Positions 1-64,000 of a stretch of 64,000 bases of DNA are shown piece after piece; position 1 is the stretch's first letter; the number at the start of each line of letters is the position of its first letter. The notes under the pieces are model-generated. The model saw nothing but the letters and a program-made list of their open reading frames with translations, ran no database searches and was not told where the DNA came from. Position numbers and translations under genes: made by a program. The stretch spans positions 80,440 to 144,439 of the forward strand of contig NZ_JAVFJK010000010.1 in assembly GCF_030908215.1 (NCBI RefSeq), written 5' to 3'. This DNA is from Sinomonas sp. ASV486 (lineage in GTDB: Bacteria; Actinomycetota; Actinomycetes; Actinomycetales; Micrococcaceae).

Positions 1-850
1 TCTCGCGGCCGATCGTCACGGCAACGCCGCGGGCGTCACTGGCCATCTCGGACAGGAGGCGCAGGAGCACAACCTGTTCCTCGAGTGCCTCCAGGACCGG
101 CGAAATGCTCTGCAGGAAGTCGTTGTTGGACCGCGCGAGGTAGGCCGTTCCGGCCATGACCATGCGGTCCTCCCGGCTCGACTCCGCGAGGGATGAGAGG
201 CCCTGGGCGAGCTCGGCCGCGAGCCTCTGGTCCTTCGGAGGCAGCGCCGCCACAACCTCGGCCGCGCTCGAAGGGAGCCGCGTGACAGCCGTCCCGATGA
301 GGCCTTCGAGGAAACGCTGGCGCAGGTACGCGAGCCTGTCGTGGTCCACGTCCTCGCTCACGCTGTGCACGCGCTGCTCCACTGTGCCAGTGTCCGCGAT
401 GAGCACAAGAAGAACCTGACGCGGGGCCATGGCCACCGCCTCGACGTGGCGGACGCGTGCCCTTCCGAGCTGGGGATACTGGACGACGGCGACCTGGTTG
501 GTCAGCTGTGACAGGAGCCGCACGGTGCGCTCGAGCACATCGTCTAGGTCTTCGGCACCATCCAGGAGCATCTGGATCGCCTGCTTCTCGGGGGCCGACA
601 GCGGTCGTACCGCGGCCAGATGGTCAACGAAGACGCGGTAGCCCTTGTCCGTGGGCACCCGGCCGGCGCTCGTGTGGGGGGCCACGATGAGCCCCTCGTC
701 CTCGAGCGCGGCCATGTCGTTGCGGATCGTCGCGCTGGACACACTGAGCCGGTGGCGTTCGACCAGTGCCTTGGACCCGACGGGCTCACGGAAGTGGACG
801 TAGTCCTCCACAATGGCCCGCAGGACTTCCAGCTTGCGTGGCTCGTTCAT
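1..850 (-). CDS. hrcA: Heat-inducible transcription repressor HrcA (3' end outside window)
   Basis: HrcA represses chaperone genes by binding CIRCE DNA, with GroEL as co-factor in characterised species. About 283 residues are visible; the family is usually about 340, so the C-terminus lies beyond the left edge. The N-terminal winged helix is clear, with SSATIRNDMAALE at about residues 38-50 and HTSAGRVPTDKGYR at 59-72. The start is ATG at 850, preceded by AGGAGG four bases upstream. A CIRCE operator and a -10 hexamer lie directly upstream, so the gene is probably autoregulated. In actinobacteria hrcA is usually followed by dnaJ, which would be off the window. Identification is firm. Confidence 0.95.
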   Translation of the reverse strand, partial: MNEPRKLEVLRAIVEDYVHFREPVGSKALVERHRLSVSSATIRNDMAALEDEGLIVAPHTSAGRVPTDKGYRVFVDHLAAVRPLSAPEKQAIQMLLDGAEDLDDVLERTVRLLSQLTNQVAVVQYPQLGRARVRHVEAVAMAPRQVLLVLIADTGTVEQRVHSVSEDVDHDRLAYLRQRFLEGLIGTAVTRLPSSAAEVVAALPPKDQRLAAELAQGLSSLAESSREDRMVMAGTAYLARSNNDFLQSISPVLEALEEQVVLLRLLSEMASDARGVAVTIGRE

Positions 851-874
851 CACACCTCCTGTGGCGTCCCGGCG

Positions 875-901
875 TTAGCACTCTCTTGAAGCAAGTGCTA
901 A
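875..901. promoter_or_regulatory. CIRCE operator upstream of hrcA
   Basis: The inverted repeat TTAGCACTC-N9-AAGTGCTAA matches the CIRCE consensus TTAGCACTC-N9-GAGTGCTAA with one mismatch, at the first base of the right arm. It lies 24 bases upstream of the hrcA start, beside the -10 box, which is the classical position for HrcA autorepression. Confidence 0.93.
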
Positions 902-905
902 GTCT

Positions 906-911
906 ATTATG
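906..911 (-). promoter_or_regulatory. Putative -10 element of hrcA
   Basis: On the minus strand the hexamer CATAAT sits just upstream of CIRCE, so transcription would begin inside the operator. No convincing -35 is visible 16-18 bases further upstream. Confidence 0.5.
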
Positions 912-972
912 CCTGTGGCCGGCGCGGCGAGCCGCAGCCTGGGCCTCTGCCCCGCCGCGTAGGATGCGGCGG

Positions 973-1824
973 GTGGACCGAATCTCCTATGACTCGTGGG
1001 GGCCCGCCGACCTCGGCGGGGCCGCCCGGACCGAGCTTCCCGTGGTGCCCGTTGAGCTGGGGCTCGTCCTCGAAGACACGGAGTCCGGGTGGGTCGGTGC
1101 CGTCACCCGCATCGAGAAGTCCGGTGGGATGCACGTGATGAGCCTCGAGGACCGTCGTGGCCGCAGCCGCTCGTTCCAGCTCGGCTTCGGGTTCCTCGTC
1201 GACGGCCGTCCTGTCAGGGTCGGACCCCCGGCGGCGCGAAGGCAGCCCGCGGCCCCGGCCCGGACGGCGTCGGGCTCTGTCCGGGTCGAAGGCCAGCGTG
1301 CACAAGTGGCCAAGGCCAGCCGCATCTGGGTCGAGGGGAAGCACGACGCCGAGCTGGTAGAGAAGGTCTGGGGCGATGACCTCCGCCTTGAGGGGATCGT
1401 CGTCGAGCCCCTGCACGGAGTTGATGACCTCGCGTCTGCGATTGCCGAGTTCAATCCCGGTCCCGGCAGGAAGCTGGGCATCCTCGTGGACCACCTCGTC
1501 CAGGGCACGAAGGAGTCGCGCATCGTGTCCGAAGCGCTGTCGGTTCGGGGCGCCGCCAGCAATGTCCTGATCGTCGGTCACCCCTATGTGGACGTGTGGC
1601 AGGCCATCAAGCCCTCGGCCCTGGGCATCGCGGCGTGGCCGGTAGTGCCGCGCGGCACTGACTGGAAGACCGGCATCCTCGAGGCCTTCGGGTGGCCGCA
1701 CGAGAGCGCGGAGGACATCGGGCTCGCCTGGCAGAAGCTTCTCGGCGCTGTACGTACCTATGCCGACCTCGAGCCATCCCTGCTCGGCCGCGTCGAAGAG
1801 GTCATCGACTTCCTGACGGCCTGA
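973..1824 (+). CDS. DUF3097 family protein
   Basis: The product is about 283 residues and is recognised as the actinobacterial DUF3097 family. Its C-terminal two thirds contain the run RIWVEGKHDAELVEKVWG and a later LGILVDHLVQG, which resemble a TOPRIM-like acidic fold (recalled, not searched). No experimental function is known to me. It diverges from hrcA. A TAGGAT hexamer (960-965) ends 7 bases before GTG 973, suggesting a leaderless transcript starting there. The in-frame ATG at 964 would overlap the -10 box, so GTG 973 is preferred. No Shine-Dalgarno sequence is present. Confidence 0.82.
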   Translation: MDRISYDSWGPADLGGAARTELPVVPVELGLVLEDTESGWVGAVTRIEKSGGMHVMSLEDRRGRSRSFQLGFGFLVDGRPVRVGPPAARRQPAAPARTASGSVRVEGQRAQVAKASRIWVEGKHDAELVEKVWGDDLRLEGIVVEPLHGVDDLASAIAEFNPGPGRKLGILVDHLVQGTKESRIVSEALSVRGAASNVLIVGHPYVDVWQAIKPSALGIAAWPVVPRGTDWKTGILEAFGWPHESAEDIGLAWQKLLGAVRTYADLEPSLLGRVEEVIDFLTA

Positions 1825-1843
1825 GCTTGGATATCCTGAACCA

Positions 1844-2239
1844 GTGAGTGACTACCCGCAGTACCGACGCGACCGCAACCGCCCCGACGATTCCGCCCCC
1901 GCCCCCCTCACGGCGTCCGAGGATCGCCAGTGGGCTACCCTCGCGCACTTCGGCGGGATCCTTGGATTCGTCCCCTCGCTCCTGATCTACCTGTACTTCA
2001 AGGACCGCGGACCGTTCACGGCCCAGGAGTCCAAGGAGGCCCTCAACTTCACCCTGCCCCCAACGGTTGCCGCGATCGTGTTCAACTTCCTCGCGCTCGT
2101 GCCGTTCGTCGGGAGCGTGTTCGCAGTGCTCGCGACCCTCATCTGGATTGCCCTGACGGTCTACTCGGTGATAGCTGGAATTCAGGTGAACCGCGGGCAG
2201 CCGTACCAGTACCAGTACAACCTGCACCTCATCCACTAG
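1844..2239 (+). CDS. DUF4870-type small membrane protein
   Basis: This 131-residue protein has a charged, Pro-rich N-terminus (1-28), then hydrophobic segments at about 31-52, 70-90 and 90-113. The motif EDRQWATLAHFGGILGF and the C-terminal GxxVNRGQ region are typical of DUF4870/Tic20-like proteins. Function is unknown. It starts at GTG 1844 with no Shine-Dalgarno. The hexamer TATCCT (1832-1837) lies 6 bases upstream, so it is probably leaderless. It follows the DUF3097 gene by 19 bases and converges on hemW. Confidence 0.75.
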   Translation: MSDYPQYRRDRNRPDDSAPAPLTASEDRQWATLAHFGGILGFVPSLLIYLYFKDRGPFTAQESKEALNFTLPPTVAAIVFNFLALVPFVGSVFAVLATLIWIALTVYSVIAGIQVNRGQPYQYQYNLHLIH

Positions 2240-2291
2240 GCCGGCAGTTCGACCGGGTCGGCGTTCACGACGGACCGGCGGCCAGCAGGGG

Positions 2292-3530
2292 TCAGGGCAG
2301 TAGCCGGCGGACTACCGCGTCGGCGAGGAGTCGTCCTCTGAGCGTGAGCACGAGCCGGCCCTGGACGGCGGCCGGACCGTCAACGAGGCCGTCCGCGATA
2401 AGCCCTGCGACGGCCGCGCGTCCGTCGGGAGCGATGTCAGCCGTCGGCAGGCCCTCGGCGAGACGGATCTGCAGCAGGACGTGCTCCACGCGGCGCGTAG
2501 CGTCGTCGAGCGTCTCCCGCCCCGCAGCGGGCGAGGCCCCCTGCGCAAGCCTTCCCGCATACGCGGTGGGATGCTTCACGTTCCACCACCGCACGCCGCC
2601 CACATGCGAGTGCGCGCCCGGGCCCACGCCCCACCAGTCGCCTCCATGCCAGTAGGCGAGGTTGTGGCGGCATTCGAAGCGCCGATCCGATGCGTCTCCC
2701 CGAGCCCAGTTGCTCACCTCGTACCAGTGGAATCCGGCGTCGCCGAGCACTGCGTCGGCCGTCTCATACTTCTCGGCGTGGTCGTCGTCGTCCACGTCCG
2801 GCACCTCGCCGCGGCGGATCTGGACCGCGAGCTTGGTGCCTTCCTCGACAATCAGCGCGTAGGCGCTCACATGGTCAGGTTCGCACGCGAGCGCGGCGTC
2901 AAGGGACGCCCGCCAGTCGTCGAGGGTCTCCCCCGGCGTGCCGTAGATGAGGTCGAGGCTCACGTCCAGTCCGGCCTCGCGGGCCCAGTGGACAGCCTCC
3001 GGCACCCGGCTCGGCGTGTGAGTCCTGTCGAGGACCCTGAGCACATGCGGGACGGCCGACTGCATGCCGAAGGACACCCGGGTGAATCCGGCGTCCGCGA
3101 GCGTCCGGAGCGATTGGGGCGTCACCGAATCGGGGTTCGCCTCGGTGGTGACCTCGGCCCCAGGCTCGATGCCCCACTCCGCTGCTGCTGACGCGAGGAT
3201 CGCGGCGAGGTCTTCTGCCGGCAGGAGGGTCGGCGTCCCCCCGCCGAAGAACACCGTGGACAGACGACGGCGCGGCACCCGCGACGCGTCGAGGGCACCT
3301 GCCGCGAAGCGCACCTCCCCGGACGCGGTCGCGGCATAGTTGGCCTGCGACGCACCCCCGCCGAGCTCGGTCGCGGTGTAGGTGTTGAAGTCGCAGTACC
3401 CGCAGCGGACGGCGCAGAAGGGTATGTGGGCGTAGAGCGAGAAGCTCCGCTCCCCCGCCGAGGCCGCCGCCTGCGGCGGCAGGACGCCGTCGGCCGGGGC
3501 CGGATCTCCCAGGGGAAGGGTGCTTGGCAC
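2292..3530 (-). CDS. hemW: HemW, radical SAM heme chaperone
   Basis: HemW is a radical-SAM protein related to oxygen-independent coproporphyrinogen III oxidase that binds and delivers heme. The 412-residue product has the 4Fe-4S motif CAVRCGYC (Cys39, Cys43, Cys46), the SAM-binding glycine motif GGGTP near residue 96, and the HNxxYW heme-binding signature as HNLAYW at 289-294. That signature separates HemW from true HemN. The GTG start overlaps the lepA stop by one base (TAGTG), so the two are translationally coupled. It is routinely misannotated as a coproporphyrinogen oxidase. Confidence 0.93.
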   Translation of the reverse strand: MPSTLPLGDPAPADGVLPPQAAASAGERSFSLYAHIPFCAVRCGYCDFNTYTATELGGGASQANYAATASGEVRFAAGALDASRVPRRRLSTVFFGGGTPTLLPAEDLAAILASAAAEWGIEPGAEVTTEANPDSVTPQSLRTLADAGFTRVSFGMQSAVPHVLRVLDRTHTPSRVPEAVHWAREAGLDVSLDLIYGTPGETLDDWRASLDAALACEPDHVSAYALIVEEGTKLAVQIRRGEVPDVDDDDHAEKYETADAVLGDAGFHWYEVSNWARGDASDRRFECRHNLAYWHGGDWWGVGPGAHSHVGGVRWWNVKHPTAYAGRLAQGASPAAGRETLDDATRRVEHVLLQIRLAEGLPTADIAPDGRAAVAGLIADGLVDGPAAVQGRLVLTLRGRLLADAVVRRLLP

Positions 3531-5383
3531 TACTTCTTCGCCTTGTCCTTCGACTCATCGGTGGTGAGCGCGGCGATGAAGGCCTCCTGCGGAACCTCGA
3601 CGCGGCCCACCATCTTCATGCGCTTCTTGCCTTCCTTCTGCTTCTCGAGCAGCTTCCGCTTTCGCGTGATGTCACCGCCGTAGCACTTCGCGAGGACGTC
3701 CTTGCGGATTGCACGGATACTCTCGCGGGCGATGATGCGGGAGCCGATCGCGGCCTGGATCGGCACCTCGAACTGCTGGCGAGGGATGAGTTCCCTCAGC
3801 TTCCCAGTCATCATCACCCCGTAGGCGTAGGCCTTGTCCCGATGGGTGATGGCGGAGAAGGCATCGACCTGCTCGCCCTGGAGCATGATGTCCACCTTGA
3901 CGAGGTCGGCGGTCTGCTCGCCGTCGGACTTCCAGTCCAACGACCCGTAGCCGCGGGTCTTGGACTTGAGGATGTCGAAGAAGTCGAAGACGATTTCAGC
4001 CAGCGGCAGGCGGTATCGGATCTCCACTCGGTCTTCGGAGAGGTAGTCCATGCCTCCCAGGACGCCGCGACGGCTCTGGCACAGCTCCATGATGGCCCCG
4101 ACGAACTCGTTCGGCGCAAGGATGGTCGCAGCAACCATCGGCTCGCGGACTTGAGCAATCTTGCCGGACGGGTACTCGCTGGGGTTGGTGACGTGGAGAA
4201 CCGTCTTGTCTTCCAGCGTCACCTCGTACTCGACGTTGGGAGCCGTGGAGATCAGGTCCAGTTTGTACTCGCGCTCGAGCCGCTCGCGGGTGATTTCCAA
4301 GTGCAGCAGGCCCAGGAAGCCGACCCGGAAGCCGAAGCCCAGAGCCGCGGACGTCTCCGGTTCATAGACCAGGGCGGCGTCGTTGAGCATCAGCTTCTCC
4401 AAGGCGTCCCGGAGCACTGGATAGTCCGTCCCATCCAAGGGATACAGGCCGGAGAAGACCATCGGCTTCGCATCTGCATAGCCGGGGAGGGATTCGGTGG
4501 CGGGCTTGGCCAGATTGGTGACCGTGTCGCCCACCTTGGATAGGCGGACGTCCTTCACGCCGGTGATGAGGTAGCCGACCTCACCCACGCCGAGGCCCTT
4601 TGTAGGCGTCGGCTCCGGGGAGCTCACACCGATCTCTAGCAGCTCGTGGCTGGCCTTGGTCGACATCATCTGGATGCGTTCACGCGGGCTGAGCGAACCG
4701 TCCACGACGCGCACATAGGTCACCACGCCGCGGTACGTGTCGTAGACCGAGTCGAAGATCATCGCGCGAGCCGGCGCGTCAGCGTCGCCCGTGGGAGCGG
4801 GGATGTCGGCGACGATGCGGTCGAGGAGGCCCTCGACGCCCATGCCGGTCTTTCCGGACACCCGGAGCACATCCGCGGGGTTTCCCCCGATCAGGTTGGC
4901 GAGCTCCTCGGCGTACTTCTCCGGCTGGGCCGCCGGAAGGTCGATCTTGTTCAGGACCGGGATGATGGTGAGGTCGTTCTCCATCGCGAGGTAGAGGTTC
5001 GCGAGCGTCTGGGCCTCGATCCCCTGGGCTGCATCGACGAGCAGGACTGCGCCTTCGCATGCCGCGAGTGAGCGGGAGACCTCGTAGGTAAAGTCGACGT
5101 GGCCGGGGGTGTCGATCATGTTCAGCGCGTACGCCGTGCCGTCGACCTCCCACGGCATACGCACGGCCTGGGACTTGATGGTGATGCCGCGTTCGCGCTC
5201 GATGTCCATGCGGTCGAGGTACTGCGCCTTCATGTCCCTGGGCTGCACGACGCCTGTGAACTGCAGCATTCGGTCGGCAAGGGTCGACTTGCCGTGGTCG
5301 ATGTGCGCAATGATGCAGAAGTTGCGGATGATCGACGGATCCGTCGCGGCAGGCACCGGGGCGGTGCGGGCCATGGGAGACAC
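3530..5383 (-). CDS. lepA: Elongation factor 4 (LepA), ribosome back-translocase GTPase
   Basis: LepA is a ribosome-dependent GTPase affecting initiation and back-translocation. The 617-residue length is normal. The G1 loop AHIDHGKS is at residues 26-33, and the G3 (DTPGH) and G4 (NKID) motifs follow. The C-terminus is the basic LepA-specific domain ([20 protein letters not shown]). The start GTG 5383 has GAGGA 8 bases upstream; ATG 5374 is an alternative without one. It heads a two-gene operon with hemW and diverges from the PemK-like gene. Confidence 0.96.
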
Positions 5384-5464
5384 GCGGTGAGTCCTCACTG
5401 TCGATGCGGTAGATGTGAGCCAACGCGGGGACGCTGGCTTCCCAGTGTCCCATAGGCTGTGGGT

Positions 5465-5941
5465 GTGCTGCGCAGCCTAGCCTCCCGCTTCCTTTCCGCC
5501 GTCCGCTCGGCTTGGCGCCCGGACAGACGCGCAGACGGGCGTCCGCCGGCCTATGCCGGTGACTTCACCGGGACCGCGACGGTCACCTATGCACCCGATC
5601 CGGATGGGGTTCCCGACCCCGGCGAGATCGTGTGGACGTGGGTGCCCTTCGAGGAGGACCACTCGTTGGGCAAGGACCGTCCGGTGTTGATCGTCTCGCA
5701 GCGCGGGTCCGCCCTGCTGTGCGTCATGCTCACGAGCAAGGACCACGACGGGCGCGCGCGGGAGAAGGACTACATCGACATCGGCACGGGGTCATGGGAT
5801 CCCCGCCGCCGGCCCAGCGAGGTCAAGGTGGACCGGGTCCTGCAGATCGACCCGGGTGCGGTGCGCCGAGAGGGTGCCATCCTCGAGCGGGAGCGGTTCG
5901 ACCTCGTCGCGGCCTCCCTCCGTGAACGCGGCTGGCGCTGA
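5465..5941 (+). CDS. PemK/MazF-like protein without a visible antitoxin gene
   Basis: The 158-residue protein has a PemK/MazF-type barrel: [15 protein letters not shown] at about 51-65, then [12 protein letters not shown] at 70-81, and a C-terminal [12 protein letters not shown] strand. MazF-family proteins are RNA interferases. Toxicity here is inference, because no partner antitoxin ORF adjoins it: lepA lies upstream in divergence and rpsT downstream. The N-terminus (1-30) is basic and extends beyond a minimal MazF of about 110 residues. TAGGCT (5453-5458) is 6 bases before GTG 5465, so a leaderless mRNA is likely. GTG 5459 is an in-frame alternative. Confidence 0.75.
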
Positions 5942-6098
5942 CATGGAAGGGGCGCCCTTCTGCTAAGGTTTACTGCTGTGTGTCCGTGCAGGTCGACGGG
6001 CACTGACGACCGGCTGCCATAGGCATCCCCACGCCACTCAGTCGATGGTCGGTCCGAACCCTCTAGACCCTGTTGGCTTTAACAAGAGAGTTCCACAC

Positions 6099-6362
6099 GT
6101 GGCAAACATCAAGTCCCAGAAGAAGCGCATTCTCACCAACGAGAAGGCGCGTCAGCGCAACATGGCGGTGAAGTCCGAGCTGAAGACGGCCATCCGCGCC
6201 GTCAACGCTGCCGTCGTCTCCGCCGACAAGGACGCCGCCAATGCTGCTCTGGCCCACGCGAGCAAGAAGCTCGACAAGGCCGTGAGCAAGGGCGTCATCC
6301 ACAAGAACCAGGCCGCGAACCGCAAGTCGGGCATCGCGAAGAGGATCGCCAAGATCGGCTGA
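6099..6362 (+). CDS. rpsT: 30S ribosomal protein S20
   Basis: S20 is an 87-residue, Lys/Arg/Ala-rich protein binding the 5' domain of 16S rRNA. The start [21 protein letters not shown] is diagnostic. GTG 6099 is preferred over upstream in-frame starts because homologues begin MANIKSQ, and a purine-rich AAGAGAG lies about 8 bases upstream. A strong terminator follows the stop. rpsT stands opposite holA, a common arrangement in bacteria. Confidence 0.97.
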
Positions 6363-6379
6363 CTCTCAACGCCTTCTTC

Positions 6380-6418
6380 GGCCGGGGCCGGCATCCGCAC
6401 TGGATGCCGGCCCCGGCC
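6380..6418. terminator. Strong hairpin terminator between rpsT and holA
   Basis: A perfect 17-bp stem (6380-6396 with 6402-6418) closes a 5-base loop GCACT. It lies between the convergent rpsT and holA stops and could terminate both directions. There is no long T tract, as is common in high-G+C genomes. Confidence 0.85.
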
Positions 6419-6456
6419 GTTCTGGCAACTGGAGAAGGTTGACACGGGCGCGCGCG

Positions 6457-7494
6457 TCAGCGGGCGCGCGCGGCTGAGCTCACGATCGACAAGGCCCGCT
6501 CCACTGCATAGCCCGGGTCCCGGGCGAGCCCCTTGACCTCGGCGTCCGCCTCTGCGACTGCCCTGATTGCCGTGGCGAGGCTCTGTGGAGTCCACCCGCG
6601 GATATCGCGCTGCGCCTGCTCGACGAGCCACGGCTGCATGCCGAGCTCTCTTGCAATGCTCTGGGCCGAGCCCCGCGCGCCGGCGACCTTGGCGAGGGTC
6701 CTGAGCTTGGACGCGATGGCGGCCACCATCGGCACGGGATCGACACCGGTCTCCAGGGCGTGCCGGAACGCCGAGAGCGCCTTGGCCTGCTGACCGGCCA
6801 GGGCCGCATCCGCCACCTTGAAGGCGGTAGCCTCGACGCGGCCGCCGTAGTACTTCTCCACCGTCGCGGCGTCCACGGTCGCCGACGCGTCGAGCGCCAG
6901 CTGGGAGCATGCCGCGGCGAGCTCGGCGAGGCTGCTCCCCACAGCGGCGACAAGTGCATCGATGGCCTCCCGCTCGATGCGCCGCCCTGTTCCGCGGAAC
7001 TCGGCCGCAACGAAGGCGGCCTTGTCTGCGTCCTTCTTCAATGGCTGGCAGTCGATGACCGGTGCACCCGATGCCTTGACCGCGTCCAAGAGCTTCTTGC
7101 CCTTCGCCCCGCCCGCGTGCCGGAGCACAAGGACCACGTCATTTTCGGGCGCGGAGACGTAGGCGAGGGTGTCACGGAGGAATTCCTCGCTCATCGACTC
7201 GAGTCCCTGGACCTCGACAAGCTTGTTCTCCCCGAAGAGCGAAGGCGAGGCCGCCATGAGGAGCTCGCCACCGGAGTAGGTCCCCGCCTCGAGCTTGGTG
7301 ACCTCGAGATCGGGGCTGGCCGAGCGCGCCTTGGCCCTGATGGCATCCATGGACCGAGCCGCGATGTAGTCCTCAGGCCCGAGCACGAGGACCACGGGGG
7401 CGGGCGCCGCATCTCGCCACTCGACCGTGCCCGCGCTCTTGACGGCGCTTCCACGATGTCCGCCAGAACGGGCGCTGCGAGCTGCGGGCGTCAT
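6457..7494 (-). CDS. holA: DNA polymerase III subunit delta
   Basis: HolA is the clamp-loader delta subunit that opens the beta clamp. The 345-residue product shows the family layout: an N-terminal AAA+-like domain beginning VVLVLGPEDYIAARS without Walker motifs, as expected for delta, and a C-terminal collar region (PWLVEQAQRDIRGW). ATG 7494 was chosen because AGGAGG stands 6 bases upstream. It is the last gene of the degV-comEA-comEC-holA run; holA beside comEC is a conserved pairing. Confidence 0.92.
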   Translation of the reverse strand: MTPAARSARSGGHRGSAVKSAGTVEWRDAAPAPVVLVLGPEDYIAARSMDAIRAKARSASPDLEVTKLEAGTYSGGELLMAASPSLFGENKLVEVQGLESMSEEFLRDTLAYVSAPENDVVLVLRHAGGAKGKKLLDAVKASGAPVIDCQPLKKDADKAAFVAAEFRGTGRRIEREAIDALVAAVGSSLAELAAACSQLALDASATVDAATVEKYYGGRVEATAFKVADAALAGQQAKALSAFRHALETGVDPVPMVAAIASKLRTLAKVAGARGSAQSIARELGMQPWLVEQAQRDIRGWTPQSLATAIRAVAEADAEVKGLARDPGYAVERALSIVSSAARAR

Positions 7495-7525
7495 GAACGG
7501 CCTCCTGCGGCCTGTTCGAATGAAA

Positions 7526-9337
7526 TCACCGCTCCACTCTCCCACGCCGCACCGTTACGCCCAATCCCGACGCGGTGCAGGCCAAGGCTGCGCGCGCCAG
7601 ACGGATGATCCGGCACGCAAGCAGCCGCACGGCCGCCTGCCCTGAGGGCAACAGGGTGGCCCAGAGGAGGGCGGCGTTGAGTCCGGACACGGCGGCCATC
7701 GCCACGGCACCGCCGACGCCCTCCGGCCACGGCAGTGTGGCGCCGGGGAGACCGGCGAGCATCCGGGCCGTGAGGGCAATCGCCTGCGCGCCTGCTCCCC
7801 CGACGCCGACTGCGAGGAGCGCCACCGGGGGACACCACGCGCACGTGGCCAGCGCGAGCGTACCCGCAACCGTCACGACCGGCACGAACGGAGTCGAGGC
7901 GACATTCGCCACGAGCGACAAGCTCAGGAACGAGGGCTGGATGAGCACCATGAGTGGTCCGCACGTGAGCTGAGCGGACAGGGGCACGGCGACGGCCAGA
8001 GCGAGCCAGGCCGGAAACCGTGCGGCGAGCATCTGGGTCAGCGGTGGGCCGAGGAGCGCGATACCGAGAGTCGCCGCCACCGAGAGGAGGAAGCCCATGC
8101 TCAGGGCCAGAGGCGGTTGGGCGAGGACGAGCACGAGCACGGCCGACGACACCGCCGAGCAGCTGCGTCCCGCCCGGCCGCTCACGAGAGCCACGAGCCC
8201 CACCGTGCCCATCGCTGCGGCGCGGAGGACGCTCGGTTCCGGGCCCACGATGACGGTGAATCCGATCACAGCCAGGGCGCACCCAATGAGGACCATGGCG
8301 CGCGACGCCCTCAACGACCGCAGGCCGAGGAGCACCAGGGCCAGCAGGAGGGTGAAATTGGCGCCGCTCACGGCGGTAAGGTGACCCAGGCCGACGTCGC
8401 GCATGGCGTCCTCGAGCTCCACCGGCAGCGCCGCCGTGTCCCCGACCGTCATGCCCGGCAGCAGGCCGGCGGCATCGGGCCAGAGCCATTCGGACGAACG
8501 CCGGAGCGATTCGCGCAGGGCTCCCACCTGCCGACGTGCGGCGTCGGACTCGACGACGCGGGGCCGGCTCGAGACGCTCAGAAGCGCAGTTCTCCCGGGC
8601 TGATCGGCCGGGACGATGCGCCCCGCCACCTCGATGGTTGTGCCGCTGCGGACTCGCGCCATCTCGGCCCCTCCGACAAGGCGGATCGAGGCAGACGCTG
8701 TGAAGGACCGGCCCCCATCGGTCGCCTGGAGGAGACGGCCCTCGGCGGCGAACCGGGGGCCCGAGCCGAAGGTGCCCCGCTGACGCTGTTGATTCGGCTC
8801 CCCGGTGACTTCCACTGTGGCGACGGTCTGGCCACCGCGGTCCAGCAGCTCGCCCGCGGGCCCGCTGTGTTCGGCTGCATGGTGGCCGGCTGCTGCCCCG
8901 AGACCAGCGGCCAGAGCGATGGCCGTACACGCCGTGAGGACGGCTGCGGGAACCGACCGCTTGAGCCCGGCACTCAGTCCTCGCCGGCGCGCCGCGACTC
9001 TGCCCTTCACCACAGAGGCCGCAAGGGCGATGGCGAGGGCACCTGCCGCGACCGCCAGAGTCGAGGCCAGCAGGCCCGCTCGAGTCGCTGAGGGCCCGAT
9101 CGCGGGCGCGAGCGCCGCACCGAGCCACGCGGCGGCGCCTATCGGAACGAGACGGAGGTCCCGCCATCGACCCGATCGGGTGTGGCCCGCGACGGGGTCG
9201 ACGGACCACCACTGCGCAGCTCGGAGGCGAAGCTGTTCGACAAGCGTCGTCGCCGCGTCGGCTTCGACTCGGGGTCGGGCACCCGAGACGGCTGCCTCGC
9301 GATAGCGGTTCCACGCCTCGCGCCGCTCGTCGCTCAT
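7526..9337 (-). CDS. comEC: ComEC/Rec2-type DNA uptake channel, lacking the metallo-hydrolase domain
   Basis: ComEC forms the membrane channel for single-stranded DNA during transformation. This 603-residue protein has N-terminal membrane helices (about 65-150), an extracellular OB-like region (about 165-260), then the competence domain with GLLPGMTVGD (291-300) and HLTAVSGAN (319-327) and multiple helices. It ends soon after the last helices, so the C-terminal metallo-beta-lactamase domain of Bacillus-type ComEC is absent. ATG 9337 is the best start. The gene follows comEA by 37 bases. Whether the strain is transformable cannot be told from this. Confidence 0.9.
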   Translation of the reverse strand: MSDERREAWNRYREAAVSGARPRVEADAATTLVEQLRLRAAQWWSVDPVAGHTRSGRWRDLRLVPIGAAAWLGAALAPAIGPSATRAGLLASTLAVAAGALAIALAASVVKGRVAARRRGLSAGLKRSVPAAVLTACTAIALAAGLGAAAGHHAAEHSGPAGELLDRGGQTVATVEVTGEPNQQRQRGTFGSGPRFAAEGRLLQATDGGRSFTASASIRLVGGAEMARVRSGTTIEVAGRIVPADQPGRTALLSVSSRPRVVESDAARRQVGALRESLRRSSEWLWPDAAGLLPGMTVGDTAALPVELEDAMRDVGLGHLTAVSGANFTLLLALVLLGLRSLRASRAMVLIGCALAVIGFTVIVGPEPSVLRAAAMGTVGLVALVSGRAGRSCSAVSSAVLVLVLAQPPLALSMGFLLSVAATLGIALLGPPLTQMLAARFPAWLALAVAVPLSAQLTCGPLMVLIQPSFLSLSLVANVASTPFVPVVTVAGTLALATCAWCPPVALLAVGVGGAGAQAIALTARMLAGLPGATLPWPEGVGGAVAMAAVSGLNAALLWATLLPSGQAAVRLLACRIIRLARAALACTASGLGVTVRRGRVER

Positions 9338-9374
9338 GGCAGGTGCGCAGAGGGCCACCGGGCGCGCTGGGAAC

Positions 9375-10373
9375 TCATCGCACCGTCACCATCGGGAGGA
9401 TGGACTCAAGCATCTTCGGGCCGATTCCACTGACCGCGTCGAGGCCTTCGGGTTCTGCGAAGCGACCGTGGGCGGTCCGGAAGTCGACAATGCGCTGCGC
9501 GAGCACGGGGCCAACCCGCGGCAGCGTCGCGAGCTCCGCGACGGTGGCCGTGTTGATGTCGACCTTCCCGCCCGTCGCGCCGGTCGCGGCGCCCCCCGGC
9601 ACCGCGCCAGTCGGTACAGTCCCGGCGGACTCCGGCACCTCTGGGTCGCCTACCGCGGGAATCCTGATCCGGGTCCCGTCCTCAACCGTCGCCGCCAGAT
9701 TGAGCCGGTTGGTATCGGCGGCCGGTGTTGCACCGCCAGCCGCGGCGATGGCCTCATAGACGCGCGCGCCGGGCGCGAGCTGGTACACGCCGGGCGCGGA
9801 GACGGCTCCGACAAGATGAACGGTTGGTCCGCCAGCCGCCGGCGGCGCTCCCGGCCCGGTCGGCCGGGCCATCCCCGTCTGGGTGCCAGAGGCAGAGTCC
9901 GTTCCCCCGTGCGCCTGCGCTGCTCCCACCGCCGTGACGGGGCGGACGTCGGGGCCAGCCGATCCAGCAAGCCACCACCAGGCTCCGCAGGTCGCAGACA
10001 GCAGCACCGCAACCACGGCGGCGAGCCGCACTGACATGGCAAATCTCGGCCGACTGCTCCGGACCCCATCCGCCATGCTGATTCGGTCCGCCGACACGGG
10101 ATCAGCATCGGCAGAGGAGCTGGCTCCGGCCTCGACTCCTACGGCAGCTTTCGTACGGGCATCGGGTTCCGCGTCACCTCCCGTTTCGGCAGCGGCATCG
10201 AGATCGGCGTCACGGTCGGTAGCCCGGCTGTGCTGCTGGACGACGGGGATCTGTGCAGTGGCGGCGAGTCCCAGAAGGCCATCCCCCGGGCCAGATACCT
10301 CCGAGAACAGGGCATCCCAGCGGTGGCGGGCCTCCTGCCGCCGCCTGAGAGAGTCCCGCCTGGACCAGACCAT
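9375..10373 (-). CDS. comEA: ComEA-type competence DNA receptor (SLBB plus helix-hairpin-helix)
   Basis: ComEA binds incoming double-stranded DNA at the cell surface and feeds ComEC. The 332-residue protein has a long acidic, Ala-rich cytoplasmic N-terminus, one transmembrane helix at about 115-136, an SLBB domain (PTVHLVGAVSAPGVYQ) from about 183, and a C-terminal double HhH (DINTATVAELATLPRVGP) from about 272. The start is uncertain: ATG 10373 is preferred, with in-frame GTG 10409 as alternative; neither has a strong Shine-Dalgarno. The extended cytoplasmic tail is longer than in Bacillus ComEA. Confidence 0.88.
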   Translation of the reverse strand: MVWSRRDSLRRRQEARHRWDALFSEVSGPGDGLLGLAATAQIPVVQQHSRATDRDADLDAAAETGGDAEPDARTKAAVGVEAGASSSADADPVSADRISMADGVRSSRPRFAMSVRLAAVVAVLLSATCGAWWWLAGSAGPDVRPVTAVGAAQAHGGTDSASGTQTGMARPTGPGAPPAAGGPTVHLVGAVSAPGVYQLAPGARVYEAIAAAGGATPAADTNRLNLAATVEDGTRIRIPAVGDPEVPESAGTVPTGAVPGGAATGATGGKVDINTATVAELATLPRVGPVLAQRIVDFRTAHGRFAEPEGLDAVSGIGPKMLESILPMVTVR

Positions 10374-10469
10374 GGGTCCCACGCTGTCAGACGCGGCGCG
10401 GATCCGCACCGTATGCGGGACCCATGTGGAAGGACACGCGCAACCGGCGCCTGTGGAGGAGAAGCGAGC

Positions 10470-11480
10470 TCAGTCCCGCGCGTCCACGGGCAGTGGCACG
10501 GCGAGCGGGTGGGGTCGCGGATCCGCTCCCGGCGAGATCACGACGGCGAGCACGCCGAGCCCCGTATGGGCGGCAAGGACCGCCGGGAGAGGCGAGAGCG
10601 CGACGTCGGCCGCGGGCACCCCGAGATCCGACGCGAGCGAGGCCGCAAAAGCCTCGGCCTCGCCTCGGTTGCCGAAGTAGTGGACCGCAATCGATGGGTC
10701 CAGGGCCGCCGACGCGCGGGCCACTGCGAGCTCCCGGAGACGCGGAACAGCCTTGGCCGCAGTGCGGATCCGCTCGAGCGGCACGATGAGGCCATCGCGG
10801 ATGGTCAGGATGAGCTTGATGGAAAGCACTGTCCCCACGAGGGAGGCCGCTGCGCCGATGCGCCCGCCGCGTCGGAGCTGCTCGAGGCTCGGAACGTAGA
10901 ACAGCACCTCTGACCCGGCGAGCCGTTCCTCGCCGGCGCGGCGCACCTCGGCGAGGCCCCCGCCCCGCGCCGCGGCGCGCACGGCGGCGCGCACGGCGAA
11001 ACCGAGCGCCATGCCGGCCGTCTGGGAGTCCACGACCTCGACAGGGATGCCCACGCGCCCTGCGGCGAGGCGTGCGGCGTCAACCGTCCCGGAGAGCTTT
11101 CCGGACAGGTGCAGGGAGGCGATGCCCTCGAAGCCGGCTTGCTCGAACCCGCGGTAGACGCGTTCGAATTGGCCTGGGGAGGGCCTCGACGTGCGGACCT
11201 GTGCGCCGGCGGCCAACGCCAGGCTCAGGGCGGTTCCGACGTCCTCGCCCTCGGTGAAGATGTCCTGACCGACCATGACGGGCAGGACGACGTCCGCGAA
11301 GCATTCTGCGCGGACGAATTCGGCGGCCCAGGCGTCCGGGAGGCCAGCGGACGAGTCGGTCACGACGGCAATCCGCGGCAGCGGGGTGGACGGGGCCGCC
11401 GCTGGGGCAGGCCCCGGACGGAGCCTGCCCCAGCCGCGTCTCAGCCACGCGATCGCGGGCAGGTCCGTACTCTCAGCCAC
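10470..11480 (-). CDS. DegV family fatty-acid-binding protein
   Basis: DegV proteins bind a fatty acid; some (FakB) present it to a fatty acid kinase. The 336-residue protein has the DegV start VVTDSSAGLP at about 39-48, TSRPSPGQF at 98-106 (lipid carboxylate binding) and LSGKLSGT at 125-132. A roughly 35-residue basic N-terminal extension precedes the domain. The GTG start at 11480 follows leuS by 14 bases, so it may share the leuS transcript. No FakA kinase is encoded nearby, so a phospholipid role is only inferred. Confidence 0.88.
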   Translation of the reverse strand: MAESTDLPAIAWLRRGWGRLRPGPAPAAAPSTPLPRIAVVTDSSAGLPDAWAAEFVRAECFADVVLPVMVGQDIFTEGEDVGTALSLALAAGAQVRTSRPSPGQFERVYRGFEQAGFEGIASLHLSGKLSGTVDAARLAAGRVGIPVEVVDSQTAGMALGFAVRAAVRAAARGGGLAEVRRAGEERLAGSEVLFYVPSLEQLRRGGRIGAAASLVGTVLSIKLILTIRDGLIVPLERIRTAAKAVPRLRELAVARASAALDPSIAVHYFGNRGEAEAFAASLASDLGVPAADVALSPLPAVLAAHTGLGVLAVVISPGADPRPHPLAVPLPVDARD

Positions 11481-11494
11481 CCTGCATCACCGGG

Positions 11495-14020
<2,526 letters not shown>

Positions 14021-14072
14021 CGTGCTTCTCTCCACTGAAATCCCGCCCTCCGGCATCCTGCTCCTGACACAC

Positions 14073-14095
14073 AAAAGCCCCTCACACGGAGGGGC
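14073..14095 (-). terminator. Attenuator terminator hairpin in the leuS leader
   Basis: On the minus strand GCCCCTC-CGTGT-GAGGGGC is followed at once by TTTTGTGTG. This is a 7-bp G+C stem with a U run, i.e. an intrinsic terminator. It ends about 17 bases before ATG 14056 and so sits in the leuS 5' leader rather than at the end of glpK, which has its own hairpin at 14203-14221. Confidence 0.75.
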
Positions 14096-14096
14096 G

Positions 14097-14131
14097 GCCG
14101 CTTGCTGACCGGAGACCCGGCGGCAAGCGGC
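14097..14131 (-). promoter_or_regulatory. Second leader hairpin (pause/1:2 hairpin) of the leuS leader
   Basis: GCCGCTTGC (minus 14131-14123) pairs with GCAAGCGGC (14105-14097), with an inner CCGG/CCGG pair. The 5' arm begins at the stop codon of the leader peptide, so a ribosome stalled at the Leu codons would cover it. A strong competing antiterminator pairing was not evident by eye. Confidence 0.55.
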
Positions 14132-14157
14132 TATCGAAGGAGGAGGATGCCACGCAT
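14131..14157 (-). CDS. Leucine-rich leader peptide MRGILLLR of leuS
   Basis: A minus-strand ORF reads Met-Arg-Gly-Ile-Leu-Leu-Leu-Arg-stop, with three consecutive Leu codons (CTC CTC CTT) immediately before Arg-stop. It lies 75-110 bases upstream of leuS and is followed by two hairpins, the second a terminator with a U run. A TACCAT hexamer (14165-14170) ends 7 bases before this ATG, so the leader mRNA may be leaderless. ATG 14166 in the same frame would give [11 protein letters not shown]. The order is that of ribosome-mediated transcription attenuation. The peptide is too short for ordinary ORF calling. Confidence 0.7.
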
Positions 14158-14164
14158 AGCCTTC

Positions 14165-14170
14165 ATGGTA
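14165..14170 (-). promoter_or_regulatory. Putative -10 element of the leuS leader transcript
   Basis: The minus-strand hexamer TACCAT fits the TANNNT pattern and is separated by 7 bases from the leader-peptide ATG 14157. No clear -35 is visible. Confidence 0.45.
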
Positions 14171-14202
14171 CCGCAGGCCCGACGCACGACGGCGGGTGGC
14201 CG

Positions 14203-14221
14203 CCGCGCGCCGGGCGCGCGG
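14203..14221. terminator. Hairpin after glpK
   Basis: CCGCGCGC-CNG-GCGCGCGG forms an 8-bp stem with a 3-base loop, 10 bases downstream of the glpK stop. It lacks a T tract. It is the likeliest end of the glpDFK transcript and separates it from leuS. Confidence 0.45.
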
Positions 14222-14230
14222 AACGCGGGG

Positions 14231-15748
14231 CTACTTCACGTCGGCGTCGACCCAGTCCATCGACTTGGTGACGGCCTTCTTCCAAAGCCGCATCTGACGA
14301 TCGCGTTCAGTGCCGTCCAACTGCGGGCTCCAGCGCCTGTCCTCACCCCAGTTGGCAGAGCACTCGCCGAGGTCCTTCCAGAAGCCCACGGCCAGGCCAG
14401 CCGCGTAGGCGGCGCCGAGGGCCGTGGTCTCGACGACCTTGGGCCGCACCACGTCGACGCCGAGGATGTCGGCCTGGAACTGCATGAGGGCGTCGTTGGC
14501 GACCATGCCGCCGTCGACCTTGAGCTCGGCGAGCGGGACGCCCGAGTCCGCGTTGACGGCGTCGAGCACCTCGCGCGTCTGGAACGCGGTCGCCTCGAGA
14601 GCGGCACGCGCGATGTGGCCCTTGTTCACGTAGCGCGTGAGGCCGACGATCGCTCCGCGGGCGTCGGCGCGCCAATAGGGCGCGAACAGGCCTGAGAAGG
14701 CCGGGACGATGTAGACGCCGCCATTGTCCTCGACGGACTTCGCAAGCGTCTCCACCTCCGGCGCGCTCGAGATCATGCCGAGGTTGTCGCGCAGCCACTG
14801 GATGAGCGAGCCCGTGACCGCGATGGAGCCCTCGAGTGCGTAGTGCGGCTTCGCGTCACCGAGCTTGTACCCGACCGTGGTCAGGAGCCCGTTCTTCGAG
14901 TGGACGATCTCCTCCCCCGTGTTGAAGATGAGGAAGCAGCCCGTCCCGTAGGTGTTCTTGGCCTCGCCCGCGTCGAACGCCGCCTGACCGAACGTCGCGG
15001 CCTGCTGGTCGCCAAGGATGCCTGCGACAGGAACCTCGCGCAGCAGCTGGGAGGTGTGGACCGTGCCATACGTCTCGGAGGAGGACTTGATGGCGGGCAT
15101 CATCGAGGCCGGGACCCCGAACGCGTCGAGGATCGACTGGTCCCACGCGAGGGTCTCGAGGTCCATGAACATCGTGCGCGACGCATTGGTCACGTCGGTG
15201 GCATGGACGCCGCCGTCGGTTCCTCCCGTGAGGTTCCACAGGACCCATGCATCGGTGTTGCCGAAGAGTAGGTCTCCCGCCTCCGCCTTGGCCCGCGCAC
15301 CGTCCACGTTGTCGAGGATCCACTTGATCTTCGTCCCCGAGAAGTACGTCGCGAGCGGCAGGCCAACCTTCTGCTTGAAGCGCTCCACGCCGCCGTCCTT
15401 GGCGAGCTCGTCGACGATCGACTGCGTGCGGGTGTCCTGCCAGACGATCGCGTTGTACACCGGCTCGCCGGTGTTCTTGTCCCAGACGACCGCAGTCTCG
15501 CGCTGGTTGGTGATGCCGACCGCCGCGATGTCGTGCCGGGTCAGGTTTGCCTTGGACAACGCCTGGCCGATGACCTCGCGGGTGTTGTCCCAGATCTCCT
15601 TGGGGTTGTGCTCGACCCACCCCGCCTGCGGGAAGATCTGCTCGTGCTCGAGCTGGCCGGTCGAGACGATGGACCCGGAGTGGTCGAACACGATGGCGCG
15701 CGTGCTCGTGGTGCCCTGGTCGATGGCGATGACGTACTGCTCTGACAT
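14231..15748 (-). CDS. glpK: Glycerol kinase
   Basis: Phosphorylates glycerol to sn-glycerol 3-phosphate with ATP. The 505-residue length is exactly that of the FGGY-family GlpK. The phosphate loop DQGTTSTR is at residues 10-17, [11 protein letters not shown] is near 80, and the C-terminal half carries [11 protein letters not shown] and [11 protein letters not shown] 15748 lies 8 bases after AGGAG; ATG 15754 is too close to it. The reading frame stays open upstream through glpF, but that extension is not coding. It is the last gene of glpD-glpF-glpK. Confidence 0.97.
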
Positions 15749-15791
15749 TCTCATTGCTCCTTTGGATGAGGCTGCGGGATGAGGCTGACCG

Positions 15792-16544
15792 CTACTTCGC
15801 CACTGCGGCGAAGATATCCGGGGTGATGCGGGCGAAGAGTCCAGCGAGCGCGCCGCCGATGAGCGGTCCCGCAACCGGGATCCACGCGTAGGCCCAGTCA
15901 CTCGTGCCCTTGCCCTTGATGGGCAGGACGGCGTGCGCAAGACGGGGCCCGAGGTCACGCGCGGGGTTGATGGCATAGCCGGTCGGGCCGCCGAGCGAGA
16001 CGCCGATACCCACGACGAGGAGCGCGACCGCGAGCGGGCCGAGGCCGGAAGGCGTACCACCGAACGAGAGGATGACCTCGACGAGCACGAACGTACCGAT
16101 GATCTCGGTGATGAGGTTCCAGGCATTGCTGCGGATCGCGGGCGCCGTGGAGAACGTGCCGAGCTTGTTGGCGGGAACCTCCTCTGAATCGAAGTGCTGC
16201 TTGTAGGCAAGCCAGCAGACCACGGCCCCGAGGAACGCCCCGACCAGCTCGCCGGCGAAGTAGGTCAGGGTAGAGGCGACATCGACCTTCACCCCGGGGG
16301 CGTACTCGGCACTGCCGTGCATGAGGAGGCCGAGCGTCACGGCGGGGTTGAGGTGTGCGCCGGACTTGGCCGCGATGAAGACGCCGGAGAAGACGGCAAT
16401 TCCCCATCCCCACGTCACCATGAGGAAGCCGCCCGCATAGCCCTTCGTGCCCTTCAGGGCCACATTCGCGACCACGCCACAGCCGAGCAGCGTGAGCATG
16501 CCCGTGCCGAGCACTTCAGAAAGGAAGACCAACCCTAGAGACAT
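15792..16544 (-). CDS. glpF: Glycerol facilitator (aquaglyceroporin, MIP family)
   Basis: A membrane channel for glycerol entry. The 250-residue protein has six hydrophobic helices and both NPA half-helices: HLNPAVT (NPA 66-68) and INPARD (193-197). Asp in the second motif (NPARD) marks a glycerol-conducting type rather than a pure water channel. ATG 16544 is 6 bases after AGGAG; ATG 16547 is adjacent and possible. It sits between glpD and glpK, completing glycerol uptake, phosphorylation and oxidation in one operon. Confidence 0.95.
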
Positions 16545-16611
16545 CATTGACTCCTTGTGTTGTCAGGTGCCACCCGGGACCACTCCGGCCCAGAGTGTGG
16601 TGCGCTGCGCC

Positions 16612-18360
16612 TCAGTCGACCAGTTGGCCAACGTTGACGCGATGACGCTCGGCCAGTGTCGCGGTTGCGTGCTGGACCTCCCGCCAGGTCTGGTGCTCGT
16701 CCCAGCCGAGGAGGCCAGCGCAATGGCCGGACACCTCCTTGACGAGCTCAGCCGTCACATGCCCCCGGAAGGCCAGAGAGGTGCGGCGGACGAGGATGTC
16801 GATCGTGTGGCCCACCTGCTCGTGCAGCGCCATCCACGCGAGTTCTCGGACGCTCAGCTCCCCGGTGCTCTCGAGCCGACTGTCCTCCCCCTCCCGCAGG
16901 AATTCAATGACGTGTGCTGCCCTTGTGCCGTATCGCGCGAGGAGCACTTCGGCACGCGCCGCATCGATCCCCTTCCCCGTGTGGTCCTCGATCCAGCGGC
17001 CAACGGCCTCTGCGGTGGTGGGGAAGCCCTTCCCGCCTCCGATCGCGAGCTCGGCCGTATTCACGATCCGCGGCCTGCCGAGGATCCCGAGGATCTGGTC
17101 GGCGAGATGCTCTGAGAGCGCGCGGAACGTGGTCCATTTGCCGCCCACGAGACTCAGGGCCGTAGCGCCGCCCGGCAGCTCCGACCGCTCGATCCGGTAG
17201 TCGCGCGAAACGAAACCCGGTGCGGTGTCGTCGTGACGCGGGAGCGGGCGCACGCCCGAGAACGTGTAGACGATGCTGTCGCGGCCGACGTCGATCGTCG
17301 GGAAGACGTGGTGGATGAGGTCGAAGAAGTAGTCGACCTCATCGTCCGTGCACGTCGGAGCGAGGTCCGCGCCGGCGTCGATATCAGTCGTCCCAACGAG
17401 GACCCTGTCCCCGAGGGGATAGATCAGCACGATCCGCCCATCGCTGTGCTCGAAGAAGATCTCGCGGCCCGCGCACGCGGCGAGGAGCCCGGCGTGGGCC
17501 AGGACGATGTGCGAGCCCTTCGTGCCACCCATGAAGCGGGTCGGCGCCCCGAAGGCTCCATTGGTGAGATCGACCCACGCGCCGGTCGTGTTGACCACGA
17601 CGTCTGCCGCGAAGTCGAACTCCGTGCCCGTGAGCTCGTCACGGAGTCGCACCGTGGTAACGCTGGGCGCACCGGTGCCTTCCGCGAGCCCCACGGCGGA
17701 GACGTAGTTGGTGGCACGCGCATGGTCGCCAGCAGCGAGTCCATCGTGCAGGACGTCAAGCGTCAGCCGCTCGGGATTGTGGACCGACGCGTCGAAGTAC
17801 GTGGCTGTGTACTTGAGATCGGGCCGCAGGAGCGGGAGTTCCGCCAGAGCCTTCTTCCGGCCCAGGAAGCGGTGGCGCGGGACAGAGCCTCCCTCCCGGG
17901 AGAAGGCATCGTAGAGGGCCAGTCCGATCTTGATCAGGAAGGCGCCGCGCTCGCGCGGCTTGCCCGAACGGTGAGTGAGGAAGCGCAGCGGCGCGTTGAG
18001 GATCCCCGAGAAGGTCGAGAAGATCGGGATCGTGGTGCGCAGCGCCTTGACGTAGTGCGGCGCGATCCGCAGGAGCCGGTTCCGCTCGACGACCGATTCA
18101 CGGACCAGGCGGAACTCGCCGTTCTCGAGGTACCGGATCCCGCCGTGGATCATGTGCGACGACGCGCCCGAGGCACCCTCGCAGTAGTCGCCCCGCTCGA
18201 CGAGCGTGACGTCCACGCCCTGGAGTGCCAGATCACGGAACGTACCCACGCCATTGATGCCGCCGCCGATGATGAGGACCTTGGCCGCAGGCCGGGCCCT
18301 GAGTGCATCGGCACCTGCCCGAGAGCCTTCCGGGCGAGTGGGGTCGGGGGTCTGAACCAC
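16612..18360 (-). CDS. glpD: Aerobic glycerol-3-phosphate dehydrogenase (FAD)
   Basis: Oxidises glycerol 3-phosphate to dihydroxyacetone phosphate, passing electrons to quinone at the membrane. The 582-residue protein has the FAD dinucleotide motif IIGGGINGVG near 30-39, the ASGASSHMIHGGIRYLE segment, and the C-terminal DAO_C domain. GTG 18360 has AAGGAG 6 bases upstream. First gene of the glp operon, diverging from the SorC-type regulator. Its -35 region (TTGAAC) overlaps an inverted repeat. Confidence 0.95.
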   Translation of the reverse strand: MVQTPDPTRPEGSRAGADALRARPAAKVLIIGGGINGVGTFRDLALQGVDVTLVERGDYCEGASGASSHMIHGGIRYLENGEFRLVRESVVERNRLLRIAPHYVKALRTTIPIFSTFSGILNAPLRFLTHRSGKPRERGAFLIKIGLALYDAFSREGGSVPRHRFLGRKKALAELPLLRPDLKYTATYFDASVHNPERLTLDVLHDGLAAGDHARATNYVSAVGLAEGTGAPSVTTVRLRDELTGTEFDFAADVVVNTTGAWVDLTNGAFGAPTRFMGGTKGSHIVLAHAGLLAACAGREIFFEHSDGRIVLIYPLGDRVLVGTTDIDAGADLAPTCTDDEVDYFFDLIHHVFPTIDVGRDSIVYTFSGVRPLPRHDDTAPGFVSRDYRIERSELPGGATALSLVGGKWTTFRALSEHLADQILGILGRPRIVNTAELAIGGGKGFPTTAEAVGRWIEDHTGKGIDAARAEVLLARYGTRAAHVIEFLREGEDSRLESTGELSVRELAWMALHEQVGHTIDILVRRTSLAFRGHVTAELVKEVSGHCAGLLGWDEHQTWREVQHATATLAERHRVNVGQLVD

Positions 18361-18403
18361 GTGGGTCTCCTTGCACTGTGTCTTTCCTGGGGCGTTCGCA
18401 GCT

Positions 18404-18432
18404 ATTCTTCGGACCTGTGAACATAGAGTTCA
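18404..18432 (-). promoter_or_regulatory. Putative glpD promoter overlapping an inverted repeat
   Basis: Minus strand: TTGAAC, 18 bases, AAGAAT. The -35 lies within TGAAC-N5-GTTCA (18418-18432), a perfect inverted repeat suited to a repressor. On the plus strand the same -10 bases read TATTCT (18403-18408), a plausible -10 for the divergent regulator, so the two promoters overlap. Confidence 0.5.
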
Positions 18433-18439
18433 ACCCACA

Positions 18440-18453
18440 TGCACAAACGTGCA
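18440..18453. promoter_or_regulatory. Inverted repeat TGCAC-AAAC-GTGCA, candidate operator
   Basis: A perfect 5-bp inverted repeat lies 12 bases upstream of the preferred regulator start (18466). A further TTGCAC half-site is at 18371. It is plausibly the site of the SorC-family regulator. This is inferred from symmetry and position only. Confidence 0.4.
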
Positions 18454-18465
18454 GAAAGAAGCGTC

Positions 18466-19488
18466 ATGCGGCCCTCGGATCCCGAGCCACAGCACCCAGA
18501 ACTGAGACAAAGCTCACAGAATCGCAACACGCGCAAGCACCAGGACGCCCTCTCCGCGGCCCGTCTGTACTACCTCCAGGACCTGACCATGGACAGGATC
18601 GCCCGCCAGCTGCGGACCTCCCGATCGACGGTGTCGCGGCTGCTTGCCTTCGCACGGGACGAGGGGCTCGTCCAGATCGAGATCCACTCCCCCATTGACT
18701 CGGCCGTGGCCCTCGAGGCGGGCGTCGCCGAGCGGTTCGGTATCGCGGCAGCCTCCGTCCATGTAGTCCCCCAAGTCGAGAGCCTCAGCGAGACCGAGAA
18801 CCTCGACCGGGTGGCGATGTACGCAGCGCGCACCCTGACGGGGCTCGTCGCGTCCCAGAGCATCATCGGCATCGCGTGGGGCTCGACCCTGAGCGCCATG
18901 AGCCGCCACGTGAGCCGCCGGCCAACCCACGGCAGCACCGTGGTCCAGCTCAACGGCGCCGCGAACACCCAGACCATGGGAGTCGGCTACGCGAGCGAGA
19001 TCATGCGGCGCTTCGGGCGCGCCTTCGATGCCGATGTCGAGGAGTTCCCCGTCCCCGCGTTCTTCGACCGGGCCGAGACGAAGAAGTGGATGTGGAAGGA
19101 GCGCAGCGTGCGGCGGGTCCTCGACGTGCAGGAGCGCATGACCCTCGCGGTGTTCGGGGTCGGAGCCGCCGATGCCGACCTTCCCAGCCACGTGTACGCA
19201 GGCGGCTATCTGGACGCCGCGGATCTCGACTCCCTTGCAGCGGAGGAGGTCGTGGGAGACGTCGCCACGGTCTTCTTCCGCGCCGACGGCTCGTCCGACG
19301 GGATCGAACTCAACGCCCGGGCCACCGGGCCCTCGTTCTCCACGCTACGCAGGGTGCCGCGCAGGCTGTGCATCGTCTCCGGGCCGGCGAAGGCAGCGGC
19401 CCTGCGGGGGGCGCTGCGCGCACAGCTCGTGACAGACCTCATCGTGGATGAGGCGACTGCCCGGGCCGTTCTGGCCGAGCGCGCTTAG
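18466..19488 (+). CDS. SorC/DeoR-like sugar-binding transcriptional regulator
   Basis: A SorC-family regulator binds DNA with an N-terminal HTH and a phosphorylated sugar or polyol in the C-terminal domain. In this 340-residue protein the HTH is LTMDRIARQLRTSRSTVSRLL at about 40-60, and the sugar-binding domain holds IIGIAWGSTLSAM and VVQLNGA. Divergence from glpDFK suggests control of glycerol genes with glycerol 3-phosphate or DHAP as effector (inference). ATG 18466 is preferred, because the upstream in-frame ATG 18439 overlaps a candidate operator. Confidence 0.85.
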   Translation: MRPSDPEPQHPELRQSSQNRNTRKHQDALSAARLYYLQDLTMDRIARQLRTSRSTVSRLLAFARDEGLVQIEIHSPIDSAVALEAGVAERFGIAAASVHVVPQVESLSETENLDRVAMYAARTLTGLVASQSIIGIAWGSTLSAMSRHVSRRPTHGSTVVQLNGAANTQTMGVGYASEIMRRFGRAFDADVEEFPVPAFFDRAETKKWMWKERSVRRVLDVQERMTLAVFGVGAADADLPSHVYAGGYLDAADLDSLAAEEVVGDVATVFFRADGSSDGIELNARATGPSFSTLRRVPRRLCIVSGPAKAAALRGALRAQLVTDLIVDEATARAVLAERA

Positions 19489-19517
19489 CCAGCGTGGATC
19501 CGGGAGCCTGTACTCGC

Positions 19518-19539
19518 CCCCAGCACGTCCTGGTGCTGG
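19518..19539. terminator. Possible terminator after the SorC-family regulator
   Basis: CCCAGCAC-GTCCTG-GTGCTGGG forms an 8-bp stem with a 6-base loop, 30 bases after the stop. No T tract follows. Confidence 0.4.
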
Positions 19540-19575
19540 GCCGCCGGTGGCTCGTACGCCGGTAGGGTGGAGACC

Positions 19576-20400
19576 ATGATTGCCTCCCCCACGGTACGGA
19601 TTGCCGACGGCGTGAGCATGCCCCAGCTCGGCTACGGGCTCTACAAGATTCCGGCCGAGGACGCCGAACAGCTTGCAGGCACGGCCCTCGCCGAGGGATA
19701 CCGCAGCCTCGACACTGCGGCCATGTACGGGAACGAGGAAGGTGTCGGCCGCGCCATCCGGGCATCGTCGCTCGCGAGGAGCGAGGTCTTCGTCACGACG
19801 AAGGTGTGGAACACGGATCAGGGATTCGAGGCCACCCTCCGGGCGTTCGACCGGAGCCAGGCGGCGCTCGGGCTCGACGTCGTGGACCTCTACCTCATCC
19901 ACTGGCCGGCGCCAGCGCGCGGCCTCTACATCGACACCTACCGCGCGCTCGAGAGGCTGCTTGCGGACGGGCGAGTCCGTGCGATCGGCGTGAGCAACTT
20001 CCAGCCCGAGCACCTGCGCCGGCTCGTGGACGCAACCGGCGTGATCCCTGCGGTCAACCAGATCGAGCTCCATCCGTGGCTCCAGCAACGCGAGCTCCGC
20101 GCCGTCCACGCCGAGCTCGGGATCGCCACCGAGGCGTGGTCGCCCCTCGCACGCGGGCGTGTGCTCGAAGACCCCGTGCTGCGCCGGATCGCGGCGGCCC
20201 ACGGCGTCAGCACAGCGCAGGCCGTCATCCGGTGGCACCTCGACGAAGGCACGATCGTGATCCCCAAGGCCAGCAGCCCGGAGCGGATCTGCGAGAACGC
20301 GGACGTCTTCGGCTTCGAGCTCACACCCGCCGAGCGCGAGCAGATCGCGGGCCTCGACCGAGGCTTCCGCAGCGGATCGCACCCGGACACGGTGAACTGA
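19576..20400 (+). CDS. Aldo/keto reductase
   Basis: An NADPH-dependent carbonyl reductase of the AKR superfamily (2,5-diketo-gluconate reductase-like). The 274 residues contain the catalytic tetrad: Asp46 and Tyr51 in LDTAAMYGNE, Lys76 in TTKVW, His109 in LIHWP. IPKASSPERICEN is the C-terminal cofactor site. Substrate cannot be told. ATG 19576 follows TAGGGT by 7 bases, suggesting a leaderless mRNA; GTG 19567 in frame overlaps that hexamer. The hydrolase gene begins 2 bases after its stop, so the two are cotranscribed. Confidence 0.9.
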   Translation: MIASPTVRIADGVSMPQLGYGLYKIPAEDAEQLAGTALAEGYRSLDTAAMYGNEEGVGRAIRASSLARSEVFVTTKVWNTDQGFEATLRAFDRSQAALGLDVVDLYLIHWPAPARGLYIDTYRALERLLADGRVRAIGVSNFQPEHLRRLVDATGVIPAVNQIELHPWLQQRELRAVHAELGIATEAWSPLARGRVLEDPVLRRIAAAHGVSTAQAVIRWHLDEGTIVIPKASSPERICENADVFGFELTPAEREQIAGLDRGFRSGSHPDTVN

Positions 20401-20402
20401 CG

Positions 20403-21338
20403 GTGGCGCACACACCTCCGGCGCCCACGGTCCCAGGGGCATTCTTGTCCGAGCGGCTGGCCGAGCGCGAGAACCGCACCACGGTCAAGGTCAGCGGCGC
20501 GTCCACCGCCGTGTTCACCTACGAACCGGTCGGAGCGGATCCCTCGCGTCCCACCACGACGATCCTCGCCGTGCATGGGTTCCGCGGCACGCACCACGGC
20601 CTGCTGCGCATCGTGGACGAGCTTCCCCGCGTACGCTTCATCATGCCCGACCTCCCCGGCTTCGGTGCCTCCGGCATGTTCGCCCCCGGGGAGCACAGCA
20701 TCGCGGAGTACGGCGACTGGCTCGGTGCCCTCGCGGACGTCCTCGGCCTCGGACCGGAGACCGTGCTCCTCGGCCACTCGTTCGGCTCGATCGTAGTCTC
20801 GCACTTCCTAGCGGCCCATCCGGGTCGGTTCACGCGCCTCGTGCTCGTCAACCCCATCTCTGCCCCGGCGCTCGAGGGACCGCAGGCCATTCTGAGCCGC
20901 CTTGCCGAGTTCTACTATTGGGGTGCTGCGAGGCTCCCGGCGAGCGTCGGCACGGCACTCCTGCGAAGCCGCGCCGTCGTGCGCCTTATGAGCGAGGCCA
21001 TGGCCAAGACGCGGAACACGCAGCTGCGGGCCTTCATCCACGCGCAGCATCAGGAGCACTTCAGCGAGTTCGCGACGCGGGAGTCGCTGCTCGAATCGTT
21101 CCGCGCCTCGATCTCGCACCACGCGGCCGAGGTGGCCGAGCAGCTGGACCTGCCGGTGCTGCTCATCGCGGGAGAGCGGGACGAGGTCGCAGCGCTTCCG
21201 GACGTCCGCCGGCTCCACGCTCGGCTTGCGGACTCCCGGCTTACCGTGATTCCCGGCGTCGGGCACCTCATCCACTACGAGACCCCCGGCCCCGCCGCCG
21301 CCGCCATTGCCGAGTTCATCCAGGAGGCCCCCGCGTGA
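20403..21338 (+). CDS. Alpha/beta hydrolase
   Basis: The 311-residue serine hydrolase has oxyanion-region HGFRG (58-62), nucleophile elbow GHSFG with Ser126, and probable acid Asp260 (GERDE) and His288 (GVGHL). No signal peptide is visible. Substrate is unknown. It starts at GTG 20403, two bases after the reductase stop, and its TGA overlaps the next GTG by 4 bases, so the three genes form one coupled unit. The frame stays open upstream inside the reductase, but that part is a shadow. Confidence 0.88.
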   Translation: MAHTPPAPTVPGAFLSERLAERENRTTVKVSGASTAVFTYEPVGADPSRPTTTILAVHGFRGTHHGLLRIVDELPRVRFIMPDLPGFGASGMFAPGEHSIAEYGDWLGALADVLGLGPETVLLGHSFGSIVVSHFLAAHPGRFTRLVLVNPISAPALEGPQAILSRLAEFYYWGAARLPASVGTALLRSRAVVRLMSEAMAKTRNTQLRAFIHAQHQEHFSEFATRESLLESFRASISHHAAEVAEQLDLPVLLIAGERDEVAALPDVRRLHARLADSRLTVIPGVGHLIHYETPGPAAAAIAEFIQEAPA

Positions 21339-22423
21339 GGATCCTCATCGACGCCCGCTTCACCCGGACCGACCAGCATGACGGAATCAGCCGCTTCGGC
21401 GCGAGCCTCATCGAGGCGGTGGCGCGCCGCGCGGAGGTCGCCATGCTCATCAGCGACGACCGGCAGCTCGCGCTGCTCCCCGACGTCCCCCACGTCAAGG
21501 TCACCAGCCCCCTGTCCCCCGCCGAACTGTTCATTGCCCGCCAAGTGAACCGCCTCAAGCCGGACGTCGTCTTCTGCCCCATGCAGACCATGGGCTCGTG
21601 GGGCCGCCGATACCCGCTGATCCTGACGCTGCACGATCTCATCTACTACGAGCACCCCGAGCCTCCGGGCTTCCTGCCGGCACCGGTCCGCGCGCTGTGG
21701 CGGCTCTACCACAAGGCCTACTGGCCGCAGCGGGTCCTGCTGAACCGGGCCGACGTCGTTGCGACGGTCAGCCACACGACGCGGTGGCTCATGTCCGAGA
21801 AGCGGCTCACGAGGCGGCCCGTGCGGATCGTCGGCAATGCGCCCCAGAGGAGCAGCGAGCCGCGTCCCCTCGACGGCGGCGCAGAGAAGACGCTGCTGTA
21901 CATGGGATCGTTCATGCCGTACAAGAACGTCGAGACGGTCATCGCCGGCATGGCCGAGCTGCCCGACTATGAGCTCCACCTCCTCTCGCGCATCGCGACG
22001 GCCCGCCGCGACGAACTCGAGGCGCTGGTCCCACTCGGCGCTCGCGTCGTGTTCCACGGCGGCGTGTCCGAGGAGGAGTACGACGCGCTCCTGAGGCGCA
22101 CGACGGCGCTCGTGAGCCTCTCGCGATCAGAGGGCTACGGTCTTCCGCTCGTCGAGGCGATGAGCCTCGGCACGCCCGTGATCGCAAGCGACATCCCGAT
22201 CTTCCGCGAGGTGGGCGGCGACGGAGCCACCTATGTCGATCCGGACGTCCCGGAAGACTTCGCGTCCGCTGTGCGCGCGCTTGAGGCGCCCGGCGCCTGG
22301 CAGCGGGCCTCTACGGCTGCACGCGCCCAGGCCGCGACCTTCAGCTGGGACGCCTCGGCGGATGCGCTCCTGTCTGCGGCTGAGGAAGCGATCGAGGAGT
22401 TCGCCCGCCGGCGCAGGGGCTAG
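21335..22423 (+). CDS. Glycosyltransferase family 4 (GT-B)
   Basis: A retaining GT4-type transferase of 362 residues. The N-terminal fold begins MRILIDARFT, with TLHDLIYYEHPE in the middle. The C-terminal nucleotide-sugar domain shows LLYMGSFMPYKNVETVI and the EX7E motif (Glu266 and Glu274 in SEGYGLPLVEAMSLGTPVIA). GTG 21335 overlaps the hydrolase stop (GTGA) and has AGGAGG 7 bases upstream. Donor and acceptor are unknown. Linkage to an esterase-like hydrolase hints at a lipid or secondary glycoconjugate (inference). Confidence 0.88.
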   Translation: MRILIDARFTRTDQHDGISRFGASLIEAVARRAEVAMLISDDRQLALLPDVPHVKVTSPLSPAELFIARQVNRLKPDVVFCPMQTMGSWGRRYPLILTLHDLIYYEHPEPPGFLPAPVRALWRLYHKAYWPQRVLLNRADVVATVSHTTRWLMSEKRLTRRPVRIVGNAPQRSSEPRPLDGGAEKTLLYMGSFMPYKNVETVIAGMAELPDYELHLLSRIATARRDELEALVPLGARVVFHGGVSEEEYDALLRRTTALVSLSRSEGYGLPLVEAMSLGTPVIASDIPIFREVGGDGATYVDPDVPEDFASAVRALEAPGAWQRASTAARAQAATFSWDASADALLSAAEEAIEEFARRRRG

Positions 22424-22553
22424 GGCGGGCCTAGTGCACGTCTCCACCAGTCGGGGTGCGGTCGATCGCCCACACAGTGTCGGCACTTCCCTGAGCCCTC
22501 GACCTGTGGGACGGCGCGGATGAGCCGGGCGGCATACGGAGGTGCGGTGGGCT

Positions 22554-23726
22554 CTAGGGGACCAACTGCGTGAGGAGACGTTCGGCATAGACCTCGGCGA
22601 GGACCGCGAGGAAGAAGCCGATGCCGGGGACGGCGAGTGCCGCCAGCGCGTGGCTTCCCGCCTCGGAGCTGCGGGGCATCAGCGGTGCATCGCGCACCGC
22701 GGCGTAGGTTGCCATGAGCCCCTGCAGGCGTTGGGATTCCGGGGGCGTGAGCTCGTCCATCCGCGGGCCGAAGCCGTCGATACGGTGCTGCAGGCGCTCA
22801 AGGGTGCGTTGCTTGTGGTGCCGGACAATCGCCCGAACGCTCGAGCGGACGCTGACGTAGGAGGCGATCGTCACGAGGTAGCCCGATAGCGTCATGGCGG
22901 CTACGAGTCCGACGAGGAAGGCTGCGGTGCCGGGGGCTACCAGGAGGATGACCGGCAGCATGTAGAACACCACCGCGCCTCCGCCCAGGACCGCCAGGGT
23001 GCCCCACGCATGCAGCATCCGGGGAATCCCCGGCGTGTCCGCAGGGCTCAGCCAGGAGAGCCGGTGGGAGTACCGTGCCTCGCTCCGGAGGAGCCGCGTG
23101 GTGGCGATGAACTGGAAGAACACAATCTCGCTGAACTCGTAGAGGACTGCGGCGGCCATGGCGGCACTTCCCACGTGGATGCTCGTCAGCCCGCGAGGAT
23201 CAGCGATCATGCTCATGGCGAGGATGGGAGCGGCCAGGAGGATGCTGAGCGCGACCCTGACGGGCAGGCGCAGCCAGCGACGGGTGAGCCTGTTGAGACG
23301 GCGGACGTCTGCTTCCTGCTCGAGGGTTCGGCTCAGGGCGAGGAAGTCCTCCATGATCGGGGGCTGCCGCGGATGGGTTGCGGTGGAGATGACGTAGTCC
23401 GCAGTGAGGTAGAGGTCCACGATAGCCCAGCTCCAGAGCGGGGCGTCGGCCCAGGCCCCGGCAACGGTGGTGACGACGACCGGGATGAGCAGGCGGACAG
23501 CGGCGTCCAGGGCGCCGGCCGCCACCAGCCAGCGGGCGGTGAACGTCTCTGGGGGGTGGCGCAGGACGACGTCGATCAGTCTCGGGAGGAGCGACGTATG
23601 GGCTACGGCGTGGATCGCCCGACCCAGGTCCGCGAGGCTGGCCTCGAGCCCGAGCTCACCCGGTGGCGCCGACGTGGTGGAGCGAGATCTGGTGTCGTTG
23701 TCGCTGGCCATGGCCCCAACCCCCAT
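22554..23726 (-). CDS. Multi-pass membrane protein of unknown function
   Basis: The 390-residue product is not recognised. Hydrophobic stretches suggest about six helices, including LLIPVVVTTVAGAWA, ALSILLAAPILAMSMI, AAAVLYEFSEIVFFQFIA, GTLAVLGGGAVVFYMLPVIL, FLVGLVAAMTLSGYLV and, at the C-terminus, ALAALAVPGIGFFLAVLAE. ATG 23726 has GGGAG 4-5 bases upstream and a promoter-like TTCGAC-N17-CACAAT further up; GTG 23765 is an alternative. It converges on the glycosyltransferase gene, so any link with that cluster is not operonic. Confidence 0.7.
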   Translation of the reverse strand: MGVGAMASDNDTRSRSTTSAPPGELGLEASLADLGRAIHAVAHTSLLPRLIDVVLRHPPETFTARWLVAAGALDAAVRLLIPVVVTTVAGAWADAPLWSWAIVDLYLTADYVISTATHPRQPPIMEDFLALSRTLEQEADVRRLNRLTRRWLRLPVRVALSILLAAPILAMSMIADPRGLTSIHVGSAAMAAAVLYEFSEIVFFQFIATTRLLRSEARYSHRLSWLSPADTPGIPRMLHAWGTLAVLGGGAVVFYMLPVILLVAPGTAAFLVGLVAAMTLSGYLVTIASYVSVRSSVRAIVRHHKQRTLERLQHRIDGFGPRMDELTPPESQRLQGLMATYAAVRDAPLMPRSSEAGSHALAALAVPGIGFFLAVLAEVYAERLLTQLVP

Positions 23727-23745
23727 CTCGCTCCCCGCTGGTCCG

Positions 23746-23774
23746 ATTGTGTGACTTTGGGACACCCGGTCGAA
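23746..23774 (-). promoter_or_regulatory. Putative promoter of the membrane-protein gene
   Basis: Minus strand TTCGAC, 17 bases, CACAAT, predicting a 5' leader of roughly 13-15 bases before ATG 23726 that includes the GGGGAG ribosome-binding site. Confidence 0.4.
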
Positions 23775-23840
23775 GGGTCGAACGTCCCTTCGCGGACGGC
23801 CGGGGTCAGCGACCGCATCCTTCTCGATGGCGGCCCGATC

Positions 23841-25967
23841 TCAGAGGAGATCCGGCGCGTCGACACGCAGCGTGACCGGACCAGTGGAACGACGAGCGGC
23901 GAGCGACACCCGGACACTGTGGAGACCGCGCGTCACGGCAGGACCCGAGGCGATCGGGAAGAACACGAGAGCCTGTGCCGGGTCCCCCGCGACAGGGCCG
24001 GCCACGCGGACGCCCGGGCGCTCCACCACCTCCTCCGCAGCGGCGAGGAACGCCTCGACGTCCGCGAACTCCCCCGTTACCGCGGCGATCCGGACGGCGG
24101 GCGGGAGGGAGAGCTCACGGCGCAGTGCGAGCTCTCGACTGGCAAAGCCCGCCGGATCCCACCGCACCAGTGCGGACAGCGCCTCGCTCTCGCCCGCCGT
24201 GATGACCACCCGCCCGCCCTCGTGCGCGGGCCGCACGAGCGCGGCGGCGTTGAGCCAGCGGCGCAGCGCCTCCTCGGGGGCCCGTAGGCTCTCCCGCCGC
24301 AGGAGCGCCTCGCCGTCGAGCAGGAGCGCCGCGGCGTACCCCTGCGCCGCGATGGGCTCAGCACCCACGGTCGCGACCACGAGCGCCGGGGACGCCGGAA
24401 CTTCGGACTTCACGGTGTCCCCCGAGGACGTGACCACCACGGCGCCGGGGAAGGCGCGGCCCAGTTCCTCGGCCGTCCGCAGCGCGCCGATGGCGCTGCG
24501 CCGCAAGGCTCTGCCGCCGCACACGCGGCACGAGAACGTCAGCTCAGGTGTACCGCACCAGCGGCACACCACGAGGCGCTCCCTGCCCGAGGCCTGTTCG
24601 GCCAGCGGTCCCTGGCAATGCCGGCACCGGGCCGGCTCCCGGCACCGGTCGCACGCGAGCGAGGGGGCGTATCCCGCGCGCGCCACCTGGACGAGGACTG
24701 GTCCCGAGGTGAGGGCGTCCCGCGCAAGCTGCCACGCGGCGTGCGGCAGCCGGGCGACGCGGGCCAGCGGATCCCGTGCGGACTCGATGCTGTCTGCCGT
24801 GCTCGTGACCCGTGGCAGGGCGGTACGCAGCACAGACCGCTCGGCGGCAATCCTCTGAAGCCAGCCCGATTCAGCGAGCCGCTCGGCCTCGACCGAGACC
24901 GAGTGCCCCGCAAGCAGCACCGCGCACCCCGTCTGCTCAGCCCTCAGGAGCAGCACCTCGCGCGCGTGGAAGTACGGGGCGCGGGGCTCGAGGTGCAGGT
25001 CATCGCCGTCGTCCCAGCAGACCACGAGGCCGAGGTTCTCGACGGGCGCGAAGACGGACCCGCGGGTGCCGACGGCAACGTGTGCCGCCCCGGTGAGCAG
25101 CTCGAGGAAGCCGCGCGACCGGGTGCTGGGTCCGTCCTCTGCCGAAAGCCGGACGATCCGTTCCCGGGGCAGCGCCGCCTCGAGTGCCGCGTGGACGCGC
25201 AGGAGGTCACGGCGGTCGGGTACGACGACGAGCGCACCCCGCCCGGACGAGTTCGCCGCAGCGACGGCAGCAGCGATCGTATGCGGCCAGGCCTCGGCCC
25301 CGTAGCCGTGCACGGCCTGGAGGAGGGCCCGGGGGCTTCCTCCCGCGGCTAGGTGGCGCAGGTACGCCGCGCCGTTGCGCAACCGGTCCCAGCCTGCGGC
25401 CGGGTGCGGGGTGGCTGCGGCCGCGGCCGACGAAGGTTCCGCGCCCACCGAAGGCGCCCGGCCGTCGTCGTGCGTCTGCTCTGGCTGGGTCCCGGCCGCC
25501 TGAGCGCCGGAGGCGAGCGCCGCGAACTCCGCCTCGACCCGGGCTGCGCGCGGCGGGACCGCGAAGCGCAGGACGTCGCCAAGCGCGCCGGCCCACCGCT
25601 CGGCCACAGTGCCCGCGAGCTCGGCGATCTCGGGCGAGAGCACGGGCAGGGGCGAGAGGACAGCGCCCAGAGGCGCGAGGCGGACGCCCGCGTCCGAGGT
25701 GTCTCGGCGTTCGAGGAGGAACCCGACGTGCTCGCGCCCTGCCACCCGCACCTTGACGCGCACCCCCGGCAGCGCGGCGGCATCGAGCTCCTCGGTGACG
25801 AGGTAGTCGAAGCGCCGGTCCAGCTGCGGAAGCGGCGACTCGACGCACACGCGGGCCACGGGCCGGTTCGCGGCAGGCCGCGGGCCGGGTGGGGCCAGCT
25901 CGGCCAAGGGGAACCCGCTCAGCAGTGAGGGCTGAACGGGATCGGCGTGCGGCCGCCCTTCGGTCAT
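23841..25967 (-). CDS. priA: PriA-like primosomal protein N' (degenerate helicase)
   Basis: PriA restarts stalled replication forks. The 708-residue protein keeps the N-terminal 3'-DNA-binding domain (VARVCVESPLPQLDRRFDYLV) and the two zinc-binding Cys clusters (CDRCREPARCRHC and CRWCGTPELTFSCRVC, about 437-480). The Walker A position reads SSGRGALVVVPDRRD with no GxGKT, and the DEAH position reads WDDGDD. This matches the inactive-helicase PriA known in actinobacteria. ATG 25967 is followed 19 bases upstream by the metK stop; the longer upstream frame is a shadow of metK. Confidence 0.88.
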   Translation of the reverse strand: MTEGRPHADPVQPSLLSGFPLAELAPPGPRPAANRPVARVCVESPLPQLDRRFDYLVTEELDAAALPGVRVKVRVAGREHVGFLLERRDTSDAGVRLAPLGAVLSPLPVLSPEIAELAGTVAERWAGALGDVLRFAVPPRAARVEAEFAALASGAQAAGTQPEQTHDDGRAPSVGAEPSSAAAAATPHPAAGWDRLRNGAAYLRHLAAGGSPRALLQAVHGYGAEAWPHTIAAAVAAANSSGRGALVVVPDRRDLLRVHAALEAALPRERIVRLSAEDGPSTRSRGFLELLTGAAHVAVGTRGSVFAPVENLGLVVCWDDGDDLHLEPRAPYFHAREVLLLRAEQTGCAVLLAGHSVSVEAERLAESGWLQRIAAERSVLRTALPRVTSTADSIESARDPLARVARLPHAAWQLARDALTSGPVLVQVARAGYAPSLACDRCREPARCRHCQGPLAEQASGRERLVVCRWCGTPELTFSCRVCGGRALRRSAIGALRTAEELGRAFPGAVVVTSSGDTVKSEVPASPALVVATVGAEPIAAQGYAAALLLDGEALLRRESLRAPEEALRRWLNAAALVRPAHEGGRVVITAGESEALSALVRWDPAGFASRELALRRELSLPPAVRIAAVTGEFADVEAFLAAAEEVVERPGVRVAGPVAGDPAQALVFFPIASGPAVTRGLHSVRVSLAARRSTGPVTLRVDAPDLL

Positions 25968-25986
25968 GGCGTGCGCCTCGCGCGCG

Positions 25987-27204
25987 TCACGCGCCGAAGA
26001 AGTCCTTGAGCTGCTGGACCCGGTCGAGCCGCTCCCACGTGAAGTCGGGCTCCTCGCGGCCGAAGTGTCCGTGCGCGGCCGTCCTCGCGTAGATGGGGCG
26101 CTTGAGGTCGAGGGCCTCGATGATGGCCCGAGGCCGCAGGTCGAAGACCTCGTTGATCGCGGCGCTGATCCGCAGGGGGTCCACGCTCTCAGTGCCGAAC
26201 GTCTCAACGTAGATGCCGACGGGACGAGCCTGCCCGATCGCGTAGGCGACCTGGATCTCAGCGCGACGGGCAAGGCCCGCGGCGACCACGTTCTTCGCGA
26301 CCCAGCGCATCGCGTACGCGGCCGAGCGGTCCACCTTGGACGGGTCCTTCCCGGAGAAGGCACCACCCCCGTGCCGTGCGAACCCGCCGTAGGTGTCCAC
26401 GATGATCTTGCGGCCCGTGAGGCCGGCATCGCCGACGGGACCGCCGATGATGAACGCGCCGGCGGGGTTGAGGATGTTCCGGACGTGACCGGTCTCGAGC
26501 TCGGCCATCGCGAGGACCGGCTTGACCACGTGGTCCTCGAGGTCGGCGCGAAGGGTCGCGAGATCGGTTCCCTCGGCATGCTGGCTCGAGATGACGACCG
26601 TCTCGATGCTCACGGGACGATCGCCGTCGTACCCGATGGTGGCCTGGGTCTTGCCGTCCGGGCGCAAGTACGCAAGCTCGCCGCTCTTGCGGACCTCGGT
26701 GAGGCGCTCCGAGAGGCGGTGCGCGATCCAGATCGGCGTGGGCATGTACGTGGCGGTCTCGTCCGACGCGTAGCCGAACATGATGCCCTGATCGCCTGCG
26801 CCCTGCCGGTCGTACTCGTCCTCCATCGTGCCCTCGCGAGACTCGAGGGAGTTGAACACGCCGTCGAAGATGTCCGAGGACTGCTGCCCGATCGAGACCG
26901 ACACGCCGCACCGCGCGCCGTCGAAGCCGTTCGCTGACGAGTCGTAGCCGATCCCGAGGATCGTATTGCGCACGATCTGGGGGATCTCGACGTAGGCGTC
27001 GGTCGTGACCTCGCCCGCAACGTGCACGAGCCCCGTCGTCGCCATCGTCTCCACCGCGACCTTGGAATCCGGGTCCGCGGCGATGAGCGCATCGAGGATC
27101 GAGTCGCTGATCTGGTCGCAGATCTTGTCCGGGTGCCCCTCCGTCACGGATTCGGACGTGAAGAGGCGCAGCGCATGCGCGCTGGAAAGTGGTGCGTGGG
27201 TCAC
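25987..27204 (-). CDS. metK: S-adenosylmethionine synthetase
   Basis: Makes SAM from methionine and ATP. The 405-residue protein carries [13 protein letters not shown] (23-35), [12 protein letters not shown] (about 136-147) and the P-loop-like [16 protein letters not shown] (about 280-295). Starts only 4 bases after the coaBC stop, leaving no room for a SAM riboswitch, so it depends on upstream promoters. The gene order coaBC-metK-priA is standard in actinobacteria. Confidence 0.97.
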
Positions 27205-27208
27205 TGGT

Positions 27209-28522
27209 CTACTCTACTGGCTCTCTCTGCGGCCGATGGTCGGGCCCCTGGTCGGTACCGAGCGCCTGGGCAATGCGGCGCACGACGGCGCCGGCCACCT
27301 CGTCCTTGCTGCCCGCCGCGCGCTCTGGCTCGCTGCCATCCCGCGCGAGGATGAGCGCGGAGTTGTGGTCCTGCCCGAAGACACGCTCGGCACCGGACTC
27401 GTCGGCGCCTACCTCGTTCAGCACGAGCAGCTCGCAGCCCTTCCGGGCGAGCTTGGCCAGGCCATACTCGAGCGCGGTCCCACCGCTGTCCCCGGTCTCG
27501 GCGGCGAAGCCGACGATGAGCTGGTCCGGCGGCGTCCCGTCCGTGCCGGCGTTCCTGCGCTGGACGAGTTCAACGAGAATGTCCGGATTGCGCACGAGAG
27601 TGATGACGGGATCCGCCATGTGGTCGCGCTTCTTGATCTTGCTGGGCTGCAGCTCGGACGGCCGGAAGTCGGCAACGGCCGCGGCCATGACCACCACATC
27701 CGCGGCGGGCACGTGGGCAAGCATCGCGTCGCGCAGTTCGAGGGCAGAGTCCACGCGCACCACGTCGGCACCGTCCGGTGGGGCGACGTCGATGTGGGCC
27801 GCGACGAAGGTCACGTCCGCGCCAGCCGCGATGGCAGCCCTCGCAATCGCGGCACCCTGCTTGCCAGAGGATCGGTTGCCGAGGAAGCGCACCGGGTCGA
27901 TGGGCTCACGGGTCCCGCCCGCGGAAACGACCACGCGTCTGCCGGCGAGGGGGCGGGAGGCGGGTTCAGCGCCCAAATGCGGGGCGTCGTCGTGCGCTTC
28001 TGCGATCAGCGCGAGGGCCGCGGCGAAGATCTCCTCCGGGTCGGGCAGGCGCCCCGGGCCGCTGTCGGCGCCCGTGAGCCGGCCGACCGCGGGGTCGAGG
28101 ACATGGACCCCGCGTTCGCGCAGGAGCGCGACATTGGACTGGGTGGCAGGATGGCGCCACATCTCGGTGTGCATGGCCGGTGCCATAAGCACCGGGCAGC
28201 GCGCCACGAGGAGCGTGTTGGTCAGAAGGTCATCGGCGTGGCCGCCTGCCGCGCGGGCCAGGAGATCGGCTGTTGCCGGGGCGACGACGATGAGCTCGGC
28301 CTCGTGGCCGAGGCGCACGTGGTTGACCGTCTCGACAGCCTCGAACACCTCGGTCCGCACCGGCCTGCCTGAGAGGGCTTCCCACGTAGCCTTGCCGACG
28401 AACTTGAGCGCCGACTCGGTAGGCACAGCGGTCACACTGTGCCCGGCCTCCGTGAAGAGGCGGAGCAGGAGTGCCGCCTTGTAGGCGGCGATGCCGCCGC
28501 CCACTCCCAGGACAATGCGCAC
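27209..28522 (-). CDS. coaBC: CoaBC: phosphopantothenoylcysteine synthetase/decarboxylase
   Basis: A bifunctional coenzyme A enzyme. The N-terminal flavin decarboxylase CoaC has GGGIAAYK (8-15), the catalytic His in VNHVRLGH (near 68) and APAMHTEMW (114-122), with His in place of the Asn of the classical PXMNXXMW. The CoaB half has [24 protein letters not shown] and KIKK. The 437-residue length is normal. Encoded between rpoZ and metK in one run. Confidence 0.95.
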
Positions 28523-28534
28523 GCGGCCGGTCTC

Positions 28535-28822
28535 CTACTGGTTCTCGGACTCCGTGCCGGACTCTTCTTCGGCGGCCACCGGGGTCGCCACGAGGAGGCC
28601 CTCATTGATCTCGCGCAGGGCGATCGACAGCGGCTTCTCATTCAGCTTCGTGTCGACGAGCGGGCCGACGTACTCGAAGAGGCCCTCATGCAGCTGGGCA
28701 TAGTAGGCATTGATCTGGCGGGCGCGCTTGGCCCCGAAGATCACGAGGCCGTACTTCGAGTCAGACTTCGTCAGCAGATCGTCGATCGGCGGGTTGATGA
28801 TGCCTTCGGGAGTCGAGGACAC
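28535..28822 (-). CDS. rpoZ: RNA polymerase omega subunit
   Basis: Omega assists RNA polymerase assembly. The 95-residue protein shows [19 protein letters not shown] and the conserved [14 protein letters not shown], with an acidic C-terminus, like other actinobacterial omegas. GTG 28822 follows GGAG by 7 bases. Located between gmk and coaBC. Confidence 0.95.
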
Positions 28823-28862
28823 GGTGAATCTCCAATGCTCTTCGTGACGGGTTACCGGTGCG

Positions 28863-29489
28863 CTAGCGCGCCGCGGGGCGGGCGTGCGGGGTAAGCCCCA
28901 TGAGTGACACAAGTTCGTCTGCCGCGCGCTTCACGTCGTCGTTGACGACCGTGACATCGAATTCGGGCTCGGCAGCGAGCTCTATTTTAGCCGTTTCGAG
29001 GCGGCGCTGCTGTTCCTGGGCGGTTTCAGTGCCGCGACCGCGGAGCCGACGGACCATTTCGTCCCAGCTCGGGGGCGCCAGGAACACGAATCTGGCGTCC
29101 GGCATCGCAGCCTTGACCTGGCGTGCGCCCTGGAGGTCGATCTCGAGCAAGACGTGCCTGCCGGCCTCAATTGCCTCCTCGACCTTGTGGCGCAGGGTAC
29201 CGTAGCGGTTCTGGCCGTGGACCACGGCCCACTCGAGGAAGGCGCCCTCCTCGATCAGGCGGTCGAAGTCCTCGCCGGTCCTGAAGAAGTAGTGGACCCC
29301 GTCCTTCTCGCCCTCGCGGGGCGCGCGGGTGGTCGCGGAGACCGAGAGCCAGACCTCGGGGTAGGTGTCGCGGATGTAGGTCGACACCGTGCCCTTGCCC
29401 ACGGCGGTCGGTCCCGCGAGTACCGTCAACCCGCCGTGGCCACCGCGCCCACCGTGCCGGTCGGCCGTCTGGCCCTGTTCGTGCTCCAC
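28863..29489 (-). CDS. gmk: Guanylate kinase
   Basis: Phosphorylates GMP to GDP. The P-loop is GPTAVGKGT (26-34), followed by [21 protein letters not shown], the GMP-binding segment. The 208-residue length includes a 20-residue Gly/His-rich N-terminus before the core. GTG 29489. Lies just downstream of mihF and upstream of rpoZ. Confidence 0.95.
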
Positions 29490-29537
29490 GCTTTCCCTTC
29501 GTCAAGGCCCGGTGCGCCGTACGGCCCCGGACATTGT

Positions 29538-29852
29538 TCAGCTTGCCAGAAAATCTACCAGCGCCCGCCGCTGGTGGACGCCGAGGCCCCGCAGCCGACG
29601 GCTCGGGGCGATCCCGAGGGACCCGAGGATCGCGAGGGCCCGCACGGGCCCCACACCGTGGACGCACTCGAGCATCTCGGTCACCTTGAGTCGGGCAAGG
29701 GCCTCATCCGCGTGGGCACGCGCGAGCAGGTCCTCGACGGTGAGATCGCCCGAACGCAGCGCTGCCTTCGCGCGAGATCGGATGCCGCGGGCCGCCATGG
29801 CCTTGCCGAGCGCCGCACGCCGCTCCTCGGGTGTCAGGGGTTCCAGGGCCAC
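29538..29852 (-). CDS. mihF: Actinobacterial integration host factor (mIHF)
   Basis: mIHF is a small nucleoid DNA-binding protein specific to actinobacteria. The 104-residue protein has the typical opening ALEPLTPEERRAALGKA, and the helix-two-turn-helix LECVHGVGPVRALAILGSLGI near 62-82. GTG 29852 is preferred because GGAGG lies 8 bases upstream; for GTG 29858 the spacing would be 2. A good promoter lies upstream. Next to gmk, as in Mycobacterium and Streptomyces. Confidence 0.93.
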   Translation of the reverse strand: MALEPLTPEERRAALGKAMAARGIRSRAKAALRSGDLTVEDLLARAHADEALARLKVTEMLECVHGVGPVRALAILGSLGIAPSRRLRGLGVHQRRALVDFLAS

Positions 29853-29922
29853 GTGCACTGCCTCCGCTCACCTCGGTGCTCACCTCACGCCCGGGCCGAG
29901 AGGTCACGCCGGGCTTGCCTCG

Positions 29923-29952
29923 AACCTAGACCCGCCGCCCGGCGCTTGGCAA
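29923..29952 (-). promoter_or_regulatory. Promoter upstream of mihF
   Basis: Minus strand TTGCCA (29952-29947), 18 bases, TAGGTT (29928-29923). The -35 differs from TTGACA at one position. It predicts a leader of about 65 bases and would serve mihF-gmk-rpoZ-coaBC-metK-priA independently of the pyr operon. Confidence 0.6.
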
Positions 29953-30032
29953 CGCGTCACGAGCCCCCACCGGCACACGAGCCAGACCGGCGGCCGGATG
30001 AGGACAAGCGGGATCAGGACACGGCGAGCGAA

Positions 30033-30902
30033 TCAGCCAGCCAAGCCGGCGAGCGTCCGCTCCGCGCGTGCACGGACGCCGCCAGCGTCGGGACCGCCCA
30101 CGAGGATGTCCCTGCTCGATGTGCCCAGCACCTGGCCATATGCCGCCCCGAACGTCTCCCGGAGCGCGGCCGGAGTCGCCCCCTGCGCACCAAGCCCCGG
30201 GGCGAGCAGCGGACCTCTCACCGCGGCGAGATCGAGCCCGAGGCGCTGGACGGCGTCGCCGACCGTCGCGCCGACCACGAGGCCCACGGATCCATGGCCC
30301 CGCGCAGCTCCGGCGTACCTGCGGTTCTCGGCGGCCGCCGCATCGACGATCCTGCGCGCCACGGACGCGTCCCCGCCCACGTGCTGGACGGAGGCCCCCT
30401 CGGGATTGGAGGTGAGCGCAAGGACGAACACGCCCCGGCCCGTCTCGGCCGCCAGGTCGAGGGCGGGCCGGAGCGACTCGAACCCGAGGTACGGGCTCAA
30501 GGTCACGGCATCGGCAGCGAGGGGGGATTCCTCCCCCAGCCACGCCTGTGCGTAGGCGGCCATCGTCGAGCCGATATCGCCCCTCTTGGCGTCGGCGATG
30601 GTCAGCAGGTTCGCCTCTCGGGCAGCTGCGAGCAGCTCCTCGAGGACCGCGATCCCCGCGGACCCGTGGCGTTCGTAGAGCGCCACCTGCGGCTTGAGCG
30701 CGGCCGCGACGTCGGCGACCGCGGTCAGGACCGTCGCCGAGAAGCGGCGGAGGCCCTCGGCGTCGTCCGTGAGTCCCCACGAAGCGAGGAGCGACGGATG
30801 CGGATCAACGCCCACGCATAGCGGCCCGCGCCGGCCGACGGCGGCTGCGAGCCGCTCGCCGAACGGCGAGCGGCTGCCGACCACGGGGCCTGCGTCAGGC
30901 AT
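30033..30902 (-). CDS. pyrF: Orotidine 5'-phosphate decarboxylase (type 2)
   Basis: Final step of UMP synthesis. The 289-residue protein belongs to the longer type 2 group, with catalytic DAKRGD at 104-109 in [14 protein letters not shown] and the C-terminal APGLGAQG phosphate site. ATG 30902 overlaps the carB stop by 8 bases, which fixes translation coupling. It is the last gene of the pyr operon before mihF. Confidence 0.95.
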
Positions 30903-33900
30903 GCGCGGGCTCCTCGGAGGACTCCGTACCGTGGCCTTCGGCGCTCGTGTCCTCGACGCTCGCACGCAGTGCGGCCGCGTGCTCCTGAAGGCTCGTAACG
31001 CCCCACTCGAAGCTGCGCATCGCCTCGATCGCGAGGACGGCGAAGTTGAACTCGGCGACCGTCGTGATGCACGGCTTGCCGTTCGACGTCGCCGCGGCCC
31101 GGATCTCGTAGCCGTCTCCACGGGCAGTTCCGCCGGATGGCGTGTTGAAGACCATGTCGATCTTGCCGTCATTGATGAGGTCGACGATCGTGCCCTCACC
31201 CTCACGGGCCGCGGCCGGGCTCTGGGCCACCGCCGCGCCCGAGGCCTCCGTCACCTTGCGCACGACGGTTGCGTTGATGCCGTTGCGGTTCAGGACCGCG
31301 GCGGTGCCGCCCGTCGCGACGATCTCGAAGCCGAGGTCCGAGAGCTTCTTGACGGCCAGGATGATCGAGCGCTTGTCCCGGTTAGCCACCGAGACGAAGA
31401 CGCGGCCGGACGTCGGCAGAGCGCTGTTGGCCGCGGCCTGGCTCTTGGCGAAGGCCGTGTCGAAGTGCTTGTCGATGCCCATGACCTCACCCGTGGACCG
31501 CATCTCGGGGCCGAGCAGGCTGTCCACGACCGTGCCCTCCGGCGTCCGGAAGCGGCTGAACGGGAGGACCGCCTCCTTCACGGCCACCGGCGCATTCGCG
31601 GGGACGTGCGTGCCATCACCCGTCTCGGGGAGCATGTGGTACGCGGTGCGGAGCTGCTTGACCGTCACGCCAGTGCCGATCAGCGCCGCCGCCTTGGCCA
31701 GCTGGACGCCCGTGGCCTTCGAGACGAACGGCACGGTGCGGGACGCGCGCGGGTTCGCCTCGAGGACGTAGAGGACGTCCGCGGCGAGTGCGAACTGGAT
31801 GTTGATCAGACCGCGGACGCCCACGCCCTCCGCGATCGCCTCGGTCGCGGAACGGACCCGATCGGCCACGTCCGTGCCCAGCGTGAAGGGAGGGAGCACG
31901 CACGCCGAGTCGCCGGAGTGGATGCCCGCCTCCTCGATGTGCTCCATGATGCCGCCGAGGAACAAATCGGTGCCGTCGTAGAGGGCGTCCACGTCGATTT
32001 CGATCGCGTCCTCGAGGAAGCGGTCGATCAGCACGGGGTGGTCCGGGGTGATCTCGGTCGCGTTGTCGATGTAGCGGTGCAGGTTGGACTCGTCGTAGAC
32101 GATCTCCATGCCGCGGCCGCCGAGCACGTACGACGGACGGACCAGGACGGGGTAGCCGATCTCGTCAGCGATGCGCTTTGCCTGTTCGAAGGACACTGCG
32201 GTGCCGTTCTTCGGCGAGACCAGTCCCGCGTCATCGAGCACCTTCGCGAAGGCGCCACGGTGCTCGGCAAGGTCGATCGCCTCCGGGGACGTGCCGAGGA
32301 TCGGCACGCCGGCATCTTCGAGCTGCTGGGCGAGCTTGAGGGGCGTCTGGCCCCCGAGCTGGACGAACACGCCGATGACCCCGCCGGTCCGCTCCTCGGC
32401 CGCGACCACCTCGAGCACGTCCTCAAGGGTGAGGGGCTCGAAGTACAGGCGGGTCGAGATGTCGTAGTCCGTGGAGACGGTCTCCGGGTTGCAGTTGACC
32501 ATCACGGTCTCGTAGCCGGCCTTGCGCAGGGCCATGGTCGCGTGGACGCACGAGTAGTCGAACTCGATGCCCTGGCCGATCCGGTTCGGACCTGATCCGA
32601 GGATGATGATCGAGGGCTTCCCATGCAGCGCAATTTCATCCTCCTCGTCATAAGAGGAGTAGTGGTACGGCGTGTAGGCCGCGAACTCGGCGGCGCACGT
32701 GTCCACGGTCTTGTACACGGGCCGGACTCCGAGGGCCTGCCGGACTCCTCGCACCACAGCCTCAGACGAATGCGTGAGGGCCCCGATCTGCTCGTCCGAG
32801 AAGCCGTGGCGCTTCGCGAGCCGGAGGATGTCCTCGGTCAGGGCCGGTGCAGCGTGGACCTCCGCCGCGACCTCGTTCAGGAGCACGAGCTGGTCCAGGA
32901 ACCACGGATCGATCTTCGTCGCCTCATAGAGGTCCTCGACCGTGGCTCCGCCCAGGAGCGCCCGCTGCACCTGGGACAGTCGGTCGGTCGTCGGCCGCTT
33001 GGCCTTCTCGATCAGCCCGGCGACCTCGTAGTCCGGCACCGGCGAGAAGTCGAGCTGGGCGCCCTTCTGCTCGAGGGACCGCAGGGCCTTCTGGAGGGCC
33101 TCGGTGAAGTTGCGCCCGAGCGCCATGGCCTCGCCGACGCTCTTCATGGTCGTGGTCAGCGTCGGGTCCGCGGCAGGGAACTTCTCGAACGCGAAGCGCG
33201 GGACCTTGACCACGACGTAGTCCAGCGTCGGCTCGAAGCTCGCCGGAGTCTTCTGCGTGATGTCATTGGGGATCTCGTCGAGCGTGTAGCCGAGAGAGAG
33301 CTTCGTGGCGATCTTGGCGATTGCGAAGCCCGTGGCCTTCGAGGCGAGGGCCGAGGAACGGGAGACGCGCGGGTTCATCTCGATGACGACGACGCGGCCG
33401 GTGGTCGGCTCGACCGCGAACTGGATGTTGCAGCCGCCCGTGTCGACGCCGACCTCGCGGATGACGGCGATCGCGACGTCCCGCAGCTTCTGGTACTCGC
33501 GGTCGGTGAGCGTCAGAGCCGGGGCGACGGTGATGGAATCGCCCGTGTGGACGCCGACCGGGTCGAAGTTCTCGATCGAGCACACGACGACGACGTTGTC
33601 GTTCTTGTCGCGCATCATCTCGAGCTCGTACTCCTTCCAGCCGAGGATGCTCTCCTCAAGGAGCACCTCGGTGGTCGGGCTGTACTGGAGCCCCTGGCCG
33701 ACGATCCGGTGCAGGTCCGCCTCGTTGTAGGCCAGACCCGAGCCGAGCCCTCCCATCGTGAAGGAGGGGCGGACCACGAGCGGGTAGCCGAGGTCACCGG
33801 CGGCCGCGAGGGCCTCATCCATCGTGTGGACGATGTGGCTGCGGGCACTCTCGGCCCCGCAGCGCGCAACGACGCCCTTGAACTTCTCGCGGTCCTCGCC

Positions 33901-34275
33901 GAGCTCGATCGCCTCGATATTCGCGCCGATGAGCTCGACGTCGTACTTCTCGAGCACGCCGTTCTTGTCCAGGGCGATCGCCGTGTTGAGCGCGGTCTGG
34001 CCGCCGAGGGTGGGGAGGATCGCGTCAGGGCGTTCCTTCGCGATGATCTTCTCGACCACGTCCGGCGTGATCGGCTCGACGTAAGTAGCGTCCGCGAACT
34101 CGGGATCGGTCATGATCGTCGCCGGGTTCGAGTTGACGAGGATGACCCGCAGGCCCTCCTCCTTGAGGACGCGGAGGGCCTGCGTGCCGGAGTAGTCGAA
34201 CTCTGCGGCCTGACCGATGACGATCGGGCCCGAGCCGATGACCAGGACGCTCTTCAGGTCGGTACGCTTCGGCAT
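30895..34275 (-). CDS. carB: Carbamoyl-phosphate synthase large subunit
   Basis: Makes carbamoyl phosphate for pyrimidine and arginine synthesis, using ammonia channelled from CarA. The 1126-residue protein has two ATP-grasp halves, each opening with a GSGPxxIGQ motif ([39 protein letters not shown]), and a C-terminal MGS-like allosteric domain. It is about 50 residues longer than E. coli CarB, with a Glu/Ser-rich tail. The ATG overlaps the carA stop by one base (TAATG). Confidence 0.97.
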
Positions 34276-35480
34276 TACTTCGCTTCCTGGGTCTTGGTGG
34301 TCTCCATCAGGTCGATGAAGCGGTCGAAGAGGTACGCGGCGTCGTGCGGCCCGGCCGCCGCCTCGGGGTGGTACTGGACGGAGAAGGCGGGGATGTCGAG
34401 GCAGGCGAGACCTTCGACGACCTGGTCGTTGAGGCTGATGTGGCTCACTTCGACGCGCCCGTAGCGCTCCTCGGGCGCGAGGGTGGCGCCCTCGAGCGGG
34501 GCATCGACCGCGAAGCCGTGGTTCTGGCTCGTGATCTCGACCTTGCCCGTGCGTCGGTCCATGACCGGCTGGTTGATGCCGCGGTGGCCGTAGCGGAGCT
34601 TGTAGGTGCCGAACCCGAGGGCGCGGCCCAGGATCTGGTTGCCGAAGCAGATGCCGAAGTACGGCAGCTTCGTATCCAGCACCGAGCGGAGCAGCCTCAC
34701 CTGGGCATCCGCCGTCGCGGGATCGCCGGGACCGTTGGACATGAAGAATCCGTCGGGGCTGGCTGCCGTGACGTCCTCGACCGTCGCGGTGGCGGGCAGT
34801 ACGTGCACCCGTACGCCGCGCTCGGCGAACCGGTGCGGCGTCATGGCCTTGATGCCGAGGTCGATGGCCGCGATCGTGAACCGGGGCTCGCCCGTCCAGC
34901 CATGGTCGGAGGGCTCCACAGTGTAGGCCTCGTCGACGCTGACCTCCTCGGCGAGACGCGAGCCCTCCATCGGGGCACCCGCGAGCACGTCGTCGAGCAG
35001 TTCGCTGTCCGAACGCCGCGCCGCATCGCCGGAGAAGATCGCGGCACGCATGGTCTTGTGCTCGCGGAGGTGTCGGGTGATCGCGCGGGTGTCAACGCCC
35101 TGGATGCCCACGATGCCCTGGTCGACGAGTTCGTCGTCGAGGCTGCGCTCGCTGCGCCAGTTCGACGGGCGGCGTGCGGGATCACGCACCACATAACCGG
35201 CGACCCAGATGCGGCGCGACTCGGCGTCCTCGGAATTCACCCCCGTGTTGCCGATGTGTGGCGCCGTCTGCACGACGATCTGGCGCGCGTACGAGGGATC
35301 GGTGATCGTCTCCTGGTACCCGGTCATGCCGGTCGCGAAGACGACCTCACCGAGCGTCGAACCCATGGCGCCGTAGCTGCGCCCGCGGAACATCTTCCCG
35401 TCCTCGAGCACGAGGACTGCCGGCTGCGGGGCAGTCCCCTGCTGCGGGTTGGTCCGATCAATGGTGGCGTTCTCAGTCAC
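34275..35480 (-). CDS. carA: Carbamoyl-phosphate synthase small subunit
   Basis: The glutaminase subunit of carbamoyl-phosphate synthase. In 401 residues the class I amidotransferase triad is visible: Cys in FGICFGNQ (about 276-283), His and Glu in [11 protein letters not shown] near 369-371. GTG 35480 overlaps the stop of the PH-like gene by 4 bases (GTGA). Confidence 0.97.
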
Positions 35481-36004
35481 TGCACACTCTTTCCCTGATC
35501 CGCGCCGCTGCCGGCCTCGGAACCCATCAAGTCTTCAATCGCTGCCACGAAGGCATTCTTCTCTTCTGCATAGCGGGGCCGGAAGCCCGTGTCCACGGCG
35601 GTCCCGCCGAGACGCCACGCAAGGACCACGAGTCCGTCCTTCTCGACGAACTTTCCCGCCATGCCGGATTCGAGCCGCACACCCTCGAGATCGTCACGCG
35701 GGATGAACACGTCGCGGGCGCCGGAGCGTTCGAACACCACGCCGGCGTCAGTCACGACCGCGTCGGCCCCCGTGCGGACACCCAGACCGTGGGCCGCCAC
35801 CCTGTCGAGCCAGTCCCCAGCCGTCGTCGTGACAACGTACTGTCCGGCGCATCGGAAGCGTTCCGCGCCGGCGTCCGCGGGCGTCGGCTGCGGCGTGCCG
35901 ATTCCCGACTGCCGCCGGATGCGCCGTCGCCAGCCCAGCCACATGAGTGCCAGGAGCACGAGCGCGAAGGCCAACATCTCAAGTCCAGGACCGAGCCGCT
36001 CCAT
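35477..36004 (-). CDS. PH-like membrane-anchored protein inside the pyr operon
   Basis: This 175-residue protein has one N-terminal transmembrane helix (about 10-25), a basic stop-transfer WRRRIRRQ, then a soluble domain with a strand pattern ([23 protein letters not shown]) reminiscent of bacterial PH domains. It is not an enzyme of the pathway. Its ATG overlaps the pyrC stop by 1 base and its stop overlaps carA by 4, so it is fully embedded between pathway genes. Function unknown; a PH-like protein in this place is, from memory, common in Micrococcaceae. Confidence 0.75.
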
Positions 36005-37341
36005 CAGCGTCCCCCCGCGCGTTCGGCCACCGAGATGGGGTGCGGGGTGTTGAGGGCTCCGTCGAGCACCGTTGGGTGCCCCGCGTAGAACGTCGCGACG
36101 ACGCGTCCTGGGAGCTCGCGGCCGCCGAACGGCGAGTTGCGCCCTTTCGTGGCCTGGACCGAGGGGTCAACGGTCCACCGCGCAGCGGGATCGACGAGCG
36201 TGATGTTCGCGGGCTCGCCTTCGGCGAGCGGGCGTCCCTGATCCGCAAGCCGGCCGATCGCCGCGGGAACCTCGGACAGGACGCGGGCCACGTCGCGCCA
36301 GCCCATCAGGCCGGTCTCGACCATGGCGAGCTGGACCACCGAGAGAGCCGTCTCGAGGCCCGTCATGCCCATCGCAGCCTGCACCCACTCGCACTCCTTG
36401 TGCTCGCTCGGGTGCGGCGCGTGGTCGGTGCCGACCACATCGATCGTGCCGTCGGCGAGAGCAGCGCGAAGGGCCTCGACGTCGCTGTGGGTCCGCAGCG
36501 GCGGGTTGACCTTGTAGACCGGATCGTAGGTGCGCACGAGCTCGTCCGTGAGCAGCAGGTGGTGCGGCGTGACCTCGGCGGTCACGCTGATCCCGCGGGC
36601 CTTCGCCCAGCGGATGATGTCCACCGAGCCGGCCGTCGAGACGTGGCACACATGCAGTCGGGACCCGACGTGCTGGGCCAGCAGCACGTCGCGGGCGATG
36701 ATGCTTTCCTCCGCGACGGCGGGCCAGCCGGGCAGCCCGAGGATCGCCGAGACCGAGCCCTCGTTCATTTGCGCACCCGCCGTGAGCCGCGGTTCCTGCG
36801 CGTGCTGGGCCACGACGCCGTCGACGGCCTTGACGTACTCGAGGGCGCGCCGCATGAGGACGGGGTCGTGGACGCACATGCCGTCGTCCGAGAACATGCG
36901 CACCGCGGCGGCTGACTCCGCCATCGCGCCGAGCTCCGCGAGCCGCTCGCCCTTCAGGCCGACAGTCACGGCCCCCACGGGGCGGACGTCGACCCAACCG
37001 GCGCGGCGCCCGAGGTGCGCGACCTGCTCGACGACGCCTGCCGTGTCCGCTACCGGGCTCGAGTTGGCCATGGCATGGACGGCGGTGTAGCCGCCGAGGG
37101 CCGCGGCCCTTGAGCCGGTCTCGACCGTCTCGGCGTCCTCGCGGCCGGGCTCCCGCAGGTGCGTGTGCACGTCGACGAATCCCGGCAGCGCCACGAGGCC
37201 TTGCGCATCGACCACCGTTGCCCCTGCGGCGTCGAGAGCCGAACCAATCGCCGCGATCACACCGTCGGCGATGAGGAGGTCGGCGGCCGTCTCCCCGTAG
37301 AGCGAGGCGCCACGGATGAGGTAGCGGGTCGACGGCGTCAT
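36004..37341 (-). CDS. pyrC: Dihydroorotase
   Basis: Cyclises carbamoyl aspartate to dihydroorotate. The 445-residue protein is a type I dihydroorotase with metal-binding [10 protein letters not shown] near 57-66, later metal histidines (TPHHLLL and [10 protein letters not shown]) and the aspartate region GTDHAPH. ATG 37341 overlaps the pyrB stop (ATGA). Confidence 0.96.
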
Positions 37342-38345
37342 GAGGCTGTCTCCTTCAGCTGGAGTGCGGCTGCGGGCTCGCCCGCGAGGCCGCCGGACAT
37401 GAGCAGGTAGAGCACGGCCATCCGGACGGACACGCCGTTGGCAACCTGCTTGAGCACCTGTGAGCGCTCGGAGTCCGCCGCTGCCGACGAGATCTCGAGG
37501 CCGCGCACCATGGGCCCGGGATGCATGATGATCGTGTCCTTGAGGCCGAGTTCGTCCAGTCGGCCGAACCTCTCATCGCCGAGGCCCCAACGGCGCGAAT
37601 ACTCACCCGTGGATGGGAAGTACGAGGCGTTCATGCGCTCTGCCTGGACGCGGAGCATCATGATCGCGTCCGGTCGCGACGCGATGGCCTCGTCGAGATC
37701 GTAGGAAACCGCGGAGGGCCACAGATCGACGCCGATCGGCAGGAGTGTGGGCGGGGCCACAAGCGTCACGTGGGCGCCGAGTGTCGTGAGGAGCCACACA
37801 TCGGAACGGGCCACACGCGAGTGCAGGATGTCCCCGACGATGAGGACCTTCGCACCCGCCAGGTCCGCCCCGCCCGATGGGGTACCCGCGAGCTTCGACC
37901 AGTGCCGGCGGAGGGTGAACGCGTCCAGAAGCGCCTGGGTGGGGTGCTCGTGAGTGCCGTCGCCGGCGTTGACCACAGCGGCGCTGATCCAGTCCGTCGT
38001 CGCGAGACGGTGCGGCGCCCCGGAGGCCGGGTGGCGGATCACGACGGCGTCGGCGCCGATCGCCTCGAGGGTCTGGGCAGTGTCCTTGAGCGATTCGCCC
38101 TTGGAGACGGACGAGCCCTTGGCCGCGAAGTTGATCACGTCGGCGGAGAGACGCTTGGCCGCGGCCTCGAACGAGATCCGGGTCCGGGTCGAGTCCTCGA
38201 AGAAGAGGTTGACGACCGTACGGCCACGCAGTGCGGGGAGCTTCTTGACCTCGCGGGAGTTGACCGCATCCATCTCCTCGGCCGTATCGAGGACGCGGAT
38301 CGCGTCCCCGCGGGAGAGGTCCCGGGTGGAGAGCAGGTGCTTCAT
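37338..38345 (-). CDS. pyrB: Aspartate carbamoyltransferase catalytic subunit
   Basis: Joins carbamoyl phosphate and aspartate. The 335-residue protein has the carbamoyl-phosphate loop STRTRISFE (about 52-60) and [10 protein letters not shown]. No regulatory subunit pyrI is present, as usual in actinobacteria. The start lies 3 bases after the pyrR stop. Confidence 0.96.
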
Positions 38346-38348
38346 GCG

Positions 38349-39050
<702 letters not shown>

Positions 39051-39052
39051 TC

Positions 39053-39058
39053 ACGCTA
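39053..39058 (-). promoter_or_regulatory. Putative -10 element of the pyr operon
   Basis: Minus-strand TAGCGT lies about 25 bases upstream of the PyrR hairpin, giving a leader of roughly 50 bases. The -35 is not clear. Confidence 0.4.
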
Positions 39059-39146
39059 CCACACGGGAGCAGGTCTCCCCGGGGTCCTGTGGGCGCCGTC
39101 ACCCGGGCGTGCGGGCGTGCCACCGCGCCCCGGCTAGCCTTGTGCC

Positions 39147-40346
39147 ATGACGACCGGCAAGCCGAGGTGGGAGCGGCCCGGGCCAGGGCAGCGGCCCCCT
39201 CAGCAGGAGCTTCTCGTGCCCGTCCCGCCCCGGCGGCGGACCGATGTCCGCGCAGGGCTCCTCGCCGTCCTCGTGGCGGGCACGGGCCTGCTCATCGCGG
39301 GCCTCGCGGTCGTCGTGCCCTTCCTGGTCCGAGCGACCGGCAGCGCCGGCTTCCTCGTCGGGTTCCTGCTCTCGCTGTTCCCGCTCGTGGTCGTGCTCCT
39401 CGCCGTCCATCTCGTGGACCGTTGGGAGCCCGAGCCACGGCGGCTGCTCGCCTTCGCCCTCGCGTGGGGCGCCGTCATGGCCGTCGCCGCCACGACACTC
39501 ATCCAGCCGCTCTTCATGGGCGTGTTCGGCCCGCGCGCTGCCAGCGCCGCCCAGACGGCGGAGTTCCTGGCCACGATCGAGGCGCCGGTCGTCGAGGAAC
39601 TGTCCAAGGGCCTCGGCCTGCTCATCCTCATGTTCGCGGCACGCAAGTACATCGACGGGCCGGTGGATGGGATCGTCTACGGGATGACGATCGCCGCCGG
39701 CTTCGCGTTCACGGAGAACATCCTCTACTTCGGCAGGCTCTACGCGGAGACATCGGGATCGGCAGCCTCCCTCGCTGTTGTCTTCACGATGCGCGGCGTC
39801 CTCTCACCGTTCGCGCACGCGATGTTCACGGGCACGCTCGGCCTCGTCACGGGGCTCGCCGCCCGGCGGTGGAGCCCCGGCCTCGTGCTCGGCGCGTTCG
39901 CGGTGGGGCTGCTTCCCGCCATGCTCCTGCACAACATCTGGAACAGCGCCGGCGAGGACTTCTTCCTGCTGTACGTCATCGTGCAGCTCCCGCTCTTCGG
40001 CGCGGCAGTGCTCGGCGTGTACCTCCTGCGCCGCTCCGAGGCGAGGCTCACCCACAGACGGCTCGTCGAGTACGCGCAGGCTGGCTGGTTCACTCCGCTC
40101 GAGGTAGACATGCTGGCCACGCCGCGCGGCCGGCGAGCGGGCCTGAGATGGGCCGCGTCACTCGGACGCAGGAAGGCAATGCGGTCCTTCATCCGCACTG
40201 CGACGGAGCTCGCCGCCACGCGCCAACGAGTGCTCAGCGGCCGCGATGTCCGCGGCTACGCGGCGACCGAGCGCGGCCTCCTCGATCGTTCCCGGCGCGA
40301 ACGGGCGGCCGTGCTCGGCATTCCCCCGACCGGACCGCAGCTGTAG
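39147..40346 (+). CDS. PrsW family intramembrane metalloprotease
   Basis: The 399-residue protein has about eight hydrophobic helices and the PrsW motifs EAPVVEELSKG (Glu150-Glu151), FTENILYF (about 189-196), FAHAMFTGTLG and LPAMLLHNIWNSAG. Bacillus PrsW cleaves an anti-sigma factor; no such partner is nearby, so the substrate is unknown. A soluble basic C-terminal tail of about 100 residues is unusual for the minimal family. TAGCCT (39135-39140) stands 6 bases before ATG 39147, with no Shine-Dalgarno, so it is likely leaderless. It diverges from pyrR. Confidence 0.88.
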   Translation: MTTGKPRWERPGPGQRPPQQELLVPVPPRRRTDVRAGLLAVLVAGTGLLIAGLAVVVPFLVRATGSAGFLVGFLLSLFPLVVVLLAVHLVDRWEPEPRRLLAFALAWGAVMAVAATTLIQPLFMGVFGPRAASAAQTAEFLATIEAPVVEELSKGLGLLILMFAARKYIDGPVDGIVYGMTIAAGFAFTENILYFGRLYAETSGSAASLAVVFTMRGVLSPFAHAMFTGTLGLVTGLAARRWSPGLVLGAFAVGLLPAMLLHNIWNSAGEDFFLLYVIVQLPLFGAAVLGVYLLRRSEARLTHRRLVEYAQAGWFTPLEVDMLATPRGRRAGLRWAASLGRRKAMRSFIRTATELAATRQRVLSGRDVRGYAATERGLLDRSRRERAAVLGIPPTGPQL

Positions 40347-40363
40347 ACACCCCTCCCCGGGAC

Positions 40364-40401
40364 GCCGCAGGGCCCCGCCGGAATCGGCAGGGCCCTGCGG
40401 C
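40364..40401. terminator. Bidirectional terminator between prsW-like gene and nusB
   Basis: A perfect 12-bp stem (40364-40375 with 40390-40401) encloses a smaller GCCG/CGGC hairpin. It lies between the convergent stops of the protease gene and nusB. Confidence 0.8.
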
Positions 40402-40419
40402 AGCGTCGGTCTTCGACGG

Positions 40420-40830
40420 TCAGGCCAGCAGCGTCGGCTTGAGCTGCTGGAGCCGGCCGAGCAGTCCGTTGACGAACGTGGGCGACTCCTCCGTGGACAT
40501 CGTCCGCGCAAGGGCCACGGCCTCGCTCACCGCGACGCCGTCCGGGACCTCATCGTTGTACAGCAGCTCCCAGACGCCGATCCGCAGGATGACGCGGTCG
40601 ACGGCGGGCATGCGCTCGAGCGTCCAACCCTGCGAGTACGTGCTCAGGATCTCGTCGATCTGCGCCTGCTTCGCCGTGACACCGTCAACAATCGCCACGG
40701 TGTACGGGTTGATGATCTGCTCGGTCCGATCGCGTCTGCCTTGCATGGCGTCCGACGCCGCGACGGAGCGCTGCTCCGCCTCGAAGAGGATGTCGAGTGC
40801 CCGGGCTCGGGCCTTACTGCGGGCGCTCAC
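40420..40830 (-). CDS. nusB: Transcription antitermination factor NusB
   Basis: NusB with S10 binds boxA RNA in rRNA antitermination. The 136-residue protein opens SARSKARARALDILFEAEQR and carries the conserved RMPAVDRVILRIGVWELLY. GTG 40830 overlaps the efp stop by one base (TAGTG). Last gene of the aro-efp run. Confidence 0.95.
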   Translation of the reverse strand: MSARSKARARALDILFEAEQRSVAASDAMQGRRDRTEQIINPYTVAIVDGVTAKQAQIDEILSTYSQGWTLERMPAVDRVILRIGVWELLYNDEVPDGVAVSEAVALARTMSTEESPTFVNGLLGRLQQLKPTLLA

Positions 40831-41393
40831 TAGTCGTTGACACGTCCCAGGTAGCTGCCGTCGCGGGTGTCGACCTTGACCTTGGTGCCGGTCTCGAGGA
40901 AGAGAGGGACCTGGATCTCGTAGCCGGTCTCAACGGTCGCGGGCTTGGTGCCAGCGGACGAGCGGTCGCCCTGGAGGCCAGGCTCGGTGTAGGTGATCTC
41001 GAGGGTGACGCTCGGCGGAAGCTCAACGTAGAGCGGGGTGCCGTCGTGCAGCGCGATGAGGATCGTCTGGCTCTCGAGCATGAAGTTGGCGGCGTTGCCG
41101 ACAGTCGCAGCGGAGACGGTGATCTGGTCGTACGTGTCCGTGTCCATGAACACGAAGTCCTCGCCGTCCTTGTACAGGTACTGGAAGTCCCTGCGGTCCA
41201 CAGTCGCGGTGTCGACCTTCGTGCCCGCATTGAACGTACGGTCGACGACCTTGCCGGAGAGCACGTTGCGCATCTTGGTGCGTACGAAGGCACCGCCCTT
41301 GCCCGGCTTCACGTGCTGGAACTCGATGACGTTCCACAGCTGGCCGTCCAGGTTCAGCACGGTGCCGTTCTTGATGTCGTTGGTGGTTGCCAC
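40830..41393 (-). CDS. efp: Elongation factor P
   Basis: EF-P relieves ribosome stalling at polyproline. The 187-residue three-domain protein has the tip loop KPGKGGAF with Lys32. No EpmA/EpmB-type modification genes are in the window. GTG 41393 follows GAGAGG by 6 bases. An own -10-like TAGAAT (minus, 41433-41438) lies upstream. Confidence 0.97.
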
Positions 41394-41432
41394 GTAACGC
41401 CTCTCGTATCTTCTCTCAGAAATCCGCAGACC

Positions 41433-41438
41433 ATTCTA
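41433..41438 (-). promoter_or_regulatory. Putative -10 element of efp-nusB
   Basis: Minus-strand TAGAAT, matching TATAAT at five of six positions, in the 68-base spacer between the TPR gene and efp. No good -35 is seen. Confidence 0.45.
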
Positions 41439-41461
41439 ACTGGACAGTACGCCCTACTGCG

Positions 41462-43627
<2,166 letters not shown>

Positions 43628-43631
<4 letters not shown>

Positions 43632-44827
43632 CCGGCCACCGAGTCGAGGGCAGGCGGAATGGAGGCAACGAAGGATTCGAGGTTCCGACGCGTCTCGGCG
43701 ACCGAGTCGCCGCCGAACTTCTCGAGGACGGCCTGGGCGAGCACGAGGGCCACCATGGCCTCGGCAACCACACCGGCGGCCGGCACCGCGCAGACGTCCG
43801 AGCGCTGGTGGTGGGCCTTGGCGGACTCCCCCGTGGACACGTCGATGGTGCGGAGGGCGCGGGGAACGGTCGCAATTGGCTTCATGGCCGCGCGGACGCG
43901 CAGGACATCGCCGATGCTCATGCCGCCCTCGATCCCGCCTGCCCGATTCGTCGAGCGGACGATCTTGCCGTTCTCATCGCGCACGATCTCGTCATGCGCG
44001 GCCGAGCCGCGGCGGGCCGCGGTGCGGAAGCCGTCCCCGACCTCGACGCCCTTGATGGCCTGGATGCCCATGAGCGCGCCGGCGAGGCGTGCGTCGAGCC
44101 GGCGGTCCCAGTGGACGTAGCTGCCGAGGCCCGGCGGAAGGCCGTAGGCCAGCACCTCGACGACGCCGCCGAGGGTCTCGCCCTCCTTGTGGGCAGCGTC
44201 GACTTCGGCGACCATCGCCCGAGAGGTCTCGGCGTGAAAGCAGCGGAGCGGGTCGGCGTCGAGTGCGGCGACGTCCGAGGGCAGCGGAACGGGCGCGTCC
44301 TCGGGGACGGCGACCCCCGCGATCTGGGTCGTGTGGCTGACGAGCTCGATCCCGAGCTCCCTCAGGAAGGCCGCCGCCACGGTGCCGAGTGCCACCCGGG
44401 CAGCCGTCTCGCGGGCGGAGGCGCGCTCGAGCACAGGACGGGCCTCGTCGAACCCGTATTTCTGCATTCCGGTGAAGTCTGCGTGACCGGGACGTGGACG
44501 CGTGAGCGGGGCATTGCGCGCCTGACCCTCGAGCTCGGTGGGATCGACAGGGTCGGCCGCCATGGTCTGCTCCCACTTCGGCCACTCGGTGTTGCCCACC
44601 TCGACGGCGACGGGCCCGCCCTGGGTCCTGCCGTGGCGCACGCCGCCCACGATCGTGACGGCGTCCTGCTCGAACTTCATCCTGGCGCCGCGGCCATAGC
44701 CGAGGCGGCGCCTCGCGAGGGCCTGACGGATGTCCTCGCTGGTGAGTGCCACGCCCGCGGGGAGCCCTTCGAGGATGCCAACGAGTGCCGGGCCATGAGA
44801 CTCACCGGCAGTCAACCAACGCAACAT
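43628..44827 (-). CDS. aroC: Chorismate synthase
   Basis: Makes chorismate from EPSP with reduced FMN. The 399-residue protein begins [18 protein letters not shown], includes [17 protein letters not shown], and ends with the conserved [17 protein letters not shown] region. ATG 44827 fits homologues; ATG 44836 is in frame, and the GGAGG between them is close to the first. Confidence 0.97.
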
Positions 44828-44853
44828 GACCTCCATCCTGCCACGCGGCTGCG

Positions 44854-45726
44854 CTACGCGGTGCGCCGGGGTACGCCCACTGAGTCACACATCACATCTA
44901 TGACGGCGGGCGAGCGCGCATCCTCTCGTCCCGTGAACAGCACGATCTGCTCGACCGCCTGGTACACGAGCATCTCGAGGCCGTGCAGCACGCGGCCGCC
45001 TCTGGCCTCCCAGGCCTCGCCGAGCTGGCTCGGCCACGGGTCGTACGCGACGTCGAGCAGGACACGCCGCGCGCCGTCGTGCGTAGGGGCAACGCCCGCC
45101 AGCCGTGCGGCCAGGCCGTCCGCCGCGCGCGGAGGCAGGGTGCTCACGACGGCGTCTGCCGCACTCAGGCGCGCGGCTCCGGCATCGATCGGGGAGACAG
45201 TGACGCCCAGGCCCAGCCTCTCCGCGAGCGAGGCGGCAACCCCGGAGCGGGAGGCGTCCCGCACGAGGAACTCGATGCGGTCCGCGCCCAGCTCCCGGAG
45301 CGCTGCGACGGCCGCAAGGGCGGTGTTGCCCGCCCCGACCACCACGGGATCGTAGGCGCGGGCGAGGCCAGCGTGACGGAACGACTCCGTGATGCCGGCA
45401 ACGTCCGTGTTGTACCCGACGAGCACGGGGCCGCCGCTGCCCTCCTCGACCACCACGGTGTTGAGCACGCCGAGGCTGGCGGCGAGGCCTTCGAGCCGGT
45501 CGACGAGCGGGACAAACGCGGCCTTGAGCGGCATCGTCACGGAGAGGCCGCGCCAACCGGGCTCGGACCGCACGCGTCCCGCGAAGCCGGGAAGCTGCGC
45601 CTCTGTCAGGTCGAATGACCCATATTCCATGTCCACGCCGAGCAGCCCGTACGCGGCGCGGTGCAGCGCCGGTGACTTCGAATGGCCGATCGGATGGCCG
45701 AGGACAGCGGCACGCAGGGGTGTCAC
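44854..45726 (-). CDS. aroE: Shikimate dehydrogenase
   Basis: NADPH-dependent reduction of 3-dehydroshikimate. The 290-residue protein has SKSPALH (16-22), the catalytic Lys68 in SVTMPLK, and Asp108 in GYNTDVAG, then [12 protein letters not shown] as the nucleotide site. GTG 45726. Between mltG and aroC. Confidence 0.93.
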
Positions 45727-45739
45727 TGGAGCTCTCGCG

Positions 45740-47854
45740 TCACTGGCACTTCCCCGCGTTGGCCTGGCACCACTGCTGGTACTGCTGGGCGTAGATCTGG
45801 TGCTGCGCGTACGTCGAGGAGAACTTCGTCTCGCCGGTGTCCAGATTCACGGTGACCCAGTACAGGTAGTTGTTGGGCGTGGGGTTCGCGGCGGCATTGA
45901 GCGCCTTCGTGCCCGGCGAACCGATAGGCCCTGCGGGCAGCCCGGTGTGCTGGTACGTGTTGTACGGGTTGCTTGCGTCCGCCTTCTCCGCATCGGTGAT
46001 GTGGTAGCTCTTCTTGCCGAGGCCGTAGGTGACCGTGGCGTCCGACTGGATGAGTCCGTTGGTCTCCGGGTTCGGCTTGAGGCGGTTGTAGATTGCCCCC
46101 GCCACGTTTCCGTAGTCGGCCTGCCCGCCTTCGGCCTGGACGATGCTGGCCACCGTGAGGACGTCATACTGCTTGTCCGGATCCGTGACTCCCGCGGCCT
46201 TGAGCGTGTCAAGCGTCGTGGAGACCAGCTTGGTGAGGATGTCCTTGGCAGACGTTCCGACAGGGAATCTGTACTCCCCCGGTGCCAGATAGCCCTCGAG
46301 GCTCTTCGCCTTGGCCGGCAGCCCGAAGTCCCCGGGTTTGGCGTTCAGCGCGTCGAGGTCCTTCCGGTTCACCGAAGCGGCCTGGGCGATGGCGTCGAGG
46401 GACTCGCCTACCCGCATGCCGGCATTGAGGGCGAAGTAGATGACCTTGTCGTTGGATGAGCCCGTCAGGATCTGGGCGGCCGCGGCAGAGGTCATCTCCT
46501 TCTTGAAGGTGTAGTCGCCCGGGTGGAGGCTGCCTCCCGCGGCGGCGAACGCCTTGAGGAACGTCGCGGAGTCCGCGATGACATCCTGCTTCTCGAGCGT
46601 GCTGGCGACGGCGGCCGGCCCCGAGCCCGGCTGCACGGTCACGACGACCGAGCCGGTGCCCGGTCCCGGGAAGTCCTTGACCTTGTCCAAACCAAGGATC
46701 GGTTTGAGGAATTGGACGCCCAGCAGCACGGCGCCCACGAACAACGCGAGGGCGAGGGTCAGGCCGATGATCACGCGGAACCGGCGCCGTCGACGGGGCG
46801 CAGCCTTCGCGACAACAGGGTCGCCGAAGACGGCATGGGAGTCATCGAACGGATGGGTCTCCTCCACCGGGTGGGCATAGTGGGCCGAGTCGAGCGGAGG
46901 AAGATCCTCGTGCAGATCCGCCGGGTCCGCCAATGCCGGCTCGTGGTACGTGTCGTTGTACGTGTCCCAGGGGTGCACGGTCGCATGCTCGGGCTCGGGT
47001 TCGGCGACCGCGATGGCCGAGTCTCGGGCGAAGGCCTGGGCGGCGGCAGGGAAGACGTTGCGCACAATGGGAGCGTCCTCCGATGCCGGAACGCGTCTCA
47101 CTGGCCGGGTCGCAGGCTGGGCTTCCGGCACGGCCGGGAAGTAGGCGGTCGCGGCGGGCTCGACCGGACTGCCGGGAGAGGCTGCAGGCTCGGACGACGG
47201 CGCAGCGAAGGAAGCGTCTTCCCGCTCAGACAGCGCGGGGAAGGCCTCGACGGCAGCGGTCCGCCCTGCGGGGACCGGCGTGGGGAGGATCGACGGCGCT
47301 CCGGCGTCGGCCAGCGCGACGGGAGACGGCGGGGAATAGGCCGGCGAGCCCGATCCAGCCGAGGGCGGGTAGGAACCCCAGCCCATTGCGGCCGAAGTCG
47401 GCTGCAGCGAGCCAGCGTCGCCCGGCGCCACGGACGCCTTGGCCGCCGACGCCAGGTCCGCAGGCGCCGGCGCAGCCTCGAAGCTCCGCGCGCGACGCCG
47501 TCCGTGGATGCCGTGCTGGCCAGTTCCCTCGCCCACTGCCGGCTCCATGCCTGAATCCGGGCCGGGCGGGCCCGCCGCCTGCGGCCCCGCCGACTGCGGA
47601 GGGCGCACCTGGGACGGCGCTGAAGGCCATGATGGAGCCTCAGTACGCGCCGGCTCGGCAGCCGGGCGGCGCTCCGGCGCATCGGGTACCGCCGGTGGGC
47701 TGCTGGACGACGGCGCTGGCGCTGCAGGGGCTCGTCGCTGGGGCGCGAGCATGCGCTGCTGCGACTCCTGGCGTGCACGCTCCAGCTCGCGCAGCTCGCG
47801 GCGGGTCAAGGGCCGGTCAGGCACGGCGGGGGTCGTGTTCTCCTGGGGGTCCAT
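45740..47854 (-). CDS. mltG: MltG endolytic murein transglycosylase with a long cytoplasmic tail
   Basis: MltG cuts nascent glycan strands at the membrane. Of 704 residues the first ~355 are low-complexity Pro/Ala/Glu-rich and presumably cytoplasmic. One transmembrane helix follows a basic RRRRRFR at about 359-382, then the YceG domain with catalytic Glu near 575 in ASIVQAEGG, and YNTYQHTGLPAGPIGSPG. E. coli MltG has about 340 residues, so the tail roughly doubles the size. It is encoded between ruvX and aroE. Confidence 0.93.
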   Translation of the reverse strand: MDPQENTTPAVPDRPLTRRELRELERARQESQQRMLAPQRRAPAAPAPSSSSPPAVPDAPERRPAAEPARTEAPSWPSAPSQVRPPQSAGPQAAGPPGPDSGMEPAVGEGTGQHGIHGRRRARSFEAAPAPADLASAAKASVAPGDAGSLQPTSAAMGWGSYPPSAGSGSPAYSPPSPVALADAGAPSILPTPVPAGRTAAVEAFPALSEREDASFAAPSSEPAASPGSPVEPAATAYFPAVPEAQPATRPVRRVPASEDAPIVRNVFPAAAQAFARDSAIAVAEPEPEHATVHPWDTYNDTYHEPALADPADLHEDLPPLDSAHYAHPVEETHPFDDSHAVFGDPVVAKAAPRRRRRFRVIIGLTLALALFVGAVLLGVQFLKPILGLDKVKDFPGPGTGSVVVTVQPGSGPAAVASTLEKQDVIADSATFLKAFAAAGGSLHPGDYTFKKEMTSAAAAQILTGSSNDKVIYFALNAGMRVGESLDAIAQAASVNRKDLDALNAKPGDFGLPAKAKSLEGYLAPGEYRFPVGTSAKDILTKLVSTTLDTLKAAGVTDPDKQYDVLTVASIVQAEGGQADYGNVAGAIYNRLKPNPETNGLIQSDATVTYGLGKKSYHITDAEKADASNPYNTYQHTGLPAGPIGSPGTKALNAAANPTPNNYLYWVTVNLDTGETKFSSTYAQHQIYAQQYQQWCQANAGKCQ

Positions 47855-47859
47855 CCTCC

Positions 47860-48411
47860 TTAGCCTCTCACATCTGTCTCGTTGCTACCGAGGTCCCCAC
47901 CCGTGAGAGTGGGGATGTCCACCAGAGCCCCCGCGTCTCCTCGGCCTCGGATCATATCCAGCGCATGCTGGAGTATGCCGACGGCTGCCACTTGGTCCAC
48001 CACTCTACGATGCTCGCGGGAATCCATGCCAGCGGCACGCAGGTTTCGGTGGGCTTCAACGGTTGTGAAGCGCTCGTCGACGAGGCGCACCGGACACTCG
48101 AGGCCAGCCTCGCCCAGCGCCGCAGCCAGGTTCTCTGCATACCGCCGTGCCATCGTCGCGGATTCGGCCTCACGGCCGGCAAGGGTTCGCGGGAGGCCGA
48201 CATAGACCTCGACGACGCCGCGCACCACGGCTTCCTTGACCAGGACCTTGATGTCGCTGTTCCGCTTGGGGTCGCGGCTCAGGGTCTTCAGCGGCGTCGG
48301 CAGGATGCCGTCGGCGTCGCACACTGCAACGCCGACGCGCACCGAACCCACGTCCACGGCAAGCCTGACGCCGCGCGGGAAGGTGTTCTCTGAAAGCTCG
48401 GGGGAAATCAT
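47860..48411 (-). CDS. ruvX: RuvX/YqgF putative Holliday junction resolvase
   Basis: The 183-residue RNase H-fold protein has the first acidic residue in AVDVGSVRVGVA (Asp20), the central VGLPRTLAG and LVDERFTTVEA, and a late Asp in VDQVAAVGIL. In E. coli YqgF processes 16S rRNA; in others it resolves junctions. Located between alaS and mltG, the standard actinobacterial order. Confidence 0.93.
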   Translation of the reverse strand: MISPELSENTFPRGVRLAVDVGSVRVGVAVCDADGILPTPLKTLSRDPKRNSDIKVLVKEAVVRGVVEVYVGLPRTLAGREAESATMARRYAENLAAALGEAGLECPVRLVDERFTTVEAHRNLRAAGMDSREHRRVVDQVAAVGILQHALDMIRGRGDAGALVDIPTLTGGDLGSNETDVRG

Positions 48412-48424
48412 AGGCGGCTCCGGG

Positions 48425-51103
48425 TCAGCGCTGCGCGACAGCCGTCGCGATCGCCCCCAGCGCCTCCACGATCTTGGCCGGGTCGGTCCCGCCCCCCTGT
48501 GCGACGTCGTCCTTGCCGCCTCCGCCGCCGCCGAGGATCCCGGCCGCGATCCGCACGAGCGCCCCAGCCTTCACACCGGTAGCCCGCGCCTGTTCGTTGG
48601 TCGCGACCAGGACCGCTGGCCGGCCCTTGGCGACGCCGGCAACAGCCACCGCTGCCGGGCTGTCTCCGAGTCGGGCCCGGAGGTCGAGGGCGAGCCCACG
48701 GAGCTCATCGGCGGAACCGAGCTGCCCGGCGTCGTGCGTGATGAGGCGAACGCCAGCGACATCCTTCGCGGTGCCGACCAGGGCGGCCGCTGAGGCCGCG
48801 AGCTTCTCCTTGCGAAGGCGCTCAAGTTCCTTCTCGGCGGTCTTGAGCTTCTCGAGAGTCGCGGAGATGCGCTCGGTGAGCTGGCCGGAGGGAACCTTGA
48901 ACATCTCGCTCAGCTCGGACACGAGGGCTCGCTCAGCGGCCTGGTGGCGGAACGCATCGAGGCCTACGTAGGCCTCGACACGGCGGTTGCCCGATCCGAC
49001 TGACTGCTCGCCGAGCAGCGTGAGGCTGCCGATGAGCGCGGTCTGGTCCACGTGGGTACCGCCGCACAGCTCCATGGACCAGGGTCCGTTGATCTCGACG
49101 ACGCGCACGCGAGAGCCGTAGTTCTCACCGAAGAGCGCCATGGCGCCAGCGGCCTTGGCCTCGGCGAGGGGCATCTCGGCAGTGTTCACCGAGAAGTTGT
49201 CCCGGATCGCGAGGTTCGCGACTTCCTCGATTTCGCTCCTCGCGGCGCCGGAGAGCTGCTCGCCCCACGCGAAGTCGAAACGCAGGTAGCCCGCCTTGTT
49301 GAACGAGCCGCGCTGCACGGCCTCCGGGCCCAGAATCTGGCGCAGGGCCGCGTGGACGAGGTGCGTGGCCGTGTGAGCCTGCTCGGCGGCGTGACGGCGC
49401 TCCCTGTCGACGACCGTGCGCACGACCGCGTCGGCGCTCAGTTCGCCTTCGCGCACCACGGCCTTGTGGACGCTCAGCCCCTTGATGGGGCGCTGGACGT
49501 CGAGGACCTCGACGAGGAAGCCGTCACCGCTGATGAGGCCGCGGTCTGCTGCCTGCCCGCCGGCCTCGGCGTAGAACGGGGACTCCTCGAGGATGATCTC
49601 GACCTCCTCGCCCGCCGTTGCGCGGTCGACGCGCGATCCGGTGGCGATGAGGCCGCGGATGCGCGACTCGCCTTCGAGTTCCGTGTAGCCCGTGAAGACC
49701 GTGTCCCCGGCCGTGTGGAGTTCCTGGAACAGCGTGAGGTCGGCGTGGCCTGACTTCTTCTCCTTGGCGTCCTTCCGGGCGCGCTGGCGCTGCTCCTCCA
49801 TGAGGGCACGGAAGCCCGGCTCGTCGACCGTGACGCCGGCCTCTTCGGCCATCTCGAGCGTGAGGTCGATCGGGAAGCCATACGTGTCGTGGAGGGCGAA
49901 GGCCTCCTCGCCCGAGAGCTGGGAGCCAGCCGCCTTCGACGCCGTCACAGCCTCGTCGAGACGGGCAGTGCCCGCCGCGATCGTGCGAAGGAAGGCCCGC
50001 TCCTCGCCGTAGGCGATGCGGCCGATCCGGTCGAAGTCGTTCGCGACCACCGGGTAGACGCCCTTCATGGCGTCACGCGAGACGGGAAGCAGCTCCGGCA
50101 TCACGGGCTTCTCGACCCCGAGCAGACGCATGGCGCGGACTGCCCGGCGGATCAGACGGCGGAGCACGTACCCGCGGCCCTCGTTGGACGGCGTGACGCC
50201 GTCGGCGATGAGCATGAGGGCGCTGCGGACATGGTCGGCCACGACGCGCATCCGGACGTCGTCGGCGTGGTGCGGGTCGGCGTCGGACTCGGCGGAGGTG
50301 TACGTCTTGCCGGCCAGTTCGGCGGCCTTGTCGATCACGGGCCGCACTTGGTCCGTCTCGTACATGTTCTCGACGCCCTGGAGGATCATCGCGAGACGCT
50401 CCATGCCGAGGCCCGTGTCGATGTTCTTCTTCGGAAGCTCGCCGACAATGTCGAACTCGATCTTCGATGAGACATTCTCGATCTGGTACTGCATGAACAC
50501 GAGGTTCCAGATCTCGATGTAGCGGGTGTCGTCCACGGCGGGGCCGCCGTCGGGGCCGTACGCGGGGCCGCGATCGTAGTAGATCTCAGAGCAGGGACCG
50601 GCCGGACCGGGCTGGCCGGTAGACCAGTAGTTGTCGCTCTTGCCCATGCGCTGGATGCGCTCAGCCGGGATTCCGGTGTCCCTGAGCCAGAGGTCGGCGG
50701 CGTCGTCGTCATCCTCGTAGACCGTCACCCAGAGCTTCTCGGAGGGAAGCCCGTAGCCGCCGTCGTCGACGCTCTTCGTCAAGAGCTCGTACGCGAACTT
50801 GATCGCGTCTTCCTTGAAGTAGTCGCCGAAGGAGAAGTTGCCGCACATCTGGAAGAACGTGCCGTGGCGGGCCGTCTTGCCCACTTCCTCGATGTCAGCG
50901 GTGCGGATGCACTTCTGGACACTGGTGGCACGCGGAAACGGCGGTTCCTCGCGGGCCGTGAGGTACGGGATGAACGGCACCATGCCAGCGATCGTGAAGA
51001 GGATCGACGGATCCGGCGAAACGAGCGACGCCGAAGGCACCGCGGTGTGTCCCTTGCTGACGAAGTAGTCGATCCAGCGTCGGGTGATCTCCTGCGACTT
51101 CAT
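48425..51103 (-). CDS. alaS: Alanyl-tRNA synthetase
   Basis: The 892-residue class II enzyme has the N-terminal catalytic domain (SLVSPDPSILFTIAGMVPF), editing-site HTATHLVHAAL and CGGTHVDQT zinc ligands, and the C-terminal DHHA1 Gly-rich region (GILGGGGGGKDDVAQGGG). ATG 51103 is preferred over upstream TTG 51118. A -10-like TAGAAT lies about 100 bases upstream. Starts the alaS-ruvX-mltG-aro run. Confidence 0.97.
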   Translation of the reverse strand: MKSQEITRRWIDYFVSKGHTAVPSASLVSPDPSILFTIAGMVPFIPYLTAREEPPFPRATSVQKCIRTADIEEVGKTARHGTFFQMCGNFSFGDYFKEDAIKFAYELLTKSVDDGGYGLPSEKLWVTVYEDDDDAADLWLRDTGIPAERIQRMGKSDNYWSTGQPGPAGPCSEIYYDRGPAYGPDGGPAVDDTRYIEIWNLVFMQYQIENVSSKIEFDIVGELPKKNIDTGLGMERLAMILQGVENMYETDQVRPVIDKAAELAGKTYTSAESDADPHHADDVRMRVVADHVRSALMLIADGVTPSNEGRGYVLRRLIRRAVRAMRLLGVEKPVMPELLPVSRDAMKGVYPVVANDFDRIGRIAYGEERAFLRTIAAGTARLDEAVTASKAAGSQLSGEEAFALHDTYGFPIDLTLEMAEEAGVTVDEPGFRALMEEQRQRARKDAKEKKSGHADLTLFQELHTAGDTVFTGYTELEGESRIRGLIATGSRVDRATAGEEVEIILEESPFYAEAGGQAADRGLISGDGFLVEVLDVQRPIKGLSVHKAVVREGELSADAVVRTVVDRERRHAAEQAHTATHLVHAALRQILGPEAVQRGSFNKAGYLRFDFAWGEQLSGAARSEIEEVANLAIRDNFSVNTAEMPLAEAKAAGAMALFGENYGSRVRVVEINGPWSMELCGGTHVDQTALIGSLTLLGEQSVGSGNRRVEAYVGLDAFRHQAAERALVSELSEMFKVPSGQLTERISATLEKLKTAEKELERLRKEKLAASAAALVGTAKDVAGVRLITHDAGQLGSADELRGLALDLRARLGDSPAAVAVAGVAKGRPAVLVATNEQARATGVKAGALVRIAAGILGGGGGGKDDVAQGGGTDPAKIVEALGAIATAVAQR

Positions 51104-51201
51104 GTGCGTGTGCTTCAACCTTCTCTACGTGCGCCACGCGGCGCGATGTGCCGGCGGCCTGCGATCCGAGCGCTGGGTGTGCGGTCCGGACGACTCCATC
51201 A

Positions 51202-51207
51202 ATTCTA
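51202..51207 (-). promoter_or_regulatory. Putative -10 element of alaS
   Basis: Minus-strand TAGAAT in the 114-base spacer upstream of alaS; a TTGAAG lies 15 bases further upstream, which is short spacing. No Ala-codon leader peptide or T-box was seen. Confidence 0.4.
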
Positions 51208-51217
51208 GGCGCCGGGG

Positions 51218-51430
51218 CTAGCCTTCAAGTCCAAGGCCCTTGCGGAGCTCGCCCTCGCGCTCGGCCATGCCGGCGCGGACCTCGTCCGCGAAGTGCGCCA
51301 CGCTGTCCGCGAGCGAGGCAACGGCCCGATTGACTCCTCCGGGCGACGCGAGCGAACGGGCCTCGCTGATCTTCTGATAGGCGATGACGCCGATGGCGAC
51401 ACCCACGCCGAGCCACACAATTCGCTTCAC
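51218..51430 (-). CDS. Small single-helix membrane protein (DUF6167-like)
   Basis: The 70-residue protein opens MKRIVWLGVGVAIGVIAYQK, a transmembrane helix at about 3-19, followed by an amphipathic helix (ASLADSVAHFADEVRAGMAEREGELRKG). This resembles DUF6167 proteins that accompany a DUF948 gene upstream of alaS in actinobacteria (from memory). GTG 51430. The frame is open far upstream, but that part has no domain and overlaps the DUF948 gene. Confidence 0.7.
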   Translation of the reverse strand: MKRIVWLGVGVAIGVIAYQKISEARSLASPGGVNRAVASLADSVAHFADEVRAGMAEREGELRKGLGLEG

Positions 51431-51447
51431 GGCTGGTTCCCTTCTGG

Positions 51448-51501
51448 CTGTTCCTGGCGGCGTTGCTGTTCCTGGCGGCGGTGCTGTTCCTGCCTGCGTT
51501 G
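51448..51501. repeat. 18-bp tandem repeat, three copies
   Basis: Three adjoining units begin CTGTTCCTG: 51448-51465, 51466-51483 (one change) and 51484-51501 (three changes). They fill most of the 101-base spacer between the two small membrane-protein genes. The period is a multiple of three. Confidence 0.8.
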
Positions 51502-51531
51502 GCTCGTCCTCGTCGGCCGCGCTCGAGCGCC

Positions 51532-51912
51532 TCAGCGGCTGCGGCGGCCCGAGCGACGGGGTGCCTTGCTGCCCTGGGCGAAGGCAGAACCGACTCCGTA
51601 GGAGAACGCCGCGACCTTGACGAGAGGCGAGCCCACCGTCGCGGCGATGAGTGAGGACAGCGCCGAGACGTTCGCCGTCGTATCCGAGACGTTGGAGGCA
51701 ATCCCGTCGACCTTCTTGAGCTGCTCGTGCGTGGTCGAGACGGTCATCGTCACCTCGTCCATGAGCGGTGTGGCCCCGTCCGCGAGGGTCCGGATGGATC
51801 CGCGGAGTTCGTCGAGGACCTTTCCGAGCTTCAGGATCGGCACGGCGAGCAACGCCACCAGCACGGCGAAGACCCCCGCGGCAATGAGCCCTGCAATGTC
51901 GCCTCCGGACAC
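51532..51912 (-). CDS. DUF948 family membrane protein
   Basis: The 126-residue protein has one N-terminal helix (GLIAAGVFAVLVALLAVPIL, about 8-27), then a predicted coiled helical region with heptad-like DEVTMTVSTTHEQLKKVDGI and a basic C-terminus. DUF948 proteins are found in many Gram-positives with no firm function. GTG 51912 follows AGGAGG. Pairs with the small gene downstream. Confidence 0.82.
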   Translation of the reverse strand: MSGGDIAGLIAAGVFAVLVALLAVPILKLGKVLDELRGSIRTLADGATPLMDEVTMTVSTTHEQLKKVDGIASNVSDTTANVSALSSLIAATVGSPLVKVAAFSYGVGSAFAQGSKAPRRSGRRSR

Positions 51913-51962
51913 GATTCCTCCTCCTCGCGCACGGACTGCCCGCGCACCCTGTCGTTACCTTA

Positions 51963-52006
51963 CACACGCAAGGAGCCCGCGGCGCGCGCCGCGGGCTCCT
52001 TGTGTG
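51963..52006. terminator. Long palindrome downstream of rpsD
   Basis: AAGGAGCCCGCGGCGC and its complement form a near-perfect 16-base-arm palindrome flanked by ACAC/GTGT. It lies between rpsD and the DUF948 gene and is the probable rpsD terminator. No T tract. Confidence 0.75.
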
Positions 52007-52028
52007 ACGGCCCATCCGCCTGCAGTCC

Positions 52029-52080
52029 GTCCGCCGTCGGTCTGTCCGGCGTCGGTCTGCCCGCCGTCAGTCTGTCCGCC
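52029..52080. repeat. 15-bp tandem repeat, 3.5 copies
   Basis: Units GTCCGCCGTCGGTCT (52029-52043), one with one change (52044-52058), one with two changes (52059-52073) and a 7-base partial copy. They occupy the noncoding stretch just after the rpsD stop, before the palindromic terminator. Confidence 0.8.
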
Positions 52081-52094
52081 TTGGGCGGGGCGGA

Positions 52095-52718
52095 TCAGCG
52101 GGCGTAGTACTCGACGACGAGCTGCTCTTCGCAGGTCACGGGAACCTCAGAGCGCTTCGGGCGGCGCACGAGGCGGGCCTGAAGCGACTCGAGCTTGACA
52201 TCGAGGTAGCCCGGGACGGCCGGGAGGACGTCGCGGTGGGCACCGGCAGCGGCCACCTGGAACGGCGCCATGGTCTCGGAGCGCTCGTGGACGCTGATCA
52301 GCTGGCCCTCGGCGACGCGGAACGACGGGCGGTCAACGCGCTTGCCGTCCACGATGATGTGGCGGTGCACAACCATCTGGCGGGCCTGGGCGATCGTGCG
52401 GGCGAAGCCGGCACGGAGCACGAGGGCGTCAAGGCGCATCTCGAGGAGCTCGATGAGGTTCTCACCCGTGAGGCCCTTGGTGCGCTTCGCCTCCTCGAAG
52501 GCGCGGGTCATCTGCGCCTCGCGGATGCCGTACTGGGCGCGGAGGCGCTGCTTCTCGCGGAGGCGGACTGCGTAGTCCGAGTCCTGCTTCTTGCGGGCAC
52601 GGCCGTGCTCACCGGGGCCGTACGGGCGGCGCTCCATGTACTTGGCGGCCTTGGGAGTGAGCGCGAGGCCGAGAGCGCGCGAGAGGCGCGTCTGACGGCG
52701 GGCACGAGTGCTAGACAC
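52095..52718 (-). CDS. rpsD: 30S ribosomal protein S4
   Basis: The 207-residue protein has TRARRQTRLSRALGLALTPK and the S4 RNA-binding domain (LEMRLDALVLRAGFARTIAQ; VVHRHIIVDGKRVDRPS). It lacks the zinc-binding Cys cluster at the N-terminus, a C-minus form. GTG 52718 follows AAAGGA. Monocistronic and away from the main ribosomal operons, as in other Micrococcaceae. The spacer to rarA (159 bases) holds no clear gene. Confidence 0.97.
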   Translation of the reverse strand: MSSTRARRQTRLSRALGLALTPKAAKYMERRPYGPGEHGRARKKQDSDYAVRLREKQRLRAQYGIREAQMTRAFEEAKRTKGLTGENLIELLEMRLDALVLRAGFARTIAQARQMVVHRHIIVDGKRVDRPSFRVAEGQLISVHERSETMAPFQVAAAGAHRDVLPAVPGYLDVKLESLQARLVRRPKRSEVPVTCEEQLVVEYYAR

Positions 52719-52877
52719 GTGTGTCCTTTCATACTGCCGCGGCACTGGAATCCTGGCCTCCGGAGGTGGAGAGCATTGGCCCGCGACTGCCTTCTGCTAC
52801 CGAGGGGCGTACTGCCCTAAAACACAGCTGCCCCGGTCGTGCCAGACGGTCAACCAGCTTAGCATGGCAGCGGCAGG

Positions 52878-54329
52878 TCAGGAACCACGGATGATGCCGC
52901 GCAGCCGCTCGACCCGGGCCTGGAGCTCGCGTTCAGAGCCATTCGCCGTGGGAGCGTAGTAGTCCTTCCCCACGAGGTCGTCCGGCGGGTACTGCTGGCG
53001 CGCTACGGAGTGCTGGGCGTCGTGGGAGTACTGGTAGCCCTTGCCGTGGCCCAGGCGTTCCGCCCCGGCATAGTGGGCGTCGCGCAGGTGGGCGGGGATG
53101 CCGGTGCCCACGCCTGCCCGGACATCCGCGATCGCCGCATTGATGCCCATATACGCAGCGTTGGACTTCGGGGCCGTCGCGAGGTGGACCACCGCCTCGG
53201 CCAGCACGATCCGGCCCTCGGGCATACCGATGAGCTGCACGGCCTGGGCCGCGGCGACGGCCGTCTGGAGCGCGGTCGGGTCCGCCATGCCGATGTCCTC
53301 GGCCGCTGAAATGATGATGCGCCGCGCGATGAACCGGGGGTCCTCCCCTGCCTCGACCATGCGGGCAAGATAATGCAGTGCGGCGTCGACGTCAGAGCCG
53401 CGGATCGACTTGATGAACGCGCTCACCACGTCATAGTGAATGTCCCCTGCACGGTCGTACCGCACGGCGTGGGCATCGACGGCCTTTTCGGTATGCGCCA
53501 CCTGGATGGTGACGGGGCTGGCGTCGTCGCCCTCGCCCGTCTCGCCCGCAGCCTGTCCGAGCGCGACGGCGGCGGCTGCCTCGAGCGCGGTCAGGGCGCG
53601 GCGGGCGTCACCGCCAGCGAGCCGCACGAGGTGATCCGCGGCGTCGTCCGCGAGCACGACGGCGCCGCCCAGCCCGCGCGGGTCAGTCACCGCGCGGACC
53701 ACAAGACCGCGGATATCCTCGTCAGTCAGCGGCCTGAGCGTGAGCAGGAGCGAGCGTGAGAGCAGCGGTGAGACCACGCTGAAGGAGGGGTTCTCGGTCG
53801 TCGCCGCGACGAGCACCACCCACCGGTTCTCCACCCCGGGCAGGAGGGCGTCCTGCTGGGCCTTCGTGAAGCGGTGGATCTCGTCGAGGAAGAGCACGGT
53901 CGTGGTGCGGTGCAGGTCCCGGGCCGTGAGCGCCTCGTCCATGACTCGCCGGACGTCCTTGACGCCGGCGGTGATCGCCGAGAGCTCGACGAACTTGCGG
54001 CCCGGGCCGCGGGCGATGACGTGCGCGAGCGTTGTCTTCCCCGTCCCCGGAGGGCCCCACAGGATCACCGACGTCGGTCCAGTCACGGACAGCGCACCGC
54101 TCGGCGCGCCCGCGGCGAGCTGCCGCAGGGGCGACCCCTCCCCCAGCAGGTGCTGCTGGCCCACTACCTCGTCGAGGCTTCGCGGGCGCAAGCGCACGGC
54201 GAGGGGACTCCGCTGGGCATCGCGGGCGGCCTTCGCGGCGCGCTCGCTCGAGACGGCCGACGGCGCGGACTCGTCATCGCTGTCGGGGCCCACCCCGCCG
54301 ACGCCCACTGATCCGAACAGATCTTCCAT
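52878..54329 (-). CDS. rarA: Replication-associated recombination protein A (RarA/MgsA)
   Basis: An AAA+ clamp-loader-like ATPase acting at stalled forks. The 483-residue protein has Walker A GPPGTGKT (92-99), Walker B LFLDEIH (146-152), sensor TTENPSFS, and a C-terminal tetramer domain with [12 protein letters not shown] 54329: TAGCGT (54337-54342) ends 7 bases upstream, suggesting a leaderless transcript; no Shine-Dalgarno. Confidence 0.95.
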
Positions 54330-54391
54330 CGCCTCTACGCTACCCCGTCAAGACGCCGTCCTCGCGGCCGCCCTCGGATGCGGACCGAGCC

Positions 54392-56215
54392 TCAGGCGCC
54401 CTTCGCGTCCTCGGCCTTCGGCGCAGTTTCCTGCGGCGCCTTCTTCGGCTCGGGCTTTGCGTCCACGCCGGCCTCCTTGCGCTGCTCGGGCGTAATCGGC
54501 GCAGGGGCCGCGGTCAGGGGGTCGTAGCCGCCGCCTGTCTTGGGGAAGGCGATGACCTCGCGGATCGAATCGACCCCCGCGAGGAGCGCGACCACGCGGT
54601 CCCAGCCGAACGCGATCCCGCCGTGCGGCGGGGCCCCGTACTTGAAGCCCTCGAGCAGGAACCCGAACTTCTCCAGAGCCTCGGCCTCGCCGATGCCCAT
54701 GACCCTGAACACGCGCTCCTGGATGTCGCGGCGGTGGATACGGATGGAGCCGCCGCCGATCTCGTTGCCGTTGCACACGATGTCATAGGCGTACGCGAGG
54801 GCCTCGCCGGGCTCCGTGTCGAACGTGTCCATAAACTCGGGCTTGGGCGACGTGAACGCGTGGTGCACTGCGGTCCAAGCCGAGTAGCCGAGCGCGACGT
54901 CGCCCGAGGCCTTCGCATCCGCGGACGGCTCGAAGAGCGGCGCGTCCACGACCCAGACGAACGCCCAGTCATTGGGGTCGATGAGGCCGGTGCGGTGGCC
55001 GATCTCGACGCGGGCCGCCCCGAGGAGCGCGCCCGAGGGGCCCGGTTCGCCGGCGGCGAAGAAGATGCAGTCGCCGGGCTTGGCGCCGACCGCATCCGCG
55101 AGGCCCGCGCGCTCGGCGTCCGTGAGGTTCTTCGCTACCGGGCCGGCCAACTCGCCGTCCTCCTTGTAGAGCACGTAGGCGAGACCCTTCGCGCCGCGCT
55201 GCTTGGCCCACTCCTGCCACGCGTCGAGCGTGCGGCGGGGCTGGGAGGCGCCGCCGGGCATGACCACCGCACCTACATAGCCTGCGGCATACCCGGCCTT
55301 GAACACGCCGAAGGTCGTGTCCTTGAAGAACTCGGTGAGGTCCGTGAGCTCGAGGCCGAAGCGCAGGTCGGGCTTGTCGGAGCCGTACTTCGCCATGGCC
55401 TCGGCGTACGTCATCCGGCGGATCGGGGTGGGCACCTCGACGTCGATGAGCTTCCACAGGGACGTGACGATCCGCTCGCCGAGGGCGATGATGTCGTCCT
55501 GCTCGACGAAGCTCGCCTCGATGTCCAGCTGGGTGAACTCCGGCTGGCGGTCGGCGCGGAAGTCCTCGTCCCGGTAGCAGCGCGCGATCTGGAAGTACTT
55601 CTCGATCCCACCCACCTGGAGCAGCTGCTTGAACAGCTGCGGCGACTGAGGCAGGGCATACCACGAGCCCGGGGCGAGGCGTGCCGGCACCAGGAAGTCG
55701 CGGGCGCCTTCCGGCGTGGAACGGGTGAGTGTCGGGGTCTCGACCTCGGTGAAATCCTCGCCGTGGAGCAGTTCGCGCGCCACACGGTTGGCCTCGGAGC
55801 GCAGGCGCATGGCGCGGGCCGGGCCAGGGCGGCGCAGGTCGAGGTAACGGTGCTTGAGCCGCGCCTCCTCGCCGACCTCCACGTGCTCGTCCACCTGGAA
55901 CGGCAGTGGGTCGGCGGTGTTGAGGACAACCACCTTCTCGGCGATGACCTCGATCTCACCCGTGGCGAGCTGCGGGTTCTCGTTCCCCTCGGGGCGGCGC
56001 TCCACCGTGCCGACCACTTGGAGGACGTACTCGTTGCGCAGGCCGTGGAAGACCTCCTCCTCGCGGACCACGATCTGCGACACGCCGGTCGAGTCGCGGA
56101 GGTCCACGAAGGCCACCCCGCCGTGGTCGCGGCGTCGGGCCACCCAGCCCGCGAGTGTGACGGTCTGTCCGATGTGCTCGGAACGCAGGGTCCCGAGGCC
56201 GTGTGTGCGCAGCAC
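54392..56215 (-). CDS. aspS: Aspartyl-tRNA synthetase
   Basis: The 607-residue class IIb enzyme starts with an OB anticodon domain ([22 protein letters not shown]), then [35 protein letters not shown] and [14 protein letters not shown]. No asnS or gatCAB is seen here; actinobacterial AspRS is often non-discriminating. GTG 56215 (reading [10 protein letters not shown]) is preferred: it has a purine-rich AAAGAAGAG upstream and a -10 TAAACT at 56254-56259. ATG 56251 is the longer alternative. Confidence 0.95.
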
Positions 56216-56229
56216 AGCTCTTCTTTCAC

Positions 56230-56235
56230 TAGGAT
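56230..56235 (+). promoter_or_regulatory. Putative -10 element of the APC permease gene
   Basis: TAGGAT on the plus strand predicts a start near 56242 and a leader of about 30 bases containing GGAGG. It lies downstream of the aspS -10 in the aspS direction, so the promoters interlock. Confidence 0.4.
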
Positions 56236-56253
56236 CGACAGTGGTTCGCATCG

Positions 56254-56259
56254 AGTTTA
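56254..56259 (-). promoter_or_regulatory. Putative -10 element of aspS
   Basis: Minus-strand TAAACT predicts a start near 56246 and a leader of about 30 bases before GTG 56215. This arrangement would exclude the longer ATG 56251 start. Confidence 0.4.
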
Positions 56260-56271
56260 CCCGGAGGTCCC

Positions 56272-57537
56272 ATGCCGACCGTCCCCCCTCTGGAACGGCG
56301 GCTCGGCACCGTCGACGCGACAGCGATCGGCCTCGGCTCGATGCTCGGCGCCGGAGCGTTCGCAGTCTTCGGCCCATCGGCCGCCCTGGCGGGACCATGG
56401 CTCCTTCTCTCGCTCGGCCTCGCCGGAGCTGTCGCCTACGCGAATGCCGTGGCCTCCGCGGCGCTCGCCTCGAAGTACCCGTCGAGTGGTGGAACCTACG
56501 TCTACGGACGCAAGCAGCTCGGTGAGTGGCCCGGCTTCCTCGCCGGCTGGGGATTCGTGACCGGCAAGGCGGCCTCCTGCGCGGCCATGGCCCTGACCTT
56601 CGGGGTCTACGTCGCGCCCTCCTATGCCGCGCCGCTCGCTGTGGGTGCGGTCGTCGCACTCACGGGGGTGAACCTCGCCGGGATCACCCGGACGGCGCTC
56701 GTGACCAAGGTGCTGCTCGGCGTCGTGCTTGCGGTCCTTGCGTTCGCGATCGTGGTGGGTATCGCGGGCCCACCACGGGGGTCATCTGCCGCGGCGGTCA
56801 CCGCGCTTTCGGGCGACGGCGCCGGGTCGCCTCTGGGGGTCCTCACCGCCGCCGGCGTGCTGTTCTTCGCCTTCGCGGGCTACGCGCGGATCGCGACGCT
56901 CGGTGAAGAGGTCCGGGATCCCACACGGGCGATCCCCCGGGCCATCCTCGCGGCGCTTGCCGGGGCGCTCGCCATCTATGCCGTCCTGGCGGTGGTGCTG
57001 ACCCTCCGGATTCCCGGCCTGCTGCCGGGGGCGGCCGCTCCGATCCGTGAACTCGCGGCACCGGCGGGACCGTGGGCCGAGGACATCGTCCGGGCGGGCG
57101 CCTCGGCCGCATGCCTCGGGGCGCTGCTCGCGCTCATCGCGGGAGTCGGACGGACAAGCCTCGCGATGGCTCGCGAGGGAGACCTGCCGCGTGCCCTCGC
57201 CCGGATTGGCGGCCCGCACAGCGTGCCCTGGGCCGCTGAGCTCGCCGTCTGCGCGGTCGTCGTCGCCCTCGTGCTCAGCGGCAGCCTGCTGACCGTCGTC
57301 GGATTCTCGAGCTTCGGCGTGCTCGTCTACTACGCCGTCGCCAACGCCTCCGCCTTCACGCTGCGCGAGCGTCCCGTGTACTGCCCGCGGTGGCTCAACG
57401 CCGCCGGCACCACGGGCTGCCTCGTCCTCGCCTTCACGCTTCCGTGGGCGTCCGCCGTCACGATGATCGTGGTGCTCGCGGCCGGCACGGCCGTCCGCGC
57501 CGTCGTGCTCACCACACGCCGGCGCCGGGCGGGCTGA
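56272..57537 (+). CDS. APC family amino acid permease
   Basis: The 421-residue protein has about 12 hydrophobic helices and the APC opening: [19 protein letters not shown], then [18 protein letters not shown], the conserved helix 1-3 motifs. Substrate is unknown. ATG 56272 follows GGAGG by 4 bases. It is divergent from aspS and convergent with hisS. Confidence 0.9.
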
Positions 57538-57596
57538 CTGCATCGTGCGCCGGCGCTCGGCGACCCCGTGGTAAATCAGAGGCCCGTCTCAGCCGA

Positions 57597-58940
57597 TCAG
57601 GCGGAGGCGGCCACGACCTGCGGGACCAGGTCCGCGGCAGGCGGCATCCACGATGCCGGATCGGCACCGACCTGCTCGCCCGAGCGGATGTCCTTGACCT
57701 CGTGCGTCCCGTCCGCGTGCGAGAACCATACGAACGGGATGCCGCGGCGGTCCGCGTACTTGATCTGCTTGCCGAACTTGTCCGCCTTCGCCGCGACTTC
57801 GACGGCGATCCCGCGGCCGCGGAGCTGGGCCGCAACCTTCTGAGCGGCGATCCACGAATCGTCGTCGACGAGCGTGACGAGCACGGCGGTCGGGACCGAG
57901 CGGCTCGCCGTCGCGAGCTCCTGGCTGAGGATCCGGGACACGAGGCGCGTCACCCCGATCGAGAGCCCGACCCCCGGGAACTTGCGGCTGCCCTTGGTGG
58001 CAAGGGCGTCGTACCGGCCGCCCGAGCAGATCGAGCCGAGCTGCTCATGGCCCACGAGGACCGTCTCGTAGACCGTGCCGGTGTAGTAGTCGAGGCCGCG
58101 GGCAATGCTGAGGTCTGCTACGACCTTGCCCGGCGCGGCGGCCGACGCGGCGGCGATGACCTGCTCGAGCTCGGATAGCCCCTCCTCGAGCAGCTCGTCC
58201 TGGACCCCGAGGGCCCGTACCTGCGCGACGAACGAGGTGTCCTCCGTGCGGATCGAGGCGAGCTCGAGGGCGGACTTGGCCTGCTCGGGCGTGGCCCCGA
58301 GCTCCTCCTGGAGGAGTTCGGCGACCTTCTCGGGGCCGACTTTCTCAAGCTTGTCGATGCTGCGCAGCACCCCGGCCGTGTCCGCGAGGCCGATCCCGCG
58401 GTAGAAGCCCTCAGCGAGCTTGCGGTTGTTGATCCGGAGCCGGAACGGCGGTATCGGGAGAGCGGAGAGTGCCTCCGCGATGACGAGCGCAAGCTCGACG
58501 TCGTACCGGAAGGGCAGCTCGCCGTCGCCCACCACGTCGATGTCTGCCTGCGTGAACTCGCGGGCACGGCCCTCCTGCGGACGCTCGCCACGCCACACCT
58601 TCTGGATCTGGTAGCGGCGGAACGGGAACGCGAGGTATCCGGCGTTCTCGACGACGTAGCGCGCGAAGGGAACCGTGAGGTCGAAGTGGAGCGCGAGCGC
58701 ATGCGCGTCGTCCTTGCTGGCCGAGTCGTCGTCGTCCTGGAGCCGCGAGAGGCCGTAGACCTCCTTGTCGATCTCGCCCTTGCGCAGCAGCTGGCCTACG
58801 GTCTCGACAGCGCGGGTCTCGATCGAGGCGAAGCCGTGCAGCTCGAAGGTGCGCCGGAGCGTGTCGAGCACATGGAGCTCCACAAGCCTCTCCTGCGGAA
58901 GCCACTCGGGGAATCCGGACAGCGAGGCGGTACGTGCCAT
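57597..58940 (-). CDS. hisS: Histidyl-tRNA synthetase
   Basis: The 447-residue class II enzyme has VWRGERPQEGRAREFTQADI (motif 2), the HisA motif ARGLDYYTGTVYE and GGRYDAL, and a C-terminal anticodon domain. ATG 58940 follows AAGGAG at 10 bases; upstream TTG 58949 is too close to it. The leader contains an inverted repeat overlapping that site. Confidence 0.95.
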   Translation of the reverse strand: MARTASLSGFPEWLPQERLVELHVLDTLRRTFELHGFASIETRAVETVGQLLRKGEIDKEVYGLSRLQDDDDSASKDDAHALALHFDLTVPFARYVVENAGYLAFPFRRYQIQKVWRGERPQEGRAREFTQADIDVVGDGELPFRYDVELALVIAEALSALPIPPFRLRINNRKLAEGFYRGIGLADTAGVLRSIDKLEKVGPEKVAELLQEELGATPEQAKSALELASIRTEDTSFVAQVRALGVQDELLEEGLSELEQVIAAASAAAPGKVVADLSIARGLDYYTGTVYETVLVGHEQLGSICSGGRYDALATKGSRKFPGVGLSIGVTRLVSRILSQELATASRSVPTAVLVTLVDDDSWIAAQKVAAQLRGRGIAVEVAAKADKFGKQIKYADRRGIPFVWFSHADGTHEVKDIRSGEQVGADPASWMPPAADLVPQVVAASA

Positions 58941-58954
58941 GGGGGACAAACTCC

Positions 58955-58980
58955 TTGTGCGTAGACTGACTGCTGCACAA
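58955..58980. promoter_or_regulatory. Inverted repeat TTGTGC-N14-GCACAA between hisS and the cyclophilin gene
   Basis: Six-base arms (58955-58960 and 58975-58980) are spaced by 14 bases in the 95-base divergent region. In the hisS transcript the second arm abuts the AAGGAG ribosome-binding site. It could be a DNA operator or an RNA hairpin; not assigned. Confidence 0.35.
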
Positions 58981-59035
58981 GTTTATGCGCCTGTTCAGGC
59001 ACCCGTCGGATGCACGAGCGTTGGAGGAGAAATCG

Positions 59036-59818
59036 GTGGCGAAGCGGAACACACGTGAGGACCGCCGCCGGGTCCAGCTCATGGAGGCACGGGCGCAGCT
59101 GCGCACCGGCAAGGAGAAACGGCGACGGCGCGACAACACGATCGCGGCGGCCGTCGGGGCCGCGGCCCTGGTCGTCGCCGCGGTCCTGCAGGGCACGGTC
59201 TTCGCCTCGAACCCCACCGCCTCCGAGTATGCGGCCGCACAGGCCGGGCTCCAGACGCCGACGGCGAGTCCGAGCGCAACCCCGAGCAATGGGCCGGACA
59301 TCCCCAAGCCCGAGACGGCCGCCGGAAAGACCTTCACCGGGGACCTCGTGCTCAACGGGAAGCCCGTGGGGGTTGAGCTCGACGGGACGACGGCGCCCCA
59401 GGCAGCCGCCGTCTTCTCCTCGCTCGCGCAGGCGGGGACATACAACGGCCGGCAGTGCGGGCGCCTCACCACGGGGGATTCCTTCGGCGTCCTGCAGTGC
59501 GGCCAGAAGGCGGACGGCAGCTCCGAGTCGGGGTACAGCTGGGGTCCGCTCGAGAACACGCCAGCTGACACCAAGTATCCTGCCGGAACCATTGCCGTTG
59601 CCCGCACCGCGAACAACGCGTACGGGAACGGTCAGGAGTTCTTCATCGTGTACAAGGACACGACCATCCCGGCCGACAGCGCGGGCGGCTACACGATCGT
59701 GGGCAAGGTGACCTCGGGCCTCGACGTGGTCCAGGGCATCGCCGCCCAGGGCGTCAAGACCGGGAATGACGGGGCTCCCGTGACAGCAGTCACGATAGAC
59801 TCGTTCCTTGTGAAGTGA
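59036..59818 (+). CDS. Membrane-anchored cyclophilin-type peptidyl-prolyl isomerase
   Basis: The 260-residue protein has a basic N-terminus, one helix (AAAVGAAALVVAAVLQGTVFA, about 37-57), a Ser/Thr/Pro linker, then a cyclophilin domain with PAGTIAVARTANNAYGNGQEFFIVY and GYTIVGKVTSGLDVV. The domain lies outside the membrane. The His of the canonical active site is not obvious, so activity is uncertain. GTG 59036 has GGAGGAG 6 bases upstream; an in-frame ATG at 58985 adds 17 residues and lacks a site. Confidence 0.85.
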   Translation: MAKRNTREDRRRVQLMEARAQLRTGKEKRRRRDNTIAAAVGAAALVVAAVLQGTVFASNPTASEYAAAQAGLQTPTASPSATPSNGPDIPKPETAAGKTFTGDLVLNGKPVGVELDGTTAPQAAAVFSSLAQAGTYNGRQCGRLTTGDSFGVLQCGQKADGSSESGYSWGPLENTPADTKYPAGTIAVARTANNAYGNGQEFFIVYKDTTIPADSAGGYTIVGKVTSGLDVVQGIAAQGVKTGNDGAPVTAVTIDSFLVK

Positions 59819-59880
59819 CGTGGGCTGCCTCCACCGGCAGCACACCTGAAGTACCGACAACAAGCGAAAGAGTTCTAGCG

Positions 59881-61302
59881 GTGACCGAAAGTCAGAAATC
59901 CGACGACACCGCGGCCACAGAGGCCGCACCAGTTCCCTCCCCCGCCGCCTTTGCGGCAAAGCCCAGACCGGTGGTCCCCGCCCCGAGCGCCCCGTCGGCT
60001 GCTGCGGCTGCCCCGGCCGCCGCGCCCGCCCCGACCGTTCCGGCCGTATCGCTGGCGGAGGCATCGAAGTGGGGCCGCGTCGAGGGAGACGGGCACGTAT
60101 TCCTCACCATCGATGGCGAAGAGCATCCAGTAGGCCAGTATCCCGGCGTGTCCGCGGATGAGGCCCTCGCCTATTTCGCACGCAAGTTCGAGGACGTGCT
60201 CGCGCAGATCTCCCTCGCCGAGCAGCGAGTGAGCTCGCACGCCCCCGTCGCCGACGTCCGCAAGGCTGCCGTGCATGCCCGCGCACAGCTCGCCGAGCGC
60301 GCCATGGTAGGCGATCTGCGTGCCGCCGAGGCCCGGCTCGACGCCCTTGAGGCCTCGCTCGCCGAAGCCGAGGACGCCGAGAAGGCACAGCACGAGGCGG
60401 CGCGGGTACATGAGCTCGAGCGGCGGGAGGCCATCGTCGCGGAGGCCGAACAGATCAGCGGGCAGGACCCCGAGCGCACGCAGTGGAAGTCGAGCGGCGC
60501 GCGCATGAACGAGCTTTTCGAGGAGTGGAAGAATTCGCAGAAGTCGGGACTCCGTCTCGGCCGCGCTGCGGAGGACACGCTCTGGAAGCGGTTCCGTGCC
60601 GCTCGGACCCAGTTCGACCGCCACCGGCGCGCCTACTTCTCGCAGCTGGACAGCGTCAACGCCCAGGCGAAGTCCGTCAAGGAAGGGCTCATCGCCGAGG
60701 CCGAGACCCTCCAGTCGTCGACCGAATGGGGATGGGCTGCGGGCGAGTACCGCCGCCTCATGGACGAGTGGAAGGCCGCTCCGAGGGCGAGCCGGAAGGA
60801 CGACGACGCGCTGTGGGTCCGCTTCCGGGCCGCCCAGAACGTCTTCTTCGAGGCACGGCAGGCCGCCAACGACGCCGTCGACCGCGAATACTCGGCGAAC
60901 CTCTCGGTCAAGGAGGCCCTCCTCGAGGAGGCCCAGCGGATCCTCCCGGTGAAGGACCTCGCGGCCGCGAAGAAGGCGCTGCAGTCCGTCCGGGAGCGCT
61001 GGGAGGATGCAGGCCGCGTCCCTCGCGCCGACATGGGACGGATCGAGGCCGGGCTGCGCAAGGTCGAGGATGCCGTTGCCCAGGCTGACCACGAGAACTG
61101 GCGGCGCACCGATCCCGAGACCAAGGCCCGGACCGATTCCGCACTGAGCCAGCTCGAGTCCTCCATTGCGGGCCTCGAAGATGACCTCAGCGCTGCGAAG
61201 GCCAAGGGCGACCGCCGGGCGGAGGCGAAGGCCCAGGAGGCGCTCGACGCCCGCCGTGCGTGGCTCGAGACGCTCCGTCAGTCGGCGAACGAGCTCGGCT
61301 GA
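59881..61302 (+). CDS. DUF349 domain protein
   Basis: The 473-residue protein has an Ala/Pro-rich N-terminus (1-60), a small domain with GRVEGDGHVFLTIDGEEHPVG, then a long helical region with repeated DUF349 units (LWKRFRAARTQFDRHRRAYF, LWVRFRAAQNVFFEARQAAN) and coiled-coil C-terminus. Related proteins are thought to bind ribosomes or RNA; function here is unknown. GTG 59881 has no strong Shine-Dalgarno. Ends at a strong terminator. Confidence 0.85.
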   Translation: MTESQKSDDTAATEAAPVPSPAAFAAKPRPVVPAPSAPSAAAAAPAAAPAPTVPAVSLAEASKWGRVEGDGHVFLTIDGEEHPVGQYPGVSADEALAYFARKFEDVLAQISLAEQRVSSHAPVADVRKAAVHARAQLAERAMVGDLRAAEARLDALEASLAEAEDAEKAQHEAARVHELERREAIVAEAEQISGQDPERTQWKSSGARMNELFEEWKNSQKSGLRLGRAAEDTLWKRFRAARTQFDRHRRAYFSQLDSVNAQAKSVKEGLIAEAETLQSSTEWGWAAGEYRRLMDEWKAAPRASRKDDDALWVRFRAAQNVFFEARQAANDAVDREYSANLSVKEALLEEAQRILPVKDLAAAKKALQSVRERWEDAGRVPRADMGRIEAGLRKVEDAVAQADHENWRRTDPETKARTDSALSQLESSIAGLEDDLSAAKAKGDRRAEAKAQEALDARRAWLETLRQSANELG

Positions 61303-61318
61303 CCTCAGCGGACAGCAA

Positions 61319-61362
61319 CACCGGGGCCCGGCACTGCCATAGCGGCAGGCCGGGCCCCGGTG
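61319..61362. terminator. Strong terminator after the DUF349 gene
   Basis: A 14-bp stem (61319-61332 with 61349-61362) continues into an inner CTGCC/GGCAG stem with a 5-base loop. Located 17 bases after the stop and upstream of the AbiEi-like gene. Confidence 0.88.
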
Positions 61363-61425
61363 CACTTATCCACAGGCCACCGCGGAAGGCCTCACGAGCA
61401 CCGGGCGTCGGGGCATGATGTCCGT

Positions 61426-62019
61426 ATGCCCAGTCCCACGATTCATCCCGCACCGGTCACAGCTACTCCGCCGATCCTGACGGCTGGCTCTCCTTTCACC
61501 GCCGTCGAGCTCCAGGCAATGGAAGCCGACGGCATGGTGCGGCGTCTCGTCGGCCGGGCCTACGTCCCCGTCCGTGCGCGGACCACGGCCGAGCTCAGGG
61601 CCCGAGCCTTGTCCGCCATGCTCACCGCCCGGGTGCGGGAACGCGCCGTGGCGGGGCGCATGACGGCGGCATGGATCCTCGGGTGCGCTCCTCCGCCCGA
61701 GATGCCCGTCATGCTGGTCGAGAGCACACGGCGGCTGGCCAGACTGGGGACCGGGGAGAGGCTGCTCGTGCACGAGGTGAGCTTCGGAGACTTCGACGTG
61801 CTCGAGATTGCGGACCTGCGGGTGACGAGCGCTCTCCGCACCGCCGTCGACCTTGCGATCCACTCCGAAGAGCGCATCGCCGTTCCGGTGCTCCGCCGCC
61901 TCCTGGCCCGCGAGGGCCTCGGGCTCACTGTCGGCCTGATGGTCCGCAGCCTCGAAGGCCTGCCCGCGCAGCCGCACAAGACACGTGCACGCCGGATCCT
62001 TGAGCGGCTTCAGTCCTGA
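61426..62019 (+). CDS. AbiEi-like antitoxin-type protein next to rel
   Basis: The 197-residue protein resembles type IV AbiEi antitoxin family proteins: a short N-terminal winged-helix region (GSPFTAVELQAMEADGMVRRL, GRAYVP), then RMTAAWILGCAPPPEMPVML, VLEIADLRVTSALRTAVDLAI. No AbiEii toxin gene adjoins it; rel converges from the right. The assignment is from pattern memory. CATGAT (61414-61419) is 6 bases before ATG 61426, so it is probably leaderless. Confidence 0.55.
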   Translation: MPSPTIHPAPVTATPPILTAGSPFTAVELQAMEADGMVRRLVGRAYVPVRARTTAELRARALSAMLTARVRERAVAGRMTAAWILGCAPPPEMPVMLVESTRRLARLGTGERLLVHEVSFGDFDVLEIADLRVTSALRTAVDLAIHSEERIAVPVLRRLLAREGLGLTVGLMVRSLEGLPAQPHKTRARRILERLQS

Positions 62020-62034
62020 GGCCGCGGGACTGCG

Positions 62035-64000
62035 TCACGTCCTGCGTCGGTTGCCAGTGGTCCTGTAGACGTCGAAGACGCCGTCGATCCGCCGCACGGC
62101 GCCGAGCACGTGGCTGAGGTACTTGGGATCGCCCATCTCGAACGCGAAGCGCGAGACGGCAAGCCTGTCGGTCGAGGTGTGAACATGGGCGGACAGGATG
62201 TTCACGTGGTTGTCGGACAGTACCCGGGTGACGTCGGAGAGAAGGCTCTTGCGATCGAGGGCTTCGACCTGGATCTCAACGAGGAACACGCTCGACTGCG
62301 TTGGCGCCCACTCGACGTCGACCATGCGATCCGGCTCAGCGCGGAGCGTCGCGATGTTGGTGCAGTCGGTGCGGTGCACCGACACGCCGGAGCCGCGTGT
62401 CACGAAGCCCACGATCGGGTCCGGCGGAACGGGCGTACAGCACCGGGCAAGCTTGACCCAGACGTCGCCGACGCCCTTCACGATCACACCGGAGTTGGAG
62501 TACCTCGGCGGCGCGCTCCCCTTGGTCGGCGCGATCGTCTCGGCGATGTCCTCGGCTGCGCCCGCGGCCCCCCCGAGGCTGTCGACAAGCTTCTCGACGA
62601 CCGACTGTGCGGAGGCATGACCGTCGCCGATGCCTGCGTAGAGCCCGGAGATGTCCGGGTACCGGAACTCCTGAGCTACAGCGAGCAGCGCGTCGTGGCT
62701 CAGGAGGCGCTGGAGGGGAAGGTTCTGCTTGCGCATGGCACGCGTGAGGAGATCCTTGCCCTTGTCGATGGCCTCCTCGCGACGTTCCTTGGAGAACCAC
62801 TGGCGAATCTTGTTGCGTGCCCGAGGACTCTTGACGAAATGCTGCCAGTCCTGGCTGGGGCCAGCACCCTCCGCCTTGGACGTGAAGATCTCGACCCAGT
62901 CTCCGTGGTTCAGTTCGCTGTTGAGCGGAACGAGCTTCCCGTTGACCCGTGCACCGATCGTGCGGTGCCCCACCTCCGTGTGGACTGCATAGGCGAAGTC
63001 GACAGGCGTCGACCCCGCCGGCAGCGCCATTACCTCGCCCTTGGGCGTGAAGACGAAGACTTCCTTCGCATTGATCTCGAAGCGGAGGGAGTCGAGGAAT
63101 TCCCCGGGATCGGACGTCTCCTGCTGCCAGTCCACAAGGGAACGGAGCCAGCCCATCTCGGACGCCTTGCCGCTGGGGCTATGGCTCTGGGCGCCGGGCT
63201 GGTCCTTGTACTTCCAGTGGGCAGCGACGCCGTACTCGGCGCGCCGGTGCATCTCGTGCGTCCGGATCTGGATCTCGACGGGCTTTCCACTGGGCCCGAT
63301 GACCGTGGTGTGGAGCGACTGGTACATATTGAACTTGGGCATCGCGATGTAGTCCTTGAACCTGCCCGGGAGCGGGTTCCACCGCGCGTGGAGCGCACCG
63401 AGGACCGCATAGCAGTCCCGCACCGAGTCGACCAGCACGCGCACGCCCATGAGGTCGTTGATGTCGTCGAATTCCTTCTGACGGACGATCATCTTCTGGT
63501 AGATCGAGTAGTAGTGCTTCGGCCTGCCGGTGATCTCGGCTTTGATCTTCGCCGCTCGCAGGTCGTCGGCGATCTGGGCCCGGATGAGGGAGAGCTGCTT
63601 CTCCCTCTCGGGGGTCCGGGCGCCGACCATGCGCACGATCTCCTCGTACACCTTGGGGTAGAGGGCTGCGAACGAGAGGTCCTCGAGCTCCCACTTGATC
63701 GTATTCATGCCGAGCCGGTGCGCCAGCGGGGCGAAGATCTCGAGCGTCTCCCGTGCCTTTCGGGCGGATGACTCGGGCGAGACGAAGCGCCACGTCCGCG
63801 CGTTGTGCAGGCGGTCGGCCAGCTTGATGACGAGGACGCGGATGTCCTTGGCCATGGCCACGACCATCTTGCGCACGGTCTCGGACTGAGCCGCCTCGCC
63901 GAACTGGACCTTGTCGAGCTTGGTGACTCCGTCCACGAGCATTGCGACCTCGGGTCCGAAGTCCTTGCGGAGCTGGTCGAGGGTGTACGACGTGTCCTCG
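62035..64000 (-). CDS. rel: Rel bifunctional (p)ppGpp synthetase/hydrolase (5' end outside window)
   Basis: Makes and degrades (p)ppGpp. About 655 residues are visible; the start lies beyond the right edge. The remaining HD hydrolase part has [11 protein letters not shown]; the synthetase has [13 protein letters not shown] and [12 protein letters not shown]; then TGS ([14 protein letters not shown]), the zinc-type helical part ([20 protein letters not shown]) and a C-terminal ACT domain. It converges on the AbiEi-like gene with 15 bases between stops. Confidence 0.96.

Follow-up and report, generated by a model that had tools for sequence, protein, structure and literature searches.

A conserved leucine-codon leader upstream of leuS in Sinomonas and related actinobacteria: a candidate attenuator lacking a strong antiterminator pairing

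Does the short region between glpK and leuS in Sinomonas sp. ASV486 make leuS respond to leucyl-tRNA, and by what kind of switch could it do so? The region is read on the minus strand of a 64,000-nucleotide stretch of DNA, referred to here as the window. The initial annotation had described an 8-codon ORF in which CTC CTC CTT precedes Arg and a stop codon, a hairpin whose 5' arm begins at that stop codon, a 7-bp terminator stem with TTTT ahead of leuS, and a -10 hexamer 7 bases before the ATG. We found all of these parts in place:

14165..14170, minus strand: -10 box TACCAT of the putative leader promoter, with no clear -35
14131..14157, minus strand: leader ORF ATG CGT GGC ATC CTC CTC CTT CGA TAG, putatively leaderless, peptide MRGILLLR
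14140..14145, minus strand: Leu5 and Leu6 codons CTC CTC, common in relatives yet dispensable there
14137..14139, minus strand: Leu7 codon CTT, the proposed control codon, 8 nt upstream of the first base of H1
14097..14131, minus strand: hairpin H1, from fold and covariation, whose outer stem GCCGC/GCGGC begins at the G of the stop codon
14077..14095, minus strand: hairpin T, a predicted intrinsic terminator of 7 bp (fold and terminator scan), conserved as GCCCCT..AGGGGC
14067..14076, minus strand: terminator tail TTTTGTGTGT, including TTTT at 14073-14076
11495..14020, minus strand: leuS, leucyl-tRNA synthetase (TIGR00396 leuS_bact, 956 bits against a cut-off of 548)
14231..15730, minus strand: glpK, glycerol kinase, the upstream gene, outside the element (TIGR01311, 743 bits against a cut-off of 590)

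The best named match of the window LeuS is that of Sinomonas atrocyanea (92%), in a comparison from which the records nearest to its own genome were possibly excluded. The leuS start is the GTG at 14020, which recurs in relatives, with an ATG at 14056 as a possible alternative. The -10 box and the leader ATG are 7 nt apart and H1 and T are separated by 1 base. The fold of the 88-nt window leader is more stable than those of its dinucleotide shuffles (z -3.5, with 1 in 200 as good), and a terminator scan reported 1 site in it, against a mean of 0.2 in shuffles. A promoter scan with an E. coli consensus found none. A further in-frame ATG, upstream of the leader ORF start, overlaps the -10 box; conservation among relatives points to the second ATG, at 14157, as the start of the leader. 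Searches with Rfam gave no T-box or other curated RNA family between 9000 and 19000 of the window at E <= 1, and no match at gathering scores in 16 loci from relatives.

We collected 150 leuS loci and scanned their upstream regions for leader ORFs, using a score that favoured LLL, a length of 8, ATG and a -10 box. Leader ORFs were found at 78 of the 150 loci, and 74 of them were distinct; one (L118) was removed for N in its sequence, leaving 73. The homologous ORFs are mostly 6-12 codons long. A typical leader consists of a -10 box, 6-7 nt, ATG NNN NNN NNN CTN CTN CTT NNN TAG CCGC ... GCGGC N GCCCCT ... AGGGGC and TTTTGTGTGT. An alignment of 52 leaders (A1) was folded with RNAalifold, which recovered both H1 and T. 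The covariance model used for wider searches, R1, has columns for CTT and for the -10 box, which biases its matches toward those features. R1 has a single match in its own genome and matches all 14 genomes of the genus, this one included. At E <= 0.01 it matches 80 of 148 relatives, with the neighbouring gene checked for part of these, and in two genomes (G061 and G067) the matches lie far from the leuS positions.

Across the phylum, R1 matched 29 of 396 genomes. The 22 best loci of that scan (L151-L172, at E <= 2e-9), among them the one of the window's own genome, each lie before a LeuS homologue, while weaker matches lie upstream of 2-isopropylmalate synthase (leuA; L173, L174, L176, L177 and L178) or of acetolactate synthase (ilvB; L179 and L180). 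The wider set came to 131 matches. No match at E <= 0.1 was found in the Kocuria, Nesterenkonia and Rothia loci searched, and many other genomes searched in the family and the order were without an R1 match. Closely related genomes are numerous in the sets, and some species are represented by two entries, so none of these counts is made of independent cases. With the counts read in that light, the ORF and both hairpins have been kept together upstream of leuS, and by comparison of the loci this conservation far exceeds chance. We found no publication on a Micrococcaceae leuS leader by title or abstract, subscription papers aside.

Two observations on the distribution may be added. Among L151-L172, one and the same leader precedes two very different types of LeuS, the Streptomyces type being about 40-43% identical to that of the window over the aligned part. 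Within the genus, the leader L008 (genome G010, minus strand 2516-2615) has the start codon ATT and replacements of Leu6 and Leu7, with H1 and T intact; by its sequence this is a natural decay of the ORF.

Eight-codon leaders make up 65 of the 73, and these 65 were selected for LL with codon choice ignored in the selection. Codon 5 is CTC, CTT, CTG or CTA in 60 and codon 6 is CTG, CTC, CTT or TTG in 63; by contrast, different amino acids are encoded at codons 2-4 and 8 across the set. Of the 65 ORFs, 64 end in TAG. A TANNNT motif ends 6-7 nt upstream of the start codon in 65/65, a count to be read with the fact that selection favoured a -10 box. On this comparative evidence the leader ORF is under coding constraint and is probably translated. 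The initial annotation had also suggested that the peptide is translated from a leaderless mRNA; the constant spacing between -10 and ATG supports this, as does the published Streptomyces counterpart (PMC8079986).

The initial annotation had pointed to three Leu codons. All three are present, but the set of three is not the essential part: only the last, CUU or CUA, is near-invariant in place and in codon. At codon 7, 61 of the 8-codon leaders have CTT and the other 4 CTA, although CTT accounts for 5.9% and CTA for 0.7% of the Leu codons (1272 in all) counted over 29 ORFs of the window. We then read the same position in the 131 matches of the wider set. Eight had an unreadable leaderless ORF or H1 and were dropped (L008, L148, L172, L174, L175, L177, L178 and L179), leaving 123 readable leaders. 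Three more (L069, L107 and L133) were also dropped, with zero Leu codons counted before the folded H1, so that 120 remained: 118 before leuS and two before leuA (L173 and L176). The last Leu codon before H1 is CTT in 103 of these, CTA in 13, CTC in 3 (L036, L038 and L176) and CTG in 1 (L016). It lies 8 nt from H1 in 94 of the 120 and 7 nt in 11, and the distance is kept where the stop codon sits further downstream, as in the Streptomyces-type peptide MRAVRLLLSEPR.

Six Glutamicibacter-type leaders (L039, L111, L113, L114, L117 and L122) have a lone Leu codon, CTA, at codon 7; their H1 and terminator sequences differ and the layout is unchanged. In these six H1 starts 11 nt after the Leu codon, a spacing at which a ribosome would cover just the first 1-2 bases of H1. 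Other departures are L107, with CTA at codon 7 and CTC at codon 8, L133, with a 4-codon ORF without Leu, and L123, with Pro at codon 7. Taken together, the leaders suggest that a single rare Leu codon, the last, seems to be the decisive one.

H1 is conserved by its pairing. In A1 the structure composed of H1 and T has 94.6% of cells paired (91.2% for H1 alone). Cells changed on both sides number 68, of which 62 are in H1, against 20.1 in shuffles, with 0 of 500 shuffles as high; the structure behind these values was derived from A1, the alignment tested. Slid versions of the structure gave at most 39 double-changed cells. Double-sided changes occur in 6 of the 9 pairs of H1, and T is conserved mostly as sequence. 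Thus, by the alignment, H1 covaries. The length of H1 ranges from 18 to 59 nt, and its gap to T is 0-1 nt in 66 of 71 leaders and 0-2 nt in 118 of 120. Two of the 73 leaders (L033 and L107) were left out of the counts of H1 and T pairing, of the gap and of the sequestration described below, which gives 71. Ribosome-mediated leucine attenuation of leuS, as first proposed, gains good comparative support from the alignment of leaders from relatives: the unit of ORF, H1 and T, the synonymous Leu codons and the covariation of H1.

A hairpin-stabilised RNA polymerase pause is expected about 11 nt past the hairpin base. A pyrimidine-G step lies 11 nt 3' of H1 in 35 of 71 leaders, whereas each other spacing between 7 and 16 nt shows it in 3-22 (window region 14077-14096). 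This is suggestive of a pause signal, although it is confounded with the conserved loop of T.

If the leader is an attenuator, is there an alternative pairing that could keep T from forming? None of good strength had been seen by eye in the window, and the same holds across the family. We took out the ribosome region and measured how strongly the upstream RNA holds the 5' arm of T before the 3' arm exists. The controls, seven E. coli attenuators, gave -8.4 to -15.8 kcal/mol, 7/7 past -8. The leuS leaders (71 of 73) had a median of -2.0 and a maximum of -6.5 kcal/mol, with 0/71 at or below -8, and the wider set (120 of 131) a median of -1.7 and a maximum of -7.0 kcal/mol, again with 0/120 at or below -8. 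In these comparisons the controls were given the best of all control codons, whereas the leuS runs placed the ribosome at the last Leu codon only; T was the second hairpin of the fold in the run of 71 and the last hairpin in the run of 120. Three of the seven controls (trpL, pheL and pheM) scored identically with the ribosome stalled or gone, so the test detects the presence of an antiterminator and not switching. A first automatic run, which tried all Leu codons up to the last, had placed 12 of 71 leaders at or below -8 kcal/mol (median -2.5, artefacts included); these 12 were rejected as artefacts in which the arm included the 3' arm of H1 or sat inside H1.

An ensemble measure was also tried. 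The probability of T had a median of 0.98 with or without the ribosome region in 67 of the 73 leaders, the other 6 giving no T. By this measure T was lost in one of the seven known attenuators (pheL) and in 3 of the 67 leuS leaders (L002, L006 and L062); because only one of seven known attenuators lost T, the measure was judged uninformative and replaced by the sequestration test. T folds equally with and without the ribosome region, which leaves the last step of the mechanism proposed below without computed support. Our modelling suggests that the leuS leaders lack an alternative pairing of antiterminator strength. The layout had been equated with known attenuation of amino-acid genes; the Leu-codon leader peptide and the terminator of that layout are present, but a classical antiterminator of the trp type was not found in the leaders measured.

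These results bear on the alternative that survives best, a classical trp-type switch. With the ribosome stalled, the H1 3' arm would be able to pair with the T 5' arm, giving an antiterminator that is merely weak and kinetic. Streptomyces leuS leaders are described by Seliverstov et al. as classical attenuators with antiterminator hairpins (PMC1262725). In our leaders with a short H1, a hairpin of the GAG.GG/CC.CUC type can form first (L012 -6.0, L013 -5.5 and L009 -3.9 kcal/mol), and small values may matter, since for an antiterminator mutation of C. glutamicum ilvBNC the effective stabilisation was estimated at -1.5 against -6.8 kcal/mol calculated for the hairpin (PMC11857589). Against this stand the sequestration values, which reach -8 kcal/mol in every control and in no leader of either set, and the alternative pairings of the T arms with H1 or the leader, which show no advantage over shuffled sequences (mean z 0.18 to 0.59). 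Moreover, H1 abuts T, so the facing arms are unable to pair with each other. We therefore consider a classical switch unlikely, if still worth keeping in mind.

The reading we prefer, with a probability of about 0.6, is a ribosome-mediated transcription attenuator that would make leuS respond to leucyl-tRNA by way of the H1 base being held open. The transcript would begin with the A of the leader AUG, or very close to it, with a ribosome initiating directly on the leaderless 8-codon ORF. When leucyl-tRNA is plentiful, the ribosome would pass Leu7, stop at UAG and leave; H1 would then form with T beside it, and RNA polymerase would halt before leuS. When leucyl-tRNA is scarce, the ribosome would wait with the rare Leu7 CUU in its A site. 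The leading edge of a ribosome lies at the first base of the A site plus 12 nt. With the A site on codon 7 the edge falls at the last base of CCGC, and with codons 5 or 6 there most or all of H1 is free. The edge of the stalled ribosome would thus just cover GCCGC, the 5' strand of the H1 base, and keep the base open. With no antiterminator available, we propose that H1 helps T and that a blocked H1 gives read-through: an open H1 would mean less termination at T and transcription of leuS, which is the least certain step. The help may consist of H1 stacking on T, or of H1 acting as a pause hairpin for RNA polymerase. The direction of control would be that already suggested for this locus, low leucyl-tRNA raising leuS transcription. 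Counting against this reading are L008, L133 and L123, the 11-nt spacing of the one-codon leaders, the four leaders whose last Leu codon is CTC or CTG, and the lack of an R1 match in many genomes of the family and order.

We would put forward more tentatively, as a possibility we hold at somewhat less than even, that this is a one-codon attenuator without an antiterminator, in which a lone rare Leu codon sits one footprint before a helper hairpin that abuts the terminator, and that it may be a general actinobacterial design distinct from the four-segment trp model. The suggestion of generality comes from the similar grammar (CUU codon, 1-2 codons, hairpin, adjoining terminator) before leuA and ilvB. 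Leaderless leader peptides are widespread in Actinobacteria, and to our knowledge little has been established on how they switch transcription. More than 100 natural variants, drawn from the 131 matches, mainly keep one codon, its distance to H1 and the contact between H1 and T, and with an element of about 85 nt the need for any antiterminator becomes testable. A result from S. coelicolor, where leader codon mutations were without effect on the regulation of ilvB (cited in PMC1262725), calls for caution in reading leaders by analogy.

A parked ribosome could also act without any role for the H1 pairing. In pyrBI-type coupling, a parked ribosome acts on the terminator near RNA polymerase. By direct steric action of this kind the ribosome would hinder the folding of T, and H1 would merely set the distance from stop codon to terminator. 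In E. coli, termination was about 90% with a stop codon 28 bp ahead of the terminator and less than 10% once the stop codon had been shifted to 5 bp; repression of the terminator by the ribosome was gone beyond 27 nt (PMC4824070). The 18-59 nt spanned by H1 can be compared with those stop-to-terminator distances. However, codon 7 places the ribosome at a greater distance from T than the stop codon does, and the base-pair covariation of H1 exceeds what a spacer needs. Direct steric action is thus improbable in comparison with the open-base attenuator.

Control at the level of translation is less probable still. Here the Leu-codon run would pair with the purine stretch before leuS and hide its ribosome site, much as in the LEU element, where the Shine-Dalgarno box of leuA is paired with a Leu run (PMC1262725). 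In the window, GGCAUCCUCCUCCU of the leader ORF is able to pair strongly with AGGAGCAGGAUGCC at 14065-14052, and the latter would be the ribosome site if leuS started at the ATG at 14056. But the GTG start, found again in relatives, is 32-45 nt downstream of the AGGAGCAGGAUGCC stretch, and pairing between the ORF and the leuS 5' region has a mean z of -0.51 and -0.42 over the 73 leaders, with -0.59 and -0.29 for the window. The mean z in leaders of the genus Sinomonas is -0.26 (n = 13). As a conserved feature this pairing, sought in the 90 nt after the terminator, was rejected with z near that of shuffles. Least plausible of all is a plain glpK terminator with a chance ORF, leuS being served by another promoter: glpK does end just upstream of the element, at 14231, yet in 72 of the 131 element loci (6 of them before leuA or ilvB) a glpK C-terminus is absent from the sequence fetched, often only about 1-2.5 kb upstream. 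Among the leuS loci searched, 10 have glpK but gave no match to the element. The -10 box and ORF, which lie downstream of glpK and ahead of the hairpins, are conserved together with these hairpins.

How does the proposed leuS attenuator compare with systems already described? The closest is the Streptomyces leuS leader, for which an attenuator was predicted in 2005 (PMC1262725), and which was reported from S. lividans in 2021 as leuL2, a leaderless ORF followed by a hairpin and uridines (PMC8079986). R1 matches 11 large genomes of one family at E 3.4e-13 to 1.3e-11 (L154-L159, L161 and L163-L166), where the peptide is MRAVRLLLSEPR or its variants MRAVRLLLSGPR and MRAVRLLLTEPR, and MRAVRLLLSEPR is the leuL2 peptide reported for S. 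lividans (PMC8079986). On sequence grounds, the window element and the Streptomyces leuS leader are one and the same. Both share the position before leuS, a Leu run ending in CTT, a similar distance to H1 and a T adjoining H1. In contrast, the Streptomyces ORF has 12 codons and runs into the H1 arm, whereas that of the window has 8 and ends at H1, and the LeuS downstream is of the other type noted above. An antiterminator has been described for the Streptomyces leader (PMC1262725), whereas the MRAVRLLL Streptomyces-type leaders gave 0 to -1.4 kcal/mol in our sequestration test.

The Corynebacterium ilvBNC leader (ilvB-II motif) is comparable, with a start 1 nt from the 5' end, branched-chain amino acid codons, a conserved CUU control codon and a terminator (PMC11857589, PMC10272879). 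It differs in having three overlapping alternative hairpins and a mutationally tested antiterminator, and in its gene and codons, as these sources describe it. The actinobacterial LEU element is also a Leu-codon leader ORF before a leucine gene, leuA (PMC1262725), but it has a pseudoknot and pairing with the Shine-Dalgarno sequence, and such pairing is unsupported for the leuS leader.

The weaker matches of R1 offer comparisons of their own. Before leuA (L173, L174, L176, L177 and L178, about 1501-1619 in each), we observed leader ORFs that contain Leu codons; a hairpin sits at the stop codon or immediately past it and is adjoined by a terminator, a layout unlike the published pseudoknot LEU element. 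The leaders before ilvB (L180:1501-1626 and L179:1501-1614) have a similar grammar; in L180, GTA CTT ACC AAG is followed by a hairpin and a terminator, a sequence reminiscent of C. glutamicum ilvBNC, where CUU and GUA are control codons.

The E. coli pheM-pheST operon is alike in being a tRNA synthetase operon attenuated by its own amino acid, but unlike the leuS leaders it has an antiterminator of -14.7 kcal/mol in the same test. The pheM leader is Shine-Dalgarno-initiated. Mycobacterial leaderless poly-Cys uORFs are said to sense an amino acid and, like the window leader, belong to Actinobacteria. Upstream of the mycobacterial cys operons, however, conserved terminator hairpins were looked for and not found (PMC1262725). 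Set against these systems, the layout of the leuS attenuator was already known from Streptomyces; the refinements suggested by sequence comparison are that it appears to work without a classical antiterminator and that the emphasis seems to fall on a single Leu codon.
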